A stretch of 30,882 nucleotides of DNA. Source: Clostridia bacterium (GTDB taxonomy: Bacteria > Bacillota_A > Clostridia > Christensenellales > Aristaeellaceae). The stretch lies in assembly GCA_017481065.1 (NCBI GenBank), contig JAFUPT010000043.1, forward strand, positions 1 to 30,882, written 5' to 3'. Positions 1 to 30,882 of this stretch are shown here, piece after piece. The stretch's first letter is position 1, and every line of letters starts with the position of its first letter. The notes under the pieces were generated by a model, which saw only the letters and a program-made list of their open reading frames with translations, had not been told where the DNA came from and searched no databases. A program made the position numbers and the translations under genes.

Positions 1-345
1 AAGTGCTGCGATCCCATCGCGGATGCGAAGGAACTGGCGGCCATGGGCGCAACTGTTGTGCTGAAGGGCGCGAGCCGGGTGATTGCATCCGATAAAATCA
101 ACTATATCAGTGCAAGCGGCGGATGCGGCATGGCAAGGGGCGGCTCAGGAGATATTCTGACCGGCATACTGGGTGCGCTGCTTGCCCAGCGCTTTACGAA
201 CGCTCATGATTTCTGCGCTGCCGTCGCCTGTGAAATCCACGGTCAGGCCGGGGAACTGGCACAGGAAAAGTACGGCAGCTACGCCATGAATTCCGCGGAC
301 ATCATTGAATTTTTGCCGGAGGTGTTCAGGAAATATGCGGACTGA
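1..345 (+). CDS. nnrD: ADP-dependent NAD(P)H-hydrate dehydratase, C-terminal part (5' end outside window)
   Basis: The reading frame is open from base 1 and ends in TGA at 343-345, giving the last 114 residues. The segment GCGMARGGSGDILTGILGAL (about residues 40-59 of the visible part) is the glycine-rich signature of the YjeF C-terminal/ribokinase-like NnrD family, followed by LLAQ and an A-x-x-x-HG-x-AG helix also typical of it. Family knowledge: NnrD dehydrates the S-epimer of hydrated NAD(P)H using ADP or ATP, a cytosolic nicotinamide-cofactor repair reaction. Full proteins are about 280 residues alone, or about 500 when fused to the NnrE epimerase; which form applies here cannot be seen. 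The stop overlaps the start of the next gene by 11 bases, so the two are probably co-translated. Confidence 0.87.
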   Translation, partial: KCCDPIADAKELAAMGATVVLKGASRVIASDKINYISASGGCGMARGGSGDILTGILGALLAQRFTNAHDFCAAVACEIHGQAGELAQEKYGSYAMNSADIIEFLPEVFRKYAD

Positions 346-787
346 GCTTGCCCGGATGCGCGATCTGCTGCGCGCGGCGCTGCCGGAGAGGGCGTTTCTC
401 CGGCGGGACCGGGGAGACGCGCTGTTCATCACAAACCTTCCACCGCTGCAGGCCATTCCGGGATTCACGCTGGAGGCGCGCGGCGGGATGACCTGCATCC
501 TGCCGGAAAAATGCTGGATGGAAGAATTGGAGGCGCGGCATCCCGAAGCGCCGGACAGCCTATGCGGGAGCCTCGCGCGCTTCCGGGGAGAAGCGCCCGG
601 CGACGACGCGCTGCGGCTCTTTGCCCGGGGTTTGAAGCTCCTTGACATGGAAAACGCCCCCTCAAACGAAATCGAAGCCTTTGACCGCGCGCTGCGGCAG
701 CATGCGGCCATCGCCCTGCGGGGCGGCGGCTGCGGCGGGCTCTACGCGCTGGCAATATTGAATTATGAGATCAGCAAAGGAGAATGA
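335..787 (+). CDS. Unknown small protein, 150 aa
   Basis: No family was recognised. The frame is open further upstream (an alternative start at 305), but the ATG at 335 is preceded by GGAGG at 318-322 with a spacing of about 12 and overlaps the nnrD stop, so I chose it. The protein is rich in Arg, Leu and Ala, has no signal peptide or membrane segment, and carries a Gly-rich stretch near the C terminus (ALRGGGCGGLYALAILNYE) that looks like a short buried helix or turn. Its stop (TGA 785-787) sits against the ribosome site of the following hydrolase gene, so it lies in a compact operon with nnrD and the metallo-hydrolase. Codon use resembles the neighbours. The function is not inferable from the sequence. 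Confidence 0.72.
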   Translation: MRTELARMRDLLRAALPERAFLRRDRGDALFITNLPPLQAIPGFTLEARGGMTCILPEKCWMEELEARHPEAPDSLCGSLARFRGEAPGDDALRLFARGLKLLDMENAPSNEIEAFDRALRQHAAIALRGGGCGGLYALAILNYEISKGE

Positions 788-790
788 GAT

Positions 791-1423
791 ATGAAAATCA
801 AGTATTACGCCCATGCATGCTTCGGCCTGGCCTTTGAAAACGGCCCGGTGCTGGTGACCGATCCCTACGATGAGAGCGTGACCTATCCGCCCTGCAATGC
901 GGAGTGCGACGCCGCGCTGGTGAGCCACGACCACTTCGACCACAACCATGTTGCATCCCTGTGCGGCAATTTCACCGTGATCAAGGAGCCCGGCAATTAT
1001 GAGGTGGGCGGCGTGAAGGTATCCGCCACTCCCTGCTTCCACGATCCGGAGCAGGGCGCGCTGCGGGGCAGCAACCTGATCTTCCGCATCGAGGGCGAGG
1101 GCCTTTCCATCGCGCACCTGGGCGACCTTGGCCACATGCCCAATGAGGAGCAGCTGGCCGCCATGGCAAAGCTGGACGTATTGATGCTGCCCATCGGCGG
1201 CACCTACACCATCACCACCCCGCAGGCGGAGGAGATCATCCGCACGGTGAAGCCGAAGCTGGCCATCGCCATGCACTTCAGAACCGATGATTACGAGATC
1301 AACATTTCTACTCCCGAACAGTTCATCGCCGACATGCAGGCCGTGCGCATGCCCCGGGAGATCGAAATTACCGCCGGAAACATCGGCAAGCTGCCGCCGG
1401 TGATCATTATGGACCACAAATAA
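791..1423 (+). CDS. Metallo-beta-lactamase-fold metal-dependent hydrolase (UlaG/Lactamase_B_3-like)
   Basis: A 210-residue cytosolic protein of the compact beta-lactamase-fold type. The metal motif HDHFDH is at residues 46-51, with further candidate ligands H84, H109, D112 and H162, which fits a binuclear Zn/Mn site. The opening KIKYYAHACFGL resembles the Lactamase_B_3 / UPF0173 / UlaG-like group, whose members hydrolyse cyclic or phosphorylated small molecules, although most are uncharacterised. The ribosome site AAAGGAGA lies about 7 bases before the ATG. It sits between a small unknown gene and an HD-domain gene, 12 bases before the latter, so the three are probably co-transcribed. The substrate cannot be told from sequence. 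Confidence 0.85.
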   Translation: MKIKYYAHACFGLAFENGPVLVTDPYDESVTYPPCNAECDAALVSHDHFDHNHVASLCGNFTVIKEPGNYEVGGVKVSATPCFHDPEQGALRGSNLIFRIEGEGLSIAHLGDLGHMPNEEQLAAMAKLDVLMLPIGGTYTITTPQAEEIIRTVKPKLAIAMHFRTDDYEINISTPEQFIADMQAVRMPREIEITAGNIGKLPPVIIMDHK

Positions 1424-1435
1424 AGGAGAACCGCT

Positions 1436-2023
1436 ATGCAGAGCACGATTACCCGCGAGCAGGCTTACGCCCTGCTGACCAAATACAACAAGGAACCCTT
1501 CCACATCCAGCATGCGCTGACCGTTGAGGGCGTAATGCGCTGGTATGCAAACGAGCTGGGCTACGGCGAGGACGCCGATTTCTGGGCCATTGTGGGCCTG
1601 CTCCACGACATCGACTTTGAAAACTGGCCGGAGGAGCACTGCAAAAAGGCTCCGGAGCTGCTGCGCGAGGGCGGCGTTTCCGAGGAGATGATCCACGCCA
1701 TCGTGAGCCATGGCTACGGCCTCTGTGCCGATGTAAAGCCCGAGCTGGAGATGGAAAAGGTGCTCTTTGCTTCCGATGAACTCACCGGCCTGATCGGCGC
1801 GGCCGCCCGCATGCGCCCCAGCAAGAGCGTAAGCGATATGGAGCTTTCCTCCCTCAAGAAGAAGTTCAAGGATAAGAAGTTCGCCGCCGGCTGCAGCCGC
1901 GATGTGATCAAGCATGGCGCGGAAATGCTCGGCTGGGAGCTGGATACCCTGCTGGAGAAGACCATCGCCGCCATGCGCCCGGACGAAGCCGCAATTGCGG
2001 AGCACGTAGCGAAGCTGGGTTGA
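1436..2023 (+). CDS. HD-domain protein (predicted metal-dependent phosphohydrolase)
   Basis: A 195-residue protein with an HD superfamily core. H26 lies in the first helix, the HD pair is at H57-D58 (LLHDIDFE), H87 and H92 follow, and D114 is in ASDELTG; together these form the usual metal site. HD proteins hydrolyse nucleotides or phosphate esters. This short form resembles the family annotated simply as HD domain-containing or hydrolase proteins in Clostridia, with no known substrate. A clear AAAGGAG ribosome site precedes the ATG. It follows the metallo-hydrolase gene by 12 bases and is followed by a palindrome-rich gap (2024-2217) that probably ends this transcription unit or separates it from the sugar kinase. 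No signal peptide or membrane segment. Confidence 0.82.
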   Translation: MQSTITREQAYALLTKYNKEPFHIQHALTVEGVMRWYANELGYGEDADFWAIVGLLHDIDFENWPEEHCKKAPELLREGGVSEEMIHAIVSHGYGLCADVKPELEMEKVLFASDELTGLIGAAARMRPSKSVSDMELSSLKKKFKDKKFAAGCSRDVIKHGAEMLGWELDTLLEKTIAAMRPDEAAIAEHVAKLG

Positions 2024-2041
2024 CGCTGGGGAAGACGATCT

Positions 2042-2188
2042 GGGGCAGCCCCCTCAGAAAGGCACGCTTTGCGTGCCCGGGAAACAATTCATTCGCAAAT
2101 TGTGCCCGCTCCGGGTACAATTTGCCTGCATGGGATTCTCAAGGGTCAATGACCCTTGAGCGGGGATCCAAGGGGCAGAGCCCCTTGG
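2042..2188. repeat. Intergenic palindrome cluster, locus 1 of the dispersed hairpin family
   Basis: The 194-base gap between the HD gene and the FGGY kinase gene is nearly all inverted repeats: GGGGCAGCCCC (2042-2052), GGCACGC-TTT-GCGTGCC (2061-2077), GCAAATTGT...ACAATTTGC (2095-2125, centre CCCGCTCCGGG), CTCAAGGG-N7-CCCTTGAG (2138-2160) and CCAAGGGG-CAGAG-CCCCTTGG (2168-2188). The last two match the paired modules found at four other gaps in this window. None has a clean T-run, so any terminator activity is uncertain. The kinase ribosome site starts about 17 bases after the last module. Confidence 0.75.
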
Positions 2189-2217
2189 CAACTCCCGTTG
2201 CGAAAGGAGAAACCGTT

Positions 2218-3657
2218 ATGCTGTTTATGGGAATCGACGTAGGCACGCAGGGCGTGCGCTGCGTGGTATCGGATGAGCGCGGAAACATTGCCGCGGCGCA
2301 TTCCGTGCCCTTTGAAACATTGAATATTGCCGGGCACGAGGGCTGGTATGAGCAGAGCCCGGCAGCCTGGGTGAGCGCGGCGGAGGAAGCCATACGCAGC
2401 TGCACCAGCCAGTTGGAACATCCGGAAACGATCATGGCCATTTCCATCGACGGCACCAGCGGCACGATTGTTCCTCTGGATGGAGATATGCGGCCGCTGA
2501 TGAACGGCATCATGTACAATGATCCCCGCGCCGGCGCGCAGGCAAAGCGCATCCACGAGTGCATGGGCCACATCGAAAAGAAGCTGGGCTACAAATTTGG
2601 CGCGAGCTTCTCCCTGCCGCGCATACTGTGGGTGCGGGAGGAAATGCCGGAAATCTACGAAAAGACCGCCGTTTTCGCCCACCAGGCGGATTACATCGCG
2701 GGCCTGCTCTGCGGCGAATACCGGGTGAGCGATTACAGCAACGCCCTCAAGACCGGCTACGATTTGATTGACAACCGCTGGCCGGAGGAGTACGAGACCG
2801 TGCTGGGGCTGGACCTTAAAAAGCTGCCGAAGATCGTGCGCCCCGGCGTGGCCATCGCCCATGTGACGAAGGAAGCCTGTGAAAAGCTGGGCCTTCCCGA
2901 AATCGCGGTGGTGACCGGCGGCAGCACGGACGGCTATGCTTCCGCGCTGGCGGCAGGCGCGGTGGGCGCGGGCAAGTGGGCTTCGATCATCGGCACCACC
3001 TTTGTGCTCAAGGGCGTGACCGACAAGCTGGTGATCGATCCCAACGGCTCCAGCTACTCCCACATGCTGCCCAGCGGCGAATGGCTGCTCGGCGGCGCGG
3101 CGAACCTGGGCGGCAGGGTGCTGAACTTCGCAAGGGGAGAAAAGAGCTTTGACGAGCTGAACGATGCATCGGAAGACCTGATTCCCACCGGCGTGCGCTG
3201 CTATCCGCTGACGGGCAAGGGCGAGCGCTTCCCCTTCGTGCTGCCGGACTGCGAGGCATTTTACATCGGCGATGTGACCGGCGGAAAGCTCTATCCGGCG
3301 ATCATGGAGGGCGTGGGCTTTGCCGAGAAGCTGGCCTTTGACCACATGGAGGCACTGGGCTGCCCCGTGGGCGACACGATTTACACCACAGGCGGCGCAT
3401 GCAAGAGCGCGCTGTGGCTGAAAATCCGGGCATCCATCCTGAACAGGAAGCTGATGGTTCCCGAGGTGGTGGACGCGGCGATGGGCAGCGCCCTGCTGGC
3501 AGCCTCCAACTACTTCGGCGGCCTGGAAAAGGCGGCGGAGCGCATGATACGCTACCGCAGCGTGACCGAGCCGGACCCGGCGCTGGTGGAGAAGTACGCC
3601 GGAATCTATGCCAAATTCCGTGGAGATATTGAAAAAATCTACGGTGTGGAGGTTTAA
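2218..3657 (+). CDS. FGGY-family carbohydrate kinase (xylulokinase-like)
   Basis: A 479-residue sugar kinase. The phosphate-1 motif MGIDVGTQGVRCVV is at the N terminus, DGTSGTIVPLD follows near residue 80, GGSTDGYASALAAGA carries the probable catalytic aspartate, and TTGGACKSALWLKI is the C-terminal FGGY ATP-site signature. The family phosphorylates pentoses, polyols or related sugars with ATP; the substrate is not readable from sequence. The frame is open back to 2020, but the ATG at 2218 has GGAG eight bases upstream and begins exactly at the conserved fold, so the extra N-terminal residues are a shadow of palindromic repeats. The next gene, a sugar-phosphate mutase, starts directly after the stop codon, suggesting coupled translation and a joint role in sugar-phosphate metabolism. 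Confidence 0.9.
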   Translation: MLFMGIDVGTQGVRCVVSDERGNIAAAHSVPFETLNIAGHEGWYEQSPAAWVSAAEEAIRSCTSQLEHPETIMAISIDGTSGTIVPLDGDMRPLMNGIMYNDPRAGAQAKRIHECMGHIEKKLGYKFGASFSLPRILWVREEMPEIYEKTAVFAHQADYIAGLLCGEYRVSDYSNALKTGYDLIDNRWPEEYETVLGLDLKKLPKIVRPGVAIAHVTKEACEKLGLPEIAVVTGGSTDGYASALAAGAVGAGKWASIIGTTFVLKGVTDKLVIDPNGSSYSHMLPSGEWLLGGAANLGGRVLNFARGEKSFDELNDASEDLIPTGVRCYPLTGKGERFPFVLPDCEAFYIGDVTGGKLYPAIMEGVGFAEKLAFDHMEALGCPVGDTIYTTGGACKSALWLKIRASILNRKLMVPEVVDAAMGSALLAASNYFGGLEKAAERMIRYRSVTEPDPALVEKYAGIYAKFRGDIEKIYGVEV

Positions 3658-5001
3658 ATGAGCATCTACAAGGACTGCGATATCCGCGGCATTTATGAAA
3701 AGGAAATCACCGCGGCGGACACCTACAAAATCGGCCGCGCGCTGGCCACGCTCTGCCCGGGAAAGATACTCTGCGGCGGCGATGTGCGCCTGTCCACCCC
3801 GGAGCTCAAGGGCGCGCTTTTGAAGGGACTCATGGAATCCGGCGCGGAGGTGATTGACCTCGGCACCATTCCCACCCCGGCGCTCTACTTTGCGCTGAAG
3901 CATTCCGACGCGCAGGCGGGCTGCACGGTGACCGCATCCCACAACCCGCCGCAGTACAACGGCGTGAAATTCATGATCGGCTCCGAGCCGGTGACCCGCG
4001 CCGTGATCGACAGGCTGCACGGCATCGTGGAGGACGGCGCATTTGCCGAAAAGAAAGGCAGCATCGCCCATTGGGATGTGTGCGCGGAATATCTCGCCTT
4101 CCTCGAAAAGCGCTTTTCTGCGAAGAAGCCGCTGCATGTGCTGGTGGACGCGGGCTCCGGCGCCATGAGCACGGCGGCTCCCGAGGCGTTCCGCCGCGCG
4201 GGCTACAAGGTGACTGAGCTCTTCTGCGAGGCGGACGGCTCCTTCCCCCACCGCGACCCGAACCCGGCGGAATACAAGCACCTGGGCAAGACCGGCGAGG
4301 CGGTGCGTGCCTGCGGCGCGGACTTCGGCGTGGCCTTCGATGGCGACGGCGACCGCGCGGTGTTCCTCGATGAAAAGGGCGTTCCGGTGCAGAACGAGAA
4401 ATCGCTGGTGCTGTTCATCCGTTCCCTCTTGAAGGACAGGCCCACGCCCGTGGTGTACGACCAGAAATCTTCCTCCATTATCCGCGAAGCCGTGCTGGAG
4501 ATGGGCGGAACCCCGCTGCCCGAGAAGAGCGGCCACGCATTCATCAAGAAGCGCTTCCTGGAAAACGGCGCGGCGGTTGCCGGCGAGGTGAGCGGCCACT
4601 TCTTCTTCGGCGAGCTGGGCTACGACGACGGCCTGTTTGCCGCCCTCGAAATGGCGGAGCTGATTGCAGCGAGCGGAAAGAAGCTCAGCGAGATGGTGGA
4701 AAATATCGTTTGCCCGCCCATCACCCCGGACATCCGCATTCCCTGCGCCTATGCCGAGCAACAGGACTGGCTGGATAGTGTGGAAAAGATGGCAGTGCAG
4801 AAAAACGCTGAGATCAGCCACCTGGACGGCGTGCGCGCCGATTTCCCCGATGGCTGGCTGCTGATGCGCAAGAGCGTGACCGCCGAGCAGGTTACCCTGC
4901 GCGCCGAAGCTAAGACCGAAGATCGCCTGCGGGAGCTCCTCGCCGAAGTGGCGGCGGCGCTGCCGGAGGAGGCGCGGGAAACGCTAAGGGCGCTGCTCTA
5001 A
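3658..5001 (+). CDS. Phosphoglucomutase/phosphomannomutase family protein
   Basis: A 447-residue alpha-D-phosphohexomutase. The phosphoserine loop TASHNPPQYNGVK has S94 as the catalytic serine, the metal loop FDGDGDR has D228, D230 and D232, and the sugar-binding loop GEVSGHFFF is at 309-317. This order and length match bacterial bifunctional PGM/PMM enzymes, which move phosphate between C1 and C6 of glucose or mannose (hexosamine and ribose variants exist). The ATG follows the kinase stop with no gap, with GGAGG overlapping the end of the kinase. Transcription probably ends at the hairpins in 5008-5229. All catalytic motifs look intact, so an active enzyme is expected; the exact hexose is uncertain. 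Confidence 0.92.
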   Translation: MSIYKDCDIRGIYEKEITAADTYKIGRALATLCPGKILCGGDVRLSTPELKGALLKGLMESGAEVIDLGTIPTPALYFALKHSDAQAGCTVTASHNPPQYNGVKFMIGSEPVTRAVIDRLHGIVEDGAFAEKKGSIAHWDVCAEYLAFLEKRFSAKKPLHVLVDAGSGAMSTAAPEAFRRAGYKVTELFCEADGSFPHRDPNPAEYKHLGKTGEAVRACGADFGVAFDGDGDRAVFLDEKGVPVQNEKSLVLFIRSLLKDRPTPVVYDQKSSSIIREAVLEMGGTPLPEKSGHAFIKKRFLENGAAVAGEVSGHFFFGELGYDDGLFAALEMAELIAASGKKLSEMVENIVCPPITPDIRIPCAYAEQQDWLDSVEKMAVQKNAEISHLDGVRADFPDGWLLMRKSVTAEQVTLRAEAKTEDRLRELLAEVAAALPEEARETLRALL

Positions 5002-5007
5002 AACCCG

Positions 5008-5286
5008 CTTAAGGGGTGCCGCCCCTTAAGAAACCCCGCCAGGGGAAATGATTTCTCTTGTCGGCTGCCCCACACTTTCAGTGTGTCGCAGCTACGCGGC
5101 GGCACAGCCAATGTGCTCGCCGCTAGTCACTTCGCTTCCTCCCCTGGACCCCTCTGTAAAGCAAATCGCGCCATTCGGCGGCGCGATTTGCAGAAAAATT
5201 TTAAAGGCACCCGAAAGGGTGCCTTTTTTGTGGGGTTTCCAAAGGGAATCATTCCCTTTGGTCAGGGGTCTGGGGCTGGAAGCCCC
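5008..5286. repeat. Intergenic palindrome cluster, locus 2, between convergent genes
   Basis: The 300-base gap between the mutase (plus) and a Gfo/Idh/MocA gene (minus) holds no credible gene. It contains CTTAAGGGG-N5-CCCCTTAAG (5008-5030), then a decayed copy of the CCAGGGGAAAT...CCCTGG module near 5050-5070, then GCAAATCGCGCC-N7-GGCGCGATTTGC (5161-5191), then a terminator (5203-5229), then CCAAAGGG-N7-CCCTTTGG (5239-5261) and GGGGCT-GGA-AGCCCC (5272-5286). The outer modules face each other in inverted orientation around the terminator, the same plan as at 15217-15536, 20441-20729 and 30654-30845. Confidence 0.75.
5203..5229. terminator. Bidirectional intrinsic terminator between convergent genes
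   Basis: Hairpin AAAGGCACCC-GAAA-GGGTGCC followed by six T on the plus strand. On the minus strand the same stem is followed by TTTAAAATTTTT. It can end both the mutase unit and the minus-strand sugar operon. Confidence 0.85.
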
Positions 5287-5301
5287 CAACATCCTCCCGA
5301 C

Positions 5302-6471
5302 TTACTTGATCTCGTCGATGGCTACGCGGCGGCCTTCCTTGTTGGAGAGCTTGGCAGCTTCCAGGACGCGGATATCGGCTGCGCCGTCCTCGAGGTTGGG
5401 GGTGACGATCTTATCGCCGCCGATGGCGCAGAGGAAATCATTGAAGGCGTTTACGAAGGTATGCTCGTAGCCGATGATATGGCCGCAGGGCCACCATGCG
5501 GAAACATAGGGATGCACGCCCTCGGTGACGAGGATGGTGCGATAGCCCTGCTCCTCGAGCGGGAGGGTGAGATCGGAGAACTGCAGCTCGTTCATGCGCT
5601 CGAAGTTGAACTTCAGGCTGCCCTTGGAGCCGTAGATTTCGAAATCATTGTAATTCTTGCGGCCGCCGGCGAAGCGGGAAGTTTCGATTGCGCCGAGCGC
5701 GCCGTTTTCGAAGTCGAGCAGCATGAAGGCTGCATCATCAACGGTGACGGTGCCCATCTGGGTATCGGCGGTCTTTTCGCCCTTGGAGAAGGTGGCTGCG
5801 CCTGCGCCCGGCAGGGGACGCTCCTTGATGAAGGTTTCGAAGCGTGCGGTGACTGCGGTGGGCTCGCCGATCAGGAAGCGGGCGAGGTCGACTGCGTGGG
5901 AGCCGAGATCATAGAGCACGCCTGCGCCGGCGCGGTCTGCGCGCAGATGCCAGGTGAGGGGTGCGTCTTCATCCATGATCCAGTCCTGCAGGTAAGCGCC
6001 GCGCCAGTGGTAAATCTTGCCCAGGCGGCCATCCTCGATCATCTTCTTGGCGAGGGCGACGGCGGGAACGCGGCGGTAGTTGTGGTTCAGGTAGGCGACG
6101 ACGCCGGCTTCCTTAACGGCCTTGGCCATCTCCACGCACTCGGCATAATCCATGCCGCAGGGCTTTTCGCAGACGATGTGCTTGCCGTTCTTGGCAGCCT
6201 CGATTGCCATTTCCTTGTGCATGTAGGTGGGGGTGCCGATATCGATGATATCGATGTCGGGGCGCTTCACAACTTCGCGCCAGTCATAGCTGACCTCTTC
6301 ATAGCCCCAATTCTCGGCAAAGCCTTCCAGGCGGGTGGTGCTGCCGACGATCACCTTCAGGTTCACCTTGAAGGGAGCGTCAAAGAAGGTATTTACCTTT
6401 TTCCAGGCGTTGGAATGGGCCTTGCCCATGAAGCCGCCGCCGATCATTGCGACATTCAGAACTTTTTTCAT
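5302..6471 (-). CDS. Gfo/Idh/MocA-family NAD(P)-dependent oxidoreductase (first copy)
   Basis: A 389-residue sugar or polyol dehydrogenase. The Rossmann loop GGGFMG is at residues 11-16, the hallmark EKP motif at 102-104 and the catalytic pair LYDLGSHAVDL with D188 and H192. The C-terminal half is the GFO_IDH_MocA alpha/beta domain. Such enzymes oxidise a ring hydroxyl of sugars, inositols or glycosides with NAD(P). The start at 6471 is chosen because GGAGG stands eight bases upstream and the fold begins there; the frame extends 21 codons further but without homology. It is the last gene of the minus-strand operon, after the isomerase/epimerase-like gene and a long palindrome. A Gfo/Idh enzyme next to an AP-endonuclease-2-like TIM barrel occurs in inositol breakdown and in 3-keto-glycoside chemistry, so both are options. 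Confidence 0.9.
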   Translation of the reverse strand: MKKVLNVAMIGGGFMGKAHSNAWKKVNTFFDAPFKVNLKVIVGSTTRLEGFAENWGYEEVSYDWREVVKRPDIDIIDIGTPTYMHKEMAIEAAKNGKHIVCEKPCGMDYAECVEMAKAVKEAGVVAYLNHNYRRVPAVALAKKMIEDGRLGKIYHWRGAYLQDWIMDEDAPLTWHLRADRAGAGVLYDLGSHAVDLARFLIGEPTAVTARFETFIKERPLPGAGAATFSKGEKTADTQMGTVTVDDAAFMLLDFENGALGAIETSRFAGGRKNYNDFEIYGSKGSLKFNFERMNELQFSDLTLPLEEQGYRTILVTEGVHPYVSAWWPCGHIIGYEHTFVNAFNDFLCAIGGDKIVTPNLEDGAADIRVLEAAKLSNKEGRRVAIDEIK

Positions 6472-6512
6472 GATAAATTCCTCCAGATTTATCCCGTGAT
6501 ACGGAACATGAG

Positions 6513-6663
6513 TAAACTTTGGTTTGAGGGGCAATGAGCGGCAAAGGATTTTTGTTCAAGTCAAGGAGCCGAGGCGCAGGCGTAGCAGCGCTACGTTAAG
6601 CCGACAGCGACGCAGAATTGTGCAAAAAGACGAACCGAGCATTGCCATGAAAACCAAAGTTTG
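6513..6663. repeat. Long imperfect palindrome between two operon genes
   Basis: The arms TAAACTTTGGTTT...GGCAATG (6513-6536) and CATTGCC...AAACCAAAGTTTG (6640-6663) are inverted copies. Pairing continues, imperfectly, through TTTTTG and CAA..TC blocks to a central CGTAGC-AGC-GCTACG hairpin near 6580-6596. The element starts five bases after the stop of the upstream gene on the minus strand and ends about 40 bases before the next start. It has no coding capacity. Its size and shape suggest a miniature, non-autonomous element or a REP-like RNA structure. Confidence 0.72.
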
Positions 6664-6667
6664 CGAA

Positions 6668-7528
6668 TTAGGCGTACTTTGCGCCGATCTTCTTCAGGTT
6701 GTGGACGGAAACGGCGATGGCTTCCTTTTCCATGTTCATCCATTCGGGGGCGGGGCAGTCGATCTCAACGGCGAGGAAGCCCTTGTAGCCTGCCTTGGAG
6801 AGCAGCTCGGCCAGCTTGTCGTTGTCTACCATGCCCATGCCTACCGGCACGCCGCAGAAGAAATACCAATCGGTGGGCTTTGCGGTGGGATGGAGCTTGA
6901 GGTCCTTCAGGTGGGTGGAGAATACATAGGGGGCCAGCTTTTCCATGCCGGCTACCGGGTCATCCAGCAGGCGGAGGAAGTTGCCGGTATCGAAGTTGAT
7001 GCCGAAGTTGGGAGAATCCACAGCCTGGATCATCTCCAGCATTTCATCGGAGGTGAAGTCGATGTGGTTCTCAGCAGCCAGCTTCACGCCGCAATCCTCG
7101 GCGATCTTGGTGGCTTCCTTGTACATGGGAACCAGGCGGGCGATGTGATCGCGATGGTTTTCATGGCGCCAGTCGAAGGCGGAGCCGGTGATGCGCATTA
7201 CATCGGTGCCCAGCAGGCGGGTCTTGGGGATGAGGGCCTTCATCTCTTCAAAGGCTGCGGGGTTCAGGCCGCGCTCCAGGCCGTTGGGATGGCCCCATGC
7301 GAACACGGTATCCATGTTGTAGGCCTTGAGCTTATCGCCCAGGTCCTTCAGGTATGCATCGTCCAGGGAGGGCAGGAAGCAGGTTTCCAGGGAAACGCCG
7401 TCTACATCCAGGTACTTTGCATAATCGATGAATTCATCCACGGTCGCCAGCTTCTCGGGCTGGGCCTGCATGTCATAAACTTCGCCGAACAATCTGTGGT
7501 AGCAGTAAGAGTCAATGCCGATTTTCAT
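6668..7528 (-). CDS. Sugar phosphate isomerase/epimerase-like TIM-barrel protein
   Basis: A 286-residue protein of the xylose-isomerase-like TIM-barrel (AP_endonuc_2) family. It opens with MKIGIDSYCYHR, and has DGVSLETCFLP, a LGTDVMRITGSAFDWR strand, VKLAAENHIDFTSDEM, FGINFDTGNFLRLLDDP and TKPTDWYF/FLAVEIDCPAPEW segments; E and H/D residues at these barrel ends are typical metal ligands. Relatives include inosose dehydratase (IolE), 2-keto-sugar epimerases and deglycosidases. The start at 7528 has GGGAGG about 10 bases upstream; the longer frame to 7597 runs into an intercistronic hairpin. It lies between the sugar ABC permease and a Gfo/Idh/MocA oxidoreductase gene, so it probably acts on the imported compound or on its oxidised form. 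Confidence 0.85.
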   Translation of the reverse strand: MKIGIDSYCYHRLFGEVYDMQAQPEKLATVDEFIDYAKYLDVDGVSLETCFLPSLDDAYLKDLGDKLKAYNMDTVFAWGHPNGLERGLNPAAFEEMKALIPKTRLLGTDVMRITGSAFDWRHENHRDHIARLVPMYKEATKIAEDCGVKLAAENHIDFTSDEMLEMIQAVDSPNFGINFDTGNFLRLLDDPVAGMEKLAPYVFSTHLKDLKLHPTAKPTDWYFFCGVPVGMGMVDNDKLAELLSKAGYKGFLAVEIDCPAPEWMNMEKEAIAVSVHNLKKIGAKYA

Positions 7529-7577
7529 TTGATGTAACCTCCCATTAAAATGTTTTTCGCTTGCTTCTTTTTTAAAT

Positions 7578-7605
7578 GCGCGGAGACGGACGCCCATCTC
7601 CGCGC
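7578..7605 (-). other. Intercistronic stem-loop between permease and isomerase/epimerase genes
   Basis: Perfect 9-bp stem GCGCGGAGA...TCTCCGCGC with a 10-base loop, in the 99-base gap between the permease stop and the next start. On the minus strand no T-run follows, so RNA stabilisation or partial attenuation is more likely than full termination. Confidence 0.6.
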
Positions 7606-7627
7606 TGGTTTAACGCTTATGTGATGA

Positions 7628-8596
7628 TCAATTCTCCTTGTTGCTGCGCTGGAGCAGAACTGCGAAGATGATGATCGCGCCCTTTACGGCATTTACCAGC
7701 TTGGTATTGATGCCGATGAGGGTGAGGATATTGGAGATCATGCCGAAGATGAATGCGCCGAACATGGTGTTCGAGAGCTTGCCCTTGCCGCCCTCCATGG
7801 ATACGCCGCCGATAACAACCATCGCGATGGCGTTCAGCTCGTAGGAGGTACCGGAGGAGGTGGAGTTGATGGAGCCCATGCGGGAGGATTCCGCGATGGC
7901 GCCCACTGCAATGGCGATGCCCAGCAGCACATAGGCCATGATCTTGATGCGGTCGGTCTTGATACCGGAGAGGCGGGCGGCCTTCACGTTGGAACCAACT
8001 GCGTAGATGCGGCGGCCGAGGGTGGTGTACTTGGAGATATACCAGTAGATGAAGGCCATCAGGAAGAAATAGATGATCTGCAGCGGGATCACATCAAAGA
8101 GCTTCGCGGAGGAGATGGCCAGGTAGGCTTCGTTCTTGGTGGTAACGCCGCCGCCGTTCAGGGCATAGGTGAGAACGGAGCGGTAGATATACTGGAAGCC
8201 GAGGGTTACGATAAAGGAAGGTACGCGGCCCTTCGTGATGATCACACCGGTGAGCCAGGAGAAGCCGATGCCGCAGACGAAGGCGGTGATCACACCGAGT
8301 ATGGCGCTGCCGGTGAGGTTGATGACCGTGATGGCGAGGGCTGCGACCGCAACCATTTCCGCGCCGACGGACAGATCGATATTGCCGGTGATGATGACGA
8401 AGGCCATGCCGAAGGCGATGATGCCCACGACGGCGTTGGAGCGGATGATGTTGATGATGTTGTTCAGGGACAGGAAGGTGGTGCCCTTAAAGATGGTGGA
8501 AATGATGACCATCAGCAGGGTGACCAGCAGGATGTTGTATTCCGAGAGGAATTTCTTGAATTTCGCGTTTGAGGAAACTGCCTGATTGCTCTGCAT
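7628..8596 (-). CDS. Sugar ABC transporter permease (RbsC/BPD_transp_2 family)
   Basis: A 322-residue integral membrane protein with about eight to ten hydrophobic segments and a short charged N terminus. The stretch GMAFVIITGNIDLSVGAEM is the conserved loop of RbsC/MglC-type permeases, and the ANAVKAARLSGI-like EAA region (VGSNVKAARLSGIKTDRIK) contacts the ATPase. IGGVSMEGGKGKLSNTMFGA is also typical. Start ATG at 8596 has GGAGAG nine bases upstream. It forms a complete importer with the two-domain ATPase (17 bases upstream in the operon) and the secreted binding protein. The substrate is a monosaccharide or polyol by family; the adjacent dehydrogenases and isomerases suggest the imported compound is oxidised rather than simply phosphorylated. 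Confidence 0.92.
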   Translation of the reverse strand: MQSNQAVSSNAKFKKFLSEYNILLVTLLMVIISTIFKGTTFLSLNNIINIIRSNAVVGIIAFGMAFVIITGNIDLSVGAEMVAVAALAITVINLTGSAILGVITAFVCGIGFSWLTGVIITKGRVPSFIVTLGFQYIYRSVLTYALNGGGVTTKNEAYLAISSAKLFDVIPLQIIYFFLMAFIYWYISKYTTLGRRIYAVGSNVKAARLSGIKTDRIKIMAYVLLGIAIAVGAIAESSRMGSINSTSSGTSYELNAIAMVVIGGVSMEGGKGKLSNTMFGAFIFGMISNILTLIGINTKLVNAVKGAIIIFAVLLQRSNKEN

Positions 8597-8613
8597 AGCT
8601 TTTCTCTCCTTGC

Positions 8614-10134
8614 TTAGTTTTCGGCAAGCGTGCCGCCGGTGGACAGGATCATGATGTTTTCCTCGGTGAGCTGTTCACGGCTGAGTTCGCCGCGGAGTTC
8701 GCCGTGGTACATCACCAGTGCGCGGTCGCAGGTGCGGATGATTTCCTGGGCCTCGCCGGAGGTGATGATGATGCCCACGCCCTTCTTGGCCAGCTTCATC
8801 AGTTCCAGGTAAATTTCATTCTTTGCGCCTACGTCAACACCCTGGGTGGGGTTGGTCAGGATCATAACCTTGGGGTTTGCCCTGAGCCACTTGGCGAGCA
8901 CAACCTTCTGCTGGTTGCCGCCGGAGAGACTGGTAATGGGGTTATCGTAGTTATGCACTTTGATGGAGAGCTGCTCCTTGGCCTCGTCCATCATGGCCTT
9001 CTCCTTCTTGCGGGAGAGCTTGATGCCCTGCATGCATTCCTCGATGGTGACGATGGTGAGGTTGCCCTGCACGGACAAATCCTTGATGATGGCGTTTTCC
9101 TTGCGGTTGGCGGGGAGATAGCCCACGCCCTGCTTCTTGCCATGGGCGGGATGGGTGATGTTGATCTCCTTGCCGTTGAGGGTTACGCGGCCGCCGGTCT
9201 TGGGCAGATCGCCGAAGAGGCAGCGGACGAGCTGCTCCTTGCCATCGCCCAGCAGGCCGGTGATGCCCAGGATTTCGCCCTTCTTCAGGGAGAAGGACAT
9301 GCCCTTTACATCATTGCCCACCTGCAGGTTTTCAACGGTGTAGTATTCCTCGCCGAGCTCGCGGGGCTGGTAAACCTCCACGCCGAGCACATCGTGGCCC
9401 ACCATCATCTTGGCAATTTCCGTCTGGCTGATCTTGGAGCCGTCCGGCTGGGTGATGGAGCCCTCGAATACCTTTTCGCCGTTTCGAAGCACGGTGTAGC
9501 TATCGCAGAATTCAACAACTTCGCCGAGCTTATGGGATATGAAGATGATCGTTGCGCCCTGGGTGTGGGTCAGGTTGCGCATGATCGAAAATACATTGTC
9601 AATTTCCTTCTGGGTGAGGGAGGTCGTCGGTTCATCCATGATGATGAGCTTCGCATCCCGCAGCAGGGACTTTGCGATTTCGACGATCTGCTTGTAGCTG
9701 GTTTCCAATTCGTGCATCATGGCACGAGGATTGATATCCACATTCATGCGGTCGAAGACCTTCTGGGTCTCTTCGCACATCTTCTTGATATCGAGCCTAC
9801 CGAATCTATTGCGGAGCTCGTTGCCCAGGAACATGTTTTCATAGACCGCGAGGTCGTTTACGACGTTGAGCTCCTGGTGAATGAAGGCGATGCCGTTCTT
9901 CTGGGCATCCAGCGGAGAAGCGATATCCGCCTGCTTGCCGAACAGCGTGATGGTGCCGCTGTCCTGATGGGTAACGCCGCCAAGTATATTCATCATCGTG
10001 GTTTTACCGGCGCCGTTTTCACCCAGCAGAGCATGGATTTCACCGCTCTTGACCGTAAAGTCAACTTCCTTGAGCACGGCAACACCGCCATATTTCTTGA
10101 CGATGCCGCTCATCTTCAGCGCGAGTTCGGCCAT
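8614..10134 (-). CDS. Sugar ABC transporter ATP-binding protein, two fused nucleotide-binding domains (RbsA/MglA type)
   Basis: A 506-residue tandem ATPase. Domain 1 has Walker A GENGAGKTT (38-46), a degenerate signature (LETSYKQIVEIAKSL) and a good Walker B (LIIMDEPTTSL). Domain 2 has a degenerate P-loop (GLLGDGKEQLV), a canonical signature LSGGNQQKVVLAKWL, and an altered Walker B, ILTNPTQGVDVGAK, where the usual D-E pair is T-N. This fits one working composite ATP site (Walker motifs of domain 1 with the signature of domain 2) and one dead site, an asymmetry known for the RbsA class though here more extreme. The start at 10134 has GGAG 11 bases upstream. It is followed by the permease after 17 bases and preceded by a strong stem-loop separating it from the binding-protein gene. 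Confidence 0.93.
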   Translation of the reverse strand: MAELALKMSGIVKKYGGVAVLKEVDFTVKSGEIHALLGENGAGKTTMMNILGGVTHQDSGTITLFGKQADIASPLDAQKNGIAFIHQELNVVNDLAVYENMFLGNELRNRFGRLDIKKMCEETQKVFDRMNVDINPRAMMHELETSYKQIVEIAKSLLRDAKLIIMDEPTTSLTQKEIDNVFSIMRNLTHTQGATIIFISHKLGEVVEFCDSYTVLRNGEKVFEGSITQPDGSKISQTEIAKMMVGHDVLGVEVYQPRELGEEYYTVENLQVGNDVKGMSFSLKKGEILGITGLLGDGKEQLVRCLFGDLPKTGGRVTLNGKEINITHPAHGKKQGVGYLPANRKENAIIKDLSVQGNLTIVTIEECMQGIKLSRKKEKAMMDEAKEQLSIKVHNYDNPITSLSGGNQQKVVLAKWLRANPKVMILTNPTQGVDVGAKNEIYLELMKLAKKGVGIIITSGEAQEIIRTCDRALVMYHGELRGELSREQLTEENIMILSTGGTLAEN

Positions 10135-10170
10135 CTGCGTATTCTCTCCTTGTCTTGGGTTGATTTGGGA

Positions 10171-10200
10171 TGCGGGAGGAGGCCCTGGCCTCCTCCCGCA
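10171..10200 (-). other. Strong intercistronic stem-loop downstream of the sugar-binding protein gene
   Basis: Perfect 14-bp inverted repeat TGCGGGAGGAGGCC / GGCCTCCTCCCGCA with a two-base centre, lying between the binding-protein stop (10221) and the ATPase start (10134). There is no T-run in the minus-strand direction. Such hairpins often protect the binding-protein mRNA and lower downstream expression, matching the excess of binding protein over membrane parts. Confidence 0.75.
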
Positions 10201-10220
10201 GAGTTCAGACTGAAATTGGA

Positions 10221-11177
10221 TTAGAAGGGAGCATCCTCGGTAACGCCGTTGCGGACCATCCAGTCAGCATAGTTGGTGTAGTCCAGGGTCTCCGGCGGGA
10301 TGATGGTGGTGGCTTCGTAGGTTTCGCCATTGATCAGGCCCTGGCACAGACGTACCAGATCGCCCATCATGTAGGGAGCATAGGTCTGGGTGGAGAGCCA
10401 GATCTTGTCCTTGTATTCGTCCATGAGCTTGAAGTAGGCCTGTCCGTCGCCGCAGCCGGTCATAACCTTAACTTCGCCAAGGCGGCCCTGCTCTTCGATG
10501 GCCTTCAGCATGCCGGTGGAGAGCTCGTCGTCGCAGCTGTAAACGCCGTCAACCTGGGGCTGAGCGGTCAGGATATCGGTCATGAGGGCCAGACCGGTTT
10601 CCTGAGCGGCATTGTCAGCAGCATAGGTGCCAACGATTTCGATCTCGGGATACTTCTCGGTCAGGGTGTCCACGCAGCCAGCTACGCGCAGATCGAAGAT
10701 TGCGCCGTAGGAGGGGATGGTGGTGATGACAACCTTGCCCTTGCCGCCGAGCTTCTCAGCAATGTATTCTGCGCCGAGAACGCCGATGTCATAGTTGTCG
10801 CCGGCCAGATAGTAATCCGGAACGGTGGCGCCCAGGGTGCGGTCGAAGTCAAGCAGGGTCACGCCAGCATCCATAACGCGCTGAGCGGCTGCTTCGAGGG
10901 TATCGTTGAAGGGGAACAGGATGATGTATTCGCAGCCCTGCTCGATCATCATGTCCAGGTCGGAAGCCTGCTCAGCTTCGGACTCGGCGATCTTCATGAT
11001 GTAGTTCATGCCCAGAGCTTCTGCGGTGGTCTCAGCGGACCAGGATACGGCTGCTACCCAGCCAGTGGGGTTGTAGGGGCAGGAAATGCCAACGAGGGGC
11101 TGCTCTTCTGCAGTGGCCATTGCGCCGCAGCAGAGGACCATAACCAGAGCCAGAACCAGGGACAGTACTTTCTTCAT
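10221..11177 (-). CDS. Sugar ABC transporter substrate-binding protein (periplasmic-binding-protein type 4, RbsB-like)
   Basis: A 318-residue exported protein. The signal peptide MKKVLSLVLALVMVLCCGAMATAEE ends in an A-T-A-like cleavage site; two cysteines occur in the hydrophobic core but no proper lipobox (the residue before Cys is not G/A/S), so lipid anchoring is doubtful. The mature part shows the type-I binding fold: repeated beta-alpha units, LLDFDRTLGATVPDYYLAGDNYDIG (ligand-cleft D and R), DGVYSCDDELSTGMLKAI and a KVMTGCGDGQAYFKLM hinge region. AGGAGG lies eight bases before the ATG. It is the first gene of the five-gene minus-strand operon, under the promoter at 11276-11304. The ligand is a sugar or polyol by family; it cannot be narrowed further. 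Confidence 0.92.
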   Translation of the reverse strand: MKKVLSLVLALVMVLCCGAMATAEEQPLVGISCPYNPTGWVAAVSWSAETTAEALGMNYIMKIAESEAEQASDLDMMIEQGCEYIILFPFNDTLEAAAQRVMDAGVTLLDFDRTLGATVPDYYLAGDNYDIGVLGAEYIAEKLGGKGKVVITTIPSYGAIFDLRVAGCVDTLTEKYPEIEIVGTYAADNAAQETGLALMTDILTAQPQVDGVYSCDDELSTGMLKAIEEQGRLGEVKVMTGCGDGQAYFKLMDEYKDKIWLSTQTYAPYMMGDLVRLCQGLINGETYEATTIIPPETLDYTNYADWMVRNGVTEDAPF

Positions 11178-11257
11178 TGTGGTATCCTCCTATTATTTTG
11201 TTTCCTGTTGCACAGGAAAAACTGAAGCATGGGTATGGGGAGCGCGCAACGCTCCTA

Positions 11258-11284
11258 TGTTAAAATCACACCTGTATTTTAACA
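11258..11284. promoter_or_regulatory. Inverted repeat TGTTAAAAT-N9-ATTTTAACA over the -10 region of the sugar operon
   Basis: Perfect 9-bp arms (11258-11266, 11276-11284) separated by nine bases. One arm coincides with the minus-strand -10 box and the other lies just downstream of it, so a protein bound here would block initiation. The half-site TTTAACA also occurs in the palindrome at 12774-12790. Confidence 0.6.
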
Positions 11285-11304
11285 GTTGGTCCAACCAATG
11301 TCAA
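11276..11304 (-). promoter_or_regulatory. Promoter of the sugar ABC operon with an operator-like palindrome in its spacer
   Basis: On the minus strand TTGACA (11304-11299), a 17-base spacer and TAAAAT (11281-11276). The spacer carries TTGGT-N3-ACCAA (11286-11298; equally readable as GTTGG-N-CCAAC), the half-site style of GntR/FadR-type repressors. It reads into the binding-protein gene with a leader of about 90 bases that also contains small hairpins. Confidence 0.82.
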
Positions 11305-11332
11305 TAGACAAATATGGGGAGCGGATATTTTC

Positions 11333-12664
11333 TTACAGCTCGGTAACTTCCCAGCCGAACACGCGGGCCACCTGGCGCAGCTGCGGGATCACATCGCCGG
11401 TGATGATCAGGCTGTGGTGGGAGCAGAGGTTATCCATCACCTTGTGGCCTTCGCGGTAGCGGATGAGCGCGCCGTTGCGGCAATCGCTGCCGGGATACTG
11501 CACATAAGTTTCGATCTCCGCCTTGATCAGGCTCAGCTTCTTGAAGCCGGGATATATCTTTGCCAGGGTGACCGGGCCCTCGGGCATGCGGCAATCCGCC
11601 ATGCAGGCCTTTTCATTCACGATCTCCAGCACTTTCGGGCGCAGGGTCCACTCGGTGCAGAACTTCCGCGGCACGAAGCCGAAGTAGCCGCAGTGCACGC
11701 CCAGGGCATGATTGTCCGGATCATCGATATCCGGGAACTTATCGATCTTTTCATGGGCCAGCGCGGCCATGCCCACCAGGAAGGGATAGAGGTTGGTCAT
11801 CATGATGGGCTTTTCGATGGAGCGGTAGATGACGTAGGTGGACAGCAGGGTGAGGGTATCGCCCTCGCAGGCCCAGATGATGTTGTCCCGCTCGAAGAGC
11901 ATATTCCATGCCAGGCAGGGAGTGGTATCGCAGTTGAAGGATTCGTTCAGGCAGTTGCTGCCCACGCCCTCGACATCGCCGATTTCATCGATGACTTCCT
12001 TGACGGAGATGTAAATCTTCACGGCGCGCAGGAATGCTTCCTCGCACACGCCCTCCTGCTTGATATCCCAGTCGGCGGCGACCCTGCGGGCCTCGTCGTC
12101 GGAAATCTGCTTGGCGCGGTCGCCGCGCTCCTTCCAGCTGCGGTAGATCAGCTTGCAGCCGAACACCTTTTCCATGGTTTCGGTGGATTCATTCTCCCAC
12201 CAGTAGAACTTCTTGAAGATATTGGCCTGCATGCCCTCGCCGGGGGTATCCTGGAACATGAGGAACTTTGCGCCGGCCTTCAGGGAATGCTTTACGCCCA
12301 GGGCGCGCAGCACGGTTTTGGCCATCTCCTCGCTGTAAGGGGAGAACACGGTGAGGCCCAGATCGCGCAGGTAGGTAACGATCTCCCAGTCCCACATCTC
12401 CACAGTACCGAACTTGCTGGTGATCACCACCATGGGCAGATCATAGGCCTTGAGCTCTTCATCATGGCGGAAGGCGGCGAAGATCATCTGCGGGAAGAGA
12501 ATGGCGTCCGCGCCCTCGGGCAGGGCCTGGCCAACGGCGGTAAGCGGCAGGAAATCCGCCACATCGCCATACATCTTATTGAGCAGCTCCATCTGAACCT
12601 GGAGCTCGCCCTGTTCGCGTTCGTTAATCTCGGTAAAATACAGCGGAGCAAGCCTTACCTTCAT
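11333..12664 (-). CDS. L-fucose/L-arabinose isomerase-family-like protein
   Basis: A 443-residue protein resembling the FucI/AraA-type ketol isomerase fold. Candidate metal ligands are E241 (LNESFNC), E267 and D269 (ACEGD) and a histidine in the C-terminal CSHHSLIITGD segment. FucI proper is about 590 residues, so this is the shorter family commonly annotated only as fucose-isomerase-like. The frame extends three codons upstream to 12673, but AAGGAG abuts that ATG directly; the ATG at 12664 has the proper nine-base spacing and is chosen. It has its own promoter with a palindromic operator and lies upstream of, and in the same direction as, the sugar ABC operon. It probably interconverts an aldose and ketose of the imported substrate; I am moderately sure of the family and not of the substrate. 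Confidence 0.75.
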   Translation of the reverse strand: MKVRLAPLYFTEINEREQGELQVQMELLNKMYGDVADFLPLTAVGQALPEGADAILFPQMIFAAFRHDEELKAYDLPMVVITSKFGTVEMWDWEIVTYLRDLGLTVFSPYSEEMAKTVLRALGVKHSLKAGAKFLMFQDTPGEGMQANIFKKFYWWENESTETMEKVFGCKLIYRSWKERGDRAKQISDDEARRVAADWDIKQEGVCEEAFLRAVKIYISVKEVIDEIGDVEGVGSNCLNESFNCDTTPCLAWNMLFERDNIIWACEGDTLTLLSTYVIYRSIEKPIMMTNLYPFLVGMAALAHEKIDKFPDIDDPDNHALGVHCGYFGFVPRKFCTEWTLRPKVLEIVNEKACMADCRMPEGPVTLAKIYPGFKKLSLIKAEIETYVQYPGSDCRNGALIRYREGHKVMDNLCSHHSLIITGDVIPQLRQVARVFGWEVTEL

Positions 12665-12764
12665 TTCTGCCATCTCCTTATGAAAGAATTATGAATGTTA
12701 TCCATCATTTCTGAAATTCATTGTCGAACCGCCCGAAAAACCGAACGTTTCTTGCAATAAATTG

Positions 12765-12793
12765 ATTATAGCACAGTTTAACATAAACTGCAA
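12765..12793 (-). promoter_or_regulatory. Promoter of the isomerase-like gene with a palindromic operator in the spacer
   Basis: On the minus strand TTGCAG (12793-12788), a 17-base spacer and TATAAT (12770-12765). The perfect inverted repeat CAGTTTA-ACA-TAAACTG (12774-12790) fills the spacer and touches the -35 box, a typical repressor position. Confidence 0.8.
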
Positions 12794-12850
12794 TAACAAA
12801 AATCGCTAATCAGAATATTTTTTTTGATCGTTTGCTGTTCTTATTTTTGT

Positions 12851-12906
12851 ATTTTGTTGTTTTTTCGCGCATTTACCGAAAACTTCCATCGAAACAACAA
12901 CAAAAT
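12851..12906. repeat. AT-rich 17-bp inverted repeat in the divergent regulatory region
   Basis: Arms ATTTTGTTGTTTTTTCG (12851-12867) and CGAAACAACAACAAAAT (12890-12906) are inverted copies with one mismatch and a 22-base loop. They lie between the divergent promoters of the isomerase-like gene and the second Gfo/Idh gene. The whole gap 12674-13048 is markedly AT-rich and holds no gene; it contains this repeat, both promoters and the 12774-12790 and 12982-13009 palindromes. Confidence 0.65.
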
Positions 12907-12940
12907 CCGATAAATAACATTAATGAATGCCAGAAATAAA

Positions 12941-12969
12941 TTGCAATCGAAAGCATGGCGTGGTATAAT
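12941..12969 (+). promoter_or_regulatory. Promoter of the second Gfo/Idh/MocA gene
   Basis: TTGCAA (12941-12946), a 17-base spacer, then TATAAT (12964-12969) with an extended TG-N before the -10 box. Transcription would start near 12976 and give a leader of about 70 bases. Confidence 0.82.
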
Positions 12970-12981
12970 AGAATCAGTTGG

Positions 12982-13009
12982 TGCGCCGTTCGCACAACGA
13001 AACGGCGCA
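12982..13009 (+). promoter_or_regulatory. Stem-loop in the 5' leader of the second Gfo/Idh/MocA gene
   Basis: Perfect 9-bp arms TGCGCCGTT / AACGGCGCA with a 10-base loop just after the predicted start site. A competing pairing (GTTGGTGCG with CGCACAAC) overlaps it. It could be an operator or an RNA element; no T-run follows, so it is not a simple terminator. Confidence 0.5.
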
Positions 13010-13048
13010 ATTGTAAATATCAGCGAATTATAGAGAGGGGCTTTTAAC

Positions 13049-14068
13049 ATGAGTGATAAGATTCTGGGCATCTGCCTGATCGGCTGCGGCCGCGCCGGCA
13101 TGATTCATGCGCGCAACTATGTGAACAAGGTCAAGGGCGCCAAGATGGTGGCCTGTGTGGACGTTGTGGAAGCCGCCGCAAAGGCAGCCGCTGATGAGCT
13201 GGGCTGCACGAAGTATTATACCGATTATCATGCCATCCTGAATGATTCCGAAGTGGACGCAGTGGTGGTTGTATCCCCCACCGACCTGCACATGGGCATC
13301 GTAATCGACTGCGCCAACGCAGGCAAGCACATCTTCTGCGAAAAGCCCATGGCCATGAACGTGGAAGAATGCGAAAAGATGATCGAAGCATGCAAGGCCA
13401 ACAACGTGAAGCTGCAGATCGGCTTCATGCGCCGCCACGACAAGAGCTTCAAGCAGGCCAAGGAAGTGCTGGACAGCGGCGCCATCGGCGACCTGGTGCA
13501 GATCCACAGCCACACCCGCGGCCCGAGCAAGCCCCGCCCGTGGATGTATGATATCAAGAAGAGCAACGGCATTCTGGCTGAGGTAAACTCCCATGATATC
13601 GACGCCTGCCGCTGGTTCGCCGGCAGCGACATCGCCAGCCTCTACGCCATCGCAGGCAACTACCGCAATCCCGAGGCACGCGAGGAATATCCGGATTACT
13701 ACGACAGCGTAATGATGACCGGCACCTTCGAAAACGGCGTGCAGTTTGTGATCGACGGCGCGGCATATGTGCAGTACGGCTACGACAGCCATGTAGAGCT
13801 GCTGGGCACCAAGGGCGTGCTGCATGTGGGTTACAGCGAGGGCAGCAGTGTGAAGGTGACCACCGTGGAGCACGGCACCAGCCAGCCCTTCATCAACAGC
13901 TGGATGACCCTGTTCGAGGATGCATACCTGGCCGAGGACATCGCCTTTGTGGAAGCCATCCTGAACGACACCGAGACCCCCGTGACCGGCTACGACGGCC
14001 TGCAGGCTGTGAAGGTGGTTGAAGCGGGCAACCGTTCCATCCAGACCAATTCCATTATTAAGATGTAA
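13049..14068 (+). CDS. Gfo/Idh/MocA-family dehydrogenase (second copy, inositol-2-dehydrogenase-like)
   Basis: A 339-residue NAD(P)-dependent oxidoreductase. The dinucleotide loop IGCGRAGMIH is at residues 11-20, EKP at 98-100, and GILAEVNSHDIDACRWF supplies the catalytic H182 and D185. Length and motif spacing fit the IolG/IdhA-type branch, whose members oxidise myo- or scyllo-inositol or other sugars. GAGAGGGG lies about eight bases before the ATG. It is transcribed divergently from the isomerase-like gene and followed after 94 bases by a zinc-dependent dehydrogenase. None of the other inositol-pathway genes (iolB, C, D) is visible, so an inositol assignment would be premature. It differs clearly from the copy at 5302-6471 and is not a recent duplicate. 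Confidence 0.9.
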   Translation: MSDKILGICLIGCGRAGMIHARNYVNKVKGAKMVACVDVVEAAAKAAADELGCTKYYTDYHAILNDSEVDAVVVVSPTDLHMGIVIDCANAGKHIFCEKPMAMNVEECEKMIEACKANNVKLQIGFMRRHDKSFKQAKEVLDSGAIGDLVQIHSHTRGPSKPRPWMYDIKKSNGILAEVNSHDIDACRWFAGSDIASLYAIAGNYRNPEAREEYPDYYDSVMMTGTFENGVQFVIDGAAYVQYGYDSHVELLGTKGVLHVGYSEGSSVKVTTVEHGTSQPFINSWMTLFEDAYLAEDIAFVEAILNDTETPVTGYDGLQAVKVVEAGNRSIQTNSIIKM

Positions 14069-14162
14069 TATAATTTGCCGGCTATCCCTCGGCTGCCCTT
14101 GCGGCAAGACGGAGGGAGAGGGCAAAAAACGCTGAATTATTGATAGAAGAGGTGTATATACC

Positions 14163-15200
14163 ATGCTTGCACTGAAACTCTACGGTCCCAATGATATCCG
14201 CCTGGTGGAGTGCGAAAAGCCCGTGATCAACGACGACGAGCTGCTGCTCAAGACCGAGGCCGCCGCAGTTTGCGGCACCGACGTGCGCATGTGGCTGAAC
14301 GGCGCAAAGGGCGTGGATGAGGAGCATCCCCTCACCCTCGGCCATGAATTCGCAGGCACCATCGTGGAAGTGGGCAAGAATGTTCCTTTCTATAAGCCCG
14401 GCATGCGCGTGGGCATGCAGCCCAACATCGGCTGCGGCATCTGCGACCGCTGCGTCAGCGGCAATTTCCACCTGTGCGATGATTACCGCGCATTCGGCAT
14501 CAACATGGACGGCGCATTCGCCGAGTACGTTAAAATCCCCGGCGATGCCGTGACCCGCGGCAACCTGCAGGTTCTGCCCGAGACCGTTTCCTCCGAAGAA
14601 GCCGCCGTTTGCGAGCCCCTGAGCTGCGCTTACAATGGATTCACCAAGTGCTTCGTGAAGCCCGGCGAATACGCGCTGGTTGTGGGCGCTGGCCCCATCG
14701 GCGTGATGCACGCCCAGCTGCTGCACATGGCCGGCGCAAGCGTTACCATGAACGACGTGGTGGCCGAGCGTCTCGCCTACTGCAAGGAGCTCATGCCTTG
14801 GGTGAACACCTACTGCGGCGACGACCTGCCCGGCTATGTGAAGGAATGGACCAACGGCCGCGGCCTGGATGTGGCCATCACCGCCTGCCCCGTTCCCTCC
14901 GTGCAGCAGGCCATGCTGCCCCTGATGAACTACGGCGGCCGCGTGAACTTCTTCGGCGGCATCCCCGCCAGCAAGCAACCCATCCCGATCGACACCAACC
15001 TAGTGCACTACAAGGAGCTCTACCTCACCGGTTCCACCCGCTCCTCCGTGGCGCAGTTCCGCAAGGTTGTTGAATTCGTGGGCCAGGGCCTGATCGATAC
15101 CAAGTCCGTTATCACCCACCGCTACGAGCTCAAGGACATCCTGACCGCCTTCGACAACGCACGCGCTGCCAAGGGCATCAAGCATGTGGTGAAGTTCTGA
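14163..15200 (+). CDS. Zinc-dependent medium-chain dehydrogenase (sorbitol/threonine dehydrogenase-like)
   Basis: A 345-residue MDR-superfamily enzyme. Catalytic zinc ligands are C37 and H61-E62 (GHEFAG), with E151 as the likely fourth; structural zinc cysteines are C91, C94, C97 and C105. The cofactor loop GAGPIG is at 175-180. Relatives oxidise sorbitol, threitol, xylitol, threonine or phosphorylated polyols with NAD(P). The gap from the preceding dehydrogenase gene (14069-14162) holds a modest hairpin (CCCTC...GAGGG) without a T-run, so co-transcription is likely. GAGG lies about 10 bases before the ATG. With two Gfo/Idh enzymes nearby this gives three dehydrogenases in one locus, pointing to a pathway with several oxidation or reduction steps. 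Transcription probably ends at 15283-15313. Confidence 0.9.
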   Translation: MLALKLYGPNDIRLVECEKPVINDDELLLKTEAAAVCGTDVRMWLNGAKGVDEEHPLTLGHEFAGTIVEVGKNVPFYKPGMRVGMQPNIGCGICDRCVSGNFHLCDDYRAFGINMDGAFAEYVKIPGDAVTRGNLQVLPETVSSEEAAVCEPLSCAYNGFTKCFVKPGEYALVVGAGPIGVMHAQLLHMAGASVTMNDVVAERLAYCKELMPWVNTYCGDDLPGYVKEWTNGRGLDVAITACPVPSVQQAMLPLMNYGGRVNFFGGIPASKQPIPIDTNLVHYKELYLTGSTRSSVAQFRKVVEFVGQGLIDTKSVITHRYELKDILTAFDNARAAKGIKHVVKF

Positions 15201-15216
15201 GAATAGGAGGGAAACG

Positions 15217-15270
15217 CCAAAGGGACGCTGTCCCTTTGGAAACCCTGCCAGGGGAAATAATTTCCCCTGG
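15217..15270. repeat. Palindrome module pair, locus 3, left half
   Basis: CCAAAGGGAC-N3-GTCCCTTTGG (15217-15239) and CCAGGGGAAAT-N-ATTTCCCCTGG (15248-15270), separated by AAACCCTG. This is the inverted counterpart of the pair at 15487-15536. Together with the terminators and the inverted element between them these fill the 445-base gap 15201-15645, which has no gene. Confidence 0.8.
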
Positions 15271-15282
15271 GCTCCTCTGAAT

Positions 15283-15313
15283 AAAAATCGTGCCGGACAC
15301 CGGCACGATTTTT
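15283..15313. terminator. Bidirectional terminator after the zinc-dependent dehydrogenase gene
   Basis: AAAAATCGTGCCGG-ACA-CCGGCACGATTTTT: a 14-bp stem including the A/T tracts, with five T on each strand's 3' side. Confidence 0.88.
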
Positions 15314-15326
15314 GTGTATGGAAAAC

Positions 15327-15430
15327 AAGTCCCCTGTGCAAGGGGAGCTGTCCGAAGGGCTGATGAGGTGTAAAACAGCGACAATCCCTCCGGCGCTATG
15401 CGCCACCTCCCTTTGCACAAGGGAGGCAAG
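15327..15430. repeat. Inverted intergenic element of the type common in gut Clostridia
   Basis: Two diverged inverted halves: the left begins TCCCCTGTGCAAGGGGAGCT and the right ends CCTCCCTTTGCACAAGGGAG; each folds by itself and both pair with each other around an AAAACAGCGACAA centre. The GGAGGG-ATTGTC-like edge resembles repeats I know from Faecalibacterium-type genomes. A shorter relative lies at 20565-20610. Confidence 0.65.
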
Positions 15431-15448
15431 ATTTTCCCGAGCCCTATC

Positions 15449-15477
15449 AAAATGACCTCGCTCCGAGGTCATTTTTT
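15449..15477. terminator. Terminator-like hairpin ATGACCTCG/CGAGGTCAT
   Basis: Stem ATGACCTCG-CTC-CGAGGTCAT flanked by A and T tracts, five T downstream on the plus strand. Nearly the same hairpin recurs at 30749-30779 with a TTC loop, so it travels with the repeat modules. Confidence 0.8.
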
Positions 15478-15486
15478 GTGCGGTTT

Positions 15487-15536
15487 CCAAAGGGCGGCTC
15501 GCCCTTTGGTCAGGGGTCCGGGGGCTGACGGCCCCC
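15487..15536. repeat. Palindrome module pair, locus 3, right half
   Basis: CCAAAGGGCG-N3-CGCCCTTTGG (15487-15509), then CAGGGGTC and GGGGGC-TGACG-GCCCCC (15520-15536). GGTTT precedes the first palindrome, mirrored by AAACC after the left-hand copy at this locus. Confidence 0.8.
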
Positions 15537-15566
15537 AGCGCAACTCCCACCCTCCCCTGCCGCCTC

Positions 15567-15595
15567 TTGCAATATTTGCGCGCTTGTACTATAAT
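15567..15595 (+). promoter_or_regulatory. Promoter of the trkA-trkH pair
   Basis: TTGCAA (15567-15572), a 17-base spacer, and TATAAT (15590-15595), 50 bases before the trkA start. Confidence 0.82.
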
Positions 15596-15645
15596 GAGGG
15601 CGGTGTGATTCAGAAAATCTACTTATTATAAAGGATGAATGGATT

Positions 15646-17004
15646 ATGAATATCATCATCGTCGGCTGCGGAAAGATCGGCTCCACGATACTTTCGAGCC
15701 TGCTGGCGGAGGGCCACGACATTGTGGTTGTGGATTCGAACCCGGATGTAATTTCCGAGGTAAGCAATATTTACGACAGCATGTATGTATGCGGCAGCGG
15801 CACGGACTGCGATGCGCTGGCGGAAGCCGGCGTGGACAAGGCCTCGCTGGTGGTGGCGGTGACGGGCTCGGACGAGATCAACATGCTCAGCTGCTTCATC
15901 GCCCGCAAAATGGGCGCGGAGCACACCATCGCCCGCATCCGCAAGCCGGAATACAACGATAAAAACCTGAGCTTCATGCGCCAGCAGTTCGACCTTTCCA
16001 TGTCCATCAACCCGGACCTGCTGACCGCGCAGGAGCTGTTTCATGTATTGCAGCTGCCGAGTGCGGTAAAGATTGAATACTTCTCCCGGCGCAATTTTGA
16101 AATGGTGGAGCTGGTGCTCAAGCCGGACAGCGCGCTCTGCGGCGTGAAGCTGATGGATCTGCGCAAGAAATACGAGGCAAAATTTTTGATCTGCGCGGTG
16201 CAGCGGGGCGAAGCCGTAACCATTCCAGGCGGCAGCTTTGAGCTGCAGGCGGGCGACAGGATTGAGCTCACCGCCGCGCCCAGCGAGATGCAAAAACTTT
16301 TGAAAATGCTGGGCATATTGCAGAAGCAGGCCAGGAATGTAATGATCCTCGGCGCGAGCCGCATGGCATACTACCTGAGCAAGATGCTGCTGGGCAGCGG
16401 CTGCGCGGTGACGATCATCGAAAAGGACCGCATGCGCTGCCAGGAAATCAGCGAAAAGCTGCCCGGCGCGGTGGTGATCTGCGGCGACGGCGCGCAGCAG
16501 GAGCTGCTGCTGGAGGAAGGGCTGAAATCGATGGACGCCTTCGTTTCCCTCACCGGCATGGACGAGGAGAACATATTGATCTCCTTCTTCGCATCCAGCC
16601 AGGGCGTTCCCAAGGTGGTTGCCAAGGTGAACCGGGATGAGCTGCGCCCCATCGCCGAAAAACTGGGCCTGGAGACGCTGGTTTCCAGCCGTGCGGCGAG
16701 TTCGAACATGCTCTCCCGCTATGCCCGCGCGCTGGAAAATTCCCTGGGCAGCAACGTGGAAACCCTGTACAAGCTGATGGACGGCAAGGCGGAGGCGCTG
16801 GAATTCCGCGTGCAGCCGGATTTCGTGCAGGCAAATGTTCCCCTGAAGGACATGCGGCTGAAGCCGGGCATACTGATTGCAGGCATACTGCGCGGCAGGA
16901 AGACGCTGATCCCCGCCGGCGATGATTCCATACAGCCCGGCGACAGGGTGATCGTACTGGCGGCGGGCCGGCAGATGCACGACCTTTCGGATATCCTGCA
17001 ATAA
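15646..17004 (+). CDS. trkA: TrkA, regulatory NAD-binding subunit of potassium uptake
   Basis: A 452-residue cytosolic protein with two RCK (TrkA-N plus TrkA-C) repeats. The first Rossmann unit begins MNIIIVGCGKIGSTILSSLL with an acidic VVDSNPD end of strand 2 that favours NAD; the second begins near residue 227 as VMILGASRMAYYLSKMLL with IIEKDR. Each is followed by a small TrkA-C domain (FELQAGDRIELTA and DSIQPGDRVIVLA). This duplicated layout is the normal full-length form of TrkA, which gates the membrane subunit in response to nucleotides. AAAGGATG lies upstream of the ATG. trkH starts 24 bases downstream. All motifs look intact. Confidence 0.95.
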   Translation: MNIIIVGCGKIGSTILSSLLAEGHDIVVVDSNPDVISEVSNIYDSMYVCGSGTDCDALAEAGVDKASLVVAVTGSDEINMLSCFIARKMGAEHTIARIRKPEYNDKNLSFMRQQFDLSMSINPDLLTAQELFHVLQLPSAVKIEYFSRRNFEMVELVLKPDSALCGVKLMDLRKKYEAKFLICAVQRGEAVTIPGGSFELQAGDRIELTAAPSEMQKLLKMLGILQKQARNVMILGASRMAYYLSKMLLGSGCAVTIIEKDRMRCQEISEKLPGAVVICGDGAQQELLLEEGLKSMDAFVSLTGMDEENILISFFASSQGVPKVVAKVNRDELRPIAEKLGLETLVSSRAASSNMLSRYARALENSLGSNVETLYKLMDGKAEALEFRVQPDFVQANVPLKDMRLKPGILIAGILRGRKTLIPAGDDSIQPGDRVIVLAAGRQMHDLSDILQ

Positions 17005-17028
17005 AGGCGAAATGACGGATAAAAACAA

Positions 17029-18477
17029 ATGAACCGCAAGATGATATTTTACACGGTCGGCCTGATGATGAAGGTGGAGGCGGTTTTGCTGCTGCTTCCC
17101 CTGATCGTGGCGCTGATCTACGGCGAGGCCTGCGCGCTCTCCTTTGCGTATGCGGCGGCCATCGCCCTGGCGGCGGGCTTTCTGCTCACCCGCTTCTGCA
17201 AGACGGATAACCAGGTAATCTACGCCCGGGAGGGCTTCGTAACCGTGGCCATGTGCTGGCTGGCGGTTTCGGCGGTGGGCGCGCTGCCCTTCACCTTCAG
17301 CGGCGAGGTGCCCTCCTATATCGACGCCTTCTTTGAAACGGTGAGCGGCTTCACCACCACGGGCTCCTCCATACTCACGGATGTGGAGGCCATGAGCCAC
17401 GGCCTGCTCTTCTGGCGCAGCTTCACCCACTGGGTGGGCGGCATGGGCGTGCTGGTATTCGTGATGGCGCTGGTGCCGAGCATTTCGGACCGCTCCATCC
17501 ACATCATGCGCGCGGAGATGCCCGGCCCTGTGGTGGGCAAGCTGATGCCCCGGGCGCGGGACACCGCCAGCATACTCTACAAGATATACATCGTGATGAC
17601 CGCCGTGCAGGTGATATTGCTGCTGGCGGGCGGCATGCCGCTGTTTGACAGCCTGCTGCATGCCTTCGGCAGCGCAGGTACCGGCGGCTTCGGCATCAAG
17701 GCGGACAGCGTTTCCGGCTACAGCCCGTATTTGCAGTGGGTGATCACGGTATTCATGTTCCTCTTCGGCGTGAATTTCAATCTGTACTACCTGCTGCTGA
17801 TCCGCAGGTTCCGCGCGGCGGCGCAGAGCAGCGAGGTTTGGTATTACCTGGGCATCGTGCTGGCGAGCATCGCCATGATCACGGCAAACATACTGCCCAT
17901 GTGCAAAAATTTTGCGGAGGCGCTGCGGCTCTCCGCCTTCCAGGTTTCCTCCATCATCACCACCACCGGCTACGCCACCACGGATTTCAACCTCTGGCCC
18001 CAGTTTTCCAAGAGCATACTGCTGATTCTGATGATCATCGGCGCATGCGCGGGCTCCACGGGCGGTGGCCTGAAGGTTTCCCGCGCGGTGATGCTGGTGA
18101 AGATGATCGGCAAGGAATTCAAGCATTTGCTGCATCCGCGCTCGGTAAATTCCGTGCGCTTCGAGGGCAAGCATGTGGACGGCGCAACCATCAAGAGCGT
18201 ATCCAGCTACTTCGCCATTTACATGGTTTGCATGCTGGGCGTATTCCTGGTGCTGAGCCTGGAGCCCGCTCCCTACGACTTTGAAACCAACATGAGCGCG
18301 GCCATTTCCTGCTTCAACAACATCGGCCCGGCCTTTGGCATTGCGGGCCCGATGGGCAGCTTCGCCGGATATTCGCCGCTTTCGAAGATCGTGCTCTCCC
18401 TGGCAATGCTGCTGGGCAGGCTGGAAATCTATCCGCTGCTGCTCACGCTGATTCCCTCCACCTGGCGGAAGAAATAG
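17029..18477 (+). CDS. trkH: TrkH, potassium-translocating membrane subunit
   Basis: A 482-residue polytopic membrane protein with the four pseudo-repeated pore loops of the SKT superfamily: TVSGFTTTGSSIL, FGSAGTGGFGIK, SSIITTTGYATTDF and CFNNIGPAFGIAG. Each supplies a filter glycine. The region GACAGSTGGGLKVSRAVML is also typical of TrkH. It mediates K+ uptake across the cytoplasmic membrane together with TrkA, encoded 24 bases upstream. The ribosome site is weak (GACGGA about 10 bases before the ATG), which may mean translational coupling to trkA; a downstream ATG at 17041 is an alternative start. The protein ends in LIPSTWRKK, close to the usual family end. Confidence 0.95.
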   Translation: MNRKMIFYTVGLMMKVEAVLLLLPLIVALIYGEACALSFAYAAAIALAAGFLLTRFCKTDNQVIYAREGFVTVAMCWLAVSAVGALPFTFSGEVPSYIDAFFETVSGFTTTGSSILTDVEAMSHGLLFWRSFTHWVGGMGVLVFVMALVPSISDRSIHIMRAEMPGPVVGKLMPRARDTASILYKIYIVMTAVQVILLLAGGMPLFDSLLHAFGSAGTGGFGIKADSVSGYSPYLQWVITVFMFLFGVNFNLYYLLLIRRFRAAAQSSEVWYYLGIVLASIAMITANILPMCKNFAEALRLSAFQVSSIITTTGYATTDFNLWPQFSKSILLILMIIGACAGSTGGGLKVSRAVMLVKMIGKEFKHLLHPRSVNSVRFEGKHVDGATIKSVSSYFAIYMVCMLGVFLVLSLEPAPYDFETNMSAAISCFNNIGPAFGIAGPMGSFAGYSPLSKIVLSLAMLLGRLEIYPLLLTLIPSTWRKK

Positions 18478-18586
18478 GGCGAAGGAGAACCCTTTCCCCC
18501 AATTCAATCTTCATTTAACATGCATCCCGGTTTCTGAATTTCATGACTCGTTTATCTATTATCATAAACAAGAAGGAGTGCTGAGC

Positions 18587-20428
18587 ATGTACAACGTAAG
18601 AAAAGTAACTGATAAAATCACCTGGATCGGCGGCGAGGATCGCAGGCTGGCCCTGTTTGAAAATGTATATCCCATCCCCACCGGCGTATCCTACAACAGC
18701 TATTTCATCGATGATGAAAAGACCCTGGTGATGGACAGCGTGGACCGCTCTGTTTCCACCCAGTTCTTTGAGAACATTGAGCATATGCTCGGCTCCCGCG
18801 ATCTGGATTACCTCGTGGTCAACCATATGGAACCCGACCACGCAGCCACCGTGGAAGATGTTGTGCGCCGCTATCCCAATGTAACCATCATCTGCAATCA
18901 GAAGCTCAAGGATATGCTGCGCAACTACTTCACCTTTGATGTGGATGCGCGGGTACAGGTGGTGAAGGAAGGCGATGTGCTCTCCACCGGCGAGCTGAGC
19001 TTCACCTTCGTGATGGCTCCCATGGTGCACTGGCCGGAAGTGATGATGACCTATGAAATCACCGGCAAGATCCTCTTCTCCGCAGACGCCTTCGGCACCT
19101 TCGGCGCCCTCAACGGCTGCATCTTTGCCGACCAGGTGAATTTCGAGCGCGACTACATGGATGAGGCCCGCCGCTATTACACCAACATCGTGGGCAAGTA
19201 TGGCAACCAGGTGAAGGCCGTTCTGAAAAAGGCTTCCACCATCGAAATCAAGATGATCTGCCCCCTGCACGGCTTCGTATGGCGCAAGGACCTGGGCAGC
19301 TTCATTGAGAAATACCTGCTCTGGGCCAACTACCAGCCCGAGGAGACCGGCGTGCTGCTGGCCTACGCATCCGTATACGGCAACACCGAAAACGCCGCAA
19401 ACATCCTCGCCACCAAGCTGGCGGAGCGCGGCGTGAAGGTGCAGATGTATGATGTATCCGTCACCCATGCCAGCTACATCGTATCCGAAGCATTCCGTTA
19501 CAGCCATCTGGTGCTGGCCTCCACCACCTACAATGCCGGCATCTTCGTGAATATGGAAAACCTGGTGCACTATATCGTGAACCACAACCTGCAGAACCGC
19601 ACCGTGGCCCTGATCGAAAACGGTTCCTGGGCGCCCACCGCCGCGGGCCTGATGCGCAAGGAGCTCTCCAGCCTGAAGGGCACCGAATTCATCGAGCTGC
19701 CCATCACCATCAAGAGCGCCCTGAAGGACAACCAGCTCGCTGATATCGACCACCTGGCCCAGGCCATCGCCGATTCCATGCTCCAGCCGGAGGCCGCTCC
19801 CGCCGCCGACAAGCAGGTGGACCAGAACGCCCTGTTCAAGCTCAGCTACGGCCTCTTCGTGGTCACCGCACAGGATGACGACAAGCACAACGGCTGCATC
19901 ATCAACACCGCCATGCAGCTCACCGATACTCCCAAGCGCATCTCCATCACCGTAAACAAGGCCAACCATACCCACGACATGATCATCAACTCCCGGAAGT
20001 TCAACCTGTCCATCCTCTCCCAGGATGCACCCTTCGATCTGTTCAAGCAGTTCGGCTTCCAGAGCGGCCGCGATACCGAGAAGTTTGACGGCAAGTATGA
20101 GATCCGCGTCAGCGAAAACGGCCTGGTTTACCTGAACCAGTACGCCAATTCCTTCATCTCCGGCAAGGTTGTGGAGGCCATCGATTGCGGCACCCACACC
20201 CTCTTCGTCGCTGATGTAACCGAGGCAAAGGTGATCAACAACGAGCCCAGCGTGACCTACGCCTACTACTTTGACCACATCAAGCCCAAGCCCCAGAAGG
20301 CTGAGGACGCCAAGCCCGGCTGGGTGTGCAAGATCTGCGGCTATGTATACGAGGGCGAAAACCTGCCCGCCGACTACATCTGCCCGCTGTGCAAGCACGG
20401 CGCAGAGGACTTCGAAAAGATGAAGTAA
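18587..20428 (+). CDS. Flavodiiron protein with C-terminal flavin-reductase-like and rubredoxin domains
   Basis: A 613-residue multidomain redox enzyme. The N-terminal metallo-beta-lactamase domain (1-250) has the full diiron ligand set H80-x-E82-x-D84-H85, H148, D167 and H228. A flavodoxin domain (about 254-395) has the FMN loop YASVYGNTENAA. A flavin-reductase-like domain (about 408-560) follows, and a rubredoxin ends the chain with Cys pairs C581/C584 and C599/C602. Family knowledge: flavodiiron proteins reduce O2 to water or NO to N2O in anaerobes; here the electron-relay modules are built in. The start at 18587 is set by AAGGAG eight bases upstream; a GTG three codons earlier overlaps that ribosome site. 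It stands alone between trkH and a convergent DUF89 gene. A weak TATTAT box lies near 18557, but no clear -35 was found. Confidence 0.93.
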   Translation: MYNVRKVTDKITWIGGEDRRLALFENVYPIPTGVSYNSYFIDDEKTLVMDSVDRSVSTQFFENIEHMLGSRDLDYLVVNHMEPDHAATVEDVVRRYPNVTIICNQKLKDMLRNYFTFDVDARVQVVKEGDVLSTGELSFTFVMAPMVHWPEVMMTYEITGKILFSADAFGTFGALNGCIFADQVNFERDYMDEARRYYTNIVGKYGNQVKAVLKKASTIEIKMICPLHGFVWRKDLGSFIEKYLLWANYQPEETGVLLAYASVYGNTENAANILATKLAERGVKVQMYDVSVTHASYIVSEAFRYSHLVLASTTYNAGIFVNMENLVHYIVNHNLQNRTVALIENGSWAPTAAGLMRKELSSLKGTEFIELPITIKSALKDNQLADIDHLAQAIADSMLQPEAAPAADKQVDQNALFKLSYGLFVVTAQDDDKHNGCIINTAMQLTDTPKRISITVNKANHTHDMIINSRKFNLSILSQDAPFDLFKQFGFQSGRDTEKFDGKYEIRVSENGLVYLNQYANSFISGKVVEAIDCGTHTLFVADVTEAKVINNEPSVTYAYYFDHIKPKPQKAEDAKPGWVCKICGYVYEGENLPADYICPLCKHGAEDFEKMK

Positions 20429-20440
20429 GGGAGGAGAACC

Positions 20441-20492
20441 CTGGGGGCTTCCAGCCCCCAGACCCCCGGCCAAAGGGAATGATTCCCTTTGG
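20441..20492. repeat. Palindrome module pair, locus 4, left half
   Basis: CTGGGGGCT-N3-AGCCCCCAG (20441-20461) and CCAAAGGGAAT-N-ATTCCCTTTGG (20470-20492), followed by AAACC. It is the inverted counterpart of 20680-20729. The 317-base gap 20429-20745 between convergent genes holds only these modules, two terminators and a degenerate inverted element. Confidence 0.8.
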
Positions 20493-20501
20493 AAACCTCA
20501 C

Positions 20502-20527
20502 AAAAAGGCACGCAATGCGTGCCTTTT
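20502..20527. terminator. Terminator hairpin after the flavodiiron gene
   Basis: AAAAAGGCACGCA-A-TGCGTGCCTTTT, an 8-bp GC stem with A and T tracts. The same GGCACGC stem appears at 2061-2077. Confidence 0.75.
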
Positions 20528-20564
20528 GAATATTTGAAAATCTCCGAGATTATCCTTCCGACCG

Positions 20565-20610
20565 ACACCTCATCCGCCCCTACAGGGCGCCTTCTCCCCA
20601 AGGAGAAGGC
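20565..20610. repeat. Short relative of the clostridial inverted element
   Basis: The stretch ACACCTCATCCGCCCCTACA followed by GGGCGCC and CTTCTCCCCAAGGAGAAG matches the general plan of one half of the element at 15327-15430. It includes a small CTTCTCC-CCAA-GGAGAAG hairpin. Confidence 0.5.
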
Positions 20611-20634
20611 ATGGTTTTTTCTCATATTCCCACC

Positions 20635-20667
20635 AAAAAATCGATCCCGCTCCGGGATCGATTTTTT
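20635..20667. terminator. Bidirectional terminator between flavodiiron and DUF89 genes
   Basis: Six A, stem TCGATCCCG-CTC-CGGGATCGA, six T. It is symmetrical, so it can serve the plus-strand flavodiiron gene and the minus-strand DUF89 gene. Confidence 0.88.
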
Positions 20668-20679
20668 ATGCAGAGGGTT

Positions 20680-20729
20680 CCAAGGGGAATCATTCCCCTT
20701 GGCAGGGGTTTCAGGGGACAGCGTCCCCT
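20680..20729. repeat. Palindrome module pair, locus 4, right half
   Basis: CCAAGGGGAAT-N-ATTCCCCTTGG (20680-20702), then CAGGGGTTTC and AGGGGAC-AGC-GTCCCCT (20713-20729). It ends 16 bases before the DUF89 stop codon. Confidence 0.8.
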
Positions 20730-20745
20730 GAGGCGCACCTCCCCA

Positions 20746-21636
20746 TCAGGGTTTCAAAAAGGTCATCCGGCGGTCGTTGGCGAGGATGCCGCTGAAGCGC
20801 TCAAAGCCGAACCAATCGCAGTAGCCGGGGCACTTGCTGAGGAAGAGGAAATAGACATTCAGGCCGCTGGCGGCGAGGGTTTCGAAGTTGCCCTGGCCCT
20901 TGGCGATGAGCATGCCGGCATTTTCGATGCGGGCGCGCACGCCATCGGGCAGCAGATGCATCACGGTACCGGCCACATCGGGCAGCTCGTTGGTGATGAC
21001 CTCTACCAGTTCGGGAAGGCCGACTTCGACGGCGTCCTCCATGGTGGAATCGTTGAGCACGGGCGCGCCGCGCACCACGGAGACGACCTTCTTTTCGGGA
21101 TAGAGGCGCAGGATGGTTTCGATCAGCAGCTTGTCCAGCACGATTTCGCCGCAGTTATCGTGGAGGAAGAGCAGCTCGCCGGGCTTTTTGATATCCTCGA
21201 CCAGGTGGGCATATTCCTTTTCATCCACCCACTTGCCGGCGGCTTCATCCAACAATTCGAGGAGTTTTTCTTCATTTACATCGGAAAGCACGCCGAAATC
21301 AATGTAATTTCCGGCCATGGAGAGCTGGATGGCGGCATAGAGCGGGTCCTCCGCTGCATCCACGCGCGCCTTGAGCCGGGGATAGAGGGAGAGCAGCAGC
21401 TGGTTGTAGCTATGCTTGATTTCGGTATAATCATCCTCAAGATTCAGGAATTCCCGGCGCAGGCGGATAATGCGGGAATCGATCACGGGGGAAGCCTCGG
21501 TTTCCGGATCGGCATTCCGGAAGATATCGCAAATCTTCAGGGCATATTCCAGCTTCAGCCGCTCATCCTTGATGGACGCAGCCTTTTTCAGGCTGGAAGC
21601 CATCAGGCAGGAAACGCATTCTGCATAAAACTTCAT
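20746..21636 (-). CDS. DUF89/ARMT1-like metal-dependent phosphatase
   Basis: A 296-residue DUF89-domain protein. Motifs are an N-terminal C-x-x-C (C7, C10), LLFLHDNCGEIVLDKLL with D160-N161 as metal-site residues, VVRGAPVLNDSTMEDA and MLIAKGQGNFETL. The CxxC-bearing branch is found in archaea and anaerobic bacteria. Family knowledge: DUF89 proteins are metal-dependent phosphatases that remove damaged or surplus phosphometabolites (fructose-1-phosphate, 4'-phosphopantetheine and others). Of three in-frame ATGs the one at 21636 is eight bases from GGGAG and is chosen; the one at 21642 is too close and the one at 21651 overlaps it. The promoter at 21681-21709 diverges from the Phe T-box promoter. 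Nothing in the context fixes a substrate. Confidence 0.88.
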   Translation of the reverse strand: MKFYAECVSCLMASSLKKAASIKDERLKLEYALKICDIFRNADPETEASPVIDSRIIRLRREFLNLEDDYTEIKHSYNQLLLSLYPRLKARVDAAEDPLYAAIQLSMAGNYIDFGVLSDVNEEKLLELLDEAAGKWVDEKEYAHLVEDIKKPGELLFLHDNCGEIVLDKLLIETILRLYPEKKVVSVVRGAPVLNDSTMEDAVEVGLPELVEVITNELPDVAGTVMHLLPDGVRARIENAGMLIAKGQGNFETLAASGLNVYFLFLSKCPGYCDWFGFERFSGILANDRRMTFLKP

Positions 21637-21680
21637 ATCCATATCTCCCATAACGCTTTTTCAGGGGCCATTGTGCCGCA

Positions 21681-21709
21681 ATTATACCATAAACAGGAAT
21701 GCATTGCAA
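21681..21709 (-). promoter_or_regulatory. Promoter of the DUF89 gene
   Basis: On the minus strand TTGCAA (21709-21704), a 17-base spacer, then TATAAT (21686-21681) with extended TG-N. It is the third promoter here with TTGCAA as its -35 box. Confidence 0.82.
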
Positions 21710-21738
21710 ATATCCGCCGGATTTTATCAGATAAACTA

Positions 21739-21767
21739 TTGACAAATTCAATACTTAGCATTATAAT
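21739..21767 (+). promoter_or_regulatory. Promoter of the Phe T-box and amino-acid transporter locus
   Basis: Perfect TTGACA (21739-21744), a 17-base spacer and perfect TATAAT (21762-21767), placing the start just before the T-box leader. Confidence 0.9.
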
Positions 21768-21777
21768 TGCTTATGTA

Positions 21778-22089
21778 AAAACCTTCCGGGACGCACCCGG
21801 ACGGAACAGAAACGAAATGCTGCGATCGGGAATCAGTAACCTGCAAGCTGCACGAATCAAAGAGAGCCCCGCAAGCTGGGAAGGGGCATTCGGGCCGCAG
21901 GCGAATTCATCCCGTAGCCGTGCGCTGAAGGCGGAGAACCGCTGCGTAGGCGCTACCGGGGCTTTCCCGTTACAGGAAGCGGGCAATGAACGTTGCCCAG
22001 TGAGGCCCGAACCGCGAGGTTTGGGCAAAACGAGGTGGTACCGCGTGAACTACGCCCTCTGTGCAAGCCTGCACAGGGGGCTGTTTTTT
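21778..22089 (+). promoter_or_regulatory. T-box leader 1, specifier UUC (tRNA-Phe)
   Basis: A complete transcriptional T-box. The Stem I specifier loop is closed by CGGGA (21827-21831) with TCCCG (21910-21914) and by CCTG (21840-21843) with CAGG (21898-21901). Its 5' strand carries AGTA (21835-21838) and its 3' strand CGAA-UUC-A, the loop-E arrangement, so the specifier at 21906-21908 is UUC, a Phe codon. The AGAGAG distal-loop motif is at 21861-21866. The T-box sequence GAGGTGGTACCGCG (22032-22045) has bulge UGGU, complementary to an ACCA 3' end, as expected for tRNA-Phe (discriminator A). The terminator follows at 22054-22089. Uncharged tRNA-Phe should allow read-through into the binding-protein gene. 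Confidence 0.93.
22054..22089 (+). terminator. T-box 1 regulated terminator
   Basis: Stem GCCCTCTGTGC / GCACAGGGGGC (11 bp, one G-U pair) with a 6-base loop and TTTTTT (22084-22089). It begins just after, and competes with, the antiterminator containing the T-box sequence. Confidence 0.92.
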
Positions 22090-22150
22090 ATCGTATCCCA
22101 CCGGCACGGCGCCGGTTTTATAGGATTCACAATCAAGGAGGAAACACAAA

Positions 22151-23095
22151 ATGAAGAAGATTCTGGCCATTATGATCGCACTGGTGCTCGCACTGTCCTT
22201 CGCCGCAGTTGCAGAGGAAAAGACCTACAACATCGGCATCTGCCAGCTGGTGCAGCACGTCGCCCTCGACGACGCCACCCAGGGCTTCAAGGATGCGCTC
22301 ACCGAAAAGCTGGGCGACAAGGTGACCTTCAATGAGCAGAACGCCTCCGGCGATTCCGCCACCTGCATCACCATCGTAAACGGCTTCATTTCCGAAAATG
22401 TTGATCTGATCATGGCCAACGCCACCCCCGCCCTGCAGGCTGCGCAGGCCGGCACCGGCGAAATCCCGATCCTGGGCACTTCTGTAACCGACTACGGCAC
22501 CGCCCTGGGCATTGATCCCTGGACCGGCATCACCGGCTACAACATCTCCGGCACTTCCGACCTTGCTCCTCTGGACGGCCAGGCCAAGCTGCTCAACGAG
22601 CTCTTCCCGGACGCCAAGGAAGTGGGCCTGCTCTACTGCACCGCGGAAGCCAATTCCGTGTACCAGGTGACCGAGGTTGAAAAGTACCTGACCGAAATGG
22701 GCTACAACTGCACCATGTACGGCTTCACCGATTCCAACGACGTAGCTTCCGTAACCCAGAATGCATGCGCCAGCAGCGATGTGCTCTATGCCCCCACCGA
22801 CAACACCATGGCGAGCTGCACCGAGGCCATCCGCAACGTGATCGATGTGGAAAAGAAGGCCATCGTGGGCGGCGATGAAGGCATCTGCAAGGGCGCAGGC
22901 GTTGCCACCATCTGCATCAATTACTACGACCTGGGCTACGCCACCGGCGAAATGGCCTATGAAATCCTGGTAAACGGCGCAGACATCACCAAGATGCCCG
23001 TGGAATTCAGCCCCAACCCGCTGAAGAAGTACAACGCCGAGCTGTGCGAATACCTGGGCGTTTCCATTCCCGAGGGCTACGAGGCCATCGCTTAA
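22151..23095 (+). CDS. TrpX-like amino-acid ABC transporter substrate-binding protein 1 (Phe T-box controlled)
   Basis: A 314-residue exported binding protein of the ABC_sub_bind (TrpX, PF04392) family. The signal peptide MKKILAIMIALVLALSFAAVA is followed by EEKTYNIGICQLVQHVALDD, the family N-terminal motif; there is no lipobox cysteine. Further family segments are NEQNASGDSATCITIVNGFI, DLIMANATPALQAAQ, IPILGTSVTDYG and IVGGDEGICKGAGVATICIN. TrpX proteins capture aromatic amino acids in transporters predicted from T-box context. The leader reads a Phe codon, so phenylalanine is the most likely ligand by inference. AAGGAGG lies before the ATG. It shares long near-identical DNA with binding protein 3 (24619-25566). 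It is followed by the second T-box unit, not directly by transporter genes. Confidence 0.9.
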   Translation: MKKILAIMIALVLALSFAAVAEEKTYNIGICQLVQHVALDDATQGFKDALTEKLGDKVTFNEQNASGDSATCITIVNGFISENVDLIMANATPALQAAQAGTGEIPILGTSVTDYGTALGIDPWTGITGYNISGTSDLAPLDGQAKLLNELFPDAKEVGLLYCTAEANSVYQVTEVEKYLTEMGYNCTMYGFTDSNDVASVTQNACASSDVLYAPTDNTMASCTEAIRNVIDVEKKAIVGGDEGICKGAGVATICINYYDLGYATGEMAYEILVNGADITKMPVEFSPNPLKKYNAELCEYLGVSIPEGYEAIA

Positions 23096-23179
23096 TCCGC
23101 GGCGGGAGCACCCCCGGTTTGCGCCGGAATGAAACCGAACTGTTTTTCCCCTTTTTTCTGAAATATTCAGAATTAGGGC

Positions 23180-23208
23180 TTGACAGATCCAAAAGTGACG
23201 GCTATAAT
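23180..23208 (+). promoter_or_regulatory. Promoter of the Tyr T-box unit
   Basis: TTGACA (23180-23185), a 17-base spacer and TATAAT (23203-23208), located 84 bases after binding protein 1. A weak CGGTTT/AAACCG hairpin followed by T tracts (23115-23156) just upstream may end the first transcript. Confidence 0.9.
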
Positions 23209-23239
23209 AACACTTAATAGATCGAGTTTCCGAAACAAT

Positions 23240-23538
23240 TTCGGCACAATGAAAAAGCGATAACCGAGAACAAGTAACCTGTGATCGCGCGGATTCCAGA
23301 GAGCCCCGGCAGCTGGAAAGGGGCATTCGGCCCGCAGGCGAATACATCTCGCAGCTTCACGTTGAAGGCATGAAAGCTGCTGCGTAGGCGATGACGGCTC
23401 CTTCCCGTTACAGAAGGGTGGCAATTTAGCATTGCCCGCTGAGGCCGGAGCCGCAAGGCTCAGGCAAACTGAGGTGGTACCGCGTATTTTACGCCCTCTG
23501 CACTGTAAAACGACACAGGCAGGGGGCGTCGATTTTTT
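23240..23538 (+). promoter_or_regulatory. T-box leader 2, specifier UAC (tRNA-Tyr)
   Basis: The same architecture as leader 1. The specifier loop is closed by CGAGA (23265-23269) with TCTCG (23347-23351) and CCTG (23278-23281) with CAGG (23335-23338). AGTA (23273-23276) faces CGAA-UAC-A, so the specifier at 23343-23345 is UAC, a Tyr codon. The closing stem differs from leader 1 on both strands (CGGGA/TCCCG versus CGAGA/TCTCG), a compensatory change that supports the fold. AGAGAG is at 23298-23303. The T-box sequence GAGGTGGTACCGCG is at 23471-23484 with bulge UGGU, matching discriminator A of tRNA-Tyr. The terminator follows at 23491-23538. Confidence 0.93.
23491..23538 (+). terminator. T-box 2 regulated terminator
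   Basis: Stem ACGCCCTCTGC / GCAGGGGGCGT, extended by CTGT/ACAG inside, then TTTTTT (23533-23538). Confidence 0.92.
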
Positions 23539-23584
23539 CGGAACGCCTCCCGGAAACTGAAAGTTTTAGGGGGTATAGATACAT

Positions 23585-24529
23585 ATGAAAAGATTTCTGG
23601 CGGCGCTGCTGGCCGCAATGCTGGCCTTCTCATTCTCCGCCATGGCAGAGGGCCCCAGCTACACCGTAGGCATCTGCCAGCTGGTGCAGCATGACGCGCT
23701 GGACGACGCGACCCTGGGCTTCAAGGCCGCCCTCACCGAACTGCTCGGCAGCAGAATCTCCTTCATTGAACAGAATGCATCCGGCGATACCGCCACCTGC
23801 ATTTCCATTGCAAATTCCTTCATCGCCGAGGAAGTGGACCTGATCCTGGCCAACGCCACCCAGGCCCTGCAGGCGGTTTACGCCAGCACCGGCGATATCC
23901 CGGTTCTGGGCGTATCCGTATCGGATTACGCGGCCGCGCTGGATATGGACCAGTGGACCGGCGTGACCGGGGTAAACGTATCCGGCACCAGCGACCTGGC
24001 CCCCATTGCCGACCAGGCGGAGCTGATCCGCGAGCTCTTCCCCGCGGCGAAGAATATCGGCCTGCTGTACTGCTCCTCGGAAGCCAATTCCGAATACCAG
24101 GCAGCCATCATGCAGGGACACCTGACCGCCATGGGTTACAGCTGCAAAGCCTACACCTTCACCGATTCCAACGATGTTTTCGCCGTGACGCAGAACGCCT
24201 GCGCGGGCAGCGATGTGATCTACGTTCCCACGGACAACGTAGTGGCCTCCTGCAGCGAGGTCATCCGCAATGTGATCGATGTGGAAAAGACGCCCATCAT
24301 TGGCGGCGACGAGGGCATCTGTTCCGTATGCGGCGTTGCCACCCTGGGCATGAATTACTATTCCCTCGGCTATGCCACCGGCAAGATGGCCTACCGCATC
24401 CTGGTGCAGGGCGCGGACCCGGCCACCATGCCCATCCAGTTCGTATCCAATTTCACCAAGAAATACAATGCTGAGCTGTGTCAGTATCTCGGCATCAGCG
24501 TTCCCGGGGACTTTGAAGCCCTGGACTGA
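23585..24529 (+). CDS. TrpX-like amino-acid ABC transporter substrate-binding protein 2 (Tyr T-box controlled)
   Basis: A 314-residue binding protein, paralogous to its two neighbours but the most diverged of the three. The signal peptide MKRFLAALLAAMLAFSFSAMA ends in A-M-A before EG; no lipobox is present. Family segments are YTVGICQLVQHDALDDATLG, NASGDTATCISIANSFI, VPTDNVVASCSEVIRNVID and GGDEGICSVCGVATLGMNYY. Differences from paralogue 1 in segments lining the cleft (VSVSDYAAALDMD in place of TSVTDYGTALGID) may reflect a different ligand. Because the leader senses tRNA-Tyr, tyrosine is the inferred ligand. GGGGG lies about 11 bases before the ATG, weaker than for the flanking genes. Transcription can continue into binding protein 3, the permease and the ATPase. 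Confidence 0.9.
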   Translation: MKRFLAALLAAMLAFSFSAMAEGPSYTVGICQLVQHDALDDATLGFKAALTELLGSRISFIEQNASGDTATCISIANSFIAEEVDLILANATQALQAVYASTGDIPVLGVSVSDYAAALDMDQWTGVTGVNVSGTSDLAPIADQAELIRELFPAAKNIGLLYCSSEANSEYQAAIMQGHLTAMGYSCKAYTFTDSNDVFAVTQNACAGSDVIYVPTDNVVASCSEVIRNVIDVEKTPIIGGDEGICSVCGVATLGMNYYSLGYATGKMAYRILVQGADPATMPIQFVSNFTKKYNAELCQYLGISVPGDFEALD

Positions 24530-24618
24530 ATTCCCTTTGATTGCCTGAGGTTCCCGGTAGGGCCCTGCCGGAATCCTCTCGTATAAGAGCTTAAAACCAA
24601 TTACAGGAGGAAACCGAA

Positions 24619-25566
24619 ATGAAGAAAGTTATTGCAATCCTGATGGCAGCCCTGCTCTGCCTGTCCATGACCTGCGCATTCGCAGAGGAAACCACCTACA
24701 ACGTAGGCATCTGCCAGCTGGTGCAGCACGATGCACTCGACGCCGCCACCCAGGGCTTCATGGATGCCCTGACCGAGAAGCTGGGCGACAAGGTGACCTT
24801 CAACGAGCAGAACGCCTCCGGCGATTCCGCCACCTGCATCACCATCGTAAACGGCTTCATCTCCGAAAATGTTGACCTGATCATGGCCAACGCCACCCCC
24901 GCCCTGCAGGCCGCAGTTGCCGGCACCGCTGACATCCCGATCCTGGGCACCTCCGTAACCGACTACGGCACCGCCCTGGCCATCGACAACTGGACCGGCA
25001 CCACCGGCATCAACGTATCCGGCACTTCCGACCTTGCTCCCCTGGACGGCCAGGCCGCAATGATCAAGGAGCTGTTCCCCGACGCCAAGGAGATCGGCCT
25101 GCTGTACTGCTCCGCAGAAGCCAATTCCGCATACCAGATTGAAGTGATCACCGGCTACCTGACCGAGATGGGCTACAACTGCACCAACTATGTATTCGCC
25201 GATTCCAACGACGTTGCCTCCGTTGCCACCAACGCCTGCGCCAGCAGCGACGTGATCTACATCCCCACCGACAACACTGCCGCTTCCTGCACCGAAGCAA
25301 TCCGCAATGTAGTGGAGCCCGCCGGCGTTCCGGTAGTGGCCGGTGAAGAAGGCATCTGCGGCGGCTGCGGCGTTGCCACCCTGTCCATCAGCTACTATGA
25401 CCTGGGCGTCGCCACCGGCGAAATGGCCTATGAGATCCTGGTAAACGGCGCTGATGTTACCACCATGCCCGTTCAGTTCGCCCCGAACTTCACCAAGAAG
25501 TACAATGCCGAGCTGTGCACCGCTCTGGGCGTAACCATTCCCGCTGATTATGTAGCCATCGGCTAA
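24619..25566 (+). CDS. TrpX-like amino-acid ABC transporter substrate-binding protein 3 (no own T-box)
   Basis: A 315-residue binding protein. The signal peptide MKKVIAILMAALLCLSMTCAFA has two cysteines in or near the core, but neither sits in a lipobox; cleavage after A-F-A is likely. It is much closer to binding protein 1 than to 2: the segment LTEKLGDKVTFNEQNASGDS and the bases encoding it are almost unchanged. A unique feature is NVVEPAGVPVVAGEEGICGG where the others have NVIDVEK...GGDEGIC. The 89-base gap before it has an imperfect GAGGTTCC...GGAATCCTC hairpin and a small CTCT-CGTAT-AAGAG hairpin but no T-box or convincing promoter. GGAGG precedes the ATG. The ligand is unknown; the family suggests an aromatic amino acid. 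It is followed by a stem-loop and the permease. Confidence 0.9.
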   Translation: MKKVIAILMAALLCLSMTCAFAEETTYNVGICQLVQHDALDAATQGFMDALTEKLGDKVTFNEQNASGDSATCITIVNGFISENVDLIMANATPALQAAVAGTADIPILGTSVTDYGTALAIDNWTGTTGINVSGTSDLAPLDGQAAMIKELFPDAKEIGLLYCSAEANSAYQIEVITGYLTEMGYNCTNYVFADSNDVASVATNACASSDVIYIPTDNTAASCTEAIRNVVEPAGVPVVAGEEGICGGCGVATLSISYYDLGVATGEMAYEILVNGADVTTMPVQFAPNFTKKYNAELCTALGVTIPADYVAIG

Positions 25567-25582
25567 TCTCTGCGGCAAAAAC

Positions 25583-25618
25583 CGAAAAGAGCAGTGGCGC
25601 CCGCCGCTGTTCTTTTCG
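25583..25618 (+). other. Intercistronic stem-loop between binding protein 3 and permease
   Basis: Stem CGAAAAGAGCAG / CTGTTCTTTTCG with inner G-C pairs, about 15 bp, in the 65-to-80-base gap before the permease. The T content is in the stem only, so transcript stabilisation or partial termination is more likely than a full stop. Confidence 0.65.
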
Positions 25619-25646
25619 CGCATCATGAAACTTGGGGGAAAAGAGA

Positions 25647-26561
25647 TTGAATTTTGTAACACTGTTCAACGCCATGCCTGGCGCAATCGCCCAGGGCCTC
25701 ATCTGGGGCATCATGGCGATCGGCCTGTACATCACTTATAAAGTGCTTGACTACTCCGACCTTACCGTTGACGGCACGATGGCCACCGGCGGCGCCGTTT
25801 GCATCATGCTGATGATGAACGGCTGGAATACCTGGCTTGCGCTGATCGTGGCGGTCATCGCCGGCATGCTGGCGGGCCTGGCCACCGGCCTGTTCCACAC
25901 CACCATGGGCATTCCGCCGATCCTGGCCGGTATCCTTACCCAGCTGTCCCTGTATTCCATCAATCTGACGATCATGGGCGGCAAGGCCAACCAGGCCGTA
26001 AGCGTTACGAAGTATGATCTGATCGTCAGCTCCCGCTATGTGAAGGAACTGTCCCTGCAGAACCCCATCATCATCACCGCCATCGTGATCGCGCTGCTGA
26101 TTGCCGCGCTGTACTGGTTCTTCGGCACCGAGCTGGGCTGCGCGCTGCGCGCAACCGGCGCAAACGAGGCCATGAGCCGCGCGCAGGGCATCAACACCAA
26201 CAAATGCAAGATCCTGGGCCTGATGATCTCCAACGGCATCGTTGCCCTTGCATCCGCCATGTATTCCCATTATCAGGGCTTCGTGGATGTGAACATGGGC
26301 CGCGGCGCCATCGTAATCGGCCTGGCCGCGGTAATCATCAGCGGCGTAATTTTCGGCAAGATCTTCCGCAACTTCGCCCTGAAGCTGGTTGCGGTTGCCC
26401 TCGGCGCTGTGATTTACTATGTGGTTATCCAGGTGGTGCTCTGGCTGGGCCTGAACACCAATATGCTCAAGCTGCTCTCCGCGCTCATCGTGGCGCTGTT
26501 CCTGGCCATCCCCTACTGGAAGAGCAAGATTCACCTGAAGGGAGGCCACAAGCATGCTTGA
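25647..26561 (+). CDS. Amino-acid ABC transporter permease (TrpY-like, BPD_transp_2)
   Basis: A 304-residue integral membrane protein with about eight hydrophobic segments. The segments GLIWGIMAIGLYITYKVLDY, DLTVDGTMATGGAV and GNANEAMSRAQGI-like ATGANEAMSRAQGINTNKCK are typical of the permease of TrpXYZ-type transporters; the last is the ATPase contact loop. No ATG fits the start: TTG at 25647 is 7 bases after GGGGG and begins MNFVTLFNAMPG, matching the family N terminus. TTG at 25632 overlaps that ribosome site, and the internal ATG at 25674 would cut the first helix. The rare start codon may lower permease yield relative to binding proteins. The last codons overlap the ATPase start by 8 bases. 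It serves all three binding proteins by inference, since no other permease is present. Confidence 0.87.
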   Translation: MNFVTLFNAMPGAIAQGLIWGIMAIGLYITYKVLDYSDLTVDGTMATGGAVCIMLMMNGWNTWLALIVAVIAGMLAGLATGLFHTTMGIPPILAGILTQLSLYSINLTIMGGKANQAVSVTKYDLIVSSRYVKELSLQNPIIITAIVIALLIAALYWFFGTELGCALRATGANEAMSRAQGINTNKCKILGLMISNGIVALASAMYSHYQGFVDVNMGRGAIVIGLAAVIISGVIFGKIFRNFALKLVAVALGAVIYYVVIQVVLWLGLNTNMLKLLSALIVALFLAIPYWKSKIHLKGGHKHA

Positions 26562-27351
26562 TTTGACCAACATCCGCAAAACCTTCAATCCCCGCACGGT
26601 AAATGAAAAGGTTGCCCTCGCAGGCGTGAACCTGCACCTGGAGGACGGCGATTTCGTGACCGTGATCGGCGGCAACGGCGCGGGCAAATCCACTACGCTG
26701 AACGCCATCGCCGGCGTATGGCCCGTGGATGAGGGAACGATCGTGCTGGACGGCAAGGACCTTACCCACCTGCCGGAGCACCGCCGCGCAGCCATGCTGG
26801 GCCGCGTATTCCAGGACCCCATGACCGGCACCGCCGCAACCATGCAGATTGCGGAAAACCTGGCTTTGGCGGCCCGCCGCGGCAGCAGCCGCACCCTGCG
26901 CGCCGGCATTTCCAAGGCGGAGCGCGAGGAATACCGCGAAAAGCTGAAAATGCTGGGGCTCGGCCTCGAGGACCGCATGAGCACCAAGGTGGGCCTGCTC
27001 TCCGGCGGCCAGCGCCAGGCGCTCACCCTGCTGATGGCCACCCTGCGCAAGCCCCAGCTGCTGCTGCTGGATGAGCACACCGCTGCCCTCGATCCCCGCA
27101 CTGCTGAGAAGGTGCTGCACCTGACGAGGGACATCGTGGCCGAAAACAAGCTCACCACCATGATGGTTACCCACAACATGCGCGACGCCATCGCTTACGG
27201 CAACCGCCTGATCATGATGCACGAGGGCAATGTGATCCTCGACATCAAGGGCGAGGAAAAGAAGCACCTGACCGTGGATGCGCTGCTCGAGCAGTTTGCC
27301 AAGGTCAGCGGCGATGAATTCGTGAACGACCGCGCGCTGCTCTCCAAGTAA
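26554..27351 (+). CDS. Amino-acid ABC transporter ATP-binding protein (TrpZ-like)
   Basis: A 265-residue ATPase with a complete set of motifs: Walker A GGNGAGKST (about 44-52), Q-loop FQDPMTGTAA, signature LSGGQRQALTLLMA, Walker B LLLLDEHTAALD with catalytic Glu, and H-loop MMVTHNMRDA. The FQDPMTGTA and DEHTAALDPRTA variants are characteristic of the TrpZ-type ATPases found next to ABC_sub_bind proteins. GGGAGG inside the end of the permease gene provides its ribosome site and the coding regions overlap, so the two membrane components are translationally coupled. The intrinsic terminator at 27366-27402 closes the locus. Confidence 0.93.
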   Translation: MLDLTNIRKTFNPRTVNEKVALAGVNLHLEDGDFVTVIGGNGAGKSTTLNAIAGVWPVDEGTIVLDGKDLTHLPEHRRAAMLGRVFQDPMTGTAATMQIAENLALAARRGSSRTLRAGISKAEREEYREKLKMLGLGLEDRMSTKVGLLSGGQRQALTLLMATLRKPQLLLLDEHTAALDPRTAEKVLHLTRDIVAENKLTTMMVTHNMRDAIAYGNRLIMMHEGNVILDIKGEEKKHLTVDALLEQFAKVSGDEFVNDRALLSK

Positions 27352-27365
27352 AAAAACAGATTTTC

Positions 27366-27402
27366 CTGCCTGTGGACGCAAGCTGCCCGCAGGCAGTTTT
27401 TT
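27366..27402 (+). terminator. Intrinsic terminator of the amino-acid transporter locus
   Basis: Stem CTGCCTG...CAGGCAG with a 17-base loop that has internal pairing, followed by TTTTTT, 14 bases after the ATPase stop. Confidence 0.85.
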
Positions 27403-27415
27403 CAGAAAGGACGCC

Positions 27416-28039
27416 ATGGATAATTACGAACGCGCATTGGTTTACGCCCGTGGCCTGTTCCTGAAATGGGACCAGGAAAAAATCATCGCCCGGGCGGGCC
27501 TGGAGGCAGACGGGGAATACATCTACCTGAACTTCCTCGGCCTTCCCCACTGCATCCGCAGGGAGAGCGGCGAAATCTTCCGCATGGGAGAGGAAAGGCT
27601 GCCCTGCGGCTTCAGCGCTTCCCTGTCCATATTTGATTACCTCTGCCGGGAGGGCGCGCTGCCCATCGCCCGGGGAGAGCTCTATCCCGTGAATTCCCTG
27701 AAGCATGTGGCCCAGAGCAGCCCCAGCGATATATCCTTCCACCAATCCCATGCGGACAGGATGATGGAGCACCTTCCCGCACTCCGGGAAGCGGTGAAAC
27801 GGCTGGGAATCTCCCCCTTCCCCCAGGGAGACGCCGCATGCGTGTTCCCGGTATTTAATGGTTTCAGCGCCATCTTCCAATTCTGGGAGGGCGACGAGGA
27901 ATTCCCGCCCTCGGTGCGCTTCCTGTGGCGGGAAAATGCCCAGGAATTCTTGAAGTATGAAACCATCTACTATGTGATGGGCTGCATACTGGAGCGCATC
28001 TGGGAGGTCATTGCCGAAATCGAAAAAAATGTTAAATAA
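27416..28039 (+). CDS. DUF3786 domain-containing protein
   Basis: A 207-residue soluble protein. PVFNGFSAIFQFWEGDEEFP followed by PSVRFLWRENAQEFL near residues 144-180 matches what I recall of the DUF3786 family of anaerobic bacteria, whose function is unknown; some members lie near corrinoid or one-carbon enzymes, but no such genes are here. There is no signal peptide, membrane segment or metal-cluster cysteine pattern (three scattered cysteines only). AAAGG lies five bases before the ATG, only 14 bases after the preceding terminator's T-run, so it may depend on read-through or on a promoter I cannot see. A kinase gene with its own promoter follows. Confidence 0.78.
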   Translation: MDNYERALVYARGLFLKWDQEKIIARAGLEADGEYIYLNFLGLPHCIRRESGEIFRMGEERLPCGFSASLSIFDYLCREGALPIARGELYPVNSLKHVAQSSPSDISFHQSHADRMMEHLPALREAVKRLGISPFPQGDAACVFPVFNGFSAIFQFWEGDEEFPPSVRFLWRENAQEFLKYETIYYVMGCILERIWEVIAEIEKNVK

Positions 28040-28042
28040 TAC

Positions 28043-28072
28043 GAGACAAACCCCCTGCTGATGTGTTATAAT
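28043..28072 (+). promoter_or_regulatory. Promoter of the second FGGY kinase gene, with adjacent palindrome
   Basis: Extended -10 TGT-TATAAT (28067-28072) with a weak GAGACA (28043-28048) 18 bases upstream. Immediately downstream is GCATA-T-TATGC (28080-28090) inside a looser GTAT...ATAC frame (28073-28096), well placed for a repressor. Confidence 0.65.
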
Positions 28073-28121
28073 GTATGCAGCATATTATGCGTATACACGC
28101 TTCAACAGGAGGTTTTGCTTT

Positions 28122-29693
28122 ATGAATCTGGAAAAGTATGTGATCGGTATTGAGTTTGGCTCCACCAACATCAAGGCCGTTCTGATCGATGAAAACCATG
28201 TGCCCGTGGCCTCCGGCTCCCATGGCTGGGAGAACCAGCTGGTGGACGGCATCTGGACCTACAGCCTCGAAGCCATCCACAGCGGCCTGCAGGATTGCTA
28301 CGCCAAGCTCAAGAAGGATGCAGCCGAGAAGCTGGGCGTGACCATCACCAAGGTTGGCGCCATCGGTTTCAGCGCCATGATGCACGGCTACATGGCCTTC
28401 AATGCCGAGAATGAGCTGATGGTTCCCTTCCGCACCTGGCGCAACACCATCACCGGCCAGGCCGCAGGCGAGCTGACCAAGCTCTTCAACTACAACATTC
28501 CCCAGCGCTGGAGCATCGCCCATCTGTACCAGGCGATCCTCAATGGCGAAGAGCATGTGAAGGATATCACCTTCGTCACCACCCTGGCGGGCTACATCCA
28601 CTGGATGATGACCGGCAAGAAGGTGCTGGGCGTGGGCGATGCTTCCGGCATGTTCCCCATTGATCCCGCCGTGAAGAACTACATTCCCGAGCTGATCGAG
28701 AAGTTTGACGCGCTGGTTGCCCCCAAGGGCTACGGCTGGAAGCTAAATGAGATCCTGCCCGCAGTGCTCTGCGCCGGCGAGGATGCAGGCTGCCTCACCG
28801 AGGAGGGCGCAAAGATGCTCGACCCCGCAGGCGATCTCGAGGCCGGTATTCCGCTCTGCCCGCCGGAGGGCGACGCAGGCACCGGCATGGTGGCCACCAA
28901 TTCCTGCGCACAGCGCACCGGCAACATCTCCGCCGGCACCAGCGTATTCTCCATGATCGTGCTGGAGCAGCCCCTCAAGAACGTATATGAGGAGATTGAC
29001 CTGGTAACCACTCCCTCCGGCAGCCTGGTCGCCATGGCCCACTGCGCCAACTGCACCTCCGACCTGAATGCATGGGCAAGCGTATTCAATGAGTTCGCCA
29101 AGGGCATCGGCGCGAATCCCGATCCCAACTGCCTGTACGGCGCGATCCTGAACGGCGCGCTCACTGCCGACCCGGACTGCGGCGGCATCATGACCTACGG
29201 CTACTTCTCCGGCGAGCACATGACCCACTTTGAAGAGGGCCGTCCGCTGCTGGTGCGCATGCCCGACGCCAAATTCACCCTGGGCAACTTTGCCCGCGCC
29301 ATTGTATTCTCCGCGCTGGGCGCCATCAAGATCGGCAACAACATCCTCAAGAAGGAAGGCGTGGCCCTGGACAAGATGACCGGCCACGGCGGCCTGTACA
29401 AGACCAAGGATGTGGGCCAGAAGCTGACCGCAGCCTGCTTCAACGCGCCGGTATCCGTGATGGAGACCGCGGGCGAAGGCGGCGCATGGGGCATCGCCCT
29501 GCTGGCCGAATACATGGTGCGCAAGGCTGAGGGCGAAACCCTGGAAGCCTACCTGGACAACAAGGTATTCGCAGGCATGAAGAGCATCACCCTCGAGCCC
29601 GACCAGCGGGATGTGGAAGGCTTCGAGAAGTTCATGGAGCGCTATATTGCCGCATTGCCGGTGGAGCGCGCAGCCGTGGAAACCATGAAGTAA
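28122..29693 (+). CDS. FGGY-family carbohydrate kinase (second copy)
   Basis: A 523-residue kinase of the FGGY superfamily. [18 protein letters not shown] is the phosphate-1 loop, [12 protein letters not shown] follows, [17 protein letters not shown] carries the probable catalytic aspartate, [15 protein letters not shown] is phosphate-2, and [15 protein letters not shown] plus [16 protein letters not shown] make the adenosine site. It belongs to the longer xylulokinase-like branch and is only distantly related to the kinase at 2218-3657. The frame is open 17 codons upstream through the promoter region, but GGAGG stands at about nine bases from the ATG at 28122, which is chosen. It appears monocistronic, with a promoter and operator-like palindrome upstream and a strong palindrome downstream. 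The sugar is unknown. Confidence 0.9.
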
Positions 29694-29754
29694 TTCTTCC
29701 ATAAAAATCTGAGGATTGGAACAAATATCCTGCTTTGTTCGTCTAATATTGCAA

Positions 29755-29783
29755 CAGGGGCCTGCGGTCACCGCAGGCCCCTG
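29755..29783. repeat. 29-bp perfect palindrome between kinase and YdcF genes
   Basis: Arms CAGGGGCCTGCGGT and ACCGCAGGCCCCTG (14 bp each) around a single C. There is no T-run, so it could be a factor-dependent terminator, an RNA stabiliser for the kinase message, or a protein site. Confidence 0.75.
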
Positions 29784-29807
29784 ACTCTATCATGAAAGGT
29801 ATCTCAT

Positions 29808-30578
29808 ATGAAGAAATCCGGCAGAATCCTGAATATTCTCATCCTACTTCTGGGAATCGCCATGATCGCCTATTACATCGGCCTCGGCGTGGCGGTGCGC
29901 TTCGGGCAATCGCTGCAGTTCCTGTGGCTGCTGGGCGGCTTGCTGTGCATCGGCCGCTTCCTCTACTGGCGGCATGTGTATGCATCCGGCAAGCATCCGC
30001 CGCGCAAGCCGGTGCGGGTGCTCAGGGTTCTGTTCTGCATCGCGCTGGCATTCTTCATCTGCGTGGAGGGCATAATCCTGTTCAGCGGGCTGACGCCCGC
30101 CGAGCCGGGGCTGGATTACATCATCGTGCTGGGCGCGAAGGTGAACGGCACGGTGCCCAGCGGCAGCCTGCGCAACCGCATCCAGGTGGGCATTGAATAT
30201 CTCGAGGCGAATCCCGGCACCACGGCAATCCTTTCCGGCGGGCAGGGCCCGGATGAGGGCATCAGCGAAGCCCAGTGCATGTACGACTACATGACTGCCG
30301 CCGGCATCGATCCTGCCCGGCTCATCATGGAGGACCAGTCCACCGACACCTCCGAGAACCTGCGCTTCAGCCGCGAGCTCATCCCCGAAGGCGCATCCAT
30401 CGGCCTCGTCACCAATAATTTCCACATCTTCCGCGCGCTGGCGCTGGCCAAGGGCCTCGGCTGGGAGGATATCCGGGGCATACCCGTCGCCACTACCCTG
30501 CTCTCCCTCCCCCATTACCTGATGCGCGAATTCTGCGGCATTCTGTATGAGACGGTGCGGGGGAATCTGGCGTTCTGA
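29808..30578 (+). CDS. YdcF/DUF218-family membrane protein (ElyC/SanA-like)
   Basis: A 256-residue protein with three N-terminal hydrophobic segments (about residues 8-25, 35-52 and 70-90), followed by a DUF218 domain. DYIIVLGAKVNGTVPSGSLR (about 102-121) is the family's first strand and loop; AILSGGQGPDEGISEAQCMY, STDTSENLRFSREL and GLVTNNFHIFRALALA are the remaining conserved blocks, with the acidic, Ser/Thr and His residues expected at the active cleft. Family members act in envelope or lipid-carrier metabolism, although the reaction is unproven. AAAGG lies eight bases before the ATG. It follows a strong palindrome and is followed by an 11-bp tandem repeat and repeat-family locus 5. Confidence 0.87.
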   Translation: MKKSGRILNILILLLGIAMIAYYIGLGVAVRFGQSLQFLWLLGGLLCIGRFLYWRHVYASGKHPPRKPVRVLRVLFCIALAFFICVEGIILFSGLTPAEPGLDYIIVLGAKVNGTVPSGSLRNRIQVGIEYLEANPGTTAILSGGQGPDEGISEAQCMYDYMTAAGIDPARLIMEDQSTDTSENLRFSRELIPEGASIGLVTNNFHIFRALALAKGLGWEDIRGIPVATTLLSLPHYLMREFCGILYETVRGNLAF

Positions 30579-30594
30579 GGGGAGACGCTGGGGG

Positions 30595-30660
30595 AACGCT
30601 GGGAGAACGCTGGGAGAACGCTGGGAGAACGCTGGGAGAACGCTGGGAGAACGCTGGGGG
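30595..30660. repeat. 11-bp tandem repeat (six units)
   Basis: AACGCTGGGAG is repeated six times in tandem from 30595, the last unit ending GGGGG; a degenerate partial unit (GACGCTGGGGG) precedes. It lies just after the YdcF stop and runs into the GGGGGC hairpin of repeat locus 5. The gap 30579-30882 has no gene. Confidence 0.9.
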
Positions 30661-30734
30661 CTTTCAGCCCCCAGACCCCTGACCAAAGGGCGAGCCGCCC
30701 TTTGGAAACCCCTGCAAGCGATGCTTCGCATCGC
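30654..30734. repeat. Palindrome module pair, locus 5, left half
   Basis: CTGGGGGCT-N3-AGCCCCCAG (30654-30674), CCAAAGGGCG-N3-CGCCCTTTGG (30683-30705), AAACCCC, then GCGATGC-TTC-GCATCGC (30718-30734). Same order and orientation as locus 4 left half. Confidence 0.8.
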
Positions 30735-30748
30735 AAAAGAATAATTAC

Positions 30749-30779
30749 AAAAAATGACCTCGTTCCGAGGTCATTTTTT
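30749..30779. terminator. Bidirectional terminator after the YdcF gene
   Basis: AAAAAATGACCTCG-TTC-CGAGGTCATTTTTT, with six A before and six T after the stem. Confidence 0.88.
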
Positions 30780-30791
30780 CTATTGGGGATT

Positions 30792-30845
30792 CTTAAGGGC
30801 ATCATGCCCTTAAGCAGGGGTCCTTAGGGGACAGAGTCCCCTAAG
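30792..30845. repeat. Palindrome module pair, locus 5, right half
   Basis: CTTAAGGGCAT-N-ATGCCCTTAAG (30792-30814), CAGGGGTC, and CTTAGGGGAC-N3-GTCCCCTAAG (30823-30845). It ends 37 bases before the window edge. Confidence 0.8.
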
Positions 30846-30882
30846 CGTAACTCCCCGTCATACCATGCCGCTCATGCCCATC

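What the first reader, a model, noticed from the sequence alone, without database searches (positions are those of the whole stretch)
21739..24529. Two T-boxes with different specifiers (Phe UUC, Tyr UAC) on paralogous binding-protein genes of one ABC transporter
Seen directly: two complete T-box leaders, each with promoter, specifier loop, AGAGAG, T-box sequence and terminator, in front of two related TrpX-like genes. The loop-E geometry (AGTA opposite CGAA-NNN-A) fixes the specifiers as UUC and UAC. TrpXYZ systems are known mainly with Trp specifiers; here the same family appears adapted so that separate binding proteins answer to Phe and Tyr starvation while sharing one permease and ATPase. 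This is the strongest candidate for an undescribed system in the window.
Basis: partly seen in the sequence, partly recalled or inferred. Interest (0 to 1): 0.86.

Follow-up and report, generated by a model that had tools for sequence, protein, structure and literature searches.

The report
Two tRNA switches, one aromatic transporter
A gut-type bacterium carries one amino-acid importer core with several related capture proteins, two of which sit behind separate RNA switches that read uncharged phenylalanine tRNA and tyrosine tRNA; a similar two-switch split recurs in more distant relatives, so it looks like a real division of labour, although which amino acid each protein binds has not been measured.

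Summary
Two complete T-box leaders precede two TrpX-like binding-protein genes (Infernal E 8.5e-17 and 1.4e-18, though under Rfam's gathering score), each with a perfect sigma-70 promoter and a stable terminator stem. The specifiers are UUC (Phe, 21906-21908) and UAC (Tyr, 23343-23345); the register is supported by a covarying helix and by cognate genes behind other T-boxes. In a subfamily about 40% identical, all 12 loci with two such genes on one contig carry one Phe and one Tyr T-box; in 7 of 12 an opposite-strand gene separates the Phe gene from the core. In the window's own subfamily, however, the two relatives with two binding proteins (G189, G264) show no T-box, and three single-protein relatives have a Phe T-box only. 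Ligands are not settled: the residue that in CD0873 contacts the tyrosine hydroxyl is Glu in 16 of 17 Tyr-T-box proteins but Asp in both SBP1 and SBP2, and the phylogenetic test has too few pairs to decide. Verdict: a new variant of T-box-regulated aromatic amino-acid import.

The parts
21739..21767 (+). Promoter P1, TTGACA-17-TATAAT
   Evidence: 12 of 12 consensus matches
21813..22092 (+). T-box leader 1; specifier UUC (Phe) at 21906-21908, T-box UGGU at 22036-22039
   Evidence: RF00230 79.1 bits, E 8.5e-17, at 21813-22062; Stem I model R1 65.4 bits (the window was in the model)
22054..22087 (+). Intrinsic terminator 1, competing with the antiterminator for CCCUC (my reading)
   Evidence: -23.9 kcal/mol, z -4.9; 12-pair stem plus T run
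22151..23095 (+). SBP1, TrpX-family binding protein behind the Phe T-box
   Evidence: PF04392 170.5 bits; PDB relative 6hni E 1.8e-46
23180..23208 (+). Promoter P2, TTGACA-17-TATAAT
   Evidence: 12 of 12 consensus matches
23251..23538 (+). T-box leader 2; specifier UAC (Tyr) at 23343-23345, T-box UGGU at 23475-23478
   Evidence: RF00230 86.1 bits, E 1.4e-18, at 23251-23501; R1 72.4 bits (the window was in the model)
23491..23538 (+). Intrinsic terminator 2
   Evidence: -26.5 kcal/mol, z -7.7; not listed by the pattern scan
23585..24529 (+). SBP2, TrpX-family binding protein behind the Tyr T-box
   Evidence: PF04392 182.5 bits; 65% identical to SBP1
24619..25566 (+). SBP3, third paralogue, no T-box of its own; groups with the single binding proteins of relatives
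   Evidence: PF04392 188.6 bits; 77% identical to SBP1; best match to the core's binding protein in 79 of 80 loci; tree
25632..26561 (+). Permease, BPD_transp_2 type
   Evidence: PF02653 101.9 bits
26554..27351 (+). ATPase, ABC_tran
   Evidence: PF00005 95.2 bits

Best explanation
This is an aromatic amino-acid ABC importer of the TrpXYZ type whose binding proteins have been duplicated and put under separate tRNA sensors. Uncharged tRNA-Phe pairs with UUC in leader 1, stabilises the antiterminator and lets SBP1 be made. Uncharged tRNA-Tyr does the same through UAC in leader 2 for the transcript carrying SBP2, SBP3, permease and ATPase. Charged tRNA lets each terminator form. SBP1 then competes with SBP2 and SBP3 for one permease, so the cell shifts the importer's substrate bias according to which aromatic amino acid is short, with the core itself answering to Tyr shortage. 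Shown: leaders, specifiers, promoters, terminator stems, gene order, and the same pairing of specifiers in a related subfamily. Inferred from family knowledge: tRNA binding and antitermination. Inferred and weakest: that SBP1 prefers Phe and SBP2 prefers Tyr, and that all three proteins feed the one permease.
For: Both leaders are T-boxes by covariance model. The helix that closes the specifier loop is 95.9% paired across 44 leaders with changes on both sides at all 5 pairs; the whole structure is 87.2% paired against 34.0-47.3% when slid (rows had been chosen partly by this helix). Register controls: reading three bases plus one base before the real helix gives the cognate codon ahead of pheS, tyrS (two), valS, asnB and a TrpB-like gene, 6 of 6 resolved by script; TBDB (PMC7778990, passages read) gives priority to the same register. 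In 12 of 12 two-gene loci of a related subfamily there is one Phe and one Tyr T-box. Starred branches force at least 5 changes of the Phe/Tyr label among 43 labelled proteins (3 in the quick tree of 125 rows). In 7 of 12 loci an opposite-strand gene separates the Phe gene from the core, and in 10 of 12 the Tyr gene is the one next to the permease. No further promoter-like site on the + strand up to 27500. The UGG class differs around the pocket (Pro115 in 9 of 9 rows, Leu215 in 8 of 9) from the window proteins (Tyr115, Pro215).
Against: The published Tyr-hydroxyl contact (CD0873 Glu263) aligns with Asp in both SBP1 (Phe) and SBP2 (Tyr), and with Glu in SBP3. Glu is not a marker of Tyr: 17 of 34 Phe-T-box and 8 of 10 Trp-T-box proteins also have it, and the independent-pairs test finds 5 pairs, too few to reach significance. 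In the window's own subfamily the split was not seen elsewhere: G189 and G264 have two binding proteins ahead of the core and no Stem I hit or T-box motif ahead of them. Of 79 permease-nearest loci that show the core's binding protein, none has a Stem I hit just ahead of it, though L051 and L070 hold under 200 bases there. The window's leaders are no closer to each other (71%) than to L112's Phe leader (73 and 72%). One neighbouring T-box does not fit its gene: UGG ahead of a prephenate dehydratase, L103. The window's own genome and tRNA genes are not held.
Confidence: 0.64

Rival explanations
1. The T-boxes are real, but the two proteins have the same broad aromatic specificity; the two specifiers only let either shortage raise total uptake, an OR gate.
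For: SBP1 and SBP2 share Asp at the CD0873 Glu263 position and Tyr at the Tyr279 position. Single-protein relatives L112, L123 and L126 have a Phe T-box on a protein with Glu at that position. The pocket residue is not shown to track the specifier.
Against: In all 12 two-gene loci of the related subfamily one UUC and one UAC gene are present; an OR gate would not need diverged paralogues, 65% identical here, nor a Phe gene cut off from the core. In 8 of 11 pairs compared (10 of the 12 loci plus G076; L177 and L212 not included) the Phe protein has Asp or Ala where the Tyr protein has Glu.
Confidence: 0.25
2. One or more of the proteins binds something other than free Phe or Tyr, such as an aromatic keto acid, precursor or peptide, and the specifier reports the pathway end product.
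For: T-boxes can control uptake of precursors: PMC2494555 (passage read) describes Met T-boxes on transport of precursors and cofactors in L. plantarum. SBP3 has no T-box of its own, so its ligand is unconstrained.
Against: The three solved relatives hold a free aromatic amino acid (Tyr, Phe, Trp; PMC6816091, passages read), and SBP1 and SBP2 align with them over nearly full length.
Confidence: 0.07
3. The specifiers are misread and this is an ordinary Trp transporter.
For: The nearest named family is TrpX.
Against: Register controls; no UGG in the window's specifier loops; NF041285 scores 206.5-217.3 against a cut-off of 390; Tyr, not Gln, at the position said to admit Trp (PMC6816091), although the UGG-class proteins also have Tyr there, so that residue alone does not decide.
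Confidence: 0.02

Closest known systems
TrpXYZ of Streptococcus suis (PMC9382623; one section and passages read)
   Same: Same binding-protein family, ABC importer, transcriptional T-box ahead of the binding-protein gene
   Different: Described with one T-box with a Trp specifier; here UUC and UAC on two of three paralogues
C. difficile CD0873 (PMC6816091) and the neighbouring aromatic importer (PMC5951980); passages read
   Same: Same family; CD0873 binds Tyr; loss of the neighbouring genes goes with lower Tyr and Phe uptake; two paralogous binding proteins go with sequence-identical permeases in one strain
   Different: CD0873 does not occur in the text of PMC11477304, which lists C. difficile T-boxes (term search); two separate gene sets there, one core here
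NSS transporter in-paralogues with Leu, Phe and Trp T-boxes, B. cereus group (PMC2494555, passages read)
   Same: Transporter paralogues with different T-box specifiers
   Different: Single-component carriers; no shared core
T-box duplication with change of specificity as a general process (PMC3766115 and PMC2494555, passages read)
   Same: Copying of T-boxes and change of specifier is known and said to be frequent in Firmicutes
   Different: Here the change separates binding proteins of one importer
Two T-boxes ahead of one gene, e.g. homoserine dehydrogenase CD1580 (PMC11477304); contiguous riboswitches (PMC12452182); passages read
   Same: Two T-boxes in one locus
   Different: Both precede the same gene; here each has its own gene and its own promoter

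Membership tests
T-box riboswitch (RF00230) | Full-length match to the covariance model | tested here: met
   Model positions 1-219 matched in both, E 8.5e-17 and 1.4e-18
T-box riboswitch (RF00230) | Rfam gathering score, 93 bits | tested here: inconclusive
   79.1 and 86.1 bits, below it; T-boxes ahead of serS (L101, 89.1 bits) and a TrpB-like gene (L096, 79.5 bits) are below it too
T-box riboswitch (RF00230) | Specifier loop, AG bulge, UGGN bulge, antiterminator and terminator | tested here: met
T-box riboswitch (RF00230) | tRNA-dependent antitermination | not testable with these tools
   Needs an experiment
TrpX equivalog (NF041285) | Score over the curated cut-off of 390 | tested here: not met
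   206.5, 207.3 and 217.3 bits; so related to TrpX, not filed as TrpX
ABC_sub_bind (PF04392) | Score over the gathering cut-off of 25.9 | tested here: met
   170.5, 182.5 and 188.6 bits
Tyr-binding member (CD0873 type) | Glu at the Glu263 position, Tyr at the Tyr279 position | tested here: inconclusive
   SBP1 Asp/Tyr, SBP2 Asp/Tyr, SBP3 Glu/Tyr
Phe/Tyr split-binding-protein importer (defined here) | Two paralogues, one UUC and one UAC T-box, one core | tested here: met
   Window and 12 of 12 loci of the related subfamily; not met by G189 and G264 or by L079, where one of two binding proteins has a Phe T-box

The most novel reading that the evidence does not exclude
In this bacterial family an ABC importer is re-targeted at the level of its binding protein by tRNA charging: a Phe-tRNA-gated binding protein, often a stand-alone unit, is supplied in trans to a core that is mostly gated by Tyr-tRNA. 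The split has arisen more than once, with the middle base of the specifier changing (UUC to UAC or back). Specifier and pocket may change together, which would make the T-box a readable label for ligand evolution.
Probability: 0.4. Interest if true: 0.72.

Novelty: new variant of a known kind. Interest (0 to 1): 0.57.

Why it matters
If right, it is a case where one transporter core changes its diet through separately sensed binding proteins, with the sensor naming the predicted ligand. It gives a natural set of paired paralogues, each pre-labelled Phe or Tyr, for testing how specificity arises in a family that otherwise gets annotated as TrpX. It also warns against calling such transporters tryptophan importers by family name alone.

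Tried and rejected
Rfam at the gathering threshold finds no T-box in the window; the permissive search does. My first specifier finder was limited to AGUA and misread many leaders whose loop differs; the second still misread about fifteen. The final reading uses a covariance model built from 44 of the 46 leaders that the second finder had read as UUC, UAC or UGG (L162 and L165 left out as near-copies), so the model leans towards such leaders. Read strictly by the model's columns, the controls pheS, one tyrS and the TrpB-like gene give the cognate codon, while the other tyrS, valS, asnB and serS are one base off; reading from the real helix instead gives the cognate codon in 6 of 7, and the script did not resolve serS. 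In the window both ways agree. Leaders with an extra base (GAAGUUCA or GAAGUUCC: L156-L158, L163, L164, L166) could be read Val GUU; I read them Phe because the pheS leader L089 has the same form; none of them is in the 12 two-gene loci. G124's two leaders (L141) have lost the usual loop motif (AAUUUCC, AGAUACA), so that locus is the least sure of the 12.

The idea that Glu at the CD0873 Glu263 position marks Tyr proteins fails for SBP2 and could not be tested well. The 12 of 12 count is of loci in one subfamily, not of independent events. G030 has two binding-protein fragments on contig ends and was not read; G076 carries the UUC and UAC genes on two contigs and is not in the 12; L177's Tyr gene looks broken. 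L129 was dropped for length and identical rows went in once. Viral contigs gave nothing. No structure was predicted, since coordinates cannot be read out.

That the split system is not in print rests on the searches and 79 of an open-licence library; Vitreschak 2008 and Gutierrez-Preciado 2009 are not held and were not read. On checking, I lowered the best explanation from 0.66 to 0.64 and the novel case from 0.42 to 0.40, and raised the OR-gate rival from 0.24 to 0.25, because G189 and G264 lack T-boxes and the window's leaders are not each other's closest.
Full report
Check of the observation. The permissive Rfam scan of 21650-24650 finds two full-length T-box matches, 21813-22062 (79.1 bits, E 8.5e-17) and 23251-23501 (86.1 bits, E 1.4e-18). 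Both miss the gathering score of 93, so the default scan of the whole window reports none. Each leader follows a promoter that matches sigma-70 consensus at 12 of 12 bases with a 17-base spacer, at 21739 and 23180, and ends in a stem with a T run (-23.9 and -26.5 kcal/mol, z -4.9 and -7.7). The promoter scan found 4 sites in this stretch against 2.5 expected from shuffles; only these two reach 12 of 12, and the other two are on the minus strand. The terminator pattern scan lists the first terminator but not the second.

Specifiers. In the sequence leader 1 reads CGGGA-AUC-AGUA-a-CCUGC ... GCAGG-CGAA-UUC-A-UCCCG and leader 2 CGAGA-ACA-AGUA-a-CCUGU ... GCAGG-CGAA-UAC-A-UCUCG; the closing helix changes on both sides between them. 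I aligned 44 Stem I segments, counted pairs and built a model. The closing helix is 95.9% paired with changes on both sides at all 5 pairs; the whole structure is 87.2% paired against 34.0-47.3% with the partners slid by 1 to 3 columns. These rows had been picked partly by that helix and by having UUC, UAC or UGG, so the count leans towards it. An outside control is the gene downstream of other T-boxes: I looked behind 16 of them. Eight have a gene for which one amino acid is expected. Reading three bases plus one base before the real helix gives UUC ahead of pheS, UAC ahead of tyrS in two genomes, GUC ahead of valS, AAC ahead of asnB and UGG ahead of a TrpB-like gene (names; readings). serS was not resolved by the script. 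A prephenate dehydratase (L103) has UGG and does not fit. By the model's own columns four of these (second tyrS, valS, asnB, serS) are one base off. TBDB gives priority to the same register and allows shifts of one base (PMC7778990, passages read). In the window all ways of reading agree.

Genes. Three TrpX-family proteins lie in a row: SBP1, SBP2 and SBP3 (PF04392 at 170.5, 182.5 and 188.6 bits; SBP2 65% and SBP3 77% identical to SBP1), then a permease and an ATPase. None reaches the TrpX equivalog cut-off (206.5-217.3 against 390). The solved relatives found are 6hni (with 6hnj, 6hnk), 3lkv and 3lft, which include Tyr, Phe and Trp complexes (PMC6816091, passages read). SBP1 stands alone behind the Phe leader; no clear hairpin follows it (z 0.3), so some transcripts may run on into leader 2. 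No + strand promoter-like site was found from SBP2 to 27500 at the scan's threshold. So SBP2, SBP3 and the core seem to answer to the Tyr leader.

Near relatives. Of the 80 loci nearest by permease, 79 show the core's binding protein and 3 a second one (L035, L057, L079). Stem I hits fall in 5 of the 80, none just ahead of the core's binding protein; two are ahead of a more distant second binding protein, UGG in L057 and UUC in L079. L051 and L070 hold too little upstream DNA to tell. Among the 30 loci nearest SBP2 in one family (L111-L140) three have a UUC T-box ahead of a single SBP3-like gene: L112, L123, L126. G189 and G264 have two binding proteins ahead of the core but no Stem I hit or T-box motif ahead of them. 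No protein above 75% identity to SBP1 was met in 308 genomes of the family, while closer ones are common among metagenome proteins. In the tree these form one clade with W_SBP1, which joins W_SBP2 and a protein of G189 (support 97). So for the window's own arrangement the window is the only example I could read.

Recurrence in a related subfamily. In the same family (308 genomes), 39 hold a protein matching the Tyr-type query of L148 at 1e-80. I read every locus found in which two such genes lie on one contig: G124, G167, G101, G179, G137, G117, G027, G154, G071, G188, G096, G289. These proteins are about 40% identical to the window's. In 12 of 12 each gene has its own T-box, one UUC and one UAC; G124's leaders are the least clear. 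In 10 of 12 the Tyr gene is next to the permease; in G124 and G101 it is the Phe gene. In 7 of 12 an opposite-strand deacetylase-like gene lies between the Phe gene and the Tyr unit, so the Phe gene should be its own transcription unit there. A careful tree of 44 proteins forces at least five changes of the Phe/Tyr label; the quick tree of 125 rows forces three. Leaders within the subfamily can be closest within a locus (the two L143 leaders, 83%), but the window's two leaders (71%) are as close to L112's (73 and 72%). So copying of leader and gene together fits some loci and is open for the window. Gene conversion between neighbours was not separated from repeated duplication.

Ligands. CD0873 Glu263 bonds the tyrosine hydroxyl and Tyr279 is said to exclude Trp (PMC6816091, passages read). 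At these positions Tyr-T-box proteins have Glu/Tyr in 16 of 17 (the exception is SBP2, Asp/Tyr); Phe-T-box proteins have Glu 17, Asp 9, Tyr 7, Ala 1 of 34; Trp-T-box proteins Glu 8, Ala 2 of 10, all with Tyr at the second position; proteins without a T-box Glu 119, Asp 2 of 121. So neither residue alone predicts the specifier. In 8 of 11 pairs compared the Phe member has Asp or Ala where the Tyr member has Glu. The phylogenetic test finds only 5 independent pairs and cannot reach significance. For the window this leaves Phe, Tyr or both for SBP1 and SBP2. Trp is unlikely: the UGG class differs around the pocket (Pro115 in 9 of 9, Leu215 in 8 of 9 rows; window Tyr115, Pro215).

What is known. 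S. suis trpXYZ has one Trp T-box (PMC9382623). C. difficile has a Tyr-binding member, and loss of neighbouring genes goes with lower Tyr and Phe uptake (PMC6816091, PMC5951980). A 2008 survey (PMC2494555, the table passage read) lists Phe T-boxes on NSS carriers and Tyr T-boxes on NhaC and NSS carriers; its ABC entries lie under other amino acids, including Trp, and one row of unknown specificity; it also describes NSS in-paralogues with Leu, Phe and Trp T-boxes. Duplication of T-boxes with change of specificity is described as frequent (PMC3766115, passage read). I saw no mention of Phe and Tyr T-boxes split over binding proteins of one ABC core in the listings. Two main surveys of T-box regulons are not held and were not read, and individual leaders may well be in TBDB.

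Conclusion. The regulatory split is well supported in the window and mirrored in a related subfamily; the ligand split is plausible and directly testable. I file it as a new variant of T-box-controlled amino-acid import.

Noticed in passing
window 25583-25620: Strong hairpin (-29.3 kcal/mol, z -5.1) between SBP3 and the permease without a clean T run; it may set the binding-protein to permease ratio.
   Followed up: partly
window 22151, 23585, 24619 (protein N-termini): The three binding proteins lack a canonical lipobox; by my pattern it is present in 2 of 38 close relatives, 3 of 63 proteins of L141-L199 and 52 of 71 of L011-L080 (the pattern is crude). How the unlipidated ones stay at the cell is unclear.
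   Followed up: partly
L142, L143, L146, L148 and other two-gene loci: Variant specifier loop: GGUA or GUGUA with GAG in place of AGUA with GAA, perhaps a coupled change in the loop motif.
   Followed up: no
L082, L086: UAC (Tyr) T-boxes ahead of acyl-CoA-ligase-like genes (L086 scanned, all matches below curated cut-offs among the 25 shown; L082 not scanned).
   Followed up: partly
L091, L105: UAC-type loops ahead of PLP aminotransferase-like genes (L105 scanned, L091 not).
   Followed up: partly
L103: UGG (Trp) T-box ahead of a prephenate dehydratase, a Phe pathway gene.
   Followed up: partly
L142, L144-L146, L148, L149, L151, L153, L177, L212: A secreted deacetylase-like gene (name is my reading) is an opposite-strand neighbour in 10 of the 12 two-gene loci, and a same-strand one in L141.
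   Followed up: partly
window 18578-20428: One long protein joins ODP-type beta-lactamase, flavodoxin, flavin reductase and rubredoxin-like domains.
   Followed up: no
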